Assembly: GCA_945861755.1 (NCBI GenBank)
Contig: CAMAVQ010000006.1
Location: 1 to 64,000 of the forward strand
Direction: 5' to 3'
Length of the DNA: 64,000 bases
Source of the DNA: Gemmatimonas phototrophica
Lineage (GTDB): Bacteria; Latescibacterota; UBA2968; UBA8231
In this document: one piece after another, positions 1-64,000 of the stretch
Layout: each line of letters begins with the position of its first letter
How positions within the stretch are numbered: the stretch's first letter is position 1
Notes under the pieces: model-generated
What the model saw: only the letters and a program-made list of their open reading frames with translations
Database searches by the model: none
What the model was told of the DNA's origin: nothing
Program-made: the position numbers and the translations under genes

Positions 1-166
1 CGGGTACAAGTTCACCAGCTCCCTGCCGGTGCAGGTGCTCAAGGTGCTGGCCCCCAAACTCATGCCCCTGATCGAGCGGGCCTACAAAGAAGAGCCGCTG
101 CAGGCCCACGCCAAGCCCGCTCTGCCTCTTCCTCCTGCCCCCGTGGTTCCGCCGGATTCTCTTTAG
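1..166 (+). CDS. C-terminal fragment of an unidentified protein
   Basis: An open frame enters from the left edge (first full codon at base 2) and ends with TAG at 164-166, giving 54 residues. The fragment starts GYKFTSSLPVQVLKVL, continues as a short amphipathic helix and ends in a Pro/Ala-rich tail. It is absent from the ORF track because its start lies outside the window. No family can be named from this tail. It converges on the citrate synthase gene, with a terminator hairpin between them. Confidence 0.55.
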   Translation, partial: GYKFTSSLPVQVLKVLAPKLMPLIERAYKEEPLQAHAKPALPLPPAPVVPPDSL

Positions 167-186
167 CCGCTCACAACCTGTGTTCC

Positions 187-232
187 CAAAAAAGCAGCGG
201 CCGGTGGCTCGTGAAAGAGCCGCCGGCCGCTG
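187..232 (-). terminator. Rho-independent terminator of the Gfo/Idh-gltA operon
   Basis: Arms at 196-210 and 217-231 form a 15-bp GC-rich stem (one G-T pair) with a 6-nt loop. Read on the minus strand it is followed by TTTTTT (complement of the A-run at 188-193). It sits about 22 bp past the gltA stop. The A-run lies on the wrong side to be efficient for the plus-strand gene, so it is assigned mainly to the minus strand. Confidence 0.85.
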
Positions 233-253
233 TCATATAAAGCGGAATGTGCG

Positions 254-1543
254 TTAGCCGCGTTTGTCGATCGGGGTGTAGACGCGCTGGGTAGGACCGG
301 TGTAGATCTGCCGGGGCCGGTGGATGCGCGACTTGGAGACAAAGCGGCCTTCTTGCCACTGGGCGATCCAGCCGGGCATACGGCCGATGGCGAACATCAC
401 GGTGAACATCGAGTGGGGAATGCCGATGGCCCGCAGGATCACCCCGCTGTAGAAATCGACATTGGGGTAGAGCTTGCGCTGGACAAAGTACTCGTCCTGC
501 AGGGCGGTGGCTTCCAATTCTTCAGCCAGCTCCAGCAGGGGGTCTTTCAGATGGAGCCTGGCCAACACGTTCTCGCAGGTCTTCTTGATGATCCGGGAGC
601 GCGGGTCGAAATTCTTGTAAACCGGGTGGCCAAAACCCATCAGGCGGATGCCGTTCTTTTTGTTCTTGACCTGTTGCATGAATTCTTTTACCGACATCTC
701 GGCGGCGCGGATTTCCTCCAGCATGTCTACCACCGCCACATTGGCCCCTCCGTGTAAGGGTCCCCACAGGGCGCACACGCCGGCGGCCACCGAGGCGAAG
801 AGGTTGGCACCGCTGCTGCCCACCATACGCACGGTGGAGGCGCTGCAGTTCTGCTCGTGGTCGGCGTGTAACAACAGGATCAGGTCCAGGGCCTTGACCA
901 GTTCCGGGTCCGGTTCGTACTCCTTGTAGGGCTGGCTGAACATCATGTGCAGGAAGTTGGCCGTGTACTTCTTGTCCGGGTGCGGGTAGATGGTGGGGAA
1001 GCCGTTGGCGTGCCGATAGGAGTAGGCGGCGATGGTGCGCACCTTGGCCATGATGCGGGCTGCGGCCTCCTGAAAGGAATTGTCGTCCTCGATTTCCAGC
1101 ATCTCTGGGTGGAAGCAGCTGAGGGCATTGAGCACCGCCGAGAGCACCGCCATGGGCGGGGAATTGGAAGGGAAGAGGTCGAAGTGGTGGCGGATGTCTT
1201 CGTGCAGGTTCTGGTGTTTGGTGAGCAGATCGCTAAAGGTGTTGAATTGGTTTTCAGTGGGTAATTCGCCCCAGATCAGCAGATAGGCGGTCTCGATAAA
1301 GCTGCTGTGCTCGGCCATCTGCTCGATGGGGATGCCCCGGTAGCGGAGGATCCCTTCTTCCCCATCGATGAAGGTGATCGCGCTCTTGCAAGAGCCGGTG
1401 TTGCGGTAGCCCTCGTCCAGGGTGATGTATCCGGTCTGGGCGCGCAGGGCGCTGATATCGACGCCCCGCTCGTTCTCGGTGCCGACGACGATGGGCAGGT
1501 CGATCGCCTTGTCGCCCAGTTGTAGGCGGGCAGTTTCGGGCAT
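254..1543 (-). CDS. gltA: Citrate synthase, hexameric type II-like
   Basis: Citrate synthase condenses acetyl-CoA with oxaloacetate at the entry to the TCA cycle. The 429-aa product has the family length and all catalytic residues: His264 in GPLHGGAN, His306 in GFGHPVYK and Asp363 in NVDFYSG. The SRIHRPRQIYTGP tail is typical of type II enzymes. The track ORF (515 aa) is over-long. The ATG at 1543 is preferred because GAGGAGG lies about 7 nt upstream and the protein then starts like the family (MPETARLQLG). The Gfo/Idh stop codon is only 14 bp upstream, so the two are probably co-transcribed from the promoter at 2764-2792. Allosteric behaviour cannot be judged from sequence by eye. Confidence 0.97.
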   Translation of the reverse strand: MPETARLQLGDKAIDLPIVVGTENERGVDISALRAQTGYITLDEGYRNTGSCKSAITFIDGEEGILRYRGIPIEQMAEHSSFIETAYLLIWGELPTENQFNTFSDLLTKHQNLHEDIRHHFDLFPSNSPPMAVLSAVLNALSCFHPEMLEIEDDNSFQEAAARIMAKVRTIAAYSYRHANGFPTIYPHPDKKYTANFLHMMFSQPYKEYEPDPELVKALDLILLLHADHEQNCSASTVRMVGSSGANLFASVAAGVCALWGPLHGGANVAVVDMLEEIRAAEMSVKEFMQQVKNKKNGIRLMGFGHPVYKNFDPRSRIIKKTCENVLARLHLKDPLLELAEELEATALQDEYFVQRKLYPNVDFYSGVILRAIGIPHSMFTVMFAIGRMPGWIAQWQEGRFVSKSRIHRPRQIYTGPTQRVYTPIDKRG

Positions 1544-1557
1544 CTGCGTTCCTCCTC

Positions 1558-2703
1558 TTATTTGACCCAGGTCATATCCTCGCCGCGCACCAGGAAGGAG
1601 CGCTCGTCCCAGCGACCCGGCCGCTCCACTGGCCACTGGCCCGATTCCACCGCCACGTCGAGCGGGTTGGCCCGTGTCTGCAGGGGCAGCTTCACTCGCT
1701 CGCGCATCCGCGCCGATTCGTACACCCCCATCATGATCTCCAGCGCCGCCCTGCCGTGTTTGGCTTCGCCGCGGTAGTCCTCGATCTTGCCTTCGAGCCA
1801 CTCGCAGATGGCATAGGCCTGGCGCACGAAGGCGTCGCCGTAGCCGACGCGGGTTTTCTCGGTAGGCTCGAACACCTGCCAGCCGGCTTTCTTCGAGGTC
1901 ATGTATTTGAGGCTATTGTCGTTGATTTCCATCATGCCTTCGGCACCGTAGATGGAGCAGTTGATACCGCCCCAGGTGCCCAGCTCGTTCTCGATAACCC
2001 CTTCGACCCCATTGGGGAAACCGATGATGCCGCTGCAGCGGTCCTCGACGCGGTGGCCGAAGATATAGTGGTCGGTCTTGCGCTCCACCTGGCCCATCAC
2101 CCATTCGGCCTGGGGATCACCCTGCACGTAGCGCTGGAAGTCGATGCAGTGGGTGCCCCAGTTGAGCATGCCCTGCAACACCGTGGACCACAGCCGGCGC
2201 GGCTGGCCGATGGCCCCGTCCAGCAGCAGGCGTCGGGCCTCTTCCCAGGCCGAATAGAAGCGCCGCTGATGGCCGATGGCCAGTTTGACGTTGTTGCGCT
2301 GGGCGGCGATGATCATCTGCTCGGCTTCACCCACGGAGGCGGCCATCGGCTTTTCGCAGAGCACCAGCTTGGGCTGGCGGGCGCAGGCGGCGATGGTCAT
2401 CTCCGCGTGCTGGGGGTCCCAGGAGCAGACGCTGACGATGTCGAGATTTTCTTTGTCGAGCATCTCGCGGTAGTCTAGATAGCGCTTGGCAGGGGGGACA
2501 CCGAAATCCTCGCCGTAGGCCTTGAGGGAACCGGGATGGATGTCTCCCAGGGCGACAATCTGGGTGTGCTCACACTCGCTCCAGCCCCGCCCGTGCTCGC
2601 GGGCGATGCGGCCACTGGCGATCACGCCGACGCGGTACTTGGCTTTTCTGGTGGGGCGGGCCTTGGTGGTGGCGGCCTTGCCGGTGCGGGGTTTGGGGGG
2701 CAC
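1558..2703 (-). CDS. Gfo/Idh/MocA family NAD(P)-dependent oxidoreductase
   Basis: The 381-aa product has an N-terminal Rossmann fold (YRVGVIASGRIAREH, about residues 23-37), the family CEKPMA motif (about 116-121) and the C-terminal alpha/beta domain. Members oxidise or reduce sugars, inositols and related polyols. The substrate here is unknown. A GTG start at 2703 is chosen: AAGGAG is 6 nt upstream, and the longer track start has neither an RBS nor family sequence. The first 20 residues are a Lys/Thr/Pro-rich basic extension (PKPRTGKAATTKARPTRK), unusual for the family. It is the first gene of a two-gene operon with gltA, an odd partner for this family. Confidence 0.93.
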   Translation of the reverse strand: MPPKPRTGKAATTKARPTRKAKYRVGVIASGRIAREHGRGWSECEHTQIVALGDIHPGSLKAYGEDFGVPPAKRYLDYREMLDKENLDIVSVCSWDPQHAEMTIAACARQPKLVLCEKPMAASVGEAEQMIIAAQRNNVKLAIGHQRRFYSAWEEARRLLLDGAIGQPRRLWSTVLQGMLNWGTHCIDFQRYVQGDPQAEWVMGQVERKTDHYIFGHRVEDRCSGIIGFPNGVEGVIENELGTWGGINCSIYGAEGMMEINDNSLKYMTSKKAGWQVFEPTEKTRVGYGDAFVRQAYAICEWLEGKIEDYRGEAKHGRAALEIMMGVYESARMRERVKLPLQTRANPLDVAVESGQWPVERPGRWDERSFLVRGEDMTWVK

Positions 2704-2763
2704 TTCGTGCTCCTTTCGGATAAGGGCAGCAGGGAAAAGGAAAGATTTTTTCAGCAGACCAAA

Positions 2764-2792
2764 ATAGTAGCCCCCCAAAGAATCCCTGTCAA
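2764..2792 (-). promoter_or_regulatory. Sigma70-type promoter for the Gfo/Idh-gltA operon
   Basis: On the minus strand a perfect TTGACA (2787-2792) is followed after exactly 17 bp by TACTAT (2764-2769). It lies about 60 bp upstream of the GTG start. The -35 box overlaps the stop codon of the upstream SUMF1 gene, so the pair gets its own promoter despite tight packing. Confidence 0.7.
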
Positions 2793-5089
2793 TGCCCCGG
2801 CGCAGGTCGGGCGCAGCGAAAGCCGATCGTGTAGTCGAAGCCCTGCCAAGGGTCATAGGCCAGGCGGTTGCTCAGGGCGTAGATGTGGGTGTTCTGGTCG
2901 GCCAGCGAGCCGCCGCGCAGCACCTTCAGCCCCTCGGCGCCAGGGTCGGTATTGCGCGGATCGAGGGCCGGGGCGCGCTGGTAGTAGTCGCGTTCGTACC
3001 AGTCGTCCACCCACTCCCACACATTGCCGGCCAGGTCCATGACCCCGTAGGGACTGGCGCCGGCGGGTTTGGTTCCCACCGGCCAGGTGCTGTCCTGGCC
3101 GCAGCCGTCGCCCCCGTCGTCGATCACGGCCCGCTCGCAGGAGGGCTGCTCGTCGCCCCAGGGGTAGACCCGGCCGTCGCCGCCGCCGGCCTTTTCCCAT
3201 TCGGCCTCGGTGGGCAGCCGCTTGCCGGCCCACCGGCAGAACTGGTCGGCCTGGTTCCAGTTCACCGCGTTGACCGGATGGTGATCCCGGTCGGGTTTGT
3301 CCCAGTTGGTATAGCCCCCATCAAAGGGCAGGCGGTAGGCCGCCCCGCCGCTGTAGGGCCGGGTGCATTGCCCGGTTTCGACGCAGGCGCGGTACTGGGC
3401 CACACTCACCTCGTATTTGTCGAGGTAATAGGCGCTCAGATAGACCGGGCGCCGGGGGCGTTCGTCGCCCTGGCCCCGATCAAAGCCCATGAAAAATTCG
3501 CCGGCGGGGATGAGCACCATCTCGTCAGTGGAGGCCGGGGCCGTGGGGAGGGTGTCGCCCTCGGCGGCTCTGGCCATGCGGTTGCGCACCAGCCAGTCGC
3601 TGACCCCCAGCAGGGCGGCCTCCCCGGCAGGGGGGACGACGGAGGGGGTGGGGGACTGAGGGTCGGCAGAGCGGACGCAGCGCACCCCGATATAAGGGTA
3701 CCAGCGCAGCGGGCGGAAGCGGTAGCGGTTGGCCCCCCGCAGATCGGGATCGGGATCGACATAGTGCCAGGAATTGCCGCGCAGCCCTTTGTGCGTGGCA
3801 GGCTCCTGGTTGCGCGGATTGCGTTGGGGGCTGTGGACATAGTAGTCGGACTGGTACCAGTCGTCCACCCACTCCCACACATTGCCGGCTAGGTCCCGCG
3901 CTCCGTAGACGCTGGTATCGGCCTGCCGCGTGGCCACCGGCCCGGTGCCGTCATAGCCGCAGCCCAGGCCCAGGCCCGCCCGCATCATCACCGCCCGATC
4001 GCAGTTCCCGGCGCCGCCGGGCGGTTCGTCTCCCCAGGGATAGATCTTGCCGGCACTGCCGCGCGCCGCCTTTTCCCACTCGGCCTCGGTGGGCAGGCGC
4101 AGGCCCGCCCACTGACAGTAGCGCTGGGCCTCGTACCAGCTCAGGCAGTTGGCCGGGTGGTCGTCGCGCTCTTTCACTCCCCAGTTGCAGGCCTGGCCCT
4201 GGGCAGGTTCGAGGCAAACGCCGGCTTCCACACAAGCGCGGTACCGGGCCACGGTGACTTCCTGGGCTTCCACATAGTAGGGGTCTAGAAAGACCCGGTG
4301 CTCGGGACTTTCGTCCTGGTACAGCGGGCTGCCCATGGTGAACCATCCTCCCGGCACCCCCAAGAGCAGGGAAGTCTGATCGCCGGGCAGCGCGAGCAGC
4401 ATCTGGTCGGGTTCGACCTGGAAGTGAGGGTCAAAGCCGGGGCTGCAGGGATCTACGCCGGGCAGCGTCAGGGAGCGGATGGCCGGACCCTGCACCTGCA
4501 CGGTGTACTCTCCGCATCCGCGCGACTCGACAGCCGATTTGGGCGCCCTGGAGGGGACGCCGTCGGTCAAGGTGAGCTTGCGGGTGGCCTGGTACGCACC
4601 GGTCTCCAGGTGGTACAAGTACACGCCGGCCCCGGCCCCCCTCCCCTGGTCGTCGCGACCGTCCCAGACGGGCTGGTGCCTGCCTGCCGGCAGCTCTTGG
4701 TCCAGCAGCCGGCGCACCGGGCGGCCCAGCGCATCGAAGAGCAGCAGCCGCACCGGGCCGGCCTCAGCCAGGTCAAAGGGCAGGGTGACCGAAGGGTTGA
4801 AGGGGTTGGGATAGGCCCAGCCCAGGGCGGTGTGGGTCGGCAGCGGGGGCGTTTCTCCCACAACGGTGAAGGGATCGGGAAGGGAGAGGCGGTAGGTCCC
4901 GCCGGTGTCGGCCTGCGCTGCGTAGACCATGCCCGTGGCCTGCGCGATATAGTGCACCTGGGCGTAGGGCACGGGCTGGCTGTCCAGGCTGAGGGTGATG
5001 GTGCCGGTGAGTTCGGCGCTCAAGGCCGGGGCGCTGAGGAGCAGGAGAAGAAGCGGGAGTTTTGCCCTAAGTGCGCTGAGGAAGTACAT
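2789..5089 (-). CDS. Secreted protein with FlgD-like Ig domain and two SUMF1 (formylglycine-enzyme-type) domains
   Basis: The 766-aa product begins with a signal peptide (LPLLLLLLSAPALSA). Next come a short beta domain and an FlgD/T9SS-type Ig module at about residues 90-170 (YPNPFNPSVTLPF, VWDGRDDQG, GVYLYHLETG). Two SUMF1-type domains follow, each with LPTEAEWEKA, YPWGDE, LAGNVWEWVDDWY and a closing GVRCVRS/GFRCARP. In this family such domains occur in the sulfatase-activating enzyme and in many non-catalytic binding proteins. I saw no clear paired active-site cysteines, so catalysis is unproven. The ATG at 5089 is chosen because it gives a signal peptide; the track ORF is 247 residues too long. 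Only 18 bp separate it from the divergent gene at 5108. No strong RBS is present. Confidence 0.9.
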   Translation of the reverse strand: MYFLSALRAKLPLLLLLLSAPALSAELTGTITLSLDSQPVPYAQVHYIAQATGMVYAAQADTGGTYRLSLPDPFTVVGETPPLPTHTALGWAYPNPFNPSVTLPFDLAEAGPVRLLLFDALGRPVRRLLDQELPAGRHQPVWDGRDDQGRGAGAGVYLYHLETGAYQATRKLTLTDGVPSRAPKSAVESRGCGEYTVQVQGPAIRSLTLPGVDPCSPGFDPHFQVEPDQMLLALPGDQTSLLLGVPGGWFTMGSPLYQDESPEHRVFLDPYYVEAQEVTVARYRACVEAGVCLEPAQGQACNWGVKERDDHPANCLSWYEAQRYCQWAGLRLPTEAEWEKAARGSAGKIYPWGDEPPGGAGNCDRAVMMRAGLGLGCGYDGTGPVATRQADTSVYGARDLAGNVWEWVDDWYQSDYYVHSPQRNPRNQEPATHKGLRGNSWHYVDPDPDLRGANRYRFRPLRWYPYIGVRCVRSADPQSPTPSVVPPAGEAALLGVSDWLVRNRMARAAEGDTLPTAPASTDEMVLIPAGEFFMGFDRGQGDERPRRPVYLSAYYLDKYEVSVAQYRACVETGQCTRPYSGGAAYRLPFDGGYTNWDKPDRDHHPVNAVNWNQADQFCRWAGKRLPTEAEWEKAGGGDGRVYPWGDEQPSCERAVIDDGGDGCGQDSTWPVGTKPAGASPYGVMDLAGNVWEWVDDWYERDYYQRAPALDPRNTDPGAEGLKVLRGGSLADQNTHIYALSNRLAYDPWQGFDYTIGFRCARPAPGH

Positions 5090-5107
5090 GTTGCTTAATA
5101 TATAACT

Positions 5108-6790
5108 ATGTCGCGCATAAGACAGTTTCGCGGATGGCTGCTCGGGGCAGGCTGGGTGGCGCTGTGGGGTCTGGTCTGGCTCTGCTACCAGGCCTGGGGC
5201 CATCAGCTGGTGCAGGGAATGTACGGGCAGACCCTGCCGGTGGTCTTCCTGAATCAGCTCATCAAGCGGCAGGCGCTCCACCCGCTCGACTACTACACCT
5301 ACAAGGCCGATAGAGCGGTGCAGAGTCTGGTCCTGCTGGGGCTGGGCAGCGGCGTGTTGGCCGCAGGGTATGGGTGGGCGCGCCGGCACTGGCCCGGCGC
5401 GCTGTGGGCCCGGCCCTGGTGGGGGGCGCTCTTGCTCTCGACCCTGGGGTACTGGTTGATCTATCTGCTCCAGATCCCCCTTTTCCAGCTGCTGCCCCAC
5501 TGGTTCTGGTCCCTGGGGTTGACGCCGCTGCCCTGGTGGTGGCTGGGCCTGCCGCTCCTGCCGCTCTCGGGCTGGCTGGTCCGCCAGGTGCTGGGCCAAC
5601 CGGGTCGGGTGGGGCGCAACCTGCTTCTGCTGATCCTGGGCGGATATTTGTTGCAGCAAGATCTGGCCTGGATGGAGGGCCGCGGCCTGGCTGGCCTGAG
5701 CGACCGGCTGGGTGGCGAGGGCGGGCATGGGCGGCTGGTCCAGGCGGCGGTGGCCCAGCCCAGCGGCTGGCGGGTGCTCACCCAGTACGAAGAGCTGCTG
5801 GACAGCGGCGAACTGAGTCCCTTCCCACATGCCACCCGGCCGCCCGGTCAGTTGCTCTTCCTGATGGAGGTGGATCGGCTGGCCGGCGTCCTGGATTCTG
5901 CCACCGAAGACCGGGCACTGCGGCTGGCGCGCCTGGCCGCCTGGATCTTTCCGCTGCTCAGCTACCTGGTGCTCATCCCCCTGTTCTATCTATGCCGGCT
6001 CTATATGGACGAAATGGGGGCTTGGATACCGGTCCTGCTCTACCTCTTGGTGCCCAGCACCGCCCTCATCACCCTGCACTTGGACCAGTGCCTGTTTCCG
6101 CTGGTGGCCTGGAGCTGCGCGGGGCTCTATGCCTGGGGCCTGCGGCGAGGCTGGTGGGGGGCGGCCCTGGGTGCCGGGCTGCTCTTTTATCTGGGGCTCT
6201 TTCTGTCCTTCGGCCTGGCGGCCTTGGGGGGGGTGCTGGGCGTCCTGCACCTGCAGGTGGCCCGGGAGGCCGGCCGCAGCCTGTGGCGCACCGCCGCGTT
6301 GGCCGGGGCGGGTTTTCTGGGACTGGCGCTGATTTTTTGGGGCTGTTTTGATTACGACCTGCTGCAGCGCTACAGCCGGGCCATGGACGCCCACCAGCAC
6401 TTTAAGGGCGTGGAGTGGGGTGTTGGGCAGATCCTCTACTGCGCGTTGCTCAACCTCGTCGAGTTCGGGGTGTGGTGCGGGCTCCCCCTGGTGCTGCTCT
6501 GTGCTGCGCAGCTGCGGGCGGTCTGGTCGCGGCGCGGGGGGTGGAACTGGGGAGCGGAGGAGGCCTGGGCCTTGGCGCTGGTGCTGACCCTGGGAGGCCT
6601 GGCCCTCTTTGGCAGGACCGCCGGGGAAACGGCGCGGCTGTGGATTTTTTTGCTGCCCCTGGTGCTGGTGGCAGCAGCCCAATGCCTGGCCCGGATGGTT
6701 GCGCCGGTGCGGGAGCGGGCGGTGGTGCTGGTGGTCGTCTTACAATTGGTCACCGTCGTGGTGCTGAAGCGCTGTCAGGATTTTTTTTAG
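5108..6790 (+). CDS. Polytopic membrane protein, probably GT-C-type glycosyltransferase
   Basis: The 560-aa product is very hydrophobic, with roughly 11-13 predicted membrane segments starting at the N-terminus (WLLGAGWVALWGLVWLCY). A loop carries HATRPPGQLLFLM, which resembles the THPPG-type motif in the large loop of some GT-C enzymes using polyprenyl-linked sugars. A 60-residue soluble stretch precedes it. This is inference from topology and one short motif; an unclassified transporter-like protein remains possible. The start lies 18 bp from the divergent SUMF1 gene start. Its job may relate to cell-surface glycans, as may the O-antigen-ligase-like gene nearby. Confidence 0.75.
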   Translation: MSRIRQFRGWLLGAGWVALWGLVWLCYQAWGHQLVQGMYGQTLPVVFLNQLIKRQALHPLDYYTYKADRAVQSLVLLGLGSGVLAAGYGWARRHWPGALWARPWWGALLLSTLGYWLIYLLQIPLFQLLPHWFWSLGLTPLPWWWLGLPLLPLSGWLVRQVLGQPGRVGRNLLLLILGGYLLQQDLAWMEGRGLAGLSDRLGGEGGHGRLVQAAVAQPSGWRVLTQYEELLDSGELSPFPHATRPPGQLLFLMEVDRLAGVLDSATEDRALRLARLAAWIFPLLSYLVLIPLFYLCRLYMDEMGAWIPVLLYLLVPSTALITLHLDQCLFPLVAWSCAGLYAWGLRRGWWGAALGAGLLFYLGLFLSFGLAALGGVLGVLHLQVAREAGRSLWRTAALAGAGFLGLALIFWGCFDYDLLQRYSRAMDAHQHFKGVEWGVGQILYCALLNLVEFGVWCGLPLVLLCAAQLRAVWSRRGGWNWGAEEAWALALVLTLGGLALFGRTAGETARLWIFLLPLVLVAAAQCLARMVAPVRERAVVLVVVLQLVTVVVLKRCQDFF

Positions 6791-6807
6791 CCGAAGGCCG
6801 GCTGAAT

Positions 6808-6836
6808 TTGTCTGGCCCGGACGCTTTGTCTATATC
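6808..6836 (+). promoter_or_regulatory. Possible sigma70 promoter for the CDF transporter
   Basis: TTGTCT (6808-6813), a 17-bp spacer and TATATC (6831-6836) lie in the 111-bp gap after the membrane protein, about 65 bp upstream of the CDF start. Each box matches the consensus at four of six positions. No hairpin with a T-run was seen in this gap. Confidence 0.4.
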
Positions 6837-6901
6837 TCTTAAGAAGAAGGATTCAACGCCCCATCAACACCGTTTTTACCTCCCGGGAAAGAACGCCGCT
6901 C

Positions 6902-7882
6902 ATGTCTGTTCCGGCATCGACCCAAAAAGTCCTGGACATCCCCGCCCAGCAGCTGGCCATCCGGCTGTCGCTGGGGGTGGGCTTGCTGATGTTTCTGGGG
7001 AAGACTTTCGCCTATTACCTCACAGGTTCGGCCGCCATTTTCTCGGACGCGGCCGAGTCCGTGGTCCATGTGGCGGCGGTGGGTTTTGCGGCCTTCAGCC
7101 TCTGGCTCAGCCTGAAGCCGGCCGACGAGAGCCATCCGTACGGCCACGAGAAGATCAACTTCTTCTCGGCCGGTTTCGAAGGGGCGATGATTGTGATCGC
7201 TGCGGTGTTCATCATTTTCTCGGCGATTGGCAAATGGATGGCGGGGTTACACCTGGAGAGGCTGGGGGAAGGTACGCTGATCGTCGGTGGCGCGGCGCTG
7301 ATCAACGGGGCGCTGGGAGGGTACCTGGTCTGGCTGGGCAAGCGGCAGGGTTCGCTGATTCTGGAGGCCAACGGCAAACACGTGCTCACCGACGCCTATA
7401 CCAGCGTCGGGGTGGTCGGCGGGCTCTGCCTGACCTTGGCGACCGGCTGGCTGCCCTTCGACCCCATCCTCGCCATCTTGATGGCCTTCAATATCCTCTG
7501 GTCGGGCGGCAAACTCATGCGCCAGGCTTTTGGTGGGCTGATGGACGAACGGGATTTGCAGTTGGACCAGGCGGTGCGCGGGGTGTTGGCGCAGGGGGTG
7601 CCCGGGGAGGTGGTCGAATACCATGGGCTGCGCCACCGCCATTCGGGCAACAGCATCTTCATCGACGTACACCTGCTCTTCCGCGAGGACGTGTCGCTGC
7701 GGCGGGCCCACATCGCCGCCACCCGGATCGAGGAGCAGATCGCTGCGGCCCTGCAGCCCCAGCAAGTGGTGGTGACTACTCACCTGGAATGCGCCGAAGG
7801 GCACGGCAACCACCACCCTCCCATAGCGGGAGGAACCAGCCGCGAAATATTTAACCTAGCGGAAGACGACCGGCAGGCCTGA
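6902..7882 (+). CDS. Cation diffusion facilitator (CDF) family metal exporter
   Basis: CDF proteins are proton-coupled exporters of Zn, Fe, Mn, Co or similar divalent cations in the inner membrane. The 326-aa product has six predicted membrane segments, the TM2 signature FSDAAESVVH, the loop motif HPYGHEK, and the TM5 motif GKHVLTDAYTS with the HxxxD metal-site pattern. The C-terminal cytoplasmic domain (about residues 220-300) contains HGLRHRHSGN and HLLF, typical of the dimerising ferredoxin-like domain. The tail contains a His cluster (EGHGNHHPP) that may add metal ligands. Metal choice cannot be set by eye. The gene converges on the ligase-like gene. Confidence 0.93.
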   Translation: MSVPASTQKVLDIPAQQLAIRLSLGVGLLMFLGKTFAYYLTGSAAIFSDAAESVVHVAAVGFAAFSLWLSLKPADESHPYGHEKINFFSAGFEGAMIVIAAVFIIFSAIGKWMAGLHLERLGEGTLIVGGAALINGALGGYLVWLGKRQGSLILEANGKHVLTDAYTSVGVVGGLCLTLATGWLPFDPILAILMAFNILWSGGKLMRQAFGGLMDERDLQLDQAVRGVLAQGVPGEVVEYHGLRHRHSGNSIFIDVHLLFREDVSLRRAHIAATRIEEQIAAALQPQQVVVTTHLECAEGHGNHHPPIAGGTSREIFNLAEDDRQA

Positions 7883-7894
7883 TCTTTCCGGGGC

Positions 7895-7909
7895 ACCGGC
7901 TCAGCCGGT
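7895..7909. repeat. Perfect palindrome between convergent genes
   Basis: ACCGGCTCAGCCGGT has 7-bp arms around one central base, straddling the end of the ligase-like gene and the short gap after the CDF gene. There is no T-run on either side, so a terminator role is only possible. Confidence 0.4.
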
Positions 7910-9325
7910 CGGCGCTTTGCTCCGGCTGGCCAGGGCGACCAGGCCGAAGAGGATCCCAAAGACCAGGGTGAAGCGGCCGTTGAGCAGGGCCCCGTCGCTC
8001 AGGCCCATCACACCCATCCCCACCAAAGTGGCGATCAAACCTCCCATGAAAGCGCGCCGGGCCAGGTCGGCGCTGTGCTCAAAGGCGTGGCGCGCCAGAC
8101 CCCAGATGCGCCAGCCCATCCAGCCAAAGGCCAGCAGCCCCAGCAACCCCATCTTGAGCAGCAGGGATAGGTATAAACTATCCAGTGACAAGGTGGTCCA
8201 GGTCTCGAAGCGCCCCAACTCCGGATTGAAGTTCAAATAGGTCAGGGTGGTGCCCTGGCCGTTGCCGACCAGGGGATGCCGGAGGATCTTCTGCAGCGCG
8301 GCGGTGTAACCTAAGAGGCGGCTGGCCACATCGACGCTGAGTTCGTCTGCCACCAAGGTGCGCGAGCGGGCCAGGGCATGGGCGCCGATAGAGGCCCCGG
8401 TCAGGCGCTGAAAGAAGAAGGCCGTGCTCACCAGCAGGGCCACGATGCCGAAGGTGGACATCAGCGTTCGGCCCAGCCGGCGCTGGGCCAAGGGTTGGCT
8501 GAGGTACTGCAGCCATACCGTGGTGATGAGGCCCAAGGCAAAGGCCACCCACATCCCCCGCCGCATGGTCAGCACCAGGGCCAGGCCGGTGGGCAAGAAG
8601 TACACAAAGAGCAACCAGCGCGGGTACGGGCCGCAGTTGTAGAGGAAGCAGTTGATGGCAAAGAGCAGCGCGATGGGCAGGATGAGCCCATGCAGACCAG
8701 CCACCCGGGTGAAGTTAGTACCGGTAGAAAGGTCGAGGGCGCCGGCGAATTCGAGGATGTACTCGGCGCTGACTACCAGGCCGGCCAGCAGCAGCACTGG
8801 CAGGAAGAGCCGCACCGCGTCGCGCTCTTCGGCGAACTGGGTGACCAAAAAGAAGATGGCGTAATAGAGCGGGTAACGCACGTCGCGGACGATCTGCGAG
8901 TGGGGGTTGTCCAATAACACCCCGACCAGGGCGGAGAAGAGCGCCACCGCCAGAAAGACCAGTACCGGCAGATCGGCGGCGGTGAGGCGCAGGGAGAGGC
9001 CGCGCCGGTAGCAGAGATCGATCAGGGAAAAGACCATGACGCCCAGGAAGAGTCCCTCCTGGGGGTACAGGCCGCCGGGCAGTTGCAGGTCCAGCAGCAC
9101 CTCGGCAGGCATTACGATGTTAAAGAAGAAAAGGATGAGCAGGGCGCGCTGCACCGAGAAGAGCGCCAGCCCCAGTCCCAGGACTGCGGCGCTGAGGGCC
9201 CAGGCGTATTGGCCCAGCCACAACGCCGGCAACACCACCAGCCCCACCTGGGCCAGGCAGACCAGGGCGATCAGCCGCCAATTGTCCGGGCGCAACCAGC
9301 CTCCTTTAGCAGCCAGGATGTTCAT
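7901..9325 (-). CDS. O-antigen ligase-like (Wzy_C family) membrane protein
   Basis: The product is about 474 aa with roughly 12 membrane segments. A periplasmic loop at about residues 300-390 contains HPLVGNGQGTTL, matching the conserved HxxxGxG-type motif of the O-antigen ligase/polymerase family. Such proteins transfer or polymerise undecaprenyl-linked glycans, or attach glycans to proteins. Which acceptor is used here is unknown. The ATG at 9325 is chosen over the upstream TTG (9346), which adds seven residues; neither has a clear Shine-Dalgarno site. It diverges from the C25 peptidase gene. Confidence 0.85.
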   Translation of the reverse strand: MNILAAKGGWLRPDNWRLIALVCLAQVGLVVLPALWLGQYAWALSAAVLGLGLALFSVQRALLILFFFNIVMPAEVLLDLQLPGGLYPQEGLFLGVMVFSLIDLCYRRGLSLRLTAADLPVLVFLAVALFSALVGVLLDNPHSQIVRDVRYPLYYAIFFLVTQFAEERDAVRLFLPVLLLAGLVVSAEYILEFAGALDLSTGTNFTRVAGLHGLILPIALLFAINCFLYNCGPYPRWLLFVYFLPTGLALVLTMRRGMWVAFALGLITTVWLQYLSQPLAQRRLGRTLMSTFGIVALLVSTAFFFQRLTGASIGAHALARSRTLVADELSVDVASRLLGYTAALQKILRHPLVGNGQGTTLTYLNFNPELGRFETWTTLSLDSLYLSLLLKMGLLGLLAFGWMGWRIWGLARHAFEHSADLARRAFMGGLIATLVGMGVMGLSDGALLNGRFTLVFGILFGLVALASRSKAPTG

Positions 9326-9339
9326 CGGCGCGCGCTTTC

Positions 9340-9368
9340 TGGACAAGGGGCAGTCGGATTTGTATTCT
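9340..9368 (+). promoter_or_regulatory. Possible sigma70 promoter for the C25 peptidase, perhaps leaderless
   Basis: TGGACA (9340-9345), a 17-bp spacer and TATTCT (9363-9368) lie just before the ATG at 9377. A start 6-7 bp past the -10 box would leave almost no leader, and no Shine-Dalgarno sequence is visible there. Confidence 0.45.
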
Positions 9369-9376
9369 CATTTTGT

Positions 9377-12300
9377 ATGTTCCGCGCTCTTTCAGGCCTT
9401 CTCGCCTCACTGCTGGTCGCTGCGGCGCTCGGCGCTGCTCCCCTACAAGTGCTCTCCGCCGGCGAGCAGGGTCTGCGGCTGGTTCTCAGCTTGTCTCCGC
9501 CCCGGGTACCGGAGCTGGAACTGGAGGGACGCCGCTTTCAGCAGGTGGAACTGCCCCCTGGGTACGCCCGCCTCGCCGAGCCGGGCCAGCCAGCCCTGCC
9601 CTTCTTCGCCGCCCCCCTTGCCGTGCCGCCCGGCGCCCAGGTGCGGGTGGAGGTGGAAGAGGCGCGCTGGCATCGGCTGAGCGGCCTGGAGCTGGCCCCG
9701 GCCCCGCAATATGAGGGGACCAACGAAGACCCCCGGTACGAGACCGATCCTCGGTATTATCTGCTCGACACCTTTGCGCCGACACAATTATTCAGCATCA
9801 CCGAGGGCGGACGTTTGCGCGGGGTGCGGACCTGCATGTTGCAACTCTACCCTTTCCGCTACAACCCGGTCCGCCGCGAATTGGAGTACTGTACCGAGCT
9901 GCGGGTGCGGGTGGAATTTGTAGGTGGCCGGCGGCCCAAGGCCGGCCGCGCTGCCGATACGCCGGCCGCCGCCCCGCTCTACCGCGCTCTGCTCAATCCC
10001 GCGCAGGCACCGCGCTGGCGCGAGGAAGCCGGCGCAGCCAAACTCGCCCTTGACAGTGAATGGTACGACCCTGGCCGTCCCTGGGTCAAGGTATACGCCG
10101 ACGAGGATGCCCTCTTCCGCATCGATCCGACCTGGCTCGATTCGCTGGGCGTGGCCCCTGCGGCCATCGACCCGCGCACCTTTCAGGTGTTCTATCTGGG
10201 TCAGGAGCAGACCATCCGCGTCCACGGCGAGGAGGACAGGTCTTTTGATGCCCAAGACTACCTGCTTTTCTTTGGTCAGTACCGGCGCGGTGACTATAAG
10301 GAGTTCGAGAGTACCTACGGCCGGCGCAACACCTACTGGCTGACCTGGGGCGGGGCCCCGGGCAAGCGGTTGCAGGAGCGCAGCGGTGCGCCGATACACG
10401 GGTACCCGGTCTCGCCCTGGAAATGGACCATTGCGCACTTTGAGCAGGACATCCGCTACAATTCCCTGTCGCTGACGCCGCCTGAGCAGGAGCTGGAGGT
10501 GGACCACTGGTTCTGGGAAGAGCCGGTGGCGGTGGTCAAACCCAGCGATATTCCCAGTTCGCGGATCTATTCGCAGCCGCTGCTCCACCGCGCTGAAGGC
10601 GAGGACTATACTGCCCGCTTGCGCGTGGTTTTGCACGGAGTCTCGGACAATATCCACCATACCGGAGTGCTGCTGAACGAGCAGCGCATCGACGAGCGCA
10701 TCTGGAGGGGACCGGACGAGCTGCGCTTCGAGACCGAAATCCCCAGTGCCTACCTAAAGGACCAGAACCGCCTGCGCCTCCAGCTCTTTGCCGACCAGAG
10801 CCTTCCGGACCAGGTGTTCTTCAACTGGTTTGAGATCGGGTACCGCCGCGCGTACCAGACCTGGATCGGGTACTTCGATTTCACCCAACCTTCCGGGGGC
10901 CAGTCCTATGTTCTACAGGGGTTGTACCCACCCGGCATCGAGGTGTGGGACGTGGCCCACGGGTACTACTTCACCGATTTCCAGTCCGACTCCACGGCGG
11001 CGCGGGGTTCCTTTATCACTTTTGAGGATAACCCAGTTGACTCGGCCCGGTATGTGGCGGCCGACACCCTGGCCGGCATCAAGCGGCCTCACGGCAAGGT
11101 GGACCTGCCTTCCTCCTGGCGCACGCCTGGCCATCAGGCCGACTACCTGATCATCACCCACGCCGATTTCCTCGAGGCAGCCCAGCGCCTGGCCGCCCAC
11201 CGCCGCGAGGGCGGGCTGAGCGTTGAGGTCGTGGACGTGGAGGATTTGTACGACGAGTTCTCCTACGGGCAGATGACCTCGGAGGCGGTGCGCGATTTCA
11301 TCGCCTACGCATACCATTCCTGGGAGCGCCCACCGGTGTACGTGCTGCTGGCCGGCAATACCCACTACGCGTACCGCTCGAGCCGGCCCAGTTTTGTGCC
11401 CTCCCTCTACTACCATGCCCGCAATCGGGGTGAGGCCGGCAGCGACTACCTCTATAGCCTGCTGGACAGCGATCTGCTGCCCGAACTGGCTGTGGGCCGG
11501 CTCTCCTTCATCAATCCGGAAGAATCCCTCGAGATCGTGGACAAGATCATCCGCTACGACCAGGCCCCCGAGCCGGGCGACTGGCGCAGCCGGGTGATCT
11601 ATCTGGCCACCTTCCACGAAATAGGGGAATTCGTCCAGACCAACGACCAGTTGGCCACCCAGTACACCGAAGCGCTGGGGTTGAATACGGTCGCAATCAA
11701 CAATCCCGATAATACCCCCATCCCCAATCTCAGCGGCAAAGACTTCCTCGACGAACTCAACCAGGGAGCATTGCTGGTCAATTTCAGCGGCCACGGCAGC
11801 ATTGGCACCATGCAGTTCTTTTTTTCTACCCAGTTCCCCGACTGGGACTATCTCAGCCAGGTACAGAACGGCGCCCGCCTGCCCCTGATGGTGGCCCTCT
11901 CCTGTCTCAACGGCCAGTTCGCCGAGCCCTTCAACCCCAGCCTGAGCGAGTCGTTCACCCTCAGAAAAGAGGGAGGGGGTATCGCCTATATCTCGGCCAG
12001 TGCCCAGGGCCGGCCGGCCCAGCAGGCATTGCTGGCCGACCACCTCTTCGCCCAGTTCTTTCAGGGAGGGACCCTGGAATTCGGTCCGGCGCTGGATATC
12101 GCCAAGGTGAAGACCTTGGCCGCCCATCCCAGTTTTGAGGATGTGGCGCTCACCATGCAGCTGCAGGGCGATCCGGCCCAGCGGCTGGCCCTGCCCAGGC
12201 AGCCCGATTATGAGGCCCTGGACCTGCGCTTGGACAAAGGAGAGGTTTTCAGCCAGGACACCCTGAGGGTGGAGGCGCTGTGGCGCAACAACACCCGTCT

Positions 12301-14866
12301 GGGCAGCGACAGTGTGCAGGTGGCGCTGTTGGTGCGCAGCCCCCAGGCGGAAGCCGCGCCCGAAACCTTGATCTACCAAAAAGAGGCACCCTTTGCCGGC
12401 ACCCTCACCCTGGCGGCAAACTGGTCGGTGGGGTCTCGCCCGGGGCCCTATGCGTTTGAACTGCAGGTGGACCAGGCCGGTGCCGTGCCAGAAACCGACG
12501 AGGGCAACAACCAATTGCAGCGCCAGGTGGAGGTGCATTCGCCGGTGATTCCCGGACTGCTCTTCCCGCTGTCCGGCGCGGTGCTCCCGGCCGAGGGCCT
12601 GGTGCTGGAAGCGCTGCTGCCCCTGAGCGGCGGGCCCTTCGATTGCGAGTTTGCCCTGTCCGCGGACCCGGCTTTTGCGGACTCGGGAGCGGGATATTCG
12701 GCGCTGGCTGCTCCCGTGCAGGGCAAGGCCGGGTACCAGCCCCAGGGCCTGAAAGAGGGGCAGGGCTATTTCTGGCGCGCGCGTGTGCATTCGGGCGCTG
12801 GCCTGGGGCCCTGGAGTGTGATGCGCTCCTTCTGGGTCGAGGCGGGCCAAACCCTGCCCCGGTGGCAGCAGCAGGGTCTCCAGTTTTTGTCCGGAGAGGA
12901 TCTCGACCTGGAACTCTCCGGCACCAGGATGGTGCTTTCGGCGGCCACCCGTGCCCTCCATCCGGGGGCTGATACCCGCGAGGCCGGCGTGGCAGTGGAG
13001 GGTCTGGAGGGGGCTGGGGTGGTGTGCGCGGATGGGACCTACCTGTACGCCAAGCGCTGGTTCAACGACAAGTCCACGGTGTACCCCGGCACGGATTTCT
13101 TCACCCGCATCGGCAGCGGCTTCAACGGCACCCAGTTCGGCCAGGTCTACGGCGTGCTGGCCGATTCGACCACCGCCGGCATCTCGGCCACCTGCCACAG
13201 CGACGGGTACCTCTACAGCGAGATGGGCGACCCCTTCTCCCTGGAGCGGCTCTCGACGGCCACCGGCAAGAAAGACACGGTCACGGTGCCCGAGGGCCTG
13301 CTGGAATGGAAGAATGGGCAGATCGTCAGCGGCCATGCCCTGATCACCTCGGACGGCCGCTACATCTATAATGTGTCGATGAGTTCCGAGGCCGGCACGC
13401 GCAACCAGTGGCGGGTGCGGGTCTTTGATCCGGCCCGCGGTTGGGCGTTGCTGCGGGATTTCACCTCTCCCCCCACGGAGACAGGTTTCACCTTTACCTG
13501 GACCGACGGGATTCTGGCCGACGGCGAGCGGCTCTACTTCATCGAATACCGGGACGGCCGCCGTATCCGCATGGTGGACAGCCAGGACGGCCACCTGCTG
13601 GGGGAGTGGCAGAGCGATCAGGATTCCACCGGCATCATCTCCGGCCAGTACGACTGGGTCAACAACAAGGTCTGGCTGGGAGATCTGGAGGGTCCGCGGA
13701 TCTTCAGATATGAGGGGCTGGGCCGGGTCACCCGCGGCCAGCTGCTCTCGCCGGCCATCGGACCGGCTGCGGCCTGGCAAGGTTTATTGGTACAAGGCCA
13801 GGGGGTGGAGGTGGAGGTGGAGGGCCGCCAGGGGGCAGGAGCTGCGTGGCAGTCTCTCCAAGAGGTACAGCCCGCTCAGGCCGGCCAATTCACCGATCTG
13901 CGCGGGGTGGATGCGGCCAAATACCCGCAGCTGCGCTTGCGGGCACGCTTGCAGGGGAACGCGGCGCATCTAGACAAATGGTCCCTGGACTTTGCGCCGC
14001 AGTTTTCCCTGGGCTTGGCACAGGCCCGGCTGGATTCGATTGGGAGGGTGGAGGTGGTGGTGCGCAATCTGGGAGTGGTGGAGACCGGAGCGCGGTTGCG
14101 TCTGGAGCAGGGGGAACGCCGGACCCGGGTGCGGGAACTGACCTTGGCACCCTTGCAGCGGGGTGAGGCGCGCCTGGTGCGGTTCGACAGCCTGGCTGCC
14201 CCGGCGGCAGGGCGGCTCTTCGTCCGCCTGCTTTTGGCCCAGGCCGATGCCGATCCACAGGACGACATGCTGGAGGTCTCGCTGCGGGAGGGAGGGCGGG
14301 TCGCCCTGGGATTCAGCGCCTGGCCAGGAGGCCGGCCACTGCTCGACGGCGACCCCTTGGTCAGTGGCGAGGGGCTGTTGGTCCAAGCCGGCGGTGAGGG
14401 CCACCTAGCCCTGGCGGTGGACGGGGTGCCGGTCCAGCCCGATTCGGTATGGGAGGGACCGGGGGTGTTGTACCGGCCTTCCCTGAAGCCCGGAGAACAC
14501 CGGCTGCAGGCCCATGTGCTGCAGGGTGGGCGCGAGGTGGGTTTTGCGGAATTGCGCTTCCGCCTCAGCGAGGAACTGGTCATCGCCAATGCCCTGCCCT
14601 ACCCGCAGCCGGTGCGGGAGGGGACCAGCTTCACCTACGTGCTCTCGCACGAGGCCCAAGTGGCCATCGAGGTCTACACCCTCAGCGGCCGGCGCGTGCT
14701 CAGGCTGGGGCCACTGGCGCAGGGGGCTGGGTTTCAGCAGATGGAGTGGGATGGCCGCGACCAGGAGGGCCGCCGGCTGGCCAACGGCGCCTACCTATAT
14801 CGGATCAGTGCGGAGGGGCCACAGGGCCACGCCGAGTTCCGCGGCCCGCTGAGTGTGGTGCGCTGA
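9377..14866 (+). CDS. Very large secreted C25 (gingipain/PorU-like) cysteine peptidase with C-terminal sorting domain
   Basis: The 1829-aa product starts with a signal peptide (GLLASLLVAAALGAAP) and a long propeptide-like beta region. The C25 caspase-fold domain spans about residues 585-960, with catalytic His806 in NFSGHGS and Cys843 in ALSCLNG. CARDB-like Ig modules follow, then a long beta-rich region that may be a propeller, and a C-terminal FlgD/T9SS type A-like domain (YPQPVREG, EWDGRDQEG, GAYLYRIS). In Bacteroidota, C25 members include gingipains and the T9SS sortase PorU. This one carries its own sorting domain, so it is more likely a cargo peptidase than PorU. The start at 9377 replaces the over-long track start because it yields a signal peptide. 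Confidence 0.93.
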   Translation: MFRALSGLLASLLVAAALGAAPLQVLSAGEQGLRLVLSLSPPRVPELELEGRRFQQVELPPGYARLAEPGQPALPFFAAPLAVPPGAQVRVEVEEARWHRLSGLELAPAPQYEGTNEDPRYETDPRYYLLDTFAPTQLFSITEGGRLRGVRTCMLQLYPFRYNPVRRELEYCTELRVRVEFVGGRRPKAGRAADTPAAAPLYRALLNPAQAPRWREEAGAAKLALDSEWYDPGRPWVKVYADEDALFRIDPTWLDSLGVAPAAIDPRTFQVFYLGQEQTIRVHGEEDRSFDAQDYLLFFGQYRRGDYKEFESTYGRRNTYWLTWGGAPGKRLQERSGAPIHGYPVSPWKWTIAHFEQDIRYNSLSLTPPEQELEVDHWFWEEPVAVVKPSDIPSSRIYSQPLLHRAEGEDYTARLRVVLHGVSDNIHHTGVLLNEQRIDERIWRGPDELRFETEIPSAYLKDQNRLRLQLFADQSLPDQVFFNWFEIGYRRAYQTWIGYFDFTQPSGGQSYVLQGLYPPGIEVWDVAHGYYFTDFQSDSTAARGSFITFEDNPVDSARYVAADTLAGIKRPHGKVDLPSSWRTPGHQADYLIITHADFLEAAQRLAAHRREGGLSVEVVDVEDLYDEFSYGQMTSEAVRDFIAYAYHSWERPPVYVLLAGNTHYAYRSSRPSFVPSLYYHARNRGEAGSDYLYSLLDSDLLPELAVGRLSFINPEESLEIVDKIIRYDQAPEPGDWRSRVIYLATFHEIGEFVQTNDQLATQYTEALGLNTVAINNPDNTPIPNLSGKDFLDELNQGALLVNFSGHGSIGTMQFFFSTQFPDWDYLSQVQNGARLPLMVALSCLNGQFAEPFNPSLSESFTLRKEGGGIAYISASAQGRPAQQALLADHLFAQFFQGGTLEFGPALDIAKVKTLAAHPSFEDVALTMQLQGDPAQRLALPRQPDYEALDLRLDKGEVFSQDTLRVEALWRNNTRLGSDSVQVALLVRSPQAEAAPETLIYQKEAPFAGTLTLAANWSVGSRPGPYAFELQVDQAGAVPETDEGNNQLQRQVEVHSPVIPGLLFPLSGAVLPAEGLVLEALLPLSGGPFDCEFALSADPAFADSGAGYSALAAPVQGKAGYQPQGLKEGQGYFWRARVHSGAGLGPWSVMRSFWVEAGQTLPRWQQQGLQFLSGEDLDLELSGTRMVLSAATRALHPGADTREAGVAVEGLEGAGVVCADGTYLYAKRWFNDKSTVYPGTDFFTRIGSGFNGTQFGQVYGVLADSTTAGISATCHSDGYLYSEMGDPFSLERLSTATGKKDTVTVPEGLLEWKNGQIVSGHALITSDGRYIYNVSMSSEAGTRNQWRVRVFDPARGWALLRDFTSPPTETGFTFTWTDGILADGERLYFIEYRDGRRIRMVDSQDGHLLGEWQSDQDSTGIISGQYDWVNNKVWLGDLEGPRIFRYEGLGRVTRGQLLSPAIGPAAAWQGLLVQGQGVEVEVEGRQGAGAAWQSLQEVQPAQAGQFTDLRGVDAAKYPQLRLRARLQGNAAHLDKWSLDFAPQFSLGLAQARLDSIGRVEVVVRNLGVVETGARLRLEQGERRTRVRELTLAPLQRGEARLVRFDSLAAPAAGRLFVRLLLAQADADPQDDMLEVSLREGGRVALGFSAWPGGRPLLDGDPLVSGEGLLVQAGGEGHLALAVDGVPVQPDSVWEGPGVLYRPSLKPGEHRLQAHVLQGGREVGFAELRFRLSEELVIANALPYPQPVREGTSFTYVLSHEAQVAIEVYTLSGRRVLRLGPLAQGAGFQQMEWDGRDQEGRRLANGAYLYRISAEGPQGHAEFRGPLSVVR

Positions 14867-14881
14867 GGCCGCGCCGCGCTG

Positions 14882-15184
14882 TTACTTCTTCTTGCGGATG
14901 GCCTCGATCTTCTGGTCGCGCTCGGCGAAGATCTGCTCGCGCACCCGCTGCATCTCCCCCTGGAACTGCTTTTGATGTTCGGCGAAGGTCTGAGGCTCCA
15001 CTTCTTTGGAGAGCTTCTGGATCTTGGCCTTGAGGGAGATCTCCTGCTCGGCCCATTTGGCCTCGTACTGCTTCTTGAGTTGGTCGATGGCAGCGACCTG
15101 CTCAGGAGTCAGTTTGACGTAGTCTTTGTCCTGGCCCAATTCGGCGTCGGCCTTTTCCATGGCCAATTCGAGGGCTGATTTCAT
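14882..15184 (-). CDS. Small charged coiled-coil protein of unknown function
   Basis: The 100-aa product is soluble, helical and rich in Lys, Glu and Gln (QLKKQYEAKWAEQEISLKAK), ending EAIRKKK. It has no signal peptide or membrane segment. A GGAGG site 6-7 nt upstream of ATG supports translation. It is separated from the Cys-rich gene by a terminator, so it probably has its own promoter. I do not recognise a family with certainty. Confidence 0.75.
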   Translation of the reverse strand: MKSALELAMEKADAELGQDKDYVKLTPEQVAAIDQLKKQYEAKWAEQEISLKAKIQKLSKEVEPQTFAEHQKQFQGEMQRVREQIFAERDQKIEAIRKKK

Positions 15185-15203
15185 GATGGTCCTCCGGGGT
15201 CAT

Positions 15204-15234
15204 AAAAAAATCCCCGGCCTGAACAGGCTGGGGA
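15204..15234 (-). terminator. Rho-independent terminator after the Cys-rich protein gene
   Basis: On the minus strand a GC-rich stem (TCCCCAGCCT ... AGGCCGGGGA) with a short loop is followed by seven T residues. It lies 25-55 bp past the stop at 15259. Confidence 0.85.
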
Positions 15235-15258
15235 TCGGGGCGGATATGGTATAGGGGC

Positions 15259-15588
15259 TCAGCTCTTGGTCGCGCCGCTGGAGATGGGGCACTTGGCGGC
15301 TTCGGCCTTGGTGCAGCTGGCCGCCTCGGTCTTGGGGCAGGTGGCGGCACTGGTGGTGGTGGCCTCGCCCTTGGGACAGCTGGCCGATGCCGCCTTATCG
15401 CAACCTGCCTTATCCTTGGGGCAACTGGCGGCATCCCCCGTGGGACACGCCTTGCCCTCGACGCTCTGCGTCGTCTGGCCGGAGACCTGCTTGACAACTG
15501 CCGGCTGGGTGTCGACGCTGGCTACGGCCCACTGCAGGGCAGCTACTGCAAACACCACGGCGAAGGCGAGGGTGATCTTCTTCCTCAT
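15259..15588 (-). CDS. Small secreted Cys-rich repeat protein (CPKxEAA repeats)
   Basis: The 109-aa product starts with a signal peptide (KKITLAFAVVFAVAALQWAVA). The mature part holds seven cysteines spaced at 5-13 residues in loose repeats such as SCPKDKAGC, SCPKGEA, TCPKTEAASC and KCPIS. The even spacing suggests disulfides or metal binding on the cell surface, but no family is recognised. The ATG at 15588 is preferred over the track start eight codons upstream because AAAGGAGA is correctly spaced before it. The gene is monocistronic, with a good terminator downstream. Confidence 0.8.
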   Translation of the reverse strand: MRKKITLAFAVVFAVAALQWAVASVDTQPAVVKQVSGQTTQSVEGKACPTGDAASCPKDKAGCDKAASASCPKGEATTTSAATCPKTEAASCTKAEAAKCPISSGATKS

Positions 15589-15615
15589 GACCAATCTCCT
15601 TTTACACAAAAAGAC

Positions 15616-15629
15616 GCGCTGTACAGCGC
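15616..15629. repeat. Perfect 14-bp palindrome upstream of the Cys-rich gene
   Basis: GCGCTGTACAGCGC is fully self-complementary. It sits about 28 bp upstream of the Cys-rich ATG and about 43 bp past the heparinase-like stop. On the minus strand it is followed by GTCTTTTTG. It could be an operator of the Cys-rich gene or a weak terminator of the upstream gene. Confidence 0.5.
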
Positions 15630-15671
15630 AGGGGTTCCAACCACAACTCTACTAAAATATACACGTGGGGT

Positions 15672-18125
15672 TCAGTCGCCGCCAGAGGGCCTGCCGAAGG
15701 CGTCGGCAAAGAGGAAGAAGTCGGCGAAATCGACCTGGCCGCTGCCGTCCAGATCGAAGCGGGTGTCTTCTTTGCCGAAGGTGTCGGCAAAGAGGAAGAA
15801 GTCGGCGAAATCGACCTGGCCGCTGCCGTCGAAATCCTCGCGCTGTTTGGGCGCCGCCACTACTCTCACGGCATTCAGAGCGCCGGCCCCGGCCAGTTCG
15901 AGGTGCAGGAATCCGTTGCGGACCGGGATCGCGACCTGGCGCGTGGTGCCCCCAAAACGCACCGAATCCGCCTCGCCCTCCCAGGCCAGGTCGAGGCCAT
16001 AGCCGGTCTCTGGGCCGCGCACAAAACCGGTCATTCCAGCATCGCTGAAATCCAGGCTCACATCCACACTGTCCGTGGCGCTGAACACCAGCCTGCCGCC
16101 TGCCCGCAGGTAGCGCGTGTCCTGCAGGGTATAGCCGCGCAGCTGGCCCTCGGCGTAACGCGCACAGCCAAAACGGGTGTCGCTGCTCAACGGGCCTTCG
16201 CGCCCCGTGACCACCGCCGAATCTGCTCCCGCCTCAGGCAACCAGACTAGGTCCAGTGTCCCCTCCCCCCAAAGCTCCACTGCCTGGGCGCCCGTGGCAG
16301 TTGCGGTGGCGATAACGGGGGTGATCTCGTGCAGGTTGTGCGGGTAGAGCACCGCCAGGAACTCGGCGTTCTGGCCGCGCTGCTGTACCTGCAAGGTGGT
16401 GTGGGTCAATTCTTGCAGGTAGTCAAAGGAATGGAGGGTGTCAATTTCGGCAAAGGTCCGGCCGGGCAGGAGGGGCAGATAGGCCAGTAACTCGGCCTGG
16501 GGCCGGGTCCACCGGGCCAGGTTCTCGGTCCGCAGGTAGGTTCCCCCGCTGCTACCCCCGCCATTGCCGTGCAGGCGCCACTCGTAGGTGTGCACTGCCT
16601 CGCCGCGCAACTGGTCGGCGATGACGAAGTAGCGCTTGCCTAGGAACATCACCCGGCGCCGCATCTGCACGCCCTGGTACGCGGCGCGCACCTCGGCGTA
16701 ATCCACCCCCTCGCTGGTGAAGTAGTTTTCGATGTAGGCGTCCTCGCCCCCATCCACCGGCTGGCCCAGCAGGGTCTTGAGCGGCGGTCCCTGCCCATCC
16801 ACCAGCACTACATTGTGATTGCGGCCCTGGTTGACCTTCTGATGGAATTCGAAATCGATGTACCCGGCGTCCAGAGCCAGCATCTCCCCCCCGGCATAGA
16901 GGATGAAGCTGGTTTCGTCCGGATGTTCGTGGCCCAGGCCTCGGGAGCGGATGAGGCCGTGTTCGCCGCGCAAGAGCAGATAGGTGGCCGCCTTTGACCA
17001 GTCGCGGCGGAAGACCGCGTCGCCGGCTTCGGGCATAAAGATCGTGGGGCTTCGGGTCGGCGCTTTGGCCGGGATGTGATCGTCGTACAGGGCGATGGCA
17101 TCCAACTCCGAGAACTCGCGCACGTACCGCCCGGCCTCGTCCTGCTCCCAGTCCCAGCGGTGTTCGCCGCCGTCTTCGTAGAGGCCGGCCAGGTACTGGC
17201 CGTAGAAATCGTCGAGGTGGCCGTCGTCGATATTGGGCCGGCGGCCATTGGGCAGGCGCAGGTTGAGGGACCAGTCGTGGAGTTTGTGCACCTTGGGGGT
17301 GGAGAAGAGGTCCGTGCCGGTCAGGTTTTTGAGCGCCCACATATAGGGCAGGTACACATCGGCGGCGTAGCGGAGGTAGAAGGGCCCCTCGGCGTAGCCC
17401 CCGTCGGTGCCCTCCACCTGATAGTCGATGGTGCGGGTGACCAGGTCGTAGGCGCGTTCGGCCCATTGCTGCGGGGTGCTGCCCGACAGACCGGGATGGT
17501 CGGCCAGGGCAAAGGCCGCCAGGCCCAGACCGGAGTAGGCCCGCAGATGCCAGTTGTCGAGATGGACCGTGGAGAGGTCGCGCGGATCGGGGGTCTGGTG
17601 CAGGCGGATGGAGAGGAAGCCGAATTTGATCCGGATGCCGGCGTAGAGGCGTTGGGCTTCCTCAGCGAGGATGGTGCGGATCAATTCCAGCTTGGTGCTG
17701 TCGCTTTGCAGATAGGGGTGGAGCAGATCGTAGGCTTCGGCGTACTGGGCGGCGATCTCCCCTTCGAGGTGGGGCTGGCCCATGTCCCCGCCGCGCGGGG
17801 GAAACTTGGTGTCGGCCAGCAGTTCGACGCCCCGCCGCGCATAGCTGGTGTCGCCGGTGATCACATAGGCAAAGGCCAGGCTCTTGGCGCTGCGCACCTT
17901 GGCGCGTTCTTCCACATAAGTGGCAGCGGCGGCATTGGCCCGCTTGAGGGTGGTGGCCCACCAGGTGGCATAGGGCGCCCGCTGGATGCGCTCCTTGAGC
18001 AGGGGGATTTCGTCGGCGGTGAAGAGCAGCGAGGGATGCTGCTCGGCGGGTAGTTCCAGGCTTTGGCCGGGCAGGACGCACAGAAGCAGCAGGGACAGCA
18101 GGACCAGGAGTTCGAGAAGGCGCAG
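15672..18125 (-). CDS. Secreted heparinase II/III-like protein with C-terminal paired EF-hand/dockerin repeats
   Basis: The protein is about 817 aa. A signal peptide (LLELLVLLSLLLLCVLPGQS) is followed by an alpha-toroid region like alginate/heparin lyases (about residues 30-330, including HLDNWHLRAYSG and EGPFYLRYAADVY). Next is a beta-sandwich heparinase II/III-type domain (GHEHPDETSFILYAGGE, GRNHNVVLVDG). The C-terminus carries two near-identical 27-residue Ca-binding repeats (DLDGSGQVDFADFFLFAD). Polysaccharide lyase activity on an acidic glycan is inferred from the fold; the substrate is unknown. The start is uncertain. AGAGGAG lies 7 nt before a CTG codon at 18125 that begins a perfect signal peptide, directly after the stop of the 54-aa gene. 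The ATG at 18188 has no RBS, adds 21 unlikely residues and overlaps the small gene. Confidence 0.88.
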   Translation of the reverse strand: MRLLELLVLLSLLLLCVLPGQSLELPAEQHPSLLFTADEIPLLKERIQRAPYATWWATTLKRANAAAATYVEERAKVRSAKSLAFAYVITGDTSYARRGVELLADTKFPPRGGDMGQPHLEGEIAAQYAEAYDLLHPYLQSDSTKLELIRTILAEEAQRLYAGIRIKFGFLSIRLHQTPDPRDLSTVHLDNWHLRAYSGLGLAAFALADHPGLSGSTPQQWAERAYDLVTRTIDYQVEGTDGGYAEGPFYLRYAADVYLPYMWALKNLTGTDLFSTPKVHKLHDWSLNLRLPNGRRPNIDDGHLDDFYGQYLAGLYEDGGEHRWDWEQDEAGRYVREFSELDAIALYDDHIPAKAPTRSPTIFMPEAGDAVFRRDWSKAATYLLLRGEHGLIRSRGLGHEHPDETSFILYAGGEMLALDAGYIDFEFHQKVNQGRNHNVVLVDGQGPPLKTLLGQPVDGGEDAYIENYFTSEGVDYAEVRAAYQGVQMRRRVMFLGKRYFVIADQLRGEAVHTYEWRLHGNGGGSSGGTYLRTENLARWTRPQAELLAYLPLLPGRTFAEIDTLHSFDYLQELTHTTLQVQQRGQNAEFLAVLYPHNLHEITPVIATATATGAQAVELWGEGTLDLVWLPEAGADSAVVTGREGPLSSDTRFGCARYAEGQLRGYTLQDTRYLRAGGRLVFSATDSVDVSLDFSDAGMTGFVRGPETGYGLDLAWEGEADSVRFGGTTRQVAIPVRNGFLHLELAGAGALNAVRVVAAPKQREDFDGSGQVDFADFFLFADTFGKEDTRFDLDGSGQVDFADFFLFADAFGRPSGGD
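15703..15830. repeat. Direct repeat encoding the duplicated EF-hand unit
   Basis: A stretch of about 47 bp beginning at 15703 recurs without change beginning at 15784, an offset of 81 bp or 27 codons. Identity at the nucleotide level, not just the protein level, points to a recent duplication or gene conversion. Confidence 0.85.
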
Positions 18126-18141
18126 CGGGAGTCTCCTCTCT

Positions 18142-18306
18142 TCAGGGCCTGTGGTCGGGGGCCGGCAACAGGTCGATGCCCGAACCATCGGGGCGCACCC
18201 GCAGGCGGATGCACCAGATGCCGTTGCCCCGGGCGTCTTCGCTGCGGCATTCGGCGGGCTGGGCCGTCGACTCGCCGCCTTTGACTATTTTCACGGAGAC
18301 TTTCAT
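18142..18306 (-). CDS. Small 54-aa protein of unknown function, upstream of the heparinase-like gene
   Basis: The frame starts MKVSVKIVKGG with GGAGGAG only 4 nt before ATG and ends just before the Shine-Dalgarno site of the lyase gene, suggesting translational coupling. It has two cysteines (AECRSED, IWCIRLR), no signal peptide and no membrane segment. The track lists a 74-aa version, but the inner ATG has the far better RBS. No family is recognised. The lyase RBS begins immediately after its TGA, so it may be a regulator or simply a coupled leader gene. Confidence 0.6.
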   Translation of the reverse strand: MKVSVKIVKGGESTAQPAECRSEDARGNGIWCIRLRVRPDGSGIDLLPAPDHRP

Positions 18307-18387
18307 TTTCTCCTCCATCGAAGGAAGGTACCGCAGCGCTCTTTTGCTGTCCATCAGTCCCCTCACACTCTCAGCCCAACCCTGCCC

Positions 18388-19221
18388 ATGAACGGCCTGG
18401 AACTAAAGTCCATCCTGCCCTCCCTCATCCTGGCCATCCTAGCCGCTTACGCAGGTCTGGGCGCGCTGCTCTACTTCTTTCAGGACCGCCTGGTCTACGT
18501 CCCCACCACCGGCCACATCGACACCCCGGCCAATCTGGGGCTGCCCTACCGCGAAGTATCGCTCGTCAGCACCGATGGCCTGCGGCTCGCCGCCTGGCTG
18601 GTCGAGGCCCCCGCGTCGCGGGGCACGGTGCTCTTTTGTCACGGCAACTACGGCAATATCTCGCACCTGCTCGACCCCATCCGGGTCTTCACCGGCCTGG
18701 GCTTCGACATCCTGGTTTTTGACTATCGGGGGTATGGGCAGAGCGAGGGAAAACCGAGCGAAGCGGGCACCTATCTGGATGCGGAAGCAGCGTGGACTTT
18801 CCTGGTGCAGGAAGAGGGAGTGGACCCGGCGCGCCTGGTGATCTGCGGCCGTTCCCTGGGCGGACCCATCGCCGCCCGGCTGGCCCGGCAGCATCCGCCT
18901 GGCGCCCTGCTGCTGGAATCCACCTTCACTTCGCTGCCCGCCCTGGGCAGCCGGCGCTACCCCTTTTTCCCGGTGCGCCGGATGGCCCGTTATACCTACG
19001 ACACCCTGGGCCAGTTGTCCGGGATCAGTTGCCCGGTGCTGGTGGTACACAGCCGGGAGGACGGCCTCATCCCTTTTGAGCAGGGCCAGGAGCTGTACGC
19101 CGCCGCCAACGCCCCCGTGGAATTCCTCGAAATCTCAGGCGGCCACGGCAAGGCCTTTGCCGTCTCCGAAATCCAGTACCGAGCTGCCTTGGAAGTCTTC
19201 TTCGCCACCCATCTGCCCTAG
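18388..19221 (+). CDS. Membrane-anchored alpha/beta hydrolase (BEM46/ABHD13-like)
   Basis: The 277-aa product has one N-terminal membrane anchor (ILPSLILAILAAYAGLGALLYFF) and an alpha/beta hydrolase domain. The nucleophile is Ser156 in GRSLGG, the oxyanion region is FCHGNYGN, the acid is Asp in SREDGLIP and the His is in SGGHGKAF. Proteins of this type are esterases or thioesterases of poorly known substrate. The start at 18388 is chosen because it places the anchor at the N-terminus; the longer track frame runs back through the divergent gene. It diverges from the 54-aa gene, with 81 bp between. Confidence 0.9.
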   Translation: MNGLELKSILPSLILAILAAYAGLGALLYFFQDRLVYVPTTGHIDTPANLGLPYREVSLVSTDGLRLAAWLVEAPASRGTVLFCHGNYGNISHLLDPIRVFTGLGFDILVFDYRGYGQSEGKPSEAGTYLDAEAAWTFLVQEEGVDPARLVICGRSLGGPIAARLARQHPPGALLLESTFTSLPALGSRRYPFFPVRRMARYTYDTLGQLSGISCPVLVVHSREDGLIPFEQGQELYAAANAPVEFLEISGGHGKAFAVSEIQYRAALEVFFATHLP

Positions 19222-19313
19222 TTCGTAGGGAAGTACGCGTGGCGGAAGGGTCGGGCAGCGGAGCGAAGCGAGCGGGTGAGAAGGACGCGCCTGGGGAAAG
19301 ATCGGAATGGCAT

Positions 19314-19340
19314 GCCACGCCCCAACGTATGGGGCGTGGC
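19314..19340. repeat. Strong 10-bp hairpin between convergent genes
   Basis: GCCACGCCCC and GGGGCGTGGC flank a 7-nt loop in the gap between the hydrolase and the isomerase. There is no T-run. It could act as a transcript-end structure for either gene or be a REP-like element. The rest of the 142-bp gap shows nothing. Confidence 0.55.
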
Positions 19341-19363
19341 CCCCGGCGCGCCCCATCAATTCG

Positions 19364-20128
19364 CTAGTCCCCGATCCCCACCTTCTTCAAGTGCGCCACG
19401 CAGCGGGCCACCTTCTCGGCCAACTCGTCGGGCTTGCTGGGGTCGAAGGTGCCGCCTTCCAACTCCATCGCATAGGCCCCGGTATACCCCCCTCCGTGCA
19501 GCACCTTATCCGCCGCCGCAAAGTCGACAATGCCCTCGCCGAAGACCGGGAATTTGCCGTCGCGGAACCCGCCGAAGGTGTCCTTGAGATGTACACCGCG
19601 CACATAGGAAACCGCTTTCTTCAACTCGGCGATGGTGTCCACCTGCTCGTTGTAGTAGTAGATATTGGCCGTGTCGTAGTTGACCCCCACCCAGGGGTGG
19701 TTGACCCCCTTCATGGTCTCGGCCATCTGATCGCCATTCTGGCACAGGTCAGGGTGGGTCTCCATGGCCACGAAGACCTCGTGGGCGCCCACCGCGTCTC
19801 CCACCCGGCGCAACCTATCGTAGGCTTCGGCCTTGGGCATCTTCTCGCCGGCATGTGCACTGACAAACATATAGCGCGCGCCCAGTTCGGCGGCCTGGGC
19901 GGCCTGGGCCCCGATGGTCTTGGGCAGGTTGTCGTCTTCCAGGGGACAGGGCACCTGGATCGAGGTGACCGACAGCTTGCAGGAACCCAGCGCAGTTTTG
20001 ACCTGAGCTGCGGTGGTGTCCTCATCCCATACCAGTTCGAGTCCTTCGATGCCCATCTCCGCCACTTGGGCAAAAGGCAGGTAGAGTTTCTTCAGCGAGC
20101 CAATGCGATAAGAAAGGGTATTCGACAT
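19364..20128 (-). CDS. Sugar phosphate isomerase/epimerase (xylose isomerase-like TIM barrel)
   Basis: The 254-aa product is a single AP-endonuclease-2/xylose isomerase-like barrel. Likely metal ligands lie in MGIEGLELVWDE, VAMETHPDL, VNYDTANIYYY, GVHLKDTFGG and AMELEGG, a pattern typical of hydroxypyruvate isomerase, inosose dehydratase and tagatose epimerase relatives. The precise sugar is unknown. The ATG at 20128 is chosen over 20143 because AGGAG lies 8 nt upstream of it. It diverges from the UroD-like gene across 253 bp. Confidence 0.9.
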   Translation of the reverse strand: MSNTLSYRIGSLKKLYLPFAQVAEMGIEGLELVWDEDTTAAQVKTALGSCKLSVTSIQVPCPLEDDNLPKTIGAQAAQAAELGARYMFVSAHAGEKMPKAEAYDRLRRVGDAVGAHEVFVAMETHPDLCQNGDQMAETMKGVNHPWVGVNYDTANIYYYNEQVDTIAELKKAVSYVRGVHLKDTFGGFRDGKFPVFGEGIVDFAAADKVLHGGGYTGAYAMELEGGTFDPSKPDELAEKVARCVAHLKKVGIGD

Positions 20129-20307
20129 GAAACTGCTCCTCATATAAAGGTGACGATAACAAACCCAAATTGATTCTGGTCGAGTGAATTTTCACCATTA
20201 TTCTCCCTCGGCGCAAGGGCGCACCCCCCGTCCCACTGGGCCACCCCTGTCGCAGGTTTCAGGCGATCGCGACCCGTCTGCCTAGGCCTCCAGAGCAAAA
20301 GATCCGG

Positions 20308-20323
20308 TGGCATAACCCTTGCT
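20308..20323 (+). promoter_or_regulatory. Sigma54 (-24/-12) promoter for the UroD-like gene
   Basis: TGGCATAACCCTTGCT fits TGGCAY-N5-TTGCW, with the required GG-N10-GC spacing. It lies about 60 bp before the ATG at 20382, leaving a leader of roughly 48 nt. A nearly identical 16-mer occurs at 48700. No activator-site palindrome of the 51-kb type was seen nearby. The rest of the 253-bp divergent gap holds nothing else I can name. Confidence 0.7.
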
Positions 20324-20381
20324 CTTTTGCTATCACCCTGCCCTCTTCGTCCGCGTGTGATCCTCAAAAGGTACGGGCGTT

Positions 20382-21353
20382 ATGACTGAACCAGTCCTCA
20401 CTCCCCGCCAGCGTTTCAAACACGCCCTGGAACGCCGGCCGCCCCTGCCAGGCATGCGGGTGCCCCACTTCGAGCTGGTCTTCTTTTTGACCATGGAGGC
20501 CTTTGGCAAGGTCCATCCCTCCCATCGCAACTACCACCAGTGGGACCAGATGGAGGAGAAGGAGCGCCAGCTCCACCGCCGCGACATGGCCGAACTCTTC
20601 ATCGCCACCGCCCGCCGCTTTGAACACGACGCCATCTTCCTCCACCCCAACCCCGGCCGCGAGGACGAGGTGCTGCGCCTGATCGAACTGGTGCGCGAAA
20701 TCAGCGGCGACGCCTATTTCCTGATGTTGCACGGCGACGCCACCTACAGCATCCCCTCGGGCACAGCCATGGAGGCCTGGTGCGCCCGGCTGGTGGAGGA
20801 ACCCGAGCAGGTCAAGGAAGAGGCGGCGCGTTTGGTGGACCAGGCCCTGGAGCGGGGGGCGCGCCTCAAGGCCCATGGCGGCCTGGACGGCTTTGCCCTG
20901 TGCGCCGACTACTGCTTCAACACCGGCCCCTTCCTGCGCCCCGAGTGGTTCGAGGAATTCGTCACCCCTTACCTGACCCGGCTGATCCGCGGCTACCGCG
21001 AGCAGGGCCACTACGTGATCAAACACACCGACGGCAATATCATGCCCATCCTCGACCAGTTGCTGGAGGGCAAACCCCACGCCCTGCACTCCCTGGACCC
21101 GCAGGGCGAGGTGGATCTGGCGGTGGTGAAAAAACAGGTGGGCGGGCAGGTGTGCCTGATCGGCAATGTCAACTGCGGCCTGCTCGATTCGGGGACCGAC
21201 GAGGAATGCCTGGCCTCGGCCCGTTACGCCCTGGAGAGCGGCATGCCGGGGGGTGGATACATCTTCTCCACCAGCAACTGTGTGTACACCGGCATGGCCC
21301 TGCGCCGCTACGAGCTGATCCTGGACCTGTGGCGGCGCGAGGGCAACTACTGA
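20382..21353 (+). CDS. Uroporphyrinogen decarboxylase (URO-D) superfamily protein, likely corrinoid methyltransferase type
   Basis: The 323-aa product has the URO-D/MtaA-like barrel, with motifs such as TPRQRFKHALERRP at the start, DGFALCADYCFNTGPF, YVIKHTDGNIMPILDQL, HSLDPQGEVDL, IGNVNC and GGYIFSTSNCVYTG. In uncultured bacteria most such genes are not heme enzymes but act on methylated or corrinoid substrates; here that is inference. The N-terminal Arg/Asp residues diagnostic of HemE are not obvious. AAAGG precedes the ATG. A sigma54-type promoter lies upstream. A second, more distant family member is at 57212. Confidence 0.85.
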   Translation: MTEPVLTPRQRFKHALERRPPLPGMRVPHFELVFFLTMEAFGKVHPSHRNYHQWDQMEEKERQLHRRDMAELFIATARRFEHDAIFLHPNPGREDEVLRLIELVREISGDAYFLMLHGDATYSIPSGTAMEAWCARLVEEPEQVKEEAARLVDQALERGARLKAHGGLDGFALCADYCFNTGPFLRPEWFEEFVTPYLTRLIRGYREQGHYVIKHTDGNIMPILDQLLEGKPHALHSLDPQGEVDLAVVKKQVGGQVCLIGNVNCGLLDSGTDEECLASARYALESGMPGGGYIFSTSNCVYTGMALRRYELILDLWRREGNY

Positions 21354-21489
21354 GGTGAATCCCGACCCGCAAGGCCCCGGAGGAGCGACGCCTTGAAAAC
21401 CAACCCGGCAGCCAGCGGCACAGGTCCTGGACTTGTTCCGAACTGGAGAAGGGGGTTTATTTGGGGTGCCCTGTCCTGTGAGGTGCCCG

Positions 21490-22086
21490 ATGCGTTTCAC
21501 CCGTGTGCTGCTGCTCTCCCTGCTCCTGACCGGCGCCCTCGGGGCCCAGGAGAAGCCCGCCTCGACCCGGCTCTACGCCGCCTTCGGGCTGGGTTTCGTC
21601 AACCTGGACCAAAGAGGGTTGGGGGTGGATGTGCCCCTGGGTTTTCAGCTGATCATCCCCCGCTACCGGCTGGTCGCTTCGGTCCAGGCACTGGACCTGG
21701 CGCTCTTGCAGCAGCAGGGCCGGACCGACGCGCGTTTTGTGCGCGCCTTCACCAGTTACGGCCAGCCAGCCTGCTTCGATACCCAGACCGGGTACCTGGT
21801 TTCCTCCTTTCGCTGCGGGGGGGATACCAAGGTGCTCCTCTCCCTGGGGGCGGACCTGAGTTTTATCCCGGTGGAGACTTCCTTTTTTGGCGGCAAACCC
21901 GGCAAGTTGGCCCTGGGCGTGGGCTACCGTGGATTGAATCCCCGCACCCTTTACGGCACCCTTGGCCTGCTCTTCAACGGCCCCAACGGCTCGGGCACCG
22001 GCATCCGGGTGGCCCTGGGGCGGCGCTTTGTGTACGTGGGTGCCAATTGGGTGCTCCCGCCAAAGAGACTGCTGGGCAAACACTGA
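21490..22086 (+). CDS. Secreted or outer-membrane beta-rich protein of unknown function
   Basis: The 198-aa product has a signal peptide (FTRVLLLSLLLTGALGAQ) and then alternating hydrophobic/polar strands (LYAAFGLGFVNL, GVGYRGLNPRTLYGTLGLLF, IRVALGRRFVYVGANWVL). This fits a small outer-membrane barrel or a beta sandwich. One Cys pair (ACFD...FRCGG) may form a disulfide. The ATG at 21490 is used; the track start is a TTG upstream that would bury the signal peptide. No family is recognised. Confidence 0.7.
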   Translation: MRFTRVLLLSLLLTGALGAQEKPASTRLYAAFGLGFVNLDQRGLGVDVPLGFQLIIPRYRLVASVQALDLALLQQQGRTDARFVRAFTSYGQPACFDTQTGYLVSSFRCGGDTKVLLSLGADLSFIPVETSFFGGKPGKLALGVGYRGLNPRTLYGTLGLLFNGPNGSGTGIRVALGRRFVYVGANWVLPPKRLLGKH

Positions 22087-22110
22087 ACCCCCAACGGCGG
22101 TAGTTTGTTC

Positions 22111-22240
22111 GCCAGCCGCGCTGACATCCTCTCTCTCCACTGCCCGCTCATCCCCGAGACCCGGCACCTGATTCGGCGCGAGACCCTGGGCGCATGAAAC
22201 GCGGCGCTATCCTGGTCAACACCTCCGGTCGGGGAATCTG
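22111..22240 (+). pseudogene. Relic of a D-2-hydroxyacid dehydrogenase
   Basis: One frame reads ADILSLHCPLIPETRHLI then a stop. After a one-base shift the next frame reads MKRGAILVNTSGRG. Together these match the central block of SerA/GyaR-type dehydrogenases (ADxxSLHCPLTPETRHLI ... MKxGAxLVNTSRG). Both ends are missing and one frameshift is present. It lies in an otherwise gene-free stretch between the barrel-like protein and the REC-HDOD gene. Confidence 0.75.
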
Positions 22241-22244
22241 CTTG

Positions 22245-22273
22245 TTGAAGTTTATTCATGATTTAAGTAAATT
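22245..22273 (+). promoter_or_regulatory. Possible sigma70 promoter for the REC-HDOD gene
   Basis: TTGAAG (22245-22250), a 17-bp spacer and TAAATT (22268-22273) lie in a locally AT-rich patch about 65 bp upstream of the ATG at 22338. Confidence 0.45.
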
Positions 22274-22337
22274 TTGAATTTGTCGTTCCCCCGCCGGCGC
22301 GGGATGCTCCGTAGGGTGGGACCAATACAAGGATGGA

Positions 22338-24293
22338 ATGAAAATACTGCTGGCCGATGATACTCCTGCCATAAGGAACTTCATCTCGACCGTGCTCAGG
22401 CAGATGGGGTACCGCGATATTGTGGAGTCCGAGGACGGCGGCCACGCCTGGGCAACGCTGAGCTCCACCAAGATCGATTTGTTGCTGACCGACTGGAACA
22501 TGCCGGTCATGAACGGCCTGGAGTTGCTCACCAAGGTGCGCCACCAGCCCGGTTACGAGCATCTGCCAGTGCTCCTCTTCACCGGGCGCAATACCAAAGA
22601 CGATGTGGTCAACGCGGTGAGGTCAGGAGCGAGCGGTTATCTGGTCAAACCCTTCACCGCGCAGCAGTTCATGGCCAAGGTGCGCGAACTGATCGGCAAG
22701 GACCTGCGCGGCCAGGTCGACCAGTTCCTCAAGAACAAAGACCCCCTGGTCAGAACGGACGAATACCCGCTGATCCTCTTTGGGGAGGAGACGGCGGCGG
22801 CCGAGCAGTTGCTCCAACCCGAGAGAGAGTCTGCCGCCCGCTTCCTGGTGCATGCAATGACCAGCTACCACCGGCTGCAGCAGCGTTTTCCCGACTTCAA
22901 GGTGGGATATGGGATTCTCACCAGTACTGGTACCCTCACCCAACATCTGCGTTTCCTGCAAACGCGGGTCAAGTTGCTGCTCCTGTCCACCCGTCTACCG
23001 GGGGGTGGAGTCACCCTGGCGCGGCTGGCTTCTATCAACAGCCGCGCCGAGATGCGGGTCATCGTGCTCTGCAACAGCATCACTGAGCTGAGCACCAAGG
23101 AGCGCAGCGGACTGGACCGGCTGGGCATCTACCTGATCGAGCGCGACAAATTCAAGACCGAAGAGCTGGAGCAGATCATCAACGAGTTCGTCTTTGCCAA
23201 GAGCATCGACAGCGCCCCCATCGCCAGCTTACCTCCCAGGGAAATCCGCAACCGCCTGGAGCGCGACATCGAACACATGGTCGACCTGCCGGTGCTGCCC
23301 CAGGTCTACAACCGCATCGTCGAGTTGGACCGCGACCGCGACAGCGAGATCAGCAAGTGGATTCAGGCCATTGAGACCGACCCGCTCTGCCAGGCCCAGG
23401 TCATCCGGCGGGCCAGTTCACCGGTGTATGGCTTCCGGGGCAAGATCACCGAGGTGGGCAAGGCGGTTTTGTTGCTGGGCAAGGTCGCGGTCAAGGAGCT
23501 GATCGTCTCCGGGGCGGTGAAACGGGTATTTGCCGGGGACAAGGAAACCAAGTTTTCCCTCGATGCCTTTTGGGTACACAGCGTCGCGGTGGCCGTGGCC
23601 ACCCGCCTGCTGGCCCTGCCCCTCGACCCGGCCCGGCAGACCCCTGCCCAGCAGCGCGAACTCGAGGAATTGGCCCTCACCCCAGAGACCATCGCGGCGC
23701 TCAAGCGTTTTGCCTGCTGGCAGCGATTGCCGCTGACCGCCGACCAGGACCCTTATATTGGGGGCATGATGCACGATATCGGCAAGGCCGCCCTGGTCCA
23801 GGCCTTTCCCGGCCTCTTCCCCACCATCGTCGAGCACCTAGTGGCCCAGCAATGGCAGGTGCCGATGCTGGCAGCCGAGGAGGAGGTGGCCGGCGGCGCC
23901 AACCACAGCTCGGTGGGCCGTATCCTGGCGGCCAACTGGAAACTGGGTCCCGAGGTGGAACGGGTGGTGGCAAACCACCACCAAGCCACCGCAGCCGATC
24001 CCTTCAGCGCCCTGATCGGGCTGGCCGATTTCATCGCCGGCGGGCTTTATCCCTATCCGCGCCAGGCCGCCTTCCCCACCGTCGCGCTGATGGGCGGGGT
24101 GACCGCCCCGCCGCCCGCCGAACCCTCCACAGCGCCAGCCCCAATCGCGACACCCCTGGAGGCTGTCGGGCGCTTTCTGCCTCCGGTTCTACTGAGCGAA
24201 CTGTCCCTAAACATAGAAGACCTGATCGCTCTGGGGGTGACCCTGGCCCCGGTCATCCGCCAGTTCACCGAAAACATGCGCCGCAGCATCTGA
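22338..24293 (+). CDS. Response regulator with HDOD output domain
   Basis: The 651-aa product has an N-terminal CheY-like receiver (about residues 1-125; acidic pocket DD, phospho-acceptor Asp52 in LLLTDWNMP, Lys in YLVKPF). A linker of about 170 residues resembles a second degenerate receiver (LLLLSTRLPGGGVT). The HDOD domain spans about 305-570 (DLPVLPQVYNRIVELD) and retains an HD motif in GGMMHDIGKAAL plus HH in VANHHQA. HDOD proteins link phosphorelay input to motility, cyclic-nucleotide or cell-cycle control. Whether this HD site is catalytic is unclear. No cognate kinase is adjacent; the hybrid kinase at 25441 is the nearest candidate. Confidence 0.92.
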   Translation: MKILLADDTPAIRNFISTVLRQMGYRDIVESEDGGHAWATLSSTKIDLLLTDWNMPVMNGLELLTKVRHQPGYEHLPVLLFTGRNTKDDVVNAVRSGASGYLVKPFTAQQFMAKVRELIGKDLRGQVDQFLKNKDPLVRTDEYPLILFGEETAAAEQLLQPERESAARFLVHAMTSYHRLQQRFPDFKVGYGILTSTGTLTQHLRFLQTRVKLLLLSTRLPGGGVTLARLASINSRAEMRVIVLCNSITELSTKERSGLDRLGIYLIERDKFKTEELEQIINEFVFAKSIDSAPIASLPPREIRNRLERDIEHMVDLPVLPQVYNRIVELDRDRDSEISKWIQAIETDPLCQAQVIRRASSPVYGFRGKITEVGKAVLLLGKVAVKELIVSGAVKRVFAGDKETKFSLDAFWVHSVAVAVATRLLALPLDPARQTPAQQRELEELALTPETIAALKRFACWQRLPLTADQDPYIGGMMHDIGKAALVQAFPGLFPTIVEHLVAQQWQVPMLAAEEEVAGGANHSSVGRILAANWKLGPEVERVVANHHQATAADPFSALIGLADFIAGGLYPYPRQAAFPTVALMGGVTAPPPAEPSTAPAPIATPLEAVGRFLPPVLLSELSLNIEDLIALGVTLAPVIRQFTENMRRSI

Positions 24294-24440
24294 GCGGCAA
24301 CACCACTGGCCGTCTAGCCGGCGCCTTTCCTGGCAGGGCTGCCCCAATCCGCTGCTTTCAGTAAATTAAAAGCCGCAGCCAGCGCGTTCCGATCTGCCTC
24401 ACGCTGACCTCAGCGGCCACCAACATAACAGAGGTACTCG

Positions 24441-25436
24441 ATGAAGATCGCCCTAGAAGTAGCCCCCACGCCCCAGACCGCCCAATTCGCCAGCCAGGTG
24501 GGCGTGCGCCACGCGGTCATCGGCGGCCCCGACTCGCCCGCTGGCCGCGTCGAGTACGCCGAGCTGGCGCGTATCCAGGACCTCTTCGCCACTTATGACC
24601 TGGAAGTCTGCGCCGTCGAGAACGTGCCCTCGCACTTCTACGATCAGGTCATGTTTGGGCTGCGCGGGCGCGACCGCCAGCTCGACAACTACTGCGCCAC
24701 CATCGAGGCCATCGGCCGGGCCGGCATCCCCATCCTGGGCTACAACTGGATGCTGCTGGGCGGGATCAGCACCGACCAGGTGCGGGGGCGGGGCGGGGCG
24801 CGTCTGCGGCGCTTCGATCTGGAGGAGGCGCTGCGCAATCCCGCCGCTGCCCTGGACTGGCGCAACCCCCGGGGAGGTGGAGCCATCCATGTGCCCGACC
24901 GGGAAATCCACGGCGAGGAGGTGTGGGACAACCTGGCCTATTTCCTGGAGCGGGTGCTGCCGGTGGCCGAATCCTGCAAGGTCAAGCTGGCCGCCCATCC
25001 CGACGACGCGCCCATCCCCTCCTTCATGGGCGTGGCCCGCATCCTGCACAGCACCCAAGCCCTGCAGCGCGTGATCGACCTGGTGCCCAGCCCCTGCAAC
25101 GGCCTGGACCTATGCCAGGGCACGGTGGCCGAGATGGCCGGGACGGACCCCATCGACGCCATCCGCCACTTTGGCCGTCAGCAGAAGCTCTTCTTCGCCC
25201 ACTTCCGTGCGGTGCAGGGGCAGTTGCCCGGTGTCTTCCACGAGGTGTTTATGGACGAGGGGGATTGGGATATGGTGGCCGCCGTGAAGGCGTACCAGGA
25301 GGTGGGCTTCGAGGGCCCCATCCGCGCCGACCACACCCCCTGGCTGGTGGGGGAAAACGAGTGGGCCCACCGCGGCTTTGCCTTTGAGATCGGCTACATG
25401 CGCGGCCTGGTGCAGGCGCTGGAGGAAGTGGGCTGA
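24441..25436 (+). CDS. Mannonate dehydratase (UxuA family), copy 1
   Basis: UxuA dehydrates D-mannonate to 2-keto-3-deoxygluconate in hexuronate catabolism. The 331-aa product is family length and keeps the metal/active-site blocks: LAAHPDDAP, SPCNGLDLCQG, FFAHFRAVQG, MDEGDWDMVA and IRADHTPW. AGAGGT precedes the ATG. It is a paralog of the gene at 46803. It stands alone, ending 4 bp from the convergent hybrid kinase. Other dehydratases of the family act on related sugar acids, so the substrate is probable rather than certain. Confidence 0.92.
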   Translation: MKIALEVAPTPQTAQFASQVGVRHAVIGGPDSPAGRVEYAELARIQDLFATYDLEVCAVENVPSHFYDQVMFGLRGRDRQLDNYCATIEAIGRAGIPILGYNWMLLGGISTDQVRGRGGARLRRFDLEEALRNPAAALDWRNPRGGGAIHVPDREIHGEEVWDNLAYFLERVLPVAESCKVKLAAHPDDAPIPSFMGVARILHSTQALQRVIDLVPSPCNGLDLCQGTVAEMAGTDPIDAIRHFGRQQKLFFAHFRAVQGQLPGVFHEVFMDEGDWDMVAAVKAYQEVGFEGPIRADHTPWLVGENEWAHRGFAFEIGYMRGLVQALEEVG

Positions 25437-25440
25437 AAAA

Positions 25441-28400
25441 CTAGACGGCGTCGAGGATTCGGCGCACGACAGTGGCCAGTTGACGGAGGGAGAAGGGCTT
25501 CTCCACCAGTTCCGCCCTGCCCGCGAACTCCCCTGGGTCCGCGATATACCCGGTGAAGACGATCACCTTGAGGCGAGGTGCCTGCGCCTTCAGTTGCCTG
25601 AGCACCTCCCGGCCCGCAAGGCCAGGCATCGACAGGTCCAGCAGCACCAGGCTGAGTTCTTCCCGATGCCGGCCAAAGACCTCCAGGCCCTGCAGGCCAT
25701 TTTCCGCCTCCAGCACCTGGTAGCCCAGGTCGGCGAAGATTTGGGCGGTAGTGCGGCGCACCAGGTCCTCGTCGTCGACCACCAGCAGGGTCTCGGTCCC
25801 GCGCGGCGGGTCTGGCAGTGCTCGGGCCGAAACCGCCGTGACCCTGGGCTCGACTCCGGCGCCGGCCAGCAGGTACAGGGAGAAGGTAGTCCCCTCTCCC
25901 ACCTGACTGCGGCATTCGATCCAACCCTGGTGCCGCTGGAGGATGCCGTAGGCCGTGGCCAGTCCCAGACCGGTGCCCTTACCTACTTCCTTGGTGGTGA
26001 AGAAGGGCTCGAAGATCCGCTCCCGGGTCTGTGCATCCATCCCGGCGCCGTTGTCGCTGACCTCGACGCATACATAGTCCCGCTCCTCATCCTCTCCATG
26101 CCCAGCTTGACAGACTAATCGCGCGGTGGTCCGGACGCAGGGGAAGGGACGCTCGACCTCCTCCAGGGCATCGCGCGCATTCAGGTACAGATTGAGCAGC
26201 ACCTGCTCCAGCTGGCCCGCATCGGCCTGGACCAGGGGTAGTTCAGTGGGGATCTCCACCTGCAGTTCGATGCGGCGGTCGATGGTCTTGCGGCAGAGGG
26301 ATACGGTATCGGCGATGATGGCGCCCAGGTCTACGGACTCGAAAGGGATCTCCTGTACCTCGGCCCGGGCGAAGAGCATGAGCTGATGCACCAGGTCGGC
26401 CCCGCGCATCGCCGCTGCGTCGGCATCTTGTAAATAGCCCTGCACTTCGGGGGAACCCTTCATCATGGCCAGGTTGATATTGCCCAGGTTGGCCTGCAGC
26501 AGGTTGTTGAAGTTGTGGGCAATGCCGGCGGTCAATTGGCCCACCGCCTCCAGTTTCTGTGCCTGCTGCAGCCGCTGCTGGGCCAGGGCCAGATCTTTGA
26601 GATCCTGCAGCCGGCGGTATCCCTCTGAAATGACCTGGGCAAAACGCTCCAGGACGGCGATATCCTGGTCGCTGAAGGCGTTTTCCCTGATGCTGTTGAT
26701 GGCCACCGTGCCCCCCAGAAAGGGCACATCAACAATACATTGCACTTCGGGGCCCACATCGTCCTGGAGGCGTTCCACTTCTGCCCGGGTGCGGCGGTAG
26801 AGGTTGCTGCCGGTCTCCACAACCTGTTTCAACCCCGGGGTCAGAGGCAGCTGTTTCCGGCCCTGCAGGTGCCAGTCTTCTGGAGAGAAATACGTGGTGT
26901 AATAGGTGAACTGGCCGGCTAGTCGGTCGATGAACTGGATGCTGCAGAACCAGAACTCCACCAGCCTTCCCAGTTCGCTGTGCAGGCTGGAGAGTACCTG
27001 CTCCCAGCCTGCCGCCTCTTTCATTTCTAAGATTTCGTTGCGCACCCGCTGCAGGGCCAGGTTGAGCGAGAGTTCGCGCTCGTGCCGGGAGCGCTCGATG
27101 GCCAGGCTGGCCTGGGCTGCCAGCCGCTCGAGCAGCACCAGGTCTCGCTCTCCCAATGCGCGTCCCACCTGTCCGGCGACCACCGCGCCGATGATCTGGC
27201 CGCCCAGCTTCAGCGGGATGCCGGCGCTGGGTCCCATGCTGCTCCCGGTAATGGCCCGTTCCAGCAAGGCCTGGTTATGGGGGCTGAGCGGCTTGAGCAG
27301 AGTGTCGGGCAAAGACTGGTTATAGTAGGCCTTGCCGGTGGCGTAGACGTGACCAGTAAGGCCTTCTCCCGGGGCGATCCTCATCTGCAGCGCGGATTCT
27401 TTGTAGCCCTCCAGGGCATGCGGCACCAGCATCCCGCTCCCTTCATCATAGAGCAGGAGCATGCAGCGATGGGCCCCGATCAGCCCCTTCACCTGGCGCA
27501 CGATCTCCTGCAGCCTGTGGCTCAGGTCAGTGTAGCTGTACACCGCATTGATCGCCGAGGCCAGGGCTTCGGCTTCCTGTGCCCGCTGGTCCAGTTGCTG
27601 CAGGTCGTCGAGCCTCTTGAAGCCCTCGGACAGCACCACCGCCAGTTCCTCGAGCAACTCGATGTCGTCGGCGGAAAAGGCATTGGGCACCTGGCTGTTG
27701 AGGGCCAGGGTGCCATGGGAGAAGGGCACGTCCACCACGCAATGGGTCAGGGGCGAAAGATACCGGGTTTCCTGAAAGGGGTCTTCTGCCTTCAGCTCGC
27801 GGCGGTAAACCACCTTCCCCTCCTTCCAAAAGCGATGAATCGGGTGGAGGTCAGCCGTTGGTCCGTCGGTCCAATTCACCCATTTGCCGCCGGCTTCGGG
27901 GTTGGTAAAGTTGTAGTGGCGCACCAGGGAATCGGCACCGTGCTGCTCCACCACGCCCACGCCTACGTCGTTGAAGAGGAACTGATTGGCGATCAGTTGC
28001 TGGCGGATGACCGTCAGTACCTGCTCCAGATCTGCCGGCTGGCGCATTCCCCACACCGCCTCGCGCACCTGCCGCACCGCCTCCTGACGCTGGAGCACCT
28101 TGAGACGCAGATACGCTTCGGACATCACCTGGGCAAAGCTCTGGAGGAGCTCGATGTCCTGCTGGCTGAAGGCGTTTTCCGCCGTGCTGTTCATGGCCAG
28201 GGTGCCCCCTAGAAAAGGCACATCCACCACACTGTTGATCTGCGGGCCGATCTCCACTTCGCCCCACGATTCGATTTCTGCCCGGGTCCGCCGGTACAGC
28301 GGGGCGCCGCTTTCCACCACCTGCCGCAGGCCGGCGCGCAGTGCACTAGGGGGAGAGACCTGCACACCCGCCAGATCCAGCGGCTGCATGGACCCATAAC

Positions 28401-29625
28401 AAACGAACTGCCCTCTGACCCGGTCGACCAGTTGGATGCTGCAACGGCAGCAATTTACCAAGCGGCCCAGTTCCTCGTGAAAGGCCACGCGCACCCGGTT
28501 CCAGCCTTCGGCCTTCTCCATGCGCAGCGTTTCGTTGCGCACCCGCTGCAGGGCCAGGTTGAGCGAGAGCTCGCGCGTGTGCCAGGCCCTTTCGATGGCC
28601 AGGGCCGCCTGGGCCGCCAGCCTTTCCAGGAGCACCAGGTCCCGTTGGCTGCAGCGGTGATGCTTGCTGCGCACCGAGAGGGTGCCCAGGATCCGGCCCC
28701 CCGCCTTGAGAGGAACCACCGCCCCGGTGCCACCGACCCCTGGCGAGGAGGATGCCAGAAGGGCCTGGTTCTCCGGCCGGAGGGTCTGGTGGGCGGGACT
28801 GAAGTCATCGCAGAGCAGGCCCTCTCCGGAAAGCAGCACCTGTCCGGACACGTCCTCACCCGGTTGCAGCCTGATCTGCCGGTACACCTCCCACTGATGG
28901 CCGACCTGGGCGCGGGGCACCAGCACCTTTTCCAGTTCGTCGTAGAGAAAAAGGGTGACCCACTCAGCGGAGACCAAGCGCGCCGCCTCCCGCACCACCA
29001 CCTGGAACACCTCTTCAAGCCCGCTGGTGCCGGCCACCACCGCAATGGCCGCCGAGAGCACCTCGGCTTCCTGGGCCCGGCGCTCTAGTGCCCGCAACTC
29101 GTCCAGGCGGCCAAACCCCTCGGAGCACAGGGCGGCCATCTCCTGCAGCAATGCGAGGTCGCCGGCCGCAAAAGCGTCGGGCAGTGTGCTGCTGAGGGCC
29201 AGGGTGCCGTGGGGAAAGGGGATATCCACCACGGAGCGGTGGCCGCTCTTGCCCAGCCTGGCGGTTTCTCCATAGGGATCGTCGGTCTGCAGGTCGCGCC
29301 GGTACACCAGCTTCTGCTGCTTCCAGATGGCTAAGAGCGGCAGGCCTTCGAGGTTGGCATAGGTGTGCTGGCCCCATCCTCCTGCCGGGGTGCGGAAATG
29401 TGTTGTCGCCGCAGGCGGCGAGGTCTGTGCGTCGATCAGGTTGATGCCGAAAAAATCGAAGCGCAGGCCCAGGCGACTCAGGCCGTCGCAAATCACCCAC
29501 AGGAGGGGCCCCAGATCCAGGGTGCTGTGCATTTTCCTGATCTCAGTGCGGATCTGCTCAAAAATATCCAGCTTCAGTTCGCGCTGCTGTCGGGCGCGGA
29601 GCGACGAAGGTTTTCTGGGGTTCAT
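25441..29625 (-). CDS. Hybrid histidine kinase with six GAF-type domains and C-terminal receiver
   Basis: The 1394-aa cytoplasmic sensor has no membrane segment. About residues 20-515 form three GAF-type domains (A-B-C) and about 520-1015 repeat the same A-B-C order with a period near 499 residues. Paired signatures are [54 protein letters not shown] and [30 protein letters not shown]. Then come the kinase core with His1037 in [10 protein letters not shown] box [10 protein letters not shown]1 [14 protein letters not shown] and GTGLGLA, and a receiver with Asp1330 (VLLDLSMPG). The ligand is unknown. The start at 29625 has no strong RBS. It diverges from the hydrolase at 29755. Confidence 0.95.
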
Positions 29626-29754
29626 TGGCGGCTGGTGAGCAAGGGGGAATGGAGCCGGTGCGGATATTGTGTAATTTAAGCACGACGGAGGCTGCTATCC
29701 ACCATTGGTTTACGCGGCGCCGTGTGCCGCCCTATCCCCACAGGAGGACAAACC

Positions 29755-30801
29755 ATGTCAGACGAGCTGCTGCTCTTGGAAGAGGCCTTCGGCGCCGAAC
29801 CCATTGGACTCAAGACCAATGCCCTGCGCTGGCTGCAGAAGCAGGTGATGCGGCAATCGCTGACCCTGCCCCGCCAATTTGCCACCCGCGCCGAGTGGGA
29901 AGACTTCCGCACCCGGCTGCGGGCCGACCTGCCGGGGGTGATCGGCCTGCCCACCTTTCCGCCCCTGGGCCAGAGCCTGGTGCGGGCCCGCCTGCAGGTA
30001 GGAGAGCACGCCTGGTGCGAAAGGGTGGACGTGGCCGTGGACGAGGAGTACGCCATCCCCACCTTTGTCTTCAGTCCCCTGGCCCCGGCCACCGCTGCCC
30101 GGCCGGCCCTGGTGTGGAACCCCGGCTGGCCCGAGGACAAGTGGAAGCCGGCGTATCAGCACTTTGCCCTGCGCATGGTGCGCCACGGCTTTGTGGTGCT
30201 CATCCCCGACCACGCCCCCTTCGGCGAAACCACCACCCAGGATCACAAGACCACCACCGCCATGACCGCGGTGATGGGCATGGGCCAGGTGCTGGGCATC
30301 AGCCAGCTGGCCCTGCGTTCGGCCGAGACCCGCCGCTGTGGCGAGTACCTGCGCGCCCGCCCCGACGTGGACCCGGCCCGGGTGGCGGTGGCCGGATTGT
30401 GCCAGGGCGGCATGGACACCTGGATGTCGGCGCCGCTGGACGATGGGTTCTGCGCCGCCGCACCCCTGTGTTCGGCCTCCACCTTTGCGGTGCATATGTT
30501 CGAGATGGCCTCGTATTTCGCCAACGGCGATTCCTCACCCTTCCCCTTTGGCATCCTCAAGGTCTGCGACGTGGAGCACTTACACGCCGCCATCGCCCCC
30601 CGGCCCCTGCTGGTGCGGGCCAACCTACCCGACCAGTGGTGGCCGGTCAGCGCTTTTGCCCGCATCGAGGCGCTCACCCGCCAGATCTACCGGCTCTACG
30701 GGGCCGAGGACCGGGTCGACTTCCGCGCCGAGACCCATGAGCACAACCTCACCGGCCCCTTTGCCGACGCTTTGGAGCGGTTTCTGTTGAAGTGGGTCTG
30801 A
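29755..30801 (+). CDS. Alpha/beta hydrolase, acetyl xylan esterase/dienelactone hydrolase-like, with Cys nucleophile
   Basis: The 348-aa product resembles the AXE1/dienelactone hydrolase group: ALVWNPGWPEDKW, VVLIPDHAPFGET, the nucleophile elbow VAVAGLCQGGMD with Cys216 in the Ser position, an acid region near RPLLVRANLPDQWW and His in ETHEHNLTG. Dienelactone hydrolases use Cys at this place while acetyl xylan esterases use Ser, so the activity may be lactone hydrolysis. The ATG at 29755 is preferred over the track start for its AGGAGG site. It may share a divergent promoter region (29626-29754) with the hybrid kinase; I see no clear boxes there. Confidence 0.85.
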   Translation: MSDELLLLEEAFGAEPIGLKTNALRWLQKQVMRQSLTLPRQFATRAEWEDFRTRLRADLPGVIGLPTFPPLGQSLVRARLQVGEHAWCERVDVAVDEEYAIPTFVFSPLAPATAARPALVWNPGWPEDKWKPAYQHFALRMVRHGFVVLIPDHAPFGETTTQDHKTTTAMTAVMGMGQVLGISQLALRSAETRRCGEYLRARPDVDPARVAVAGLCQGGMDTWMSAPLDDGFCAAAPLCSASTFAVHMFEMASYFANGDSSPFPFGILKVCDVEHLHAAIAPRPLLVRANLPDQWWPVSAFARIEALTRQIYRLYGAEDRVDFRAETHEHNLTGPFADALERFLLKWV

Positions 30802-30809
30802 TGGGGGGA

Positions 30810-31607
30810 TCAAAACGCCACAAATCCGCCGCAGACCGGGATACACTGGCCGGTCACGTAATCTGATAGATCGGTGACCAGAAACTCCACCACCCTGGCG
30901 CAGTCCTCAGGGGTGCCCAGCCGGCGCAGGGGGATCTGGGCCTCCAGGCGGGCGCGGGTCTCGGGGTCGTTGCGGCCCTGGGCGATGGCGCGGGAGGAGA
31001 GAATGAGGCCGGGGGCGATGCAGTTGACCCGGATATCGCTGGGTCCCAGTTCGGCGGCCAGGACCCGGGTGTACTGGATGATGCCGGCCTTGGCCACCTT
31101 GTAGGGCATGCCGCCCCCGTCGCGGCCGCTCCACATCCCGGCCTGGGAAGCCACGTTGACGATCTTGCCCGAGCGGGCCGTTTTCATGGGCCGGCTGGCG
31201 GCCTGGCAGCAGAGGATAGTGCCGGTCAGGTTGAGGTCCATGATGTACCGGTAGTGGCTCTCGGAAGCAAGGCTGGCCGCCTGCTCTTCGTGGGAACGCA
31301 GATTGCCCCCGGCGTTGGTGACCAGGATATCCAGTCGCCCAAAGGTGTCGAGGGTCCGCTCCACCATCCGGTCCACCGCCCGCTGGTCGGTCACGTCGGC
31401 TTCGACACCCAGGGCGCGGCGGCCCAGGGCCTCCACCTCGGCCATCACGGTGGGGGCGTTTAATTCCTCCCCGTACTCCTGCGCTGCGTTCAGGTCGATA
31501 TCGTTGACCACCACCTCGGCACCCAGGCCGGCCAGGCGGAGCACGTAGGCCCGCCCCAGGCCGCGGGCCCCGCCGGTGACCAGGGCCACCTTGCCCTCAA
31601 GTTTCAT
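30810..31607 (-). CDS. Short-chain dehydrogenase/reductase (SDR)
   Basis: The 265-aa classical SDR has the cofactor motif TGGARGLG, the NNAG-like block VTNAGGN, catalytic Ser in IVNVASQAG and Tyr-Lys in YKVAKAG. The C-terminal GLGTPEDCARVV...YVTGQCIPVCGG block is typical. Asp in NDID after beta-2 suggests NAD(H). Substrate is unknown. The ATG at 31607 is chosen because AGGAGG lies about 8 nt upstream; the track start is 77 codons too early. It converges on the hydrolase and diverges from the glutamine cyclotransferase. Confidence 0.93.
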   Translation of the reverse strand: MKLEGKVALVTGGARGLGRAYVLRLAGLGAEVVVNDIDLNAAQEYGEELNAPTVMAEVEALGRRALGVEADVTDQRAVDRMVERTLDTFGRLDILVTNAGGNLRSHEEQAASLASESHYRYIMDLNLTGTILCCQAASRPMKTARSGKIVNVASQAGMWSGRDGGGMPYKVAKAGIIQYTRVLAAELGPSDIRVNCIAPGLILSSRAIAQGRNDPETRARLEAQIPLRRLGTPEDCARVVEFLVTDLSDYVTGQCIPVCGGFVAF

Positions 31608-31638
31608 ACGTTCGTTCCTCCTGCTTGGCGTCGCGCTA

Positions 31639-31651
31639 AAGATAGTATCTT
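31639..31651. promoter_or_regulatory. 13-bp palindrome in the SDR / cyclotransferase divergent gap
   Basis: AAGATAGTATCTT is a perfect palindrome around a central G, about 32 bp upstream of the SDR start. On the minus strand it contains TACTAT, which could be a -10 box. It could therefore be an operator over the SDR promoter. Confidence 0.4.
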
Positions 31652-31725
31652 CCAGGGGCGTCGGGGAGCGGGTCATCCCCCGCTGTAGGTGGACGAAGGG
31701 TCGGGGCGCGTGTAGATTTGGAAAG

Positions 31726-32532
31726 ATGAAGCTCTTCCGCTCTCTCTTCCTCATTCTGGCGCTGGCGGCCTGCGGTTCCTGCGAGTCGCGGCCGGAGACC
31801 TCTACCAATCCTCCCCTAGGTACGGGGCCGACTCCCACCTATACCTACAAAGTACTGAACGTCTACCCGCACGACCCGGAGGCTTTCACCCAGGGCCTGG
31901 TCTTTGTGGACGGTGCCCTGTACGAAGGCACGGGCCTGGAAGGCAGGTCCAGTCTGCGCCGGGTGGATCTGGAAACCGGCGAGGTGCTCCAGCAGTACGA
32001 TTTGCCAGCGCAGTACTTCGGCGAGGGGATCGCGGTGCTGGGGCAGCGGATCTTCCAGTTGACCTGGCGCTCGCACGTGGGGTTTGTGTATGGGCGGGCG
32101 AAGTTCGACCAGCAGGGGGAATTCCCCTATGCCACCGAGGGCTGGGGCCTCACCCACGACGGCAAACACTTAATTATGAGCGACGGCACGGCCACCCTCT
32201 ACTTTCTCGATCCGGACAAGCTCAGCCAGACCAGCAACCTGGAGGTGCGCGACGAGCGGGGGCCGGTGAGCCGACTCAACGAGCTGGAGTACGTGGAAGG
32301 CGAAGTCTACGCCAATCTCTGGCAGACCGACCGCATCGCGCGCATCTCGCCCAAGACCGGCCAGGTGCTGGGGTGGGTAGATTTGCGCGACCTGCTCTCC
32401 CCCGCCGACCGGGTGCGGCAGGTGGATGTACTCAACGGCATCGCCTACGACGCGGCCGGCAAGCGGCTCTTTGTCACCGGCAAGTGGTGGCCCAAACTTT
32501 TCGAGATCGAGCTGGTGGCCCAGGGAAATTGA
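31726..32532 (+). CDS. Glutaminyl-peptide cyclotransferase (beta-propeller type), lipoprotein
   Basis: This family cyclises N-terminal Gln of secreted proteins to pyroglutamate. The 268-aa product has a lipoprotein signal with lipobox LAAC (Cys16), followed by the five-bladed propeller: YPHDPEAFTQGLVF, LYEGTGLEGRSSLRR, YFGEGIAVL, WGLTHDGKHLIMSDG, LNELEYVEGEVYANLW and DVLNGIAYDAAGKRLFVTGKWWPKLFEI. All are hallmark stretches. The ATG at 31726 is chosen to give the lipobox. It heads a plus-strand run into metal-uptake genes; secreted FCB proteins often mature to pyroGlu after signal cleavage. Confidence 0.95.
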   Translation: MKLFRSLFLILALAACGSCESRPETSTNPPLGTGPTPTYTYKVLNVYPHDPEAFTQGLVFVDGALYEGTGLEGRSSLRRVDLETGEVLQQYDLPAQYFGEGIAVLGQRIFQLTWRSHVGFVYGRAKFDQQGEFPYATEGWGLTHDGKHLIMSDGTATLYFLDPDKLSQTSNLEVRDERGPVSRLNELEYVEGEVYANLWQTDRIARISPKTGQVLGWVDLRDLLSPADRVRQVDVLNGIAYDAAGKRLFVTGKWWPKLFEIELVAQGN

Positions 32533-32562
32533 CTTCTGCCAGCCCCCGAGTATATTTCCAAA

Positions 32563-32847
32563 ATGATGCTCAACCGATCCGCCAAACGCTCCCTCCTTTT
32601 GGTCCTGCTGGTCGCCCTGGTGGCCGGCGCCCTGTTGGGTGTCTCCTGCCATCTAGCCTGGGCCGACCACAGCCACGGACCCTCTTCTTGCGCGGTATGC
32701 ACCTGGTTCCACTTCAAGGGCTGGATCACCGCCGCGTTGGTGCTGCTGGCCGGCTTCGTCCTGCAGCGCATTGTCAGTGTTCTCGTGCTGGGCAACTCCT
32801 CCTGCTGCCTACCGCTTCATTCTGCCCGCGCTCCACCCCGCCGCTGA
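32563..32847 (+). CDS. Small membrane protein with His/Cys cluster, likely metal-related
   Basis: The 94-aa product has an N-terminal membrane segment (SLLLVLLVALVAGALLG), a periplasmic-type loop DHSHGPSSCAVCTWFHF holding three His and two Cys, a second membrane segment (WITAALVLLAGFVLQRIVSVLVL) and a short CC-containing tail. The arrangement resembles DUF2946-like proteins often found beside zinc uptake genes. It precedes the porin, binding protein and permease genes, so a role in zinc handling is inferred. Confidence 0.7.
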   Translation: MMLNRSAKRSLLLVLLVALVAGALLGVSCHLAWADHSHGPSSCAVCTWFHFKGWITAALVLLAGFVLQRIVSVLVLGNSSCCLPLHSARAPPRR

Positions 32848-32948
32848 GTTCTCCGCTCATCTGTTGCTGATTGCCGGCCACGCCGGGCGCTAGCATTGCG
32901 CCTGGTCTGGGTTTTGGCTGTCTAAAACACCTTCAATAGGAGAACCCT

Positions 32949-34016
32949 ATGCGCAGCGCCATGCGCCTTACGGCGGCCTTTGCCTGTCAAATTCTGTTCT
33001 TAAACGCGGCCTTTGCCCAGGGCGGGCAGGGGCAGACCACTGCCACCGGCCTGTCGCGGGCCTTCAATCCGGCCATCAGTGCCAACGGCCTTTTCCTGGG
33101 GAGCTATACCTCCCGCGAAGGGCAAGGGGCTGAGTCCGGCACCGGCATCCACCTCCAGGAAATGGAGGTGCAGCTGACCTCCTTTGTGGACGCCTACCTC
33201 AAGGCCGACCTGATCCTGGCCCTGCCCGGAGGAGAGGGGATCGAGGTGGAGGAGGGCTTCGTCACCACCCAGGGCCTGCCCTACAATCTCGCGCTCAAGG
33301 TGGGTAAGTTCTATGCCGATTTGGGCCGGCACAATCTGTTGCACACCCACGCCTTCCCCTTCATCGATCCGCCCCTGGTCCTGGAACGCCTCTTGGGAGA
33401 AGAGGGGCTGAACGAGACCGGATTGGGGCTCAGCGCCCTGCTGCCGGCGCCCTGGTACGCCGAGTTGAGCGGCCAGGTGTTTAACGGCGACAACGAACTC
33501 TTCGCCAGCCCCCGGGGCCGGGATCTGCTCTATGTGGGGCACCTGAAAAACTTCTGGGACCTGGGCAACGCCGCCACCCTGGAACTGGGCGGTTCGTGGG
33601 CGGGGGGCGACAACCAGGACCAGGAAATGAGCAGCCTGGTCGGGGCCGACCTCACCCTGAAGTGGCGGCCCCCCCGCCGGTCCCTGTACCGCGGCTTGGT
33701 CTGGCAGTCCGAATACCTGCACGCCCGCCGCGGTCTGCCGGTGGGAGCGGAGAAGCAGGGCGGATGTTATACCCTGCTGCAATATCAGTTCGCCCGGCGC
33801 TGGTGGGCCGAGGGTCGTTATGACCTGTTCGGTCTGCCCCGGATTGCGGGCGAGGAGCGGGAGCACCGCTACAGTGGATTGCTGGCCTTGGTGCTCAGCG
33901 AATTTTCGGCCCTGCGCTTTCAGTACCGCCGTCTGAAGACAGAGGCAGGAGGCGAGAAGCAGGTGCTGGCCCAGCTCAATTTCACCATCGGTTCTCATCC
34001 GGCACACCGCTACTAA
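32949..34016 (+). CDS. Porin-like outer-membrane protein linked to metal uptake
   Basis: The 355-aa product has a signal peptide (RLTAAFACQILFLNAAFA) and a long run of amphipathic beta strands ending in an aromatic-containing terminal strand (VLAQLNFTIGSHPAHRY), consistent with an outer-membrane barrel. Motifs such as KVGKFYADLGRHNLLHTHAFPF and GSWAGGDNQDQEMSSLVGADL resemble porins encoded beside ZnuA-type genes. AGGAG precedes the ATG. It lies 15 bp from the binding-protein gene, so it is probably the outer-membrane gate of the same metal system. Confidence 0.75.
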   Translation: MRSAMRLTAAFACQILFLNAAFAQGGQGQTTATGLSRAFNPAISANGLFLGSYTSREGQGAESGTGIHLQEMEVQLTSFVDAYLKADLILALPGGEGIEVEEGFVTTQGLPYNLALKVGKFYADLGRHNLLHTHAFPFIDPPLVLERLLGEEGLNETGLGLSALLPAPWYAELSGQVFNGDNELFASPRGRDLLYVGHLKNFWDLGNAATLELGGSWAGGDNQDQEMSSLVGADLTLKWRPPRRSLYRGLVWQSEYLHARRGLPVGAEKQGGCYTLLQYQFARRWWAEGRYDLFGLPRIAGEEREHRYSGLLALVLSEFSALRFQYRRLKTEAGGEKQVLAQLNFTIGSHPAHRY

Positions 34017-34031
34017 CCGAGGAGGAAAGAG

Positions 34032-34949
34032 ATGAGACGCATCTTGTTGGTGCTGGTGGTGGCCATGGGTTTTGTCCTTGCTGGCAGAGCCGAGGCCGAG
34101 AAAATACAGGTGGTGACCACCACCCCCGACCTGGCGGCCATTGCCCGGGCCGTGGGTGGGGAATTGGTGGAGGTGAAGGCCATCGCCAGAGGGGATCAGG
34201 ACCCCCACTACCTGGAGGCCAAGCCCAGTTATATGAGTCTGGTCAACAAGGCGGATTTGCTGATCTACAACGGCCTGGAGTTGGAAATAGGCTGGCTGCC
34301 CCTGCTGATACAGGGCTGCCGCAACCCCAAAGTCTTGTCCGGACAACCGGGCAACCTGGACGCCTCGGCCGGCATCCCGGTCCTGGAATTGCCCTCCGGA
34401 GAGGTGGACCGCTCCCAGGGAGACGTACATCCCCTGGGCAATCCCCACTATACCCTGGACCCGCGCAACGGGCTGATCATCGCCCAGACCATCGCCGCCC
34501 GGCTGCAGATGCTCGACCCGGGTGATGCGCAGACCTTCTCCCACAATTTGAAACAATTCCAGCAGGACTTGCAGCAGCACCTCGGTCAGTGGGAAACGCG
34601 CGCCAAAGATCTCCGAGGTCGCCGGGTGGTGACCTATCACAAAAATTTGGAGTACCTGGCCAACTGGCTGGGGCTGGTCGTCGCCGACTACCTCGAGGAC
34701 AAACCCGGGGTGCCGCCCAGCCCGCGCCACATCGCCGAGTTGGTGGGGCACATGAAGCGCGATGGCATAGCGGTGATCCTGTACGCGAGTTTCCAGGAGG
34801 AGATGGCGCCCGAGCGAGTAGCCTCCCAGGCCAACGCCCTGGCCCTGGCGCTGCCGATTTCGGTGGGCGGGGAACCAGGGATCGCCACCTACGCCGATCT
34901 CTTTGAGACCATCCTGGGTCGTCTCGAAAAAGGTTTCGGAGGGCCTTGA
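34032..34949 (+). CDS. Metal ABC transporter substrate-binding protein (ZnuA/TroA family)
   Basis: The 305-aa protein has a signal peptide (ILLVLVVAMGFVLAGRAEA) and the cluster A-I fold. Probable metal ligands are His59 in GDQDPHYLEAKP, His in DVHPLGNPHYTLDP and His in VVTYHKNLEYL, plus a late acidic residue in the GGEPGIATYADLFET region. There is no long His-rich loop, so Zn and Mn cannot be separated. A GAGGAAAGAG RBS precedes the ATG. It is followed after 3 bp by the permease gene. Confidence 0.93.
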   Translation: MRRILLVLVVAMGFVLAGRAEAEKIQVVTTTPDLAAIARAVGGELVEVKAIARGDQDPHYLEAKPSYMSLVNKADLLIYNGLELEIGWLPLLIQGCRNPKVLSGQPGNLDASAGIPVLELPSGEVDRSQGDVHPLGNPHYTLDPRNGLIIAQTIAARLQMLDPGDAQTFSHNLKQFQQDLQQHLGQWETRAKDLRGRRVVTYHKNLEYLANWLGLVVADYLEDKPGVPPSPRHIAELVGHMKRDGIAVILYASFQEEMAPERVASQANALALALPISVGGEPGIATYADLFETILGRLEKGFGGP

Positions 34950-34952
34950 GCC

Positions 34953-35792
34953 ATGCACGACTTTCTAATTTTTATGGCCGCGCCCTTTGCCGCCTGCCTG
35001 GTGATGGTGGGCATCCATGCGTACCTGGGGATACACGTGTTGGCGCGGGGGGTGATCTTCGTGGACCTGGCTCTGGCCCAGATCGCCGCCCTGGGCCGCA
35101 CCCTGGCCTTTCTGGCCGGGTACGAGTTGGATAGCTGGGAAGCGTACCTGCTCTCGCTGGCCGCCGCCTTCATCGGGGCGGCGGTGTTTTCGCTGACCCG
35201 GCTGCGGCAGCGGCAGATCCCGCAGGAGGCGGTGATTGGCATCGCCTATGCCGTGGCCGCTGCCGCTGGAGTGTTGATCATCGACCGGGCCCCGCACGGG
35301 GCCGAGCACCTCAAGGATCTGTTGGTGGGCTCCATTCTCTGGGTGGGCTGGCAACAGGTACTGGAGATTACCGGGTTGTACCTGGTAATCGGCGCTTTCC
35401 ACTGGTTTTTCCGCGAGCGCTTCCTGCTCATCTCCCTCGACGAGGGGGAGGCGGTGCGGCGGGGGTGGTCGGTGCGCTTCTGGGACTTTATCTTCTACGC
35501 GTCCTTTGGCCTGGTGATCACCCGGTCGGTCCAGATCGCCGGCGTATTATTGGTCTTCTCCTTTTTGATCGTGCCAGCGGTCTGCGGCACCCTGCTGGCC
35601 CAGCGCCTGATCTGGCGCCTGGTGGTTGGCTGGGCCGTGGGCCTGGGCGCGTGCGCCATCGGTTGCAGCCTCTCCTACGTCGGGGATCTGCCCACCGGCG
35701 CGGCGGTGGTCTGCACCTTTGGGGCGGTGTTGATGGTCCTGGGCCTGGGGCGGGCGAGCTGGCATTTACTGACGAAGGAGAAAGGCACCTAG
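34953..35792 (+). CDS. Metal ABC transporter permease (ZnuB/TroC family)
   Basis: The 279-aa product has about eight membrane segments and ABC-3 family features: HAYLGIHVLARGVIFVDLALAQIAALG near the N-terminus, an EAVIGIAYAVAAAAGVLI segment and SVQIAGVLLVFSFLIVPA near the C-terminus. It works with the binding protein just upstream. No ATPase (ZnuC-type) gene with Walker A is present in the cluster; the next gene is a secreted protease whose ATG directly abuts this stop codon. Confidence 0.93.
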   Translation: MHDFLIFMAAPFAACLVMVGIHAYLGIHVLARGVIFVDLALAQIAALGRTLAFLAGYELDSWEAYLLSLAAAFIGAAVFSLTRLRQRQIPQEAVIGIAYAVAAAAGVLIIDRAPHGAEHLKDLLVGSILWVGWQQVLEITGLYLVIGAFHWFFRERFLLISLDEGEAVRRGWSVRFWDFIFYASFGLVITRSVQIAGVLLVFSFLIVPAVCGTLLAQRLIWRLVVGWAVGLGACAIGCSLSYVGDLPTGAAVVCTFGAVLMVLGLGRASWHLLTKEKGT

Positions 35793-37484
35793 ATGCTGTT
35801 GTTGGGGATACTCTGGTGCTGGGCCCTGCCGGCCTACGCCCTTACCCTGGAGGCAGAACACGCCCTGCTCTCCCAGGTCTACGCGGCCCTGGGGCAGGCC
35901 GAGTCCGGCACGGCGCCGGTGCAGCCTTTTTGCGCCACGCCTTTCCTGCTAGAGGCCCGCGCTGCCCTGGGGGCCGAGGGCCGGCAGCGGCTGGCCAAGG
36001 CCCTGCAGCGGCCCGCCCTCCCCAGGGAATACCGCAGCCTCTCAGGGCATTTTCTCATCCACTACGACCTGAACGGCCGCAATGCGGTAGATCCGACCGA
36101 TGGCGACGGCAACCGGGTCCCCGACTACATCGACACCGTGGCGGTCACCCTCGACCGCGCCTGGGAACTGGAGGTGGGCCAGTTGGGGTACCAGGCCCCG
36201 CCCAGCGACGGGGGGGCCGGTGGCGGGGACGAGTACGACGTGTACATCGTCCAGTTGGGGTCTGGGGGGGCGTACGGCTACACCTATCCGGAGCAGGGCG
36301 GCACCCGCTCGTCCAGCTACCTGGAGCTGGACAACGACTACACCGACGCCATCTACACCCAGACCCGCGAGCTGGAAGCCCTGCACGTCACCGTGGCCCA
36401 CGAGTTTTTCCACGCGGTACAGTTTGGGTACTACCAGGGCAGCGATGGGGTGTGGTGGCAGGAGGCCAGCAGCACCTGGATGGAGGAAGTGGCGTACCCC
36501 GAGGTGAACGACTACCTCCAATACCTGTCCGGCTTTCTGCGCCAGCCCGAAAAATCCCTGGACAGCGGCAGCAGCTTTTCGTCCGACTACCATATCTACG
36601 GGGCCTGCCTCTTCGCCCATTTTCTCGACCAGCGTTTTGGGCGCGGCCTGATCCGGGCCATCTGGGAGGAACTGGACCGCCGCGCCAGCGCCGGCCTGGA
36701 GCACTTCGACCGGGCCATCCGCCAGGAGGGGGCTGGCGGGCTGGGCGGGGCCATGGGTGAGTTTGCGGTGTGGAATTATTTCACCGGCAGCCGGTACCGG
36801 CTGCCCTCGCGATACCCGGACGGAGACCAGTACCCCCAGGTGCCGCCGACGCGCCTGAACACCCTGGCCAGGGTGGCGGTGGCGGACAGCGGCGAGGTGG
36901 ATCACCTGGGCAGCGCCTACGTGTTGCTGGAGCCGCGCCTGCAGCCGGGGGGCGTGGTGATCGAGGCGCAAACCGAAGGGGGTCAATGGAGCCGGCAGGT
37001 GCTGCTGATCTCGCGCGACAGCGTGGAGGTCCGGCCTTGGGCCGGGGGGCCGCTGCACCTTGCGGGTTGGGACCGCTACGACGAGGTAGTGCTGGTGCTG
37101 GCCCAGATCGAGCAAAGCGGCAATGGCTACGGGTACACCGTCACGGCTGAATACGACCCCGACCTGATCGACGAGCCGGTGCCTCAGCATTCCGCTCTGG
37201 CCCAGAACTATCCAAACCCTTTTTACCTAGGCCGGCAGGAGCACACGGCCATCTCCTTTGACCTGAGCCAGCCCAGCACCAGCACTACCCTGTCCATCTT
37301 TTCTGTCGAGGGCCAGCTGGTCTGGCGCAAATACCTGGGGGTGCGGGCGGCGCGCTCCCATACCGAAGTGTGGGATGGGGCTAACGAAGAGGGGCAGCCG
37401 GTGGGGTCGGGGGTCTATTATTATATCTTGCAGGGCGACGGTTTCACCGCTTCCCGCGCCCTGGCAGTGGTGCGGGAGCAATAG
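35793..37484 (+). CDS. Secreted HExxH metalloprotease (MXAN_6640-like) with C-terminal sorting domain
   Basis: The 563-aa product has a signal peptide (LLLGILWCWALPAYA), a protease domain with zinc motif HEFFH (His203-His207) in TVAHEFFHAVQFGYY, the downstream YIYGACLFAHF-like helix region, then a beta domain. The C-terminal FlgD/T9SS-like domain has LAQNYPNPF, ISFDLSQPS, EVWDGANEEG and GVYYYILQGD. Related proteins contain a DGDGNRVPDYID stretch, seen here as DGDGNRVPDYIDT. Its start codon abuts the permease stop, implying co-expression; whether it uses the imported metal or is accidental neighbour is unknown. Confidence 0.9.
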   Translation: MLLLGILWCWALPAYALTLEAEHALLSQVYAALGQAESGTAPVQPFCATPFLLEARAALGAEGRQRLAKALQRPALPREYRSLSGHFLIHYDLNGRNAVDPTDGDGNRVPDYIDTVAVTLDRAWELEVGQLGYQAPPSDGGAGGGDEYDVYIVQLGSGGAYGYTYPEQGGTRSSSYLELDNDYTDAIYTQTRELEALHVTVAHEFFHAVQFGYYQGSDGVWWQEASSTWMEEVAYPEVNDYLQYLSGFLRQPEKSLDSGSSFSSDYHIYGACLFAHFLDQRFGRGLIRAIWEELDRRASAGLEHFDRAIRQEGAGGLGGAMGEFAVWNYFTGSRYRLPSRYPDGDQYPQVPPTRLNTLARVAVADSGEVDHLGSAYVLLEPRLQPGGVVIEAQTEGGQWSRQVLLISRDSVEVRPWAGGPLHLAGWDRYDEVVLVLAQIEQSGNGYGYTVTAEYDPDLIDEPVPQHSALAQNYPNPFYLGRQEHTAISFDLSQPSTSTTLSIFSVEGQLVWRKYLGVRAARSHTEVWDGANEEGQPVGSGVYYYILQGDGFTASRALAVVREQ

Positions 37485-37508
37485 ACTCTTTAGCGCAGAG
37501 GAGGCAAG

Positions 37509-38384
37509 GTGACAGGTCTCGAACATCCCTATCGGGAATTGAGCGGCGGCAGCTGGATGAAGGGCAATCTGCACACCCACACCACCAGCAGCGACGGCCA
37601 GCGGCCCCACCAGGAAGTCATCGACGACTATGCCCGCCGTGGGTACGGATTTCTCATGATCTCGGATCACGACATCCACACCTCGGAGCGCGATTACCGC
37701 GCTTTTGACCGCCGCGGCCTGATCCTGATTCCGGGCAACGAGATCAGCGCCCAGGGGCCGCACATGTTACACGTGGGTGCCACCGACCTGGTACCCCCCC
37801 ATGTGGGCCGCCAACAGGTCATCGACGAGGTGGAAACCAAGGGTGGCTTTGCGGTTTTCAACCATCCCAACTGGCACGCCAACTTCAACCACTGCCCCCA
37901 GGAGTTGCTGGAGGGCTGCCAGGGATATGTGGGCCTGGAGATCTACAATGGGGTCATCTGCCGGCTCGATGGCAGCCCCTATGCCACCAATCGCTGGGAC
38001 ATCCTATTGACCAAGGGACGCCGGCTCTGGGGTTTTGCCAACGACGACAGCCACGCGGCTACTGGCGACGTGGAGCTGGGATGGAATACGGTCTACGTGA
38101 AGGATCCCACCGCTGCAGGGGTGGTGGAGGCGTTGCGCCAGGGGCAGTTCTACGCCTCTACCGGGGTGGTGATCAGCCGTATCGAGGTGGAGGGCCGGCG
38201 CATCCTGATAGAGACCGAAAACGCCGCCCGCATCGTGGCTCTGGGCCACGGGGCCAAACGCTTCGCCCAGGTGGACGCCGCCCGCATCGAGGTGGAGGTG
38301 CCGGCCGAACTGCGCTATGCCCGCTTCGAATGCTGGGGCACGGGTGAGGCCTTTGCCTGGACCCAGCCCTTCTTCAGCGCCTGA
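37509..38384 (+). CDS. PHP-domain metal-dependent phosphoesterase
   Basis: The 291-aa product starts with GTG at 37509 behind AGAGGAGG. PHP motifs are clear: GNLHTHTTSSDGQ, SDHDIHT, IPGNEIS, FNHPNWH and FANDDSHA, which supply the usual His/Asp/Glu metal ligands. Free-standing PHP proteins of this type hydrolyse phosphate esters of unknown identity. The C-terminal 80 residues form a small beta domain. It heads a tight plus-strand run (gaps of 2, 12 and 1 bp) through the hydroxyacid dehydrogenase. Confidence 0.92.
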   Translation: MTGLEHPYRELSGGSWMKGNLHTHTTSSDGQRPHQEVIDDYARRGYGFLMISDHDIHTSERDYRAFDRRGLILIPGNEISAQGPHMLHVGATDLVPPHVGRQQVIDEVETKGGFAVFNHPNWHANFNHCPQELLEGCQGYVGLEIYNGVICRLDGSPYATNRWDILLTKGRRLWGFANDDSHAATGDVELGWNTVYVKDPTAAGVVEALRQGQFYASTGVVISRIEVEGRRILIETENAARIVALGHGAKRFAQVDAARIEVEVPAELRYARFECWGTGEAFAWTQPFFSA

Positions 38385-38386
38385 TA

Positions 38387-39706
38387 ATGATCTTGCTGCT
38401 GGTACTGGTGCTGCTGAGCCTGGTTCCAGTCGGGGCAGACCCCCCGTTGCCGGGGGATTTCAACCAGGACCAGCAACTGGACCAGGCCGATCTGCAGCTG
38501 TTGCGGGCCGCCCTGGGCAGCGCTGATTCGCGCTATGATCTGAACGGGGACAGCCGGGTCGATCTAGGCGACTTCTTTCGCTGGGTCGATGAAGTCGAAG
38601 CCGCCCCGGAAGCGATGCCGGCACCCGACTCTGCGGCGGTCATCTCCCCTTCGTCTCCGGACGAGGGGGCGGCAGTGCCCGACACCGCGCTGCCGCTCCA
38701 GCCGGTCTTGCCTGCAGATACGACCATCTCGGTGCCGGTCCTGCCCCCAGACTCAACGCCCTCGGTACTGCCGGCCTCTGCTGATTCAACGGCGCTCCCC
38801 CCTGCAGCGCCGCCGCTCGATTCTACCCTTTTCGTCCCGCCTCTGCCGCAGGACGGGGGACTGGTACTGCCCGATACCACGCGGCCCTTCCAGCCGGTCT
38901 CGCCTGCGTACTATGCCGTCTCCACCACCCATCAGACCACCACGGTGTGGCTCACCGGATATACCATCGTTCTCCACAATACCAAACCCTTCGGCATCGC
39001 CTCGCTGCGGCTAAAGGGGCAGCCGGTGGACTTTGTCCATCCCTCCCTGCCCATCGGCGACTGGGAATGGTTTTGGTTTGGCGACCCGGCCCAACCTGAG
39101 GGGCGGGCCAAGATCAAGCTGCTCGAGCAGACCTGGCAGCCTCCCGAGGTGGAGCGCAGCGAAGAAGGCGTGGTGCTCCGCTTCCGCCGGCAGAACGTGC
39201 TCCGCCGTGGTGTGGAGGTGGAGATGGCCTGTCACCTGGATGCCCGCCGCCCCGAGTTCACGGTGGAGTACACCATTCGCAACCACTCGGGCCAGTTGCT
39301 GATCAGCCCCTACATGATGGTGGGCTTCCCAGGATTCGCCAACCAGCCGTGGGTGGAGGAGGTGTCCACCGCCGAAAAGGTGCGCCGGCCGGCACACCCC
39401 TTTGCCGACTTTCTGGCCGAGGCCAAAGCCCGCAAGGTGGCGGATTATCTGCTGCTGCGCCAGGACTGGGATCCGCAGACCCAGGCGCCCGAGGCGCTCA
39501 GGGGTGCGGTGGTGCTGCGTGCGGGAGACCAGGAGTACACCCTGGCCACCACCCTGGTCGCTGCCGCTGGCCTGAAGGGGGCCTATATCGCCCATACGAA
39601 CAAGCCCCTCTATTTGACCAGCCATCTCTACGCCTTTCTCCAGAGCCTGGGTGAGGGACAGAGCCGGAGTGTGGCGGTGCATTATGTGCTGTCGAGTGGC
39701 AATTAA
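38387..39706 (+). CDS. Secreted protein with N-terminal EF-hand/dockerin pair and mutarotase-like beta-sandwich
   Basis: The 439-aa product has a signal peptide (LLLVLVLLSLVPVGA) and then two Ca-binding repeats (GDFNQDQQLDQADLQLL and YDLNGDSRVDLGDFFRW). A Pro/Ser/Thr/Asp-rich linker of about 100 residues with degenerate LPPDS repeats follows. From about residue 185 a beta-sandwich resembles galactose mutarotase/aldose epimerase-like or glycan-binding folds (MACHLDARRPEFTVEYTIRNHSGQLL). No catalytic His pair could be assigned. The repeat pair is like that of the heparinase-like protein but at the opposite end. Confidence 0.8.
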   Translation: MILLLVLVLLSLVPVGADPPLPGDFNQDQQLDQADLQLLRAALGSADSRYDLNGDSRVDLGDFFRWVDEVEAAPEAMPAPDSAAVISPSSPDEGAAVPDTALPLQPVLPADTTISVPVLPPDSTPSVLPASADSTALPPAAPPLDSTLFVPPLPQDGGLVLPDTTRPFQPVSPAYYAVSTTHQTTTVWLTGYTIVLHNTKPFGIASLRLKGQPVDFVHPSLPIGDWEWFWFGDPAQPEGRAKIKLLEQTWQPPEVERSEEGVVLRFRRQNVLRRGVEVEMACHLDARRPEFTVEYTIRNHSGQLLISPYMMVGFPGFANQPWVEEVSTAEKVRRPAHPFADFLAEAKARKVADYLLLRQDWDPQTQAPEALRGAVVLRAGDQEYTLATTLVAAAGLKGAYIAHTNKPLYLTSHLYAFLQSLGEGQSRSVAVHYVLSSGN

Positions 39707-39718
39707 CCGGAGGCGTGC

Positions 39719-40804
39719 ATGAAAAAAGTCTTATTCGACGATCTGTACTTATGGTCGGTGTTCAACGAGACCCGCCAGCTGGATTTCAACGGCCACCTCT
39801 GGGTGCGGCCCGAGGGCAATGTGCTGATCGATCCGGTGGCGATGATCCCCTCTGACCTGGAGCATCTGGAGCGCCTGGGAGGGGCGGCCTGGATCGCGAT
39901 CACCAATACCGACCACGAGCGCCAGGCGGCCTTCTTCCGCGAGCGCACCGGGGCCAAGATCGCCGCCCACGATCTTGACGCCGACCAGTTATCCCTCCCG
40001 GTGGACCGCCGCCTGGCCGACGGGGAGGAACTCGTGCCGGGTCTGGTGGCCCTGCACCTGCACCACGGCAAGAGCCCCGGCGAAGTGGCCCTGTACTGGC
40101 CGCAGAAGAAACTGGTGCTGGCCGGCGACCTGGTGGTGGGCGCGCCAGTGGGCCGGATCAGCCTGCTGATGGACGAGAAATTGCAAGATCCGCCCCGGGC
40201 TGCCCTCGAGCTGCGCAAGCTGCTGGCCCTGGACTTTGTCCATTTGCTGGTGGGCGACGGCCACGCCATCCTGCACCAGGGCCGCGAGCGCCTGCTCGAA
40301 TGCCTGGAGGAGCGGAGCGATATCTCTATCAACAAAATCAATGTGGACGAAATGGAGTGGAAGCCGGTGGCGCGGGCCGGGCGGATCAGCTCGGCGGGAA
40401 GGCCGGCCGGGTACCAGTGGGAGGACAAGGACATCGATCCGCTCATCGGCGCTCGCGATCTGGGCTATCGCCTCATCCGCCTGCCCGCAGGGCAGGCCAC
40501 CTTTCCCCTGCACTTCCACCATGCGGTGGAAGAGATGGCCTACGTGGTGGAGGGGGAATGCATCCTGGTCTCGCCGCGCGGGAATTTTCCCGCGCGCCAG
40601 GGCGATTTTATCGCCTTTCCCCCTGGACCGCGCGGGGCGCACAAGTTCAAAAACGAGGGCGGCGCCCCCTGCGTGCTCCTGGTGCTGGGCAATGTGCTGC
40701 CCGACGATGTGGGGGAGTACCCCGACTCTCATAAGATTTTCCCCCGAGTCGCCGGCGCGATCTTCCGCAAACAGGACGCTGTGGGTTATTGGGAGGGAGA
40801 ATGA
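39719..40804 (+). CDS. Metallo-beta-lactamase-like domain fused to a cupin
   Basis: The 361-aa product joins an N-terminal MBL-fold domain (about residues 15-200) to a C-terminal cupin (about 245-345: LHFHHAVEEMAYVVEGE and GDFIAFPPGPRGAHKF). The MBL signature HxHxDH is reduced to ITNTDHER, so the first two His ligands are absent, while HLHHGKSPGE, LAGDLVVG and VGDGHA remain. The cupin keeps its two-His/Glu/His set. The MBL half may be a single-metal or structural domain. CCGGAGG precedes the ATG. It is coupled to the dehydrogenase gene (1-bp gap). Confidence 0.88.
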   Translation: MKKVLFDDLYLWSVFNETRQLDFNGHLWVRPEGNVLIDPVAMIPSDLEHLERLGGAAWIAITNTDHERQAAFFRERTGAKIAAHDLDADQLSLPVDRRLADGEELVPGLVALHLHHGKSPGEVALYWPQKKLVLAGDLVVGAPVGRISLLMDEKLQDPPRAALELRKLLALDFVHLLVGDGHAILHQGRERLLECLEERSDISINKINVDEMEWKPVARAGRISSAGRPAGYQWEDKDIDPLIGARDLGYRLIRLPAGQATFPLHFHHAVEEMAYVVEGECILVSPRGNFPARQGDFIAFPPGPRGAHKFKNEGGAPCVLLVLGNVLPDDVGEYPDSHKIFPRVAGAIFRKQDAVGYWEGE

Positions 40805-40805
40805 G

Positions 40806-41828
40806 ATGCACGCCCTGATCGTTGTGCATCCAGATTTCGATCGCATCTGGCCCTTTGCCGCCGATCACTTCCGACGCTTGTGGCAGCAGCAGGGAGAGGT
40901 GGAGTTCGTCCGCGTGGGGGACGGGGACCAGCGCCCGCTGCGCCAGATCACCAGCCAGCCGGGCCGCATCCAGCGCCTGGCTTGCCTGGGGGTGCGGGTG
41001 GAGTTGGCGTGCCTGCGCGCTTGCGCCTCCCTGCGCGAGGCCACCTTTCAGGGAGGGTACAGCGGCAACCTCGACCGGGAATGCCTGGATCATCTAGAAC
41101 AGGCCGGGGTGCGGGTCTATCACCACCCCAGCGAGGGGTTCTGGGGCCAGACCGTGGCCGAATACGGCCTGGCCCTCACCCTGTGCGGCCTGCGCCGCAT
41201 CCCGCAGCTCCACCACCAGATCCTCACTTCGCTGGCGCCCTGGGACTACGAGCCGCCCGGCGGTCTGGGCCGGCCGGGGGCGCGGGGCCAGCAGTTTGGT
41301 GACGACGCGCGTTTTACCAGCGGCACCCTGGCCGGCAAACGGGTGCGGGTGGTGGGGGCCGGCAACATCGCCAGCCGCTACGCCAGTTTCGCCCACTTTT
41401 TGGGCGCTGAGGTGGCAGCCTGGGACCCCTTTGCCTCCGAGCCCTGTTTCCACCGCGCCGGAGCCCGCCGCGAGTGGCACCTGGAGCGGCTGGTCAGCGA
41501 CGCCGAGATCTTTGCCCCCATGGTGCCCCTCACCGATTCCACCCGCGATCTGGTCAAGGCCCACCACATCGAGGCCCTGCCCAAGGGCTGCCTGGTGGTG
41601 CTGGTGACCCGGGCCCGCATCTGCGACACCCAGGCCCTGCGCCGGCGGGTGCTGGCCGACGAGTTGAGCCTGGCCGCCGACGTGTGGGAGGTGGAGCCCG
41701 TACCCCTGGACGATCCGCTGTTGGGCCGGCCCAACGTGGTCCATACCCCCCACAATGCCGGCCGCACCATCGACGCCAACCGCGCCTGGGCCGAGAAGTT
41801 GGCGGAACAGTTTCTGCCCCCCATCTGA
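40806..41828 (+). CDS. D-isomer-specific 2-hydroxyacid dehydrogenase
   Basis: The 340-aa product has the family layout: substrate-binding lobes around a Rossmann domain with VVGAGNIASRYA (last Gly replaced by Ala), Asp in AAWDPFAS, catalytic Arg in VTRARIC, Glu in VEPVPLDDP and His in HTPHNAG. Family members reduce 2-keto acids with NAD(P)H. The ATG at 40806 is preferred because GGGAGGGAG precedes it and the family N-terminus starts there; the track frame begins 190 codons too early. It ends the PHP-led operon. Confidence 0.9.
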   Translation: MHALIVVHPDFDRIWPFAADHFRRLWQQQGEVEFVRVGDGDQRPLRQITSQPGRIQRLACLGVRVELACLRACASLREATFQGGYSGNLDRECLDHLEQAGVRVYHHPSEGFWGQTVAEYGLALTLCGLRRIPQLHHQILTSLAPWDYEPPGGLGRPGARGQQFGDDARFTSGTLAGKRVRVVGAGNIASRYASFAHFLGAEVAAWDPFASEPCFHRAGARREWHLERLVSDAEIFAPMVPLTDSTRDLVKAHHIEALPKGCLVVLVTRARICDTQALRRRVLADELSLAADVWEVEPVPLDDPLLGRPNVVHTPHNAGRTIDANRAWAEKLAEQFLPPI

Positions 41829-41841
41829 GGGGATAACTCCT

Positions 41842-41896
41842 TGTCAAAAAGAAGGTGCGGCGGTATTCTTAGGTGAGTTTATCTTCTTTTTTGACA
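41842..41896 (+). promoter_or_regulatory. Long inverted repeat in the transketolase leader
   Basis: TGTCAAAAAGAAG (41842-41854) and CTTCTTTTTTGACA (41883-41896) are complementary apart from one extra T, with a 28-bp spacer. The second arm ends just before the AGGAG of the transketolase GTG start. In RNA this would form an A/U-rich stem next to the RBS. It could be an attenuator, a translation control hairpin or two operator half-sites. Confidence 0.6.
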
Positions 41897-41907
41897 GGAG
41901 TGTACCC

Positions 41908-44175
41908 GTGAAAAGTTTACACACCCTCGATACGGCCCAGCAGCAGCGCAACCAGGCTCTGCTCGGCGCGGCCCGCCATCTCAGGGATGACAGTATCACC
42001 TCCCAGGTCCTGCCCCTGCAACTGGACGTCGCCACCCTGGAGCAGCTGAGCCCGGAGCAGGTCCACGCCCTGGAGGCGCTGCAGATCGAGGCAGCCCGCA
42101 TCGCCATCCGCTCCCTGGCCTCCCTGGCCAAGATCAACGAGCTGGACCACCTGGGTGGGGGACTGGAACTCATACCCTCCCTGCTGATGAGCCTGGCGGT
42201 GAGCGACTACGAGCGGGTCGAGTATACCATCGAACACGCCCATACCAGCATCGGCTATTTCTCCTGTCTGGCCGCCCTGGGTTTTGTCGATACCCAGTTG
42301 GTGGTCGATGGGTTCCGCCGCAGCCTGGATATCCCCGGCCACGTGGCGTGGCTGCCAGGGGGCACCCAGCTCAACGGCGGCCGCCTGGGGGTGATGGTGC
42401 CGGTGGCCGTGGGCCAGGCCCTGGGCAAACGCGCGTTCTACGGTGAGGGGAGCTGGGTATTGACCCACTGCGGGGACGCGGGCTGGATCTCGGGCCAGGC
42501 CCTCAACGGCTTCAACGGCGCTTCCCTGCACGGAGCGCCCATCACCTTTGTGATGCACCGCAACGGCATCCAGCTCTCGGGGCCCACCCGCAGCATTATG
42601 GATCGCGATCCGCGCCGCATCATCGGGGCCCTGGGCGTCGAGATCCTCGAAATCCCCACCTTGCTGGACACCGCGGCCCTGTACCAGGCCTATCGCCAGG
42701 CCTTTGCCCTGGCCCAAGAGGGCAAACCCTCGCTGATCTATCCGGTGGGCTTTCGCTCCAAGGGCGAGGAAAAGGTCACGCTCACCACTTTTGGCCAGAG
42801 CTACGGCATCCTCCCCGAGTTGGGAGCCTTTGCCGGCAAACACCAAGTGACGATGGACCAGGAGGTGTGGATCCCCGGCTCGCTGATGAGCTTCAGGGAC
42901 GTGATCCCGATGATCGAGTGTGTCTTCCTGGTGAACCAGCTGCCCGGCGGCGAGGGCCACCACGACGGCCATATGAAAGGCCGCAAGGAAGAGGAAGTCC
43001 TGGCCGGCCCCCTGCTCCAGCAAAGCCCGGCCCAGCAGCAGGCGCTCGAAGCACTGCGCCGTCAGTCGCCCAGGATCGTGGTCACCCAGCCCCGGCCGGC
43101 GCCGGGCACCCCGAACCTGGTCCTGCCCGGCGAGGCCCTGGAGGCGGTGAAGCTGCCGGCCGCCGGTACCAAGGCCAGCCCCCGGGCTGGCTCCGAAGCC
43201 GGGTACGAGGCGGTGGCCCGGGCCTTCCCCGAGCGGGTCTTTGTGGTCAGCTGCGATCTAGACGTCTCCACCCGTCTGGCCAAGGCCGGGGCGCTGCTGC
43301 CCAAGGGCCACCGCTTCGAGATGAGCATCGAGGAGCAGGCCGCGGTCCTGATGGCCGACGGGCTGGCCATGGCCACCCGCCAGCCGCAGCTGAATGTGGT
43401 CTCCACCTTTGCCGCCTTCTTCGAGGGTATCGCCCGCGAGGGCTTTGAATTGTGGCGGTACCAGCGCAACCTCAACGGCATCAACGAGGGGCTCAACGTC
43501 ACCTTCCATCTCTCCCACGTGGGCGCCTGCACCGGCCGCGACCACTTCTCGGGCTGGAGCCTGGACTGGATCAATATCGGCCTGACCTATCTGCCCTACC
43601 TGCGGCGCTTCTACGCCCCGGCCGACGCCCGCGCCGCCTTTCTGGCGGTGCGCGATCTGGCCGCCCATTACGGGGGCCACGTGCTGGCCATCGCGCGCGA
43701 CAACCTGCCGGTGCTGGAACGGCAGGACGGCTCTGGCCCGCTGTGGGAGGCCCACGCCGCCTGGGAGGAAACCACCCTGTACCGGACCCATGCCGGCGCC
43801 CGGCGGGCCATCCTGGCCCTGGGTGCCCCGGCCTTTATGGCCGGCGAGGCGGCGGCCCAGTTAGAAGGGGAAGGGTTGCCGGTGGATGTGTACATCGCCA
43901 ACAGTCTGCCCCTGCCCCACGGAATGCTGGAAAAGTGGATCACCCGGTACGACCAGGGGCTGGTCACCATCGAGGATGGGCTGATCGGCACGCCCGAAAG
44001 CGGTCTGAGGGGTTTTGCCGGTTTGGTGGCCAGCGCGGCCCAGGGCCGGGTGCCCCTGGCCCACCTTGGTATCACCGACCCCCGCGTCGCCCCTGCCGAA
44101 GGCTTCCCCGAAATCTGGGACTATTTCGGGATCACCGCCCAGGCATTGGTCGAGGCCGCGAAAGGGTTGTCGTAG
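41908..44175 (+). CDS. Transketolase-like thiamine diphosphate enzyme
   Basis: The 755-aa product contains both ThDP lobes in one chain. The pyrophosphate domain has HAHTSIGYFSCLAALG, THCGDAGWISGQALNG and the following HRNGIQLSGPT; the pyrimidine domain has FEMSIEEQAAVLMADGLAMA with the catalytic Glu. A C-terminal transketolase-like domain has IANSLPLPHGML. The GDG-N motif reads GDAG...N, a variant. It is unlike standard TktA in many places, so substrate is open. GTG at 41908 is chosen: AGGAG is correctly spaced and the upstream frame overlaps the dehydrogenase gene. Confidence 0.88.
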   Translation: MKSLHTLDTAQQQRNQALLGAARHLRDDSITSQVLPLQLDVATLEQLSPEQVHALEALQIEAARIAIRSLASLAKINELDHLGGGLELIPSLLMSLAVSDYERVEYTIEHAHTSIGYFSCLAALGFVDTQLVVDGFRRSLDIPGHVAWLPGGTQLNGGRLGVMVPVAVGQALGKRAFYGEGSWVLTHCGDAGWISGQALNGFNGASLHGAPITFVMHRNGIQLSGPTRSIMDRDPRRIIGALGVEILEIPTLLDTAALYQAYRQAFALAQEGKPSLIYPVGFRSKGEEKVTLTTFGQSYGILPELGAFAGKHQVTMDQEVWIPGSLMSFRDVIPMIECVFLVNQLPGGEGHHDGHMKGRKEEEVLAGPLLQQSPAQQQALEALRRQSPRIVVTQPRPAPGTPNLVLPGEALEAVKLPAAGTKASPRAGSEAGYEAVARAFPERVFVVSCDLDVSTRLAKAGALLPKGHRFEMSIEEQAAVLMADGLAMATRQPQLNVVSTFAAFFEGIAREGFELWRYQRNLNGINEGLNVTFHLSHVGACTGRDHFSGWSLDWINIGLTYLPYLRRFYAPADARAAFLAVRDLAAHYGGHVLAIARDNLPVLERQDGSGPLWEAHAAWEETTLYRTHAGARRAILALGAPAFMAGEAAAQLEGEGLPVDVYIANSLPLPHGMLEKWITRYDQGLVTIEDGLIGTPESGLRGFAGLVASAAQGRVPLAHLGITDPRVAPAEGFPEIWDYFGITAQALVEAAKGLS

Positions 44176-44199
44176 GGGCGCATCCTAATGCGCCCCTAC
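44172..44199. repeat. REP-like perfect hairpin at the transketolase stop codon
   Basis: GTAGGGGCGCAT and ATGCGCCCCTAC form a 12-bp perfect stem with a 4-nt loop; the left arm includes the TAG stop codon. Elements of this GTAGGGGCG form are dispersed repeats in many uncultured bacteria. It may also end the transketolase transcript, although no T-run follows. Confidence 0.6.
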
Positions 44200-44241
44200 A
44201 CGCGTTCAGGACCATCACCAATTCACAGGAGTGAATCGCAC

Positions 44242-44865
44242 ATGTCTAAATTCGTTTTCCTCATTCTGCTCGCCGCCCTCACCAGCTGTGCCTCCAAGGG
44301 AGGCAACCCCCAACTCCTCTCCAATCCAGGTCATCCCAAGATGAACGAACAGGCACCCGCATCCTTCAAGGTCGAATTCAAGACCAGTGTCGGCAGTTTT
44401 GAGGTCGAAGTGACCCGCGCCCTTTCTCCCCACGGGGCGGACCGTTTCTACAATCTGGTCCAAAACGGATTCTTCGACGGTCAGCGCTTCTTCCGGGTGG
44501 TCCCCGGATTCATCGTCCAGTTCGGCCTGCACGGGGATCCCCAGATCTCGGCGGCCTGGCGCGAGGCCAACATCGCCGACGATCCGGTTCAGACCACCAA
44601 CGCGCGCGGCACCATCACCTTTGCCACTGCCGGTCCCAACACCCGCACCACCCAGCTCTTCATCAATTTCCAGGACAACGGCGGCCTCGACGGGCAGGGA
44701 TTTTCGCCCTTCGGCAAGGTGGTGGAAGGCATGGAAGTAGTGGACAAGATCAACAGCGAATACGGACAACAGCCCAGCCAGGGCAAGATCCAGATGGAAG
44801 GCAATGCCTATCTGACGTCCAAGTTTCCCAAACTGGATTACATAGAACACGCCAGCGTCAAATGA
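44242..44865 (+). CDS. Cyclophilin-type peptidyl-prolyl isomerase, lipoprotein
   Basis: The 207-aa product has a lipoprotein signal (FVFLILLAALTSC; lipobox LTSC) and a compact cyclophilin domain: FYNLVQNGFFDGQRFFRVVPGFIVQFG, GTITFATAGPNTRTTQLFINFQDN and FSPFGKVVEGMEVVDKI. These contain the conserved Arg, Phe and Gln of the active site. It would fold envelope proteins. ACAGGAG precedes the ATG at 44242; the track start is 18 codons upstream inside the leader. The transporter operon follows after 22 bp. Confidence 0.95.
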   Translation: MSKFVFLILLAALTSCASKGGNPQLLSNPGHPKMNEQAPASFKVEFKTSVGSFEVEVTRALSPHGADRFYNLVQNGFFDGQRFFRVVPGFIVQFGLHGDPQISAAWREANIADDPVQTTNARGTITFATAGPNTRTTQLFINFQDNGGLDGQGFSPFGKVVEGMEVVDKINSEYGQQPSQGKIQMEGNAYLTSKFPKLDYIEHASVK

Positions 44866-44887
44866 GCGGGAGGGGCAGGCAGGAGGC

Positions 44888-45781
44888 TTGAGTCTTCCGG
44901 CTGACCAGCCCATCGGCCTGCGGACCGGGATCTTGGCGTTTGCCGCCGCCCTCTTGTGGGGGGGCAACGCGGTGTTCATCAAGATCGGCCTGCAGGGCAT
45001 GCCCCCCATCGCCATGGCCGGGGCGCGTTTTGCCATCGGCGCCGTGACGGTGGCGGTGGGCGCCCTGGTCGCCGGCGTCTCCCTGCGCGGCCTGTCCGGT
45101 AGCTGGCGTGGCCTGGGGGTGCTCCAACTGGTCTTCGTCTCCCAGATCCTGCTGCTCAATCTGGGCACCCTGTGGACCACGGCCAGCCGCGCCGCGGTGC
45201 TGATCAACGCCTACCCCTTCTTCACCGCTCTTTTTGCCCACTTTCTGCTGCAGGACGACCGACTCAGCCGGGTGAAATTGCTGGGATTGCTCTGTTCCTT
45301 TGCCGGAGTGCTCCTGCTCTTCGCCGAATCCCTGACTCTGTTCGACACCACCTACTTGCTGGGCGATGCCCTGGTCCTGGGCAGCGGCATGTTCCTGGGG
45401 CTGCGCCAGGTGGTGCTCAAGCGCCTGGTGCGGGGCATACATCCCTACCAAGTGCTCTTCTGGCAGGCGGCCCTCAGCTTGCCGATCTTTGGGATACTGA
45501 GCCTGATCTGGGAAGACGGGGCCGTGTATCACTTGGACCTGGCGGTGATCGGCGCGCTGCTCTACCAGGGCGTGATCGTGGCCGGTCTGTGCTTCATTGT
45601 CTGGGTCTCGCTCTTGCGCCGCCACAGCGCCAGCCGGCTGGGGGTGTACAGCTTTGCCACCCCGCCGGCCGGGGTGTTGCTCAGCGCCCTGCTGCTGGGC
45701 GAGGCCATCTCCCCGGCCCTGTGGGCGAGTATGGCCCTGGTGGCGGTGGGCATCGCCATCGTCAACCGGGAGGGAGGGTGA
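44888..45781 (+). CDS. EamA/DMT-family transporter
   Basis: The 297-aa product has ten predicted membrane segments in two EamA halves (ALLWGGNAVFIKIGL and LGSGMFLGLRQVVLKRL, with SFATPPAGVLLSALLLGEAI near the end). Members export or import metabolites such as amino acids and sugars. A TTG start at 44888 is used; the Shine-Dalgarno assignment is ambiguous because AGGAGG abuts it and GGGAGG lies further upstream. It heads a tight operon with the glycosidase-like and mannonate dehydratase genes, which suggests a sugar-acid substrate. Confidence 0.88.
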   Translation: MSLPADQPIGLRTGILAFAAALLWGGNAVFIKIGLQGMPPIAMAGARFAIGAVTVAVGALVAGVSLRGLSGSWRGLGVLQLVFVSQILLLNLGTLWTTASRAAVLINAYPFFTALFAHFLLQDDRLSRVKLLGLLCSFAGVLLLFAESLTLFDTTYLLGDALVLGSGMFLGLRQVVLKRLVRGIHPYQVLFWQAALSLPIFGILSLIWEDGAVYHLDLAVIGALLYQGVIVAGLCFIVWVSLLRRHSASRLGVYSFATPPAGVLLSALLLGEAISPALWASMALVAVGIAIVNREGG

Positions 45782-45782
45782 G

Positions 45783-46787
45783 ATGGATGTCATCAAGATG
45801 ATGATGTTCGACCTGAACTGGTCCAAACACGACGCGCCTCACCCCTGCAATCTGCCCAGCAGCCCTCAAGATTGGGCCTGGGTGGACCCGCAGACCTATT
45901 TCGACTGGCAGGTGGGGGTGGGCAACAACGCGATCTTTCTGCAAGCCTACACCTATGGCGGATACGCCTTCTACCCCACCCGGCTGGGCCCGGTGCCCCC
46001 GGGTCCGGGCCAGCACCTGCTGCCCAAGGTTTTCGAGCTGTCGCACCAGGCGGGCCTGCCCTTCTGCTCCTACTTCTGCGTGGGGGCCGACGTGGCCACC
46101 AATGGATATCATGGCGAGTGGGTGATCCCCGGCAGCCGGCGCACCTGGAGTCACGGTTTTCTGGGCCCCGAGAGCCCCTGGACCGACCTGCTGTGTGCGC
46201 GGGTGCGCGAGTTTTTGCGCGAGTACCCGGTGGACTGGCTGATGTTCGACTGGTTCTGCTACGGAGATCTGAAGACCGATTTCCAGGTGCAGCCGTACTG
46301 GTTCGTCAAGGAGCCCTTTGCGCGGATCATCGGCCGCCCTATGCCCGAGGACCCGGCCCAGATCACCCCTGAAGAGAGCCTCGAGTACAAGCGCCAGGTG
46401 CTAGCCGAGCAGTTCGGTCGCCTGCGCGACACGGTGAAAGAGACCAGCCCGCAGACCCGTATCTGCTTCACCCCTCCCTACTGGGGGCCGGCCGATCCGC
46501 AGTGGGTGGACCATCCCATGCTGGCCGGCAGCGACATGCTCTTGGCCGAGTTCTCCAGCGAGGAGACCATGGCCTGGTTGCTGAGCATCCGCCGGCCCGG
46601 CCAGCGGGTGATGGGCACGGTGATGAACGTGCACGGCCCCATGTCCCCCGAGGAGATGCTGAAGTGGGCCCAGCGGGGCTGCGATTTGAGCGGGTACCTG
46701 TGGGGTACGCCCCCGGTGTTCAAACCCCATTCGGCCCACGTGGCCGGCATGGAGGCGGTGAAACGGGGATTCGAATTGATTGGCTAA
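45783..46787 (+). CDS. Putative TIM-barrel glycosidase-like protein
   Basis: The 334-aa product lacks a signal peptide. It resembles GH29/GHL-type barrels: FDLNWSKHDAPHP, VGVGNNAIFLQAYTYGGYAFYPT, DWLMFDWFCYGD (an acidic residue on a beta-4-like strand), ICFTPPYWGPADPQW and DMLLAEFSSEE. Family assignment and catalytic residues are not secure, hence the cautious name. The ATG at 45783 is 1 bp past the transporter stop. The mannonate dehydratase follows after 15 bp. Confidence 0.7.
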   Translation: MDVIKMMMFDLNWSKHDAPHPCNLPSSPQDWAWVDPQTYFDWQVGVGNNAIFLQAYTYGGYAFYPTRLGPVPPGPGQHLLPKVFELSHQAGLPFCSYFCVGADVATNGYHGEWVIPGSRRTWSHGFLGPESPWTDLLCARVREFLREYPVDWLMFDWFCYGDLKTDFQVQPYWFVKEPFARIIGRPMPEDPAQITPEESLEYKRQVLAEQFGRLRDTVKETSPQTRICFTPPYWGPADPQWVDHPMLAGSDMLLAEFSSEETMAWLLSIRRPGQRVMGTVMNVHGPMSPEEMLKWAQRGCDLSGYLWGTPPVFKPHSAHVAGMEAVKRGFELIG

Positions 46788-46802
46788 TCAGGAGGGGAAC
46801 CG

Positions 46803-47801
46803 ATGAAAATAGCTTTGAGCGGTGATCCGGAACCCGGGCACCTACAGTTCATGCAGCAACTGGGATTGCAGTACGTGGTCAGCGGTGCGGCCGCCAGTCC
46901 CGAGGGGGTGGTGGAGCTGGAGCCCATGCAGCGCAAGCGCGAGGCCTTTGCCAAGGCCGGCTTTTCCTGGGACGTGATCGAGAACCTGCCGCCGCTGTGT
47001 TACGACAAGGTAATGTTCGGGCTGCCCGGTCGCGACGAGCAGATCGACAAGGTCTGCCAGTCTATCCGCAACATCGCCCGGGCCGGTATCCCGGTGTTGC
47101 AGTACCAGTGGATGCTGCTGGGCGGATTGCGCACCGAATACAGCCCCACGGGCCGGGGCGGGTCGCGGTACCCGCGCTTCGACATGGCGGTGGCCGAACG
47201 TATGCCGGCGGCGGCCATGGACTGGCTGCGCGGCGGCGGTCCCTATCCCCACTTGCCCGACCGCGACATGAGCCAGCAGGAGGTGCGCGACAACCTGACC
47301 TATTTCCTGGAGCGGATCGTGCCGGTGGCCGAGGCCGAGGGGGTGAAGATCGCTGCCCACCCCGACGACGCGCCAGTGCCCTATTATATGGGCGTGGGCC
47401 GCATCCTGGTCGATGAGGCCGGTATGCAGCAGGTGATCGACGCGGTGCCCAGCCCCAACAACGGCCTGGGCTTCTGCATGGGCACCATCGGCACCATGGA
47501 CCAGGTGGACGTGGTGGCGGCGATTCGCCGCTTCGGCGGGCAGCAGCGCATCTTCTTCGCCCACTTCCGCAATCCGCGCGGCCAGGTGCCTGCCTTCGAA
47601 GAGGTTTTCCCCGACGAGGGGGATATCGACATGGTGGCGGCAGTGCAGGCTTTTAACGAGGTGGGCTTCGACGGGCTCATCCGTATCGATCATTGCCCGG
47701 GGGTGGTGGGCGACAACGGGCGGGCTGACCGGTCATTTGCTTTTCAGGTGGGTTATCTCAGAGGGCTGGTCAATGCCCTGCGCGATCTAGGAGGGAAATA
47801 A
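46803..47801 (+). CDS. Mannonate dehydratase (UxuA family), copy 2
   Basis: The 332-aa product aligns throughout with copy 1 (24441). It retains IAAHPDDAPVPYYMG, PSPNNGLGFCMGTIGTM, FFAHFRNPRGQ, PDEGDIDMVAAVQAFNEVGFDG and IRIDHCPG, so all metal and catalytic blocks are present. AGGAGGGG precedes the ATG. Copy 1 has CNGLDLC where this has NNGLGFC, a possible specificity difference. It is immediately followed by a degenerate paralog, as if the pair worked together. Confidence 0.92.
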   Translation: MKIALSGDPEPGHLQFMQQLGLQYVVSGAAASPEGVVELEPMQRKREAFAKAGFSWDVIENLPPLCYDKVMFGLPGRDEQIDKVCQSIRNIARAGIPVLQYQWMLLGGLRTEYSPTGRGGSRYPRFDMAVAERMPAAAMDWLRGGGPYPHLPDRDMSQQEVRDNLTYFLERIVPVAEAEGVKIAAHPDDAPVPYYMGVGRILVDEAGMQQVIDAVPSPNNGLGFCMGTIGTMDQVDVVAAIRRFGGQQRIFFAHFRNPRGQVPAFEEVFPDEGDIDMVAAVQAFNEVGFDGLIRIDHCPGVVGDNGRADRSFAFQVGYLRGLVNALRDLGGK

Positions 47802-47802
47802 G

Positions 47803-48591
47803 ATGGAACTGGCATTTTCGGTACAACACGGACAGGACGATCAGCTGATTTTTGCCCAGCAACTGGGAGCCGACAGCGTGGTAGTGGCGGTGGATACCTG
47901 GGAAGCGGCAACCCTGAAGGCGGCGCGCAACCGGGTGGAGCGCAGCCAGCTCAAGCTGGGCGGCCTCGAAGCGCTGCCTCTTTCTGGGCAGGATCTAGCC
48001 GGCTTCTGCCAGGGATTGCGCCACGCCGGGGAGGCCGGCATCGACTTGGTCAGCTGCGACTGGCGGCCATTGCCTGCAACCCCGCCTCAGCCCATGGGCC
48101 GGGGCAAGGCGCTTGTGGCCGCTGTTCCGGCGCCGGCAGCAGCGCCCACCTGGGAAGCCCTGGAACAGTTCGTCGCCCAGGCCGGGCCGGTGGCCCAGGC
48201 CGCCGGGGTGCGTCTGGCCTGTCGCGCCGGGGCTGGGATGCTGCGCGAGTATCAGCGTCTGGTGAAGCTGGTCCCGGCCCTGGATCTGGATCTGGCTGAA
48301 CTGGCGGGGTCGGGAGTGGGGGCCGAGGAATTGATCGGCGCGGCGGGCGGGAAGCTGGCCCTGGTTCACGCCAACAACCTGCGCCAGCAGCAACAGGCTT
48401 TTCTGGACGAGGGAGAGATCTCGCTGCCCAAGGTGATGAGGGCATTGGTCCGGGCCGGCTTCTCTGGCCCGCTGCGCGCTAGTCTGCCGCCGGGCATGGT
48501 CGAGGATACCGACTGGGGGCACAAGGGCCGCGCTTTTGATCTGGGGTACCTGCGGGCCATCCTGCAGGTGATCGAGCGGAGCGGGGAGTAA
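47803..48591 (+). CDS. Catalytically degenerate mannonate dehydratase paralog (pseudoenzyme)
   Basis: The 262-aa product is shorter than its neighbour and matches it in outline, most clearly at the C-terminus: FLDEGEISLPKVMRALVRAGFSGPLRASL and KGRAFDLGYLRAILQVIE. The key motifs are lost: HPDDAP becomes RAGAGM, the Cys block becomes DLDLAELAG, HFR becomes VHANN and the DH pair becomes SLPPG. The reading frame is intact, GGAGGG precedes the ATG and only 1 bp separates it from copy 2. This is inferred to be a maintained partner or scaffold subunit rather than a decaying gene. Confidence 0.82.
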   Translation: MELAFSVQHGQDDQLIFAQQLGADSVVVAVDTWEAATLKAARNRVERSQLKLGGLEALPLSGQDLAGFCQGLRHAGEAGIDLVSCDWRPLPATPPQPMGRGKALVAAVPAPAAAPTWEALEQFVAQAGPVAQAAGVRLACRAGAGMLREYQRLVKLVPALDLDLAELAGSGVGAEELIGAAGGKLALVHANNLRQQQQAFLDEGEISLPKVMRALVRAGFSGPLRASLPPGMVEDTDWGHKGRAFDLGYLRAILQVIERSGE

Positions 48592-48599
48592 AAGGAAAC

Positions 48600-48677
48600 G
48601 CGCACCTACCTTTTCGGTGCGCTAAAAAAACTACACAGGTGGTTCGTTCGCACCACGCCAATACGCTCTTCAGAGCG
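48600..48677. repeat. Cluster of three hairpins upstream of a sigma54 promoter
   Basis: After the pseudoenzyme stop come GCGCACC...GGTGCGC (48600-48622), a GTGG...CCAC hairpin near 48641-48658, and CGCTCTTCAGAGCG (48664-48677). The first may end the upstream operon. The last, about 23 bp above the -24 element, could be part of a regulator site. Confidence 0.4.
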
Positions 48678-48699
48678 ATCTTCCCTCAGGCTGCGGCTA

Positions 48700-48715
48700 T
48701 GGCATACCCCTTGCT
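48700..48715 (+). promoter_or_regulatory. Sigma54 (-24/-12) promoter for the coiled-coil membrane protein
   Basis: TGGCATACCCCTTGCT fits TGGCAY-N5-TTGCW with GG-N10-GC. It differs from the element at 20308 at only one position. It lies about 64 bp upstream of the ATG at 48779, leaving a leader of about 53 nt. Confidence 0.7.
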
Positions 48716-48778
48716 CTCCCGCTTGGCCCATTCTTCGATCTCTGTTATATTCTTCACCGCCGCCTGAGGAAGATTGCC

Positions 48779-49162
48779 ATGACTGAAATTCCTACTCCTA
48801 AATCCTCCCCACCCTCCGAGCAGCTTCCTTGGGGTATCTCCTACCTCCGGGAAGACATCCAGGACCTGCGCCAGGATCTGCGCGAAAGCATTCAAGAGGT
48901 GCGCCAGGAAGTCCAGGAGGTGCGGCAGGACCTGCGCCAGGAGATCCAGGGCGTCCGCCAGGAGGTGCGCCAGGAGATTCAGGGCGTCCGCCAGGAGATC
49001 AATGGCCGCATCGATGAGACCAACCGCCGCATCGACGACCGGTACGAACTGCTGCTCAAACGCATTGATTCGCGCTTTGCCTGGACCATCACCACCGTGA
49101 TCGCTCTCGGCGGCCTCATGGTGACCTTGGTGGGAGTGGTGGTTGCGGTATTCAAAACCTGA
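48779..49162 (+). CDS. Coiled-coil protein with 11-residue repeats and C-terminal membrane anchor
   Basis: The 127-aa product has a Pro-rich start, a long charged helix with near-perfect hendecads (RQDLRQEIQGV, RQEVRQEIQGV), then NGRIDETNRRIDDRYELLLKR and a single C-terminal membrane helix (ITTVIALGGLMVTLVGVVVAVF). The layout resembles bacterial tail-anchored coiled-coil proteins of the DUF1640/Bdr type, where repeats vary in number. GAGGAAG precedes the ATG. Expression from a sigma54 promoter is inferred. Repeat-length variation between strains would be expected. Confidence 0.8.
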   Translation: MTEIPTPKSSPPSEQLPWGISYLREDIQDLRQDLRESIQEVRQEVQEVRQDLRQEIQGVRQEVRQEIQGVRQEINGRIDETNRRIDDRYELLLKRIDSRFAWTITTVIALGGLMVTLVGVVVAVFKT

Positions 49163-49324
49163 GCCCCTTTCAGCGCAGCAACAACAGCCTCAGGGTCTCC
49201 ACCGGTGTTCCTGCTTGCAGCCGATACCGATACGCTTTGCTGGCCAGTTCCTTCCCCTGTTCATCCCCCCATCCCAGTGCACCGTGTAGCTCCCTGCTTC
49301 CCGAGTAGACGGTGCCACCGAAAA

Positions 49325-49390
49325 AGCCGCGCCTTCGACCTAGGATACCTGCGGGCCATCCTGCAGGTGATCGAGCGGACCGGGGCGTGA
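49325..49390 (+). pseudogene. 3'-end relic of a mannonate dehydratase-like paralog
   Basis: The last 21 codons read KSRAFDLGYLRAILQVIERTGA then TGA, matching the tail of the pseudoenzyme at 47803 (KGRAFDLGYLRAILQVIERSGE). At the DNA level about 34 bp near the end are identical. Everything upstream of this tail is unrelated, so the copy has been truncated. The coiled-coil gene lies between the two copies. Confidence 0.85.
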
Positions 49391-49442
49391 GCCATAGGGA
49401 CCGGCAACTGTCCCCCGTGGCTTGTCTGGCTACGGCGAGTAT

Positions 49443-49477
49443 ATAAAAGGGCCGACCCCCTGCATGAGAGGGCCGGC
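49443..49477 (-). terminator. Terminator of the SUMF1-domain gene
   Basis: On the minus strand GCCGGCCCTC-TCATGCA-GGGGGTCGGC forms a 10-bp stem (two G-T pairs) followed by CCTTTTATAT. It lies about 90 bp past the stop at 49564. Confidence 0.7.
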
Positions 49478-49563
49478 ACTGAACTGGAATCGCCGAGGCC
49501 GAGGTCACTTCGATTACCAGGCAGAAGGCAGCACCGCGAGGTCGGCTTCTGCCCGGGCGCGGT

Positions 49564-50415
49564 TCAGCGAGTCTCGTTTTTGGTCTGGCCCCAACTCTGG
49601 GGTGTGACTGCCGTGGTGGGCGCGGGCCCCATCTTCACCAGGCGCATGCCAATAGTCACGTCGGGCCCAACCCGATAGCCGCGACTGGCTGACCGCGCGG
49701 TGGTGGCGATGCTTTCGAAGCCCCCGCCCCGCTTGACGGGTCTGCCATCACCAGTTATTACGGGATCGGTCTGGGTAGCCACCGAATAGTCCTTGTACAC
49801 GTCCCGTACCCACTCCCACACGTTCCCGTACATATCGTACAGTCCCCACGGATTCGGCTTCTTCATCCCGACTTGGTGGCCATATCCCTCGCCGGTGTTC
49901 AAGGCGTTGTCTAAAATCCAGGCATAGTCTGTCATTTGACCACCGTCGCCCCCGTAAGACCATGCTGTTGAGGTGCCCGCGCGGCAGGCGTATTCCCATT
50001 CCGCCTCGGTCGGCAAGCGGAACAGTGAATCGCCGGTGGCCAGATTCAGCTTTGAGGCAAAAATCCCCGCCATTCGCGCCTCAATGTACACCGCCGGGTT
50101 ATTGGGGTTCTCCTGCACGAAGGTCTGCCCCGACCACGGACTGTTACCCATCACGGCCGTCCACTGACCCTGGGTGAGTTCATACTTCCCCAGGTAAAAC
50201 CCGTGGCTGATCGTGACCTGATGCGGAATTTCGATGGGGCTTCGCCCCTTTTCTGCATCCGGTGACCCCATGGTAAAGGTCCCTGGTTCGATCCAGACCA
50301 TTTCCATGGTCGCCCCGCCGGGTAGGTCGACGGTGATCTCTTCGTTGGCGTAGCTGCGGCCTGAAAACAGGATGGTGGCTCCAGTCAGGATTGCTGCTGT
50401 CCATATCCGTCGCAT
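49564..50415 (-). CDS. Secreted SUMF1-domain protein (formylglycine-enzyme-like fold)
   Basis: The 283-aa product has a signal peptide (RIWTAAILTGATILFSGRSYA) and one SUMF1 domain: MVWIEPGTFTMGSP, ISHGFYLGKYELTQGQWTAVMG, RLPTEAEWEYACRAGTS, YDMYGNVWEWVRDVY and a GGGFES...SRGYR end. Paired active-site Cys are not seen, so it may bind rather than oxidise. The ATG at 50415 (weak AGGC RBS) gives a proper signal peptide. An upstream ATG at 50553 lies behind a strong AGAGGAGG but would add 46 unlike residues. It is downstream of the STAS gene on the same strand and may share its sigma54 control. Confidence 0.88.
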   Translation of the reverse strand: MRRIWTAAILTGATILFSGRSYANEEITVDLPGGATMEMVWIEPGTFTMGSPDAEKGRSPIEIPHQVTISHGFYLGKYELTQGQWTAVMGNSPWSGQTFVQENPNNPAVYIEARMAGIFASKLNLATGDSLFRLPTEAEWEYACRAGTSTAWSYGGDGGQMTDYAWILDNALNTGEGYGHQVGMKKPNPWGLYDMYGNVWEWVRDVYKDYSVATQTDPVITGDGRPVKRGGGFESIATTARSASRGYRVGPDVTIGMRLVKMGPAPTTAVTPQSWGQTKNETR

Positions 50416-50531
50416 GACGCCTGCCTTTGCTTTATGAAATCTGGAGGAGGTTATGAAACTGGGCATCCCTGGGCTATCCGAGGTGTACCCTTCCCGGTGT
50501 TCGACTTGGCCACTTCCTTTGAGTGGCGGTC

Positions 50532-50558
50532 TCATTTCTTCAACTTCGTCCATTTCAT
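50532..50558 (-). CDS. Possible 8-residue leader peptide ahead of the SUMF1 gene
   Basis: AGAGGAGG, a 7-nt spacer and ATG start the frame MKWTKLKK followed by TGA. A small GCCACT...AGTGGC hairpin comes right after. This is the best ribosome-binding site in the 277-bp gap (50416-50692), yet it serves only eight codons. It could be a regulatory leader, or the RBS may instead serve the ATG at 50553 that opens the SUMF1 frame. Confidence 0.35.
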   Translation of the reverse strand: MKWTKLKK

Positions 50559-50578
50559 GCCGAATCCTCCTCTGAAAT

Positions 50579-50684
50579 GAACAGGCAAGGCCTGTTCTGG
50601 GTTTGGTGAGATTTTGTGATCCGCCACAACAATTGTGGGGCATCGGGGAGCGACCCACTGCAGGGGGGTATTCCTCGGATACCC
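50579..50684. repeat. Three hairpins between the STAS and SUMF1 genes
   Basis: GAACAGGC-AAG-GCCTGTTC (50579-50597), CCACAA-CAA-TTGTGG (50624-50638) and GGGTAT...ATACCC (50666-50684) follow the STAS stop codon. None has a T-run on the minus strand. They may partly end or stabilise the STAS transcript. Confidence 0.45.
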
Positions 50685-50692
50685 TGTAGGCC

Positions 50693-50968
50693 TTATTCGC
50701 TCGGCAACCCGTGCTCCCGGAGCAACACCTGCACAAAGGGCGATCCCCCTCGCAGGACCATGCCTTTGGCAGCCCATGCCTGCAACAACTCAATGCCCGC
50801 CGAATCGATGAACTCCACTCCAGTCAGTTCCAGCACTAGACGTTCGGTCTCCCGGAGATGGCCTTCGCCCTCGGCGGCCAGCAGTGCTACGTCCCCTTCT
50901 GCCAGCCAGCCCTCGAGTTTCAGCACTACTTCCTCTCGGGTCTGTGTTGTTGCCGTTATCCGTATCAC
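50693..50968 (-). CDS. STAS-domain protein (anti-sigma factor antagonist-like)
   Basis: The 91-aa product is one STAS domain with RLVLELTGVEFIDSAGIELL; Ser56 in FIDSAG is the usual phosphorylation site of SpoIIAA-like antagonists. Such proteins act in partner-switching with anti-sigma kinases or in stressosome-type complexes. The GTG at 50968 has GGAGG 5 nt upstream. The track start (GTG at 51040) would place the first codons on top of the sigma54-like element at 51011-51027 and adds non-family residues. No partner kinase or phosphatase is adjacent in the window. Confidence 0.82.
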   Translation of the reverse strand: MIRITATTQTREEVVLKLEGWLAEGDVALLAAEGEGHLRETERLVLELTGVEFIDSAGIELLQAWAAKGMVLRGGSPFVQVLLREHGLPSE

Positions 50969-51010
50969 CACCACCTCCAAGGGCTCCGTTTGCAGCTGAG
51001 TCCTTCCTAT

Positions 51011-51027
51011 ATCGAATACCGTGCCAA
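51011..51027 (-). promoter_or_regulatory. Sigma54-like promoter of the STAS gene
   Basis: On the minus strand TTGGCACGGTATTCGAT carries a perfect -24 element (TTGGCACG). The -12 element is TTCGA rather than TTGCA, so the key GC is GA. A start about 12 bp on would give a leader near 30 nt. Three activator-type palindromes lie 100-310 bp upstream, and a sigma54 activator gene is next door. Confidence 0.5.
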
Positions 51028-51126
51028 CAAAAACAGCCACCTGAGCGCAATGGCTCAGACGGCTGTTTATATGGATCTTAGATAGTTCTTAAGTGGTTGG
51101 CCTTTGAGATAGTATTCTAACTATTC

Positions 51127-51142
51127 GCGTGATATATCACGC
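51127..51142. promoter_or_regulatory. Palindromic site 1 (GCGTGATATATCACGC)
   Basis: A perfect 16-bp palindrome and the closest of three copies to the STAS promoter, about 100 bp upstream of the -24 element. Proposed binding site of the adjacent sigma54 activator. Confidence 0.8.
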
Positions 51143-51215
51143 AGCTGCTCCTTTCAAAATCAGGCTCTTGCTCCCAAGGGTTCTCTAAACAGCAGTTTGC
51201 GCCGAACAAGGCCCC

Positions 51216-51231
51216 GCGTGATATCTCACGC
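51216..51231. promoter_or_regulatory. Palindromic site 2 (GCGTGATATCTCACGC)
   Basis: It has the same GCGTGA and TCACGC arms as site 1 with centre TATC. It is spaced 89 bp from site 1 and 90 bp from site 3, so the three sites are evenly placed. Confidence 0.8.
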
Positions 51232-51305
51232 AAGGCCAACTTCAAGGGGATTTTACTTCTACTCATAGTGCTGTTTCTACACCTCTTGCAGGTACCCAAC
51301 ACCTC

Positions 51306-51321
51306 AGGTGAGATCTCACGC
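51306..51321. promoter_or_regulatory. Palindromic site 3 (AGGTGAGATCTCACGC)
   Basis: A 12-bp perfect core GTGAGATCTCAC with one arm degenerate at the outer two bases. It overlaps the last codons and stop of the activator gene. Confidence 0.7.
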
Positions 51322-54300
51322 ACCCTCCCGACTGATGCCCAGCTTCTTCATCCGGCTGCGCAGGGTCGCCTCATGCAAACCCAACACCGCTGCCGCCCCC
51401 TCTGCCCCGCGAATCCGCCCTCCGGTCCGCGCCAAGACCTCCTGGATATAGCGCCGCTCGTGCTCTTCCAAGGACACGAAGTCCTCCACCGCCCCGGTGC
51501 CCCGGCTTCCCACCTCCAGATCCTCCACTCGGATTCTATCCCCCTTGCACACGATCACCGCCCGCTGGATCACGTGTTCCAATTCCCGCACGTTCCCCGG
51601 CCAGGCATAGGCCTGCAGTGCCTGCTCCACTTCCCAGGTCAGGGGCTGCACCTTCTTGTTCAGATGGGATGCCATGCGGGCCAGGAAGTACGCGGCCAGC
51701 AGAGGGATATCCTCCTGCCGTTCCCGCAGGGAGGGCACTTCGATGGGATAGACCCGCAGGCGGTAGTAGAGGTCCTCCCTAAAGGTGCCCGCCGCCACCA
51801 TCTGTTCCAGGTTTCGGTTGGTGGCTGCCACCACCCGCATGTCCGCCCGCAGGGTCTTCTGCCCCCCGACCCGCTCGAATACCCGCTCTTCCAGCACCCG
51901 CAGGATTTTGACCTGGGCCGCCGGGGACAGGTCGCCGATCTCATCTAGAAAGAGGGTGCCGCCCTCGGCCAGTTCCACCCGCCCCAACTTCCGGGTGCTG
52001 GCCCCGGTGAAGGCACCGCGCTCGTGGCCGAAGAGTTCGCTCTCTACCAGACCCTCGGGCAGGGCCCCGCAGTTGACCTGGATGAAGGGGCCGTTTTTTC
52101 GCCCGCTCCAGGTGTGGATCGCCCGGGCCACCAGTCCCTTGCCGGTGCCGGTCTCCCCCTGGACCAGGGCGGTCAATTCGGTCCGGGCCACCTCCTGGAC
52201 CTGGGCCAGCAGTAATTGCAGATAGGGGCTCTTGCCGACGAAGTCGCCCGGCGTGCCGCCCGCCCGCAGCACCTCGGTCAGGGCCGCGACCCGAGGATCC
52301 GGGATCACCGTTAGCTGAACCTCTGCTACCTCAGAATAGGCCAAATCCCGGTCCACGGCCTGCACTTGAAAACGGTAGGCCCCCAGGGGCAGGTCGCGGT
52401 ATTCCACCCGCCGGGCGTGGGTGTTTTGCCAGGTATCGTCATGTCCTATCAATCGGTAGCGGTAGACCATGGCCTCGGGGCGGGTCTTGAAACTGATCCC
52501 GTGGAACTCGCCGGCGATGAGGCGCGCCCCGACCGGGACCTCGATCTCCGTCCTGCCTTCGTAGCGGCGGTCCGCCACCACGGCATCGATGAAGATGGGC
52601 GGAGGAGATGGTGAGGGCGGACGATAACGCGTCAGGCCGCTGGCCGTGCCAAACCAGAGATCCCCGCCCCGATCCTGCAGGACCGCGCTGACCTGGTTGC
52701 CCGCCAGACCATCCGCCGCGGTCAGGGTCTGCACGACTTGTCCGTCGAAGCAGTTCACGCCGCCTCCGCGGGTGCCAAACCAGATGCGGCCGTCCTGGCT
52801 CTGGATGATCGTTCCGACGGCATTGCCTGCCGGTTGCGGGGCAGCGAAGGTCTGCCACTGCTCACCGTCGTAGCGACTCACCCCGCCGGAGGTCCCGACC
52901 CAAATCGTCCCCTCGCAGCTCTGAAAGACCACCTCGACCCAGTCGTCCGCTAAGCCATCGGCGGTGGTGAAGGTCTGCCATTGTCCTCCCTGGTAGCGGT
53001 TGAGCCCTTGCTGGGTGCCGACCCAGATCGCGCCCTGCTGGTCCTCGAAAAGCGTGAGTGCGTAGTTGCTCGCCAGGCCGTCGCGGGTGGTGAAGGTGGT
53101 CCAGCGTTGCCCTGCGAACCGGTTTACCCCGGCACCCGGGGCGGCGACCCATAACGCCCCGTCCCGCGCCTGAAGGATACCCACTATGCCCTCGCCCAGG
53201 GACAGGCCCTCTAGCGCGAAGGAGGTCCAGGTCTGCCCGTCGCGGCGACTCAGGTGGGTGGCGGTCCAAACCCAAATACCGCCCTCCTGGTCCGTCCGCA
53301 GGCCGCGTATGGGTTGGGCGGCCAGGCCATCGGGGAGGGCAACAGGAATCCAGGTCTGCCCGTCGTAGCAGCGCACGCCGTCGGCTGTGTGTCCCCAGAG
53401 GGTACCCTCGCGGTCCTGAAGTATGGAGTAGATCCCACGGGCCGCCACGCTATCTAGGCTGGCGGTGGGGGTGCAGGTCTGCCCATCGCACCGGCTCACG
53501 CCACCGGCCGTGCCCACCCAGAGGGTATACTCGCGGTCCTGAAACAGCGAGTGGATATGGTTTGACTGCAGGCCATCTTCGGTAGTGAAGGTGGTCCAGG
53601 CTACCGCCTCGTACTGGCTAAGTCCTCCACGGGTGCCAAACCAGAGCGAACCTTCGCGATCCTGAAACATCGCTTCCACCGAGGTGTCTGCCAGGCCGTC
53701 GGTGGCAGTGAAGGTGGTCCAATGCTGCCCGTCATAACGACTCACCCCCCCTTCCGTGGTGCCCCATGTTTTCGTGCCTACCCAGAGCGACCCGTCCTGT
53801 GCTGGCAACAGGGACCAGACCCGGTTGGAGGGCAGACCGTGTTCGGTGGTGCTCACCGACCAGTGTTTTCCGTCGTAGCGGGTCAGACCCCCCGCCTCTG
53901 TACCCCAATTTCCGGTCGCCAACCAGAGCACCCCGTCCCGATCCTGGCAGATCGCCCACACCTCGTTGCCGGCCAGACCGTCGGCTGCGGTGAAGGTGGT
54001 CCAGGTTTTCCCGTCGAAGCGGCTCAGGCCCCCTTCCCAGGTGCCGAACCAATAGGTGCCATCCCGGTCCTGGAACATCGATTGCACGTTGTTGCCGGCC
54101 AGGCCGTCGGCCGTGGTGAAGGTAGTCCAGGCTTTTCCGTCGAAGCGGCTCAGGCCCCCTTCCCAGGTGCCGCACCAGAGCACCCCGTCCTGATCCTCCA
54201 GCATCGAGGAAACCATGTTGTGCGCCAGGCCGTGCTCGGTGGTGAAGGTGGTCCAGGTCGAACCATCGTACCGGCTCACGCCGAAGGTCGTCCCGACCCA

Positions 54301-54564
54301 GAGCGCCCCGTCGCGGTCGAAGAGCATGGCATTCACCTTGTTGGACACCAAGCCATCCTTGGGAGTGAATTGGGTGAAGCGGTGCCCGTCGAAGCGGCTC
54401 ACCCCGCCGGCGAAGCTGCCGATCCAGAGCGCCCCGTCCCGGTCCTGAAGGATAGCGCGCACACTTCCCCCGCAGGAGAAGCCGTCAGTGGCATCGTAGG
54501 TGCGCCAGCGGCCGCGCCCTTGTCGGGTGGGACCTGCTTGAGTCAGTGAGGAGCTGCGATCCAT
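51316..54564 (-). CDS. One-component sigma54 activator with beta-propeller sensor
   Basis: The protein is about 1082 aa. About residues 20-680 are two-component-regulator-propeller repeats (for example ALWVGTTFGVSRYDG and WTTFTTADGLAGNNV, spaced about 40-45 residues, some 14-16 units). A Y_Y_Y-type domain follows (about 690-765: YRYRLIGHDDTWQNT). Then comes a sigma54 AAA+ module with Walker A GETGTGKG near 800, ERGAFTGA near 850 and Walker B LFLDEIGDLS, and a Fis-type HTH (LGLHEATLRSRMKKLGIS). There is no signal peptide or membrane helix, so the sensor should be cytoplasmic. The ATG at 54564 is chosen; upstream ATGs lack an RBS. The target sites are probably the three palindromes just downstream. 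Confidence 0.9.
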   Translation of the reverse strand: MDRSSSLTQAGPTRQGRGRWRTYDATDGFSCGGSVRAILQDRDGALWIGSFAGGVSRFDGHRFTQFTPKDGLVSNKVNAMLFDRDGALWVGTTFGVSRYDGSTWTTFTTEHGLAHNMVSSMLEDQDGVLWCGTWEGGLSRFDGKAWTTFTTADGLAGNNVQSMFQDRDGTYWFGTWEGGLSRFDGKTWTTFTAADGLAGNEVWAICQDRDGVLWLATGNWGTEAGGLTRYDGKHWSVSTTEHGLPSNRVWSLLPAQDGSLWVGTKTWGTTEGGVSRYDGQHWTTFTATDGLADTSVEAMFQDREGSLWFGTRGGLSQYEAVAWTTFTTEDGLQSNHIHSLFQDREYTLWVGTAGGVSRCDGQTCTPTASLDSVAARGIYSILQDREGTLWGHTADGVRCYDGQTWIPVALPDGLAAQPIRGLRTDQEGGIWVWTATHLSRRDGQTWTSFALEGLSLGEGIVGILQARDGALWVAAPGAGVNRFAGQRWTTFTTRDGLASNYALTLFEDQQGAIWVGTQQGLNRYQGGQWQTFTTADGLADDWVEVVFQSCEGTIWVGTSGGVSRYDGEQWQTFAAPQPAGNAVGTIIQSQDGRIWFGTRGGGVNCFDGQVVQTLTAADGLAGNQVSAVLQDRGGDLWFGTASGLTRYRPPSPSPPPIFIDAVVADRRYEGRTEIEVPVGARLIAGEFHGISFKTRPEAMVYRYRLIGHDDTWQNTHARRVEYRDLPLGAYRFQVQAVDRDLAYSEVAEVQLTVIPDPRVAALTEVLRAGGTPGDFVGKSPYLQLLLAQVQEVARTELTALVQGETGTGKGLVARAIHTWSGRKNGPFIQVNCGALPEGLVESELFGHERGAFTGASTRKLGRVELAEGGTLFLDEIGDLSPAAQVKILRVLEERVFERVGGQKTLRADMRVVAATNRNLEQMVAAGTFREDLYYRLRVYPIEVPSLRERQEDIPLLAAYFLARMASHLNKKVQPLTWEVEQALQAYAWPGNVRELEHVIQRAVIVCKGDRIRVEDLEVGSRGTGAVEDFVSLEEHERRYIQEVLARTGGRIRGAEGAAAVLGLHEATLRSRMKKLGISREGA

Positions 54565-54647
54565 AGCCACACTCTCTGGGTACATCGATTGCGCGCAATT
54601 CGCCCGACGGTATCTTACATCCATATGGGCGCCAAGAACAAGTTCGG

Positions 54648-54839
54648 ATGCGCGAGCATATGGTGGACACACTGAAAGACAGACCCGGGGTCATGGCGCC
54701 GCCGCCGCTGCTCTACCTGCTGCCCCTGGCGCTGGTGGTAGTGCAGAAAGGGGTGATCGCCCGCGAGGAGGCCTATCTGGAGCGGAAGTTTGGCGAGGAT
54801 TACCTGAACTACAAGGCCCGCGTCCAGAGGTGGATCTGA
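54648..54839 (+). pseudogene. Internally deleted isoprenylcysteine methyltransferase (ICMT) family gene
   Basis: The 63-aa frame joins a typical ICMT/PEMT-like N-terminus (DRPGVMAPPPLLYLLPLAL) to the typical C-terminal end (VIAREEAYLERKFGEDYLNYKARVQRWI). The 100 or so residues that normally lie between, including the SAM-binding part, are missing without loss of frame. It is listed as a pseudogene, although a short product could be made. It lies between the activator and prs genes. Confidence 0.75.
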
Positions 54840-54845
54840 CGACCC

Positions 54846-55793
54846 TCAGCGAGGAAAGAGCACGCTGATGCTCTCGCGGTTGTGGATGCGGCGGATGGCC
54901 TCGCCGAAGAGCGGGGCCACGGAGATCACTTCTATCTTGGCGGACAATTCGACCGGCTGGGTCTCCACCGCATCCGTCACCAGCAGGCGCAGGATGGGAC
55001 TGTCCTCCAACTTTTCCATGGACCCCGGGGCAAAAACTCCCTGGGAGATCATGGCGTAGATGTCGCCGGCCCCGCGCTTCTCCAGCTCCTTTGCCACTTC
55101 GATTAGGGTGCCGCCGGAGATGGTGAAGTCGTCGACAATCAAAGCCGTCTTCCCTTTCACGTCGCCGATGATCGCCGAGACCTCGGCCTGCTCGTCGTGG
55201 GCCACCCGCTCCTTGTCGCCGATGGCCAGCTCAGCCCCCAGGCAGGTGGCGTACTTGCGCGCCTTCTTGGCAAAGCCGGTGTCGGGGGCCACCACCACCA
55301 GGTTTTTCAGCGCCTTCTTCTTCACCGCATCGCACAACACCGGCAGGGCGTAGAGATCGTCCACCGGCACGCGGAAGAAGCCCTGGATCTGGGCGGCGTG
55401 TAAGTCGAGGGTCACCACCCGGTCGGCCCCGGCTGCCTCGATGGCGTCGGCGCAGACCCGCGCTCGAATAGATACCCTCGGCTCATCCTTCTTGTCTCCC
55501 TTGGCATAGCTGAAGTAGGGGATCACCGCCGTGACCGAAGCGGCGCTGGCCCGCTTGCAGGCGTCGATCCAGAAGAGCAGTTCCATGAAGTTGTCGTTGG
55601 CCGGAAAGGCTGTCGACTGGACCACGTACACCTGCCGGCCTCGCACGTTTTCCAACACCCGCACAAAGAGATTGCCCTCGGAGAAACGCAGGGTCTCGCC
55701 TTTGCCGAGGGGTACCCCGAGGTACTCGCAAATCCTGGCGGCAAGCCGCGGGCTTCCCGAGCCGCCGAAAATCAGCATTCCGTCCAGATCCAT
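54846..55793 (-). CDS. prs: Ribose-phosphate pyrophosphokinase
   Basis: Prs makes PRPP from ribose 5-phosphate and ATP for nucleotide, His and Trp synthesis. The 315-aa product has family length, FSEGNLFVRV, NDNFMELLFWIDACKRA, the YAKGDKKDEPRVSI flexible loop, VTLDLHAAQIQGFF and the PRPP loop LIVDDFTISGGTL, where the usual DDxxDTGGT has Ser-Gly for Asp-Thr. That variant places it away from the classical class I enzymes. AGAGGAG precedes the ATG at 55793. It diverges from the SGNH gene over 107 bp with no clear promoter. Confidence 0.95.
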   Translation of the reverse strand: MDLDGMLIFGGSGSPRLAARICEYLGVPLGKGETLRFSEGNLFVRVLENVRGRQVYVVQSTAFPANDNFMELLFWIDACKRASAASVTAVIPYFSYAKGDKKDEPRVSIRARVCADAIEAAGADRVVTLDLHAAQIQGFFRVPVDDLYALPVLCDAVKKKALKNLVVVAPDTGFAKKARKYATCLGAELAIGDKERVAHDEQAEVSAIIGDVKGKTALIVDDFTISGGTLIEVAKELEKRGAGDIYAMISQGVFAPGSMEKLEDSPILRLLVTDAVETQPVELSAKIEVISVAPLFGEAIRRIHNRESISVLFPR

Positions 55794-55900
55794 CGCTGGT
55801 CTCCTCTGTTTCAGTGCCTGCCGCGTCTGGGGCTATTGGCGGGGTGGATTCAGGCACGTAAATTACGCCGGCAGTACACCGGGGGTAAAGAGGAGATATT

Positions 55901-56926
55901 ATGGAAGAGACGATGAGTTGGCACGATCTGCGGGAATTGGAGATTGAGGGCAAGGGCTGGACGGATACCGCGTCTTTCTACGACCGCCTTCCGGCCCGGG
56001 CAAAGGCCGTGGTGCGCGAGCCGGTGTGGGATCTGAGCCGGCACAGCGCCGGGCTCTGCGCCCGTTTTGTCACCGACGCCCCGGTCATCCAGGCGCGCTG
56101 GACCCTGAGGGCCGAGAGTCTGGCCATGCCCCACATGCCGGCCACCGGGGTGAGCGGCCTGGATCTGTATGCCAGGACCGACCAGGGGCCGTGGCGCTGG
56201 TTGGCGGTGGGGGTCCCCCAGACCTTTCCCACCAGCCAGGTCCAGCTGGTTACCGGCCTGCCCCTGGGCCGCCGCGAGTATCTGCTCTATCTGCCGCTGT
56301 ACAACGGGGTGAGTGCGGTGGAGATCGGGTTGCCTCCGGGCAGCCATCTCGAAAAAGCGCCGGCCCGGCCCACGGGGCGGCGGCGTCCTCTGGTGTTCTA
56401 CGGCACGTCCATCACCCAGGGCGGCTGCGCTTCGCGGCCAGGTATGGTCCACACGGCTCTGCTGGGCCGCTGGTTAGACTGTCCGATCATCAACCTGGGT
56501 TTCTCGGGCAATGGCAGGATGGAACCGGAGATCACCGAGCTGATGGCCGAGCTGGACGCGGCAGTTTATGTCATCGACTGCCTGCCCAATATGGCAGCCC
56601 AGGAAGTGGCCGAGCGCACCGTGCCCTTAGTCCAGACCCTGCGACGGGCCCGGCCCGCCGCACCCATCGTGCTGGTGGAGGACCGCAGCTACAGCAACGC
56701 CTTCTTCCTCGACAGCGCGCGCCAGGGCAATCTGGACCGCCGCGCTGCCCTGCGCGCCGCCCACAGCGCGCTGATCGCCCAGGGGGTCGGCGACCTGCAC
56801 TACCTGGCCGGCGAGGAACTGCTGGGCGAAGACGGCGAGGGCACCGTAGATGCCTCCCATCCCACCGATCTGGGTTTCATGCGCCAGGCCCAGGCCTTCC
56901 TGCCGCTGCTGCAGCGCCTGCTCTAA
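55901..56926 (+). CDS. SGNH/GDSL-type hydrolase with N-terminal GxDLY domain
   Basis: The 341-aa product has an N-terminal beta-jelly-roll of the GxDLY type (SGLDLYARTDQGPWRW) and a C-terminal SGNH hydrolase: nucleophile Ser170 in FYGTSITQGG, Gly in LGFSGNGRME, Asn in DCLPNM, and the Asp317/His320 pair in DASHPTDLGF. Such proteins deacylate carbohydrates. There is no signal peptide, so it would act in the cytoplasm unless exported by another route. AGAGGAG precedes the ATG at 55901. Confidence 0.93.
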   Translation: MEETMSWHDLRELEIEGKGWTDTASFYDRLPARAKAVVREPVWDLSRHSAGLCARFVTDAPVIQARWTLRAESLAMPHMPATGVSGLDLYARTDQGPWRWLAVGVPQTFPTSQVQLVTGLPLGRREYLLYLPLYNGVSAVEIGLPPGSHLEKAPARPTGRRRPLVFYGTSITQGGCASRPGMVHTALLGRWLDCPIINLGFSGNGRMEPEITELMAELDAAVYVIDCLPNMAAQEVAERTVPLVQTLRRARPAAPIVLVEDRSYSNAFFLDSARQGNLDRRAALRAAHSALIAQGVGDLHYLAGEELLGEDGEGTVDASHPTDLGFMRQAQAFLPLLQRLL

Positions 56927-57021
56927 TTCCCCCTTCCGGCTTTCTTGACAGGCAGAGACCTTTGGAGAACTGTACCTAGGCGCCCATAGCGGGCGGCATT
57001 CAGCCCAGAAAGGAGCCTCCC

Positions 57022-57189
57022 ATGTTCGCCGATCTGTTGCCTGTCCTGGTCCTCGCTGGCACCGCCCTGCTGCTCCCCTTCTCGATCCTGGCGGCGACCA
57101 AAAAGAGAGAGAAGTACTGCGGCGACAAACTCAAGAATTGTTTCTGGTGTGGCGAGCAGTGCACCTATTACACGTTGGAAGAGAAGTAG
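57022..57189 (+). CDS. Small 55-aa membrane protein with four-Cys tail
   Basis: The frame is too short for the ORF track. It has AAAGGAG about 7 nt before ATG, a single membrane helix (LLPVLVLAGTALLLPFSILAA), a KKREK positive stop, and a tail with CGDKLKNCFWCGEQC then TYYTLEEK. The four Cys suggest a zinc or Fe-S site facing the cytoplasm. A TTGACA at 56945 could be part of its promoter, with no good -10. The UroD-like gene follows after 22 bp and has a weak RBS, so the two may be coupled. Confidence 0.65.
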   Translation: MFADLLPVLVLAGTALLLPFSILAATKKREKYCGDKLKNCFWCGEQCTYYTLEEK

Positions 57190-57211
57190 GAACGCGCTGG
57201 CCCTTCGGGAA

Positions 57212-58471
57212 ATGACCAGCCGGCAGCGGCTCAGAAAGGCGCTCGACCACCAGGCGCCCGACCGGGTACCCATCGATTTCGGCAGCACCGCGGTGACCGG
57301 CATCCACGTCACCTGCGTCGAGGACCTGCGCCAGCACTACGGCCTCGAAAACCGGCCGGTGAAGGTCTGGGAGCCCTACCAGATGCTGGGCTGGCTGGAC
57401 GAGGATCTGCGCCTGGCCATGGGGCTGGACGTGGAGGGCCTCTATCCCCGCAACACCCTTTTCGGCTTTCCCAATGAAGGCTGGCGGGAATTCCGCACCC
57501 CCTGGGGCCAGGAGGTGCTGGTATCTGAACATTTCAAGACCACCGTGGACAGCAGCGGCGATCTGCTGCTCTATCCGCAGGGGGATTTGGGGGCGCCGCC
57601 GCGCGGCCGTCTGCCGGTGGGTGGCTTCTTCTTCGACAACATCGTCTACCAGGAGAAGTTCGAGGAGGGACACCTCAACCCAGACGACAACCTGGAGGAG
57701 TTCACCCCCATCGATGAGCTGGCCCTCGGGCACCTCCGCGCCGAGGTGGGACGCCTTGGCAGTTCGCCCAGGGCCAGGGTGGGCACCTTTGGCGGCACCG
57801 CTTTCGGCGATATCGCCCTGGTGCCGGCTCCCTTCCTCAAGCGCCCCAAGGGCATCCGCGACATCACCGAGTGGTACATCTCCACCCTGGTCCGCCAGGA
57901 CTACCTGCACGCCGTCTTTTCCTGCCAGTGCGAACTGGCCCTGGGCAATCTCGAGAAGATTCACGCCGTGGTGGGTGATGCCATCGATGTGCTCTTTGTC
58001 TGCGGCACGGACTTTGGCACCCAGACCTCCAGTTTCTGCTCGCCCGAAACCTTCGATTCCCTGTACGCGCCCTATTACCGGCAGATCAACGACTGGGTTC
58101 ACCGCCACACCTCGTGGAAGACTTTCAAACATTCCTGCGGGGCGGTGGAGCCCTTCCTCTCCCATTTCATCGACACCGGCTTCGACATCGTCAACCCGGT
58201 GCAGTGCTCGGCGACGGGCATGGAGCCGGAGCAACTCAAGGAGCGCTACGGGGACCGGCTGGTTTTCTGGGGCGGTGGGGTGGACACCCAGCGCACCCTG
58301 CCCTTCGGCACCCCCGAGGAGGTGCGGGTCGAGGTGCTAGAGCGCTGCCGGATCTTCTCGCGGCAAGGAGGCTTTGTCTTCAACGCGGTGCACAACATCC
58401 AGGCCAATACTCCGGTGGAGAATATCGCGGCGATGCTGGGGGCGGTGCGGGAATTCAATGGGGAGAGTTGA
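57212..58471 (+). CDS. Uroporphyrinogen decarboxylase superfamily protein, second type
   Basis: The 419-aa product starts MTSRQRLRKALDHQAPDRVPIDFG, a classic start for UroD-like methyltransferase relatives, and carries FKHSCGAVEPFLSHFIDTGFDIVNPVQ, FWGGGVDTQRTLPFGTPEEV and FVFNAVHNIQANTPVENI. These blocks fit a cobamide-dependent methyltransferase-like barrel rather than HemE. It is about 95 residues longer than the gene at 20382. The ATG at 57212 fits the family start but has no strong RBS, possibly because of coupling to the Cys4 gene. Confidence 0.88.
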   Translation: MTSRQRLRKALDHQAPDRVPIDFGSTAVTGIHVTCVEDLRQHYGLENRPVKVWEPYQMLGWLDEDLRLAMGLDVEGLYPRNTLFGFPNEGWREFRTPWGQEVLVSEHFKTTVDSSGDLLLYPQGDLGAPPRGRLPVGGFFFDNIVYQEKFEEGHLNPDDNLEEFTPIDELALGHLRAEVGRLGSSPRARVGTFGGTAFGDIALVPAPFLKRPKGIRDITEWYISTLVRQDYLHAVFSCQCELALGNLEKIHAVVGDAIDVLFVCGTDFGTQTSSFCSPETFDSLYAPYYRQINDWVHRHTSWKTFKHSCGAVEPFLSHFIDTGFDIVNPVQCSATGMEPEQLKERYGDRLVFWGGGVDTQRTLPFGTPEEVRVEVLERCRIFSRQGGFVFNAVHNIQANTPVENIAAMLGAVREFNGES

Positions 58472-58493
58472 AGACGGCAGCTCAGGGGTTTCG

Positions 58494-59429
58494 TTAGCCG
58501 CTAATGCCCGTTTGTTCCGCCTTGTGGGCCAGCAGGCCTTCCACGTGTTGGCGCAGGCCTGCGGCTATGGGTGTGGACGGCACGCTCAGACCGCTGGCTG
58601 CCAGTCGGCCCAGGTCATAGACGCGGTGGCAGAGGAAGGGCGCGGCCTCGGGGTGTTCGGCCAGGTAGGCGGAGACCGGCACCTCCTCGACACTCAGCCC
58701 CACCCCCAGCGCCTCGGCCACCAGTTGGTAGTACTGCCGCGATTCGATCACCTCGGGTCCGGCGGTGTTGAAGATCTTGCCGCAGGCATCGCGGTTTCCG
58801 GCAATGCTGACAATGGTCTGGGCCAGATCGTCGGCGAGGATGGGCTGTTGGAGGAAGTGACCTCGGCCGACTAGTTGCAGGGGTTGGCCGGCGCGCAACT
58901 TGGCGATCAGCTGCGGGTCGCGTCCGTGCAGGGGCAGGCAGCCCAGTTCCGAGGTGGGGCCGTAGATATGGCAGGGCCGCAGGATGGTCCAGCCCAGCTC
59001 GCCGGTGTCGCTTTCGATCAGTTCCAGCTCGCAGAGCCGTTTCTTGTAGCCATAGGCGGTGGTCTCCGCTCCTGCCCAGTGGCTGGCCTCCTCGGGCTGG
59101 GGGAAACGCCGGTGGGCAGGATGGTAGACGAAGTCGGTGGAGACCAGCACGAACTGGCGGGCGCGTTGGCGGAAGAGTTCGAGGTCTTGGCGAATGGCGG
59201 GCAGATCGTAGCAAATGCAGTCGATTACCAGGTCCCACACGCGTCCCTGCCCGGCCATCACGGCCTCCATAGCGCCGGGTTGGTGGCGGTCGGCGACCAG
59301 CGAGATCACCTCCGCTGCCACCGGTCGTTGTCCCCGCGTGATGGTCCACACCTGGTGCCGGTGGGCCAGTGCGGCGCGCACCACCGCCCCGCTGACGTGT
59401 CCGCTGCCGCCGATGACGAGGATGTCCAT
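58494..59429 (-). CDS. NAD-dependent epimerase/dehydratase (extended SDR)
   Basis: The 311-aa product has the cofactor motif MDILVIGGSGHVSG, CICYD at the end of beta-4, the active-site stretch AYGYKKRLCE (YxxxK) and LRPCHIYGPTSELGCLP. It lacks a signal peptide. The extended SDR size suggests action on nucleotide sugars or related compounds, with no direct evidence. It converges on the UroD-like gene (22-bp gap) and diverges from the PhyH gene across 167 bp; I see no clear promoter in that gap. Confidence 0.9.
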   Translation of the reverse strand: MDILVIGGSGHVSGAVVRAALAHRHQVWTITRGQRPVAAEVISLVADRHQPGAMEAVMAGQGRVWDLVIDCICYDLPAIRQDLELFRQRARQFVLVSTDFVYHPAHRRFPQPEEASHWAGAETTAYGYKKRLCELELIESDTGELGWTILRPCHIYGPTSELGCLPLHGRDPQLIAKLRAGQPLQLVGRGHFLQQPILADDLAQTIVSIAGNRDACGKIFNTAGPEVIESRQYYQLVAEALGVGLSVEEVPVSAYLAEHPEAAPFLCHRVYDLGRLAASGLSVPSTPIAAGLRQHVEGLLAHKAEQTGISG

Positions 59430-59596
59430 GTGTTTTCCCGGCCCCTTTCAGGAAGATGGTTTCATTTTCCGCCGCAGGCGAATGTAGCACCGGGGCTGCC
59501 AAAGACCAAGTGAAGGTCCACGGCGGCTTTCTTGTAGTTGCTGGTCCCCTGCACTACCTTGAAATATCCGGTGCCTGTAATCACAAGGAGTTCGAC

Positions 59597-60445
59597 ATGT
59601 CCGAGAAAATCCTGCTCGATCAATATCAGGAGGAAGGCTATGTGCTGGCCCGCGGGCTCTTCTCGCCGGCCGAGGCGGCGCAACACCTGGAGCATTTCAT
59701 GCAGCTGCGCACCAGCGGCACCTACCCACTGGACCATCTGGGAGTAGACACCGAGAAAAACGATCCCATTCTGAAGTACCCCCGTATGACCCACGTGCAG
59801 CGCTGGGACCAGTTGGGCCGGCAGTGCCTGACCGACGCGCGTATTGCCCGCTGGCTGACCCTGCTGATCGGGCAGGCGCCGCTGCTGGTGCAGGGCATGG
59901 TCTATTTCAAACCGCCCGGCTCCCGCGGCCAGGCCCTGCACCAGGACCAGTTCTATCTCAAGGCGCAGCCAGGCACCTGTATGGCGGCGTGGATGGCTCT
60001 CGAGCCGGCCGACGCGGAGAACGGCTGCCTGCAGGTGGTGCCCGGCAGCCACCAACTGCCCCTGCTCTGCACCCAGAAGGCCGACACCACGCTCAGCTTT
60101 ACCGACGTGGGCGTGCCGGTGCCGGTCGGGTTGGAAGCAGTGCCGGTGCCAATGGAGCCAGGGGATGTGATCTTTTTCAACGGCTCGCTGATCCACGGCA
60201 GCCCACCCAATGGCAGCACCGACCGTTTCCGGCGCGTCATCACCGGCCACTATATCAGCGCCGACGCCCGCCAGGTGGCCAAGTACTATCAGCCCGCCCT
60301 GAGCATGGAGGGCAGGGAGTTGTGGCTGGAAATCAGCGAGGGAGGCGGACCTTGCGGGGTGTGGGTGGATCACCAGGGCCGGCCGGTGGTCGAGGTGCAG
60401 GAGGGATGGGAATGGCGGCCCGAGGCGCAGGGTATCCGGCGTTGA
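59597..60445 (+). CDS. Phytanoyl-CoA dioxygenase (PhyH) family protein
   Basis: The 282-aa product is a Fe(II)/2-oxoglutarate-dependent oxygenase of the PhyH type. The facial triad is visible as HQD in ALHQDQFYLKAQ and the distal His in GSLIHGSPPNGS, followed by the 2OG-binding Arg in FRRVITGHY. The start of the protein (DQYQEEGYVLARGLFSPAEAAQ) is typical. Substrate is unknown; such genes are very numerous in some FCB lineages. AAGGAG precedes the ATG at 59597. The stop overlaps the next start as TGATG. Confidence 0.92.
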   Translation: MSEKILLDQYQEEGYVLARGLFSPAEAAQHLEHFMQLRTSGTYPLDHLGVDTEKNDPILKYPRMTHVQRWDQLGRQCLTDARIARWLTLLIGQAPLLVQGMVYFKPPGSRGQALHQDQFYLKAQPGTCMAAWMALEPADAENGCLQVVPGSHQLPLLCTQKADTTLSFTDVGVPVPVGLEAVPVPMEPGDVIFFNGSLIHGSPPNGSTDRFRRVITGHYISADARQVAKYYQPALSMEGRELWLEISEGGGPCGVWVDHQGRPVVEVQEGWEWRPEAQGIRR

Positions 60446-60825
60446 TGCTCAAGCCGCCGGTCACCAAAGCCATTTTGGTCATCGACGACCAGCCCATGGC
60501 CCGCAGCACCCTGTGCCGGCAGCTGGAGTACTACGGGTTCACCGTATTGGAGGCTGCCACGGCCATCGAGGGGTTGCGACTCTATTATCAGGAGCGCGCC
60601 AAGATCGGCCTGGTCTTTCTGGATATGACGCTGCCCGACCTATCGGGCGAGGAGACCTTCGCCCGGCTGCGCAAGCTCGACCCCAAGGTGAAGGTGGCCC
60701 TGTGCAGCGAGGAGATGGCCACCGAGGTCAAGGGCCAGGAGGCCTTCCAGGGTGCCCTGGGGGTGATCAAGAAACCAGTGCGCACCGACCGCTTGCTGGC
60801 CGTGGTGCGCAAGGCCCTGGGGTAG
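60445..60825 (+). CDS. Single-domain response regulator (CheY-like)
   Basis: The 126-aa product is one receiver domain: acidic DD in LVIDDQPMAR, phospho-acceptor Asp60 in LVFLDMTLPD and Lys in GVIKKPVRTDRL. The usual switch Thr/Ser position reads ALCSEE. No output domain is fused. It starts within the stop of the PhyH gene (TGATG), so the two are translationally coupled, an uncommon pairing. It is hidden in the track within a longer wrong frame (59824..60825). Confidence 0.88.
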   Translation: MLKPPVTKAILVIDDQPMARSTLCRQLEYYGFTVLEAATAIEGLRLYYQERAKIGLVFLDMTLPDLSGEETFARLRKLDPKVKVALCSEEMATEVKGQEAFQGALGVIKKPVRTDRLLAVVRKALG

Positions 60826-60919
60826 TGCAGAAGGGCGGGACTGGTGTTATACTTGTCAGCGTGGACCACGAAGGTCCGCCTGCCGGGCTGGTGGCCTGGG
60901 GGCGGCACAGGAGCGACCT

Positions 60920-63016
60920 ATGGTTAAAGAAGTGATCCCTCCAAGAGTGAAGCTCTCCCCGAGCCAGGCTTTGGGCATGATCGGCCCCTATATCTGGGGC
61001 AAAGTGCTGGAACAGATCAAGTCGGTGGCGATGATCGTCGCCTACCTGGTGCTCTTCCAGTTGGTGGTGCTCGGCCTGCCGGTGGCCAACGCCGTGGTGG
61101 TGGCCCTGGGCATCGGGGTGGTGATCCTGGGGCTGGCTTTTTTCATGGAAGGGCTCTTCCTCGGGCTGATGCCGCTGGGCGAGATCTGCGGCGTCAAGTT
61201 GCCGCAGAAGACCGTGGTGCCGGTCATCCTGATTTTTGCGTTTATCCTGGGCGTGGGCGCCACCTTTGCCGAGCCGGCCATCGGGGTGCTCAAGACCGCC
61301 GGCTCCTCGGTGAGAGCCTGGGACGCGCCGCTGCTCTTCCTCCTGCTGAACAAATACTCCTCCTACCTGGTGTGGTCCGTCGGCGCCGGCGTCGGGGTGG
61401 CGGTGCTCTTCGGCATGCTCCGCTTCCTCTACAACTGGTCGCTCAAACCGTTCATCTACATCCTCTATGCCGTGGGCGGGGCGGTGTCGATCTGGGCCTA
61501 CTTCGACCCCAACCTGGTGTACATCACCGGCCTGGCCTGGGACTGCGGCGGCGTGACTACTGGCCCGGTGACCGTGCCTCTGGTCCTGGCCCTGGGCATC
61601 GGCATTTCCCGGGCGGCTTCGCAGGGCAGCGAAGGAGGAGGCGGTGGTTTCGGGGTGGTCACCCTGGCCTCGGCCTTCCCCGTCCTGGCGGTGATGGGCC
61701 TGGGCGTGTTCTTCCTGGACAGCGTCCCCAAACCGATGAGCGAGGTCGAGTTCAGCAGCAGTGCCAACCGCGATAGGGCGCGCTTCCTCTTTGCCGATGA
61801 CGCCGAAATGCAGGGCTACGTGCTCAAAAACGGCAGCCCGGAGGCCCGGCGCGCCTTTTTCGGTGGCAATGTCCAGGCCCTCGACGACTACGTGGCCCAA
61901 CTCGCCGGCGACGAGGGGGCCAAAGCGGCGATCTTTGGCAGCGGGGTGGCTTTCGAGCAGTGGCTGTTGACCAGCGGCAGCCCCGAGCAGCGGTTGCGGG
62001 TATTTGGCTCCGAGGAAAAGGTCAGGGAACGGCTGGTGGCGCTGTCGGCGCTTCGCCCCGGAGGAGTCGACGCCGTTGAACTGCTGGCGCGCAACACCCT
62101 GGCCTCGCTGCAGGCCATTGTGCCCCTGAGTTTTTTTCTCATCATCGTGCTGCTCCTGGTGCTGCGCGAAAAGATCCGGCGGGCCGACGAGATCGCCCTG
62201 GGCATCGTCTTTTCGGTGATCGGCATGTCGCTTTTCAGCATCGGCATCGAGCTGGGTCTCTCCCGCCTGGGCAGCGAGATCGGCACCAACCTGCCCACCT
62301 CCTTCAAGGCGGTGGAGATGAGCCAGCAGCACGAGGTGATCAACAGTTTCGACCCCACCATCGTCGCCAAGGCCATCAACGCCGAGGGCAAGGTGGAGGA
62401 GTTTTTCCACCGCAAGACCGAAGACGGATACGAGAGTCTGCCCTACCACCCGGACAACTACGATCCCGACACCGGGCAGTACTCGTTCACCCCGCTGCGC
62501 GGGCCGCTTTTTGACGGCATGTTCGGCATCCTGGTGGTCGTCTTCTTTGGTTTTATGATGGGCTACGGCGCGACCCTGGCGGAGCCGGCCCTCAACGCGC
62601 TGGGCGCCACCGTAGAGGAGTTGACCGTGGGCACCTTCAAGAAGTCCCTGCTCATGCAGTCGGTGGCCATCGGTGTGGGGGTGGGCATCGCCTTCGGGGT
62701 GCTCAAGATCATCTACGACTGGCCGCTGATCTGGATGCTGGTGCCGCCTTACCTCGTGCTGGTGGCGCTCACCGTCATTTCGAACGAGGAGTTCGTCAAT
62801 ATCGGCTGGGACAGCGCCGGGGTGACCACCGGCCCAGTGACCGTGCCCCTGGTGCTGGCCATGGGGCTGGGCATCAGCACCCAGGTGGGCAGCATCGAGG
62901 GTTTCGGCATCCTGGCCCTGGCCTCGGTCTGGCCGATCCTCTCGGTGCTGCTGGTCGGCCTCTATGTGACCGGCCAGCGCGAGGCGGAACTCAAAGAAGC
63001 GCCCCGGGCCGCCTAG
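60920..63016 (+). CDS. Membrane protein with two DUF1538 domains
   Basis: The 698-aa product has about 14 membrane segments in two homologous halves. Hallmark pairs are GATFAEPAIGVLK/GATLAEPALNALG and DCGGVTTGPVTVPLVLALGIG/DSAGVTTGPVTVPLVLAMGLG. Between the halves, at about residues 270-370, is a soluble insert rich in Asp/Ala. DUF1538 proteins are of unproven function and usually sit beside PII-like genes, as here (9-bp gap), which suggests a transporter controlled by PII-type ligand sensing. GGAGCG precedes the ATG. Confidence 0.92.
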   Translation: MVKEVIPPRVKLSPSQALGMIGPYIWGKVLEQIKSVAMIVAYLVLFQLVVLGLPVANAVVVALGIGVVILGLAFFMEGLFLGLMPLGEICGVKLPQKTVVPVILIFAFILGVGATFAEPAIGVLKTAGSSVRAWDAPLLFLLLNKYSSYLVWSVGAGVGVAVLFGMLRFLYNWSLKPFIYILYAVGGAVSIWAYFDPNLVYITGLAWDCGGVTTGPVTVPLVLALGIGISRAASQGSEGGGGGFGVVTLASAFPVLAVMGLGVFFLDSVPKPMSEVEFSSSANRDRARFLFADDAEMQGYVLKNGSPEARRAFFGGNVQALDDYVAQLAGDEGAKAAIFGSGVAFEQWLLTSGSPEQRLRVFGSEEKVRERLVALSALRPGGVDAVELLARNTLASLQAIVPLSFFLIIVLLLVLREKIRRADEIALGIVFSVIGMSLFSIGIELGLSRLGSEIGTNLPTSFKAVEMSQQHEVINSFDPTIVAKAINAEGKVEEFFHRKTEDGYESLPYHPDNYDPDTGQYSFTPLRGPLFDGMFGILVVVFFGFMMGYGATLAEPALNALGATVEELTVGTFKKSLLMQSVAIGVGVGIAFGVLKIIYDWPLIWMLVPPYLVLVALTVISNEEFVNIGWDSAGVTTGPVTVPLVLAMGLGISTQVGSIEGFGILALASVWPILSVLLVGLYVTGQREAELKEAPRAA

Positions 63017-63025
63017 GAGGAGAAC

Positions 63026-64000
63026 ATGGAAACCGTCAAGGCCGCCCAGATCACCTGCACCGTGTACCGCTCCTTCATCGGCAAGGCCCTGGCCGCCCTG
63101 GCCGCCCTCGGGGTGAAGGAGTACCACCTCCAGGCGAGCCGGGCCATCGTGCTGCGGCGCAAGGCTGGAATCCTGGGCATCGGCGCGGGGATCGGGCTGG
63201 AGGAGCAACCGGCCGACAAGATCACCTTCCATGTGCCCGAGGGTTCTGTCGAGGCGGCGCTGCAGGGATTGGCTTCGGCCTGCTCCCTGAGTGTTCCCGG
63301 TCACGGCAGCGTCGTCAGCGAGGAAGTCGCCATGGTCAGGGGCTCGGCCTGGAATGAGCAGCCCTTGACCCCGGTTCCGGGAGCGGACCAGGTGGCCCTG
63401 CAGGGCGATCTGGCCAGCATCACCTGCACCGTGCAGCGGGGGCGGGGGAACAACATCGTCAAGGCGGTGCTCGGCCTGGGCATACCCATGCCGCAGGTCA
63501 CCACCGGCGGGGGCACCGGGCTGCGGGACAAACTCGGCCTGATCCGCGTCGCCTTGCCGGCCGAAAAAGATGTGGTCCATGCGATGGTCGCCGGCCACGA
63601 GGCCGCCGACATCTTCGGCTCGCTGATCGACGCCGGCCGGCTCGACCAGTTCGGCGCGGGGTTCATCTATAGCACACCCCTGGGCATGGGGGTGCTCAAC
63701 AACATGGTCATTCGCGGCCAGCGCCATTCGGCCAGCATCGAGCAGATCATCGCCGCCGTCGACGACCTCAAGGGGTCAGCCGATTGGCGCAAGCGGGCGC
63801 TGGAGGCAGGCGAGAAGGGGGCCAGGAAGCGGAGGTACCTAGAAAATCTGGTCAACCTGACCCTCATCTGCAACGAGGGCCGCGCCAGCGACCTGGTGCA
63901 TGCGGCCATGGCGGCGGGGGCCGGCGGAGCGACCATCAGCAGGCTGAGCCACGCCCGCACCGACGGGGCGCCCAGCCCGGTTTCGCCGGCGCGCGAAACG
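63026..64000 (+). CDS. Multi-module PII-like signalling protein, 3' end beyond window
   Basis: The frame is open for 325 codons to the window edge and is missing from the track. GAGGAG lies just before the ATG. At least three PII-like modules can be traced: ITCTVYRSFIGKALAALAALG, ITCTVQRGRGNNIVKAVLGLG with GGGTGLRDKLGLIRVAL, and LTLICNEGRASDLVHAAMAAG. Canonical PII proteins have one such unit of about 110 residues and form trimers, so a concatenated chain is unusual. It follows the DUF1538 gene by 9 bp and presumably gates or senses for it. Confidence 0.85.
   Translation, partial: METVKAAQITCTVYRSFIGKALAALAALGVKEYHLQASRAIVLRRKAGILGIGAGIGLEEQPADKITFHVPEGSVEAALQGLASACSLSVPGHGSVVSEEVAMVRGSAWNEQPLTPVPGADQVALQGDLASITCTVQRGRGNNIVKAVLGLGIPMPQVTTGGGTGLRDKLGLIRVALPAEKDVVHAMVAGHEAADIFGSLIDAGRLDQFGAGFIYSTPLGMGVLNNMVIRGQRHSASIEQIIAAVDDLKGSADWRKRALEAGEKGARKRRYLENLVNLTLICNEGRASDLVHAAMAAGAGGATISRLSHARTDGAPSPVSPARET

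Follow-up and report, generated by a model that had tools for sequence, protein, structure and literature searches.

A degenerate paralog of the mannonate dehydratase family kept beside an intact copy: a candidate non-catalytic subunit

Why would a genome maintain an open gene for a mannonate dehydratase-like protein that has lost most of its catalytic residues, directly behind an intact copy? The question is raised by two adjoining genes in the window, the whole 64,000-nucleotide stretch of DNA that was analysed, which is part of the MAG G000 (4.39 Mb, 255 contigs). The upstream gene (46803-47801) is referred to here as the partner ('act') and the downstream gene (47803-48591) as pse (Table 1). 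A first-pass annotation had described pse as a gene with preserved frame and ribosome-binding site, 1 bp from its intact paralog. These features were borne out: the reading frame has a correct start and stop and no internal stop codons, the Shine-Dalgarno-like hexamer is present, and the partner's TAA is followed by a single G and then by the ATG of pse. In G001, G002 and G003 the counterpart of AGGAGG is CTAGGAGG. The location of this site inside the end of the partner gene suggests translational coupling of partner and pse.

Table 1. Features of the partner/pse locus, in window coordinates.
Feature	Position	Strand	Details
Partner ('act'), intact UxuA-like	46803..47801	+	332 aa; Pfam UxuA E 4.5e-59; PDB relatives 1tz9, 3ban, 4eac
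Partner motif residues			His186, Cys225, His254, Asp296-His297 present; R307 where the beta8-alpha8 loop aromatic is expected (motif table)
Shine-Dalgarno-like AGGAGG	47789..47794	+	Inside the 3' end of the partner; the pse start codon follows after 8 nt
pse gene	47803..48591	+	262 aa; complete TIM barrel predicted; AlphaFold and Foldseek, best match 3ban
alpha1 segment DDQLIFAQQLG, residues 12-22	47836..47868	+	Conservation 0.74 in pse vs 0.33 in partner; invariant columns
R141	48223..48225	+	Replaces first metal-ligand His (HPDD motif); alignment
H189	48367..48369	+	One remaining metal-ligand His, aligned with partner His254; alignment
S227-L228	48481..48486	+	Replaces Asp-His (partner D296-H297; S. 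suis D310-H311 by alignment)
beta8-loop-alpha8, residues 225-256, RASLPPGMVEDTDWGHKGRAFDLGYLRAILQV	48475..48570	+	Strongly conserved in pse, 0.54-0.73
W238	48514..48516	+	In the alignment column of S. suis Tyr325; pse has Trp in 11/11, partners an aromatic in 0/11
Third UxuA-like paralog	24441..25436	+	All motifs intact, without an adjoining dead partner; sister group of the partner subfamily

The neighbourhood upstream of the pair (40806-46787) is conserved in the genus. Its genes include a 2-hydroxyacid dehydrogenase, a cyclophilin, an EamA transporter and an 800-aa thiamine-dependent dehydrogenase (E1/transketolase-like); the protein encoded at 45777-46787, upstream of the partner, has no Pfam match. 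On the other side, the final 63 nt of pse recur with 89% identity at positions 49326-49388, 799 bp further downstream. At its 3' end the G001 ortholog matches this copy better (61/66) than the adjacent window pse gene does (57/66), as would be seen if about 735 bp had been inserted and an older gene end left behind. A small ORF inside the possible insert (48779-49162, 127 aa) encodes a protein with repeats of LRQEIQGVRQEV-type coiled-coil units and, probably, a membrane helix at its C-terminus.

The extent of motif loss in pse was established by aligning 77 UxuA-like proteins from the phylum: 11 partners, 11 pse proteins and 55 other intact paralogs. The His, Cys, His and Asp-His elements are all present in the 11 partners and in 55/55 other paralogs, and Asp-His is retained in 0/11 pse. 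In the window copy of pse, HPDD has become CRAG, and the column of the Cys ligand holds Leu (Leu, Val or Ala in congeners). The statement that all metal and catalytic motifs are lost therefore stands for HPDD, Cys and Asp-His, but is one residue too strong because H189 remains, as it does in 5/5 genomes of the genus (VHANN, VHSSN or VHACN). A GRG motif is also retained. Where an active mannonate dehydratase is expected to carry His, Cys, His, Asp and a catalytic His, pse thus presents R141, Leu, the retained H189, S227 and L228, and does not qualify as one.

Pse nonetheless belongs to the UxuA family (PF03786) by descent, as indicated by its Pfam score and by the match of its predicted fold to 3ban. 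The Pfam model gives 200 bits in the partner and 26.0 bits in pse, above the gathering threshold of 23.7 and confined to the C-terminus (residues 198-258), in agreement with the earlier description of a preserved C-terminal family sequence. Both proteins share fold and ancestry with the known members of the UxuA/ManD family (3ban from S. suis, 1tz9 and 4eac), and each departs from them in its own way. The partner retains all metal ligands and Asp-His but lacks an equivalent of Tyr325 and does not reach the mannonate dehydratase cut-offs of NCBIfam (171.6 vs 191 and 133.6 vs 199.55). Pse resembles the family at its C-terminus and in its model, to which 3ban is the closest structure, but it lacks three of the four metal ligands as well as Asp-His and scores 24.2 vs 191. 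Annotating either gene alone as a mannonate dehydratase is unsafe.

The two genes are strictly associated across the phylum. A partner-profile search of 64 genomes of the phylum separated the members of the partner subfamily (571-703 bits, with a threshold of at least 570) from the next protein at 421 bits. The subfamily occurs in 11/64 genomes, and in all 11 pse lies directly downstream or is fused, so that the gene pair, whose presence in relatives the first-pass annotation had named as a check, is found wherever its partner is. The carriers are all five genomes of the window genus, G015, G007, G008, G012 and G014 of the same family, and G060 of another family. The naive chance of such a full overlap, about 1e-12, is not to be taken literally because the 11 carriers represent only about five independent lineages. 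Partner and pse are separated by 1 bp in four congeners, by about 200 bp in G004 and by 2 bp in G015, and they overlap by 4 bp in G008, G012 and G014 and by 16 nt in G007. In the G004 spacer (L048:6517-6719), a Shine-Dalgarno-like site still precedes pse, and the partner there is without its last four residues. The thorough search covered this phylum; a scan of all genomes with short exact pse patterns returned matches only in congeners. The pse of G007, which scores only 87 bits, was identified from its ends and its location, so other highly diverged copies may have escaped the search.

In the three g5 genomes, the pair is followed by a gene that is sulfatase-like by its N-terminus (L042:2948-4351, L043:5561-6967, L044:5674-7080), which may hint at a substrate derived from a sulfated sugar. 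Tandem duplication of UxuA-like genes is frequent in the phylum: G025 has three intact genes in tandem (L046:3579-6584), with similar sets in G044, G046 and G040.

A natural fusion joins the two proteins in G060, where a single 676-aa ORF begins with a partner-type domain, which a linker of about 35 residues connects to a second UxuA domain. The second domain carries HPDD, Cys and HLRN, has AC in place of Asp-His, contains the VWGHK loop typical of pse and clusters with pse in the tree (SH-aLRT 99). It looks like an early stage of decay in which Asp-His was lost before the metal site. The MAG that encodes this fusion is rated 60% complete, and read-level confirmation is due. The AlphaFold model of the fusion has a mean pLDDT of 69 and a pTM of 0.54; it is limited by having only two close homologs for domain 1, and it speaks neither for nor against an interface between the domains.

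Taken as a whole, the sequence evidence makes it likely that the 47803 product is the non-catalytic subunit of an obligate heteromeric enzyme of the sugar-acid dehydratase type, in which the 46803 product would be the catalytic subunit. Such a complex could have arisen from an ancestral UxuA gene that was duplicated in tandem. Asp-His would have been the first element lost from the downstream copy, followed in the lineage studied here by most of the metal site; the barrel, alpha1 and the beta8-alpha8 sector would have been retained. The alpha1/alpha8 sector would be the surface at which the two translationally coupled proteins associate, and the dead subunit may stabilise, activate or complete the active site of the live one.

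The distribution of conserved residues, compared in seven lineage representatives, identifies the parts of pse that have been retained. Conservation of the partner is highest around the active site, whereas the active-site loops of pse have fallen to 0.07-0.26. Alpha1 is the sole barrel element whose conservation in pse far exceeds that in the partner, and strong conservation extends over beta8 and alpha8 (Table 1). Alpha1 adjoins alpha8 in a TIM barrel, and the two segments therefore form one continuous sector in pse, which is the likeliest candidate for a contact surface.

The loop between beta8 and alpha8 bears on how the subunits might cooperate. In the S. suis enzyme, chain residue 345 aligns with the aromatic residue in the PYGHRGRAF loop of intact relatives; allowing for a 20-residue tag, we take this residue from the numbering to be Tyr325. 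S. suis ManD is a homodimer, and its mutagenesis reportedly assigned roles to His311 and Tyr325. The pair has split these two catalytic elements: within it, Asp-His occurs only in the partner (11/11) and the loop aromatic only in pse (11/11). Among the other paralogs, the aromatic is found in 41/55. Four residues past it, 10/11 pse and 54/55 others retain a Gly, where 11/11 partners have Ser. A composite site is a possible reason for the split, and an altered substrate of the partner is another. In the composite arrangement, a specific form of the heteromer, the pse loop with W238 and K241 would serve the metal site of the partner in trans, giving one site per heterodimer. The reciprocal distribution of Asp-His and the aromatic, the substitution of a nearly universal Gly in all partners and the alignment of Tyr325 with the loop aromatic agree with it. 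However, the aromatic is also missing from 14/55 intact paralogs, and hence is not required in every UxuA-like enzyme, and the partner may simply have switched substrate. We therefore regard the composite site as a tentative proposal, with the balance tilted against it. It is equally tentative that the copies divided one active site between them and that G060 sealed the composite into a double barrel resembling an early MetE.

A second alternative is that pse acts as an independent barrel, with a new activity or as a ligand-binding sensor, and that the partner is merely a pathway neighbour. Such a protein would use the residues kept at the ends of beta1 and beta8 (D12, R225, D235, W238 and K241), and these retained polar residues do gather on the catalytic face of the two strands. 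Selection on pse is ongoing, and its barrel is predicted to be intact: AlphaFold modelled it from 33 sequences with a pLDDT of 90.0, a pTM of 0.88 and eight strands in barrel order. In a Foldseek comparison of the model with the PDB, 3ban, the mannonate dehydratase of S. suis, came first (TM 0.76-0.79 by query length). Against an independent role, pse occurs without the partner in 0/11 genomes, is fused to it in G060 and has lost conservation in most loops of the catalytic face. Moreover, the middle of pse is strongly shortened in genera g5 and g4, or low-complexity insertions fill that region. The pse of G007 (L077:2797-3909) has 370 aa with Ala/Pro/Thr-rich insertions between conserved ends. 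Independent function thus appears improbable, and a subunit role remains the preferred reading.

The shared history of the two proteins is also relevant to whether they were linked only through recent transfer or duplication as a block. The patchy distribution of the pair, present in 1/11 genomes in g7 and in one genome of another family, would fit such hitch-hiking. However, partner identity between carriers falls to 61%, which makes the association old; the genes flanking the pair differ from genus to genus while the pair itself stays; and neutral linkage does not maintain an open ORF. Hitch-hiking is accordingly very unlikely. The two groups form one clade each (SH-aLRT 99 and 98) in a quick maximum-likelihood tree, in which the pse branches are long and deviate in letter composition. 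The pairwise divergences of partner and pse are correlated in a mirror-tree comparison (r = 0.94; 0/5000 permutations as high), although this value partly reflects the common organismal phylogeny.

Selection on pse was assessed from pairwise NG86 estimates of dN/dS among the five congeners, in which pse is 78-86% identical to the window copy. The first-pass annotation had proposed that selection maintains the dead copy, and had specified beforehand a value near 1 as the one that would contradict this. The values for pse, 0.15-0.29, are far below 1, compared with 0.08-0.16 for the partner. Bootstrap limits for pse are 0.10-0.41, and the upper limits over the pairs tested are 0.41 for pse and 0.18 for the partner. 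Selection is strongest at both ends of the protein, and pse diverges at about 2.6 times the rate of the partner. Given these dN/dS values and a complete predicted TIM barrel, pse is not a decaying pseudogene. A recent pseudogene surviving by chance would account for the missing motifs and the faster change, but its probability is negligible: it is ruled out by dN/dS, with an upper limit of at most 0.41, and by intact ORFs in 11/11 carrier genomes across several genera, where simulated neutral change left only 2-14% of copies open per lineage.

The case for an enzyme/pseudoenzyme heteromer rests on several lines of evidence: partner and pse co-occur side by side, pse is under purifying selection and has an intact predicted fold, the divergences of the two mirror each other, a natural fusion exists, and the catalytic motifs are divided between the two proteins. 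The case is limited by the model of the G060 fusion, which has a low pTM without a clear placement of the domains, the faster evolution of pse, its shortened or low-complexity middle in g5 and g4, the small number of independent lineages and the incomplete MAG from which the fusion derives. Pse also displays the hallmarks of a prozyme-type protein, namely absent catalytic residues with the predicted fold intact, purifying selection and a constant position beside the enzyme (11/11).

Several known systems offer parallels. In the trypanosomatid AdoMetDC/prozyme and deoxyhypusine synthase systems, a dead enzyme paralog forms an active heteromer (PMC5201418, PMC3663545). Like partner and pse, these systems keep a catalytically dead paralog of an enzyme in the genome; unlike them, they have other folds, are eukaryotic and form proven complexes, while the partner/pse complex is inferred. 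MetE is a double barrel that arose by gene duplication, with the metal and substrate sites of one barrel obliterated (PMC539065). It resembles the G060 fusion in joining two homologous TIM barrels from a duplication in one chain, but belongs to an unrelated barrel family, is a single chain throughout and has a solved structure. Further pseudoenzyme subunits, comparable to the role proposed for pse, are the TSB-like allosteric activator of tryptophan synthase alpha (PMC12727527) and PDX1.2, a non-catalytic regulator of vitamin B6 synthesis (PMC6829848). Both, in contrast to pse, are plant systems involving different enzymes. A literature search for a pseudoenzyme in the UxuA family found none, which is weak evidence of absence.

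To our knowledge, the best-known cases of dead-paralog subunits come from a few eukaryotic enzymes. Partner and pse would add a case from bacteria, within a TIM-barrel family that is common and metal-dependent. Living intermediates exist, including a fused form that lacks only Asp-His, others in which most of the metal site is gone, and some shortened to 235 aa, so the succession of steps that led from a homomer to an obligate heteromer may be readable. The reciprocal loss of two catalytic elements would, in turn, allow a direct mutational test of subunit complementation.
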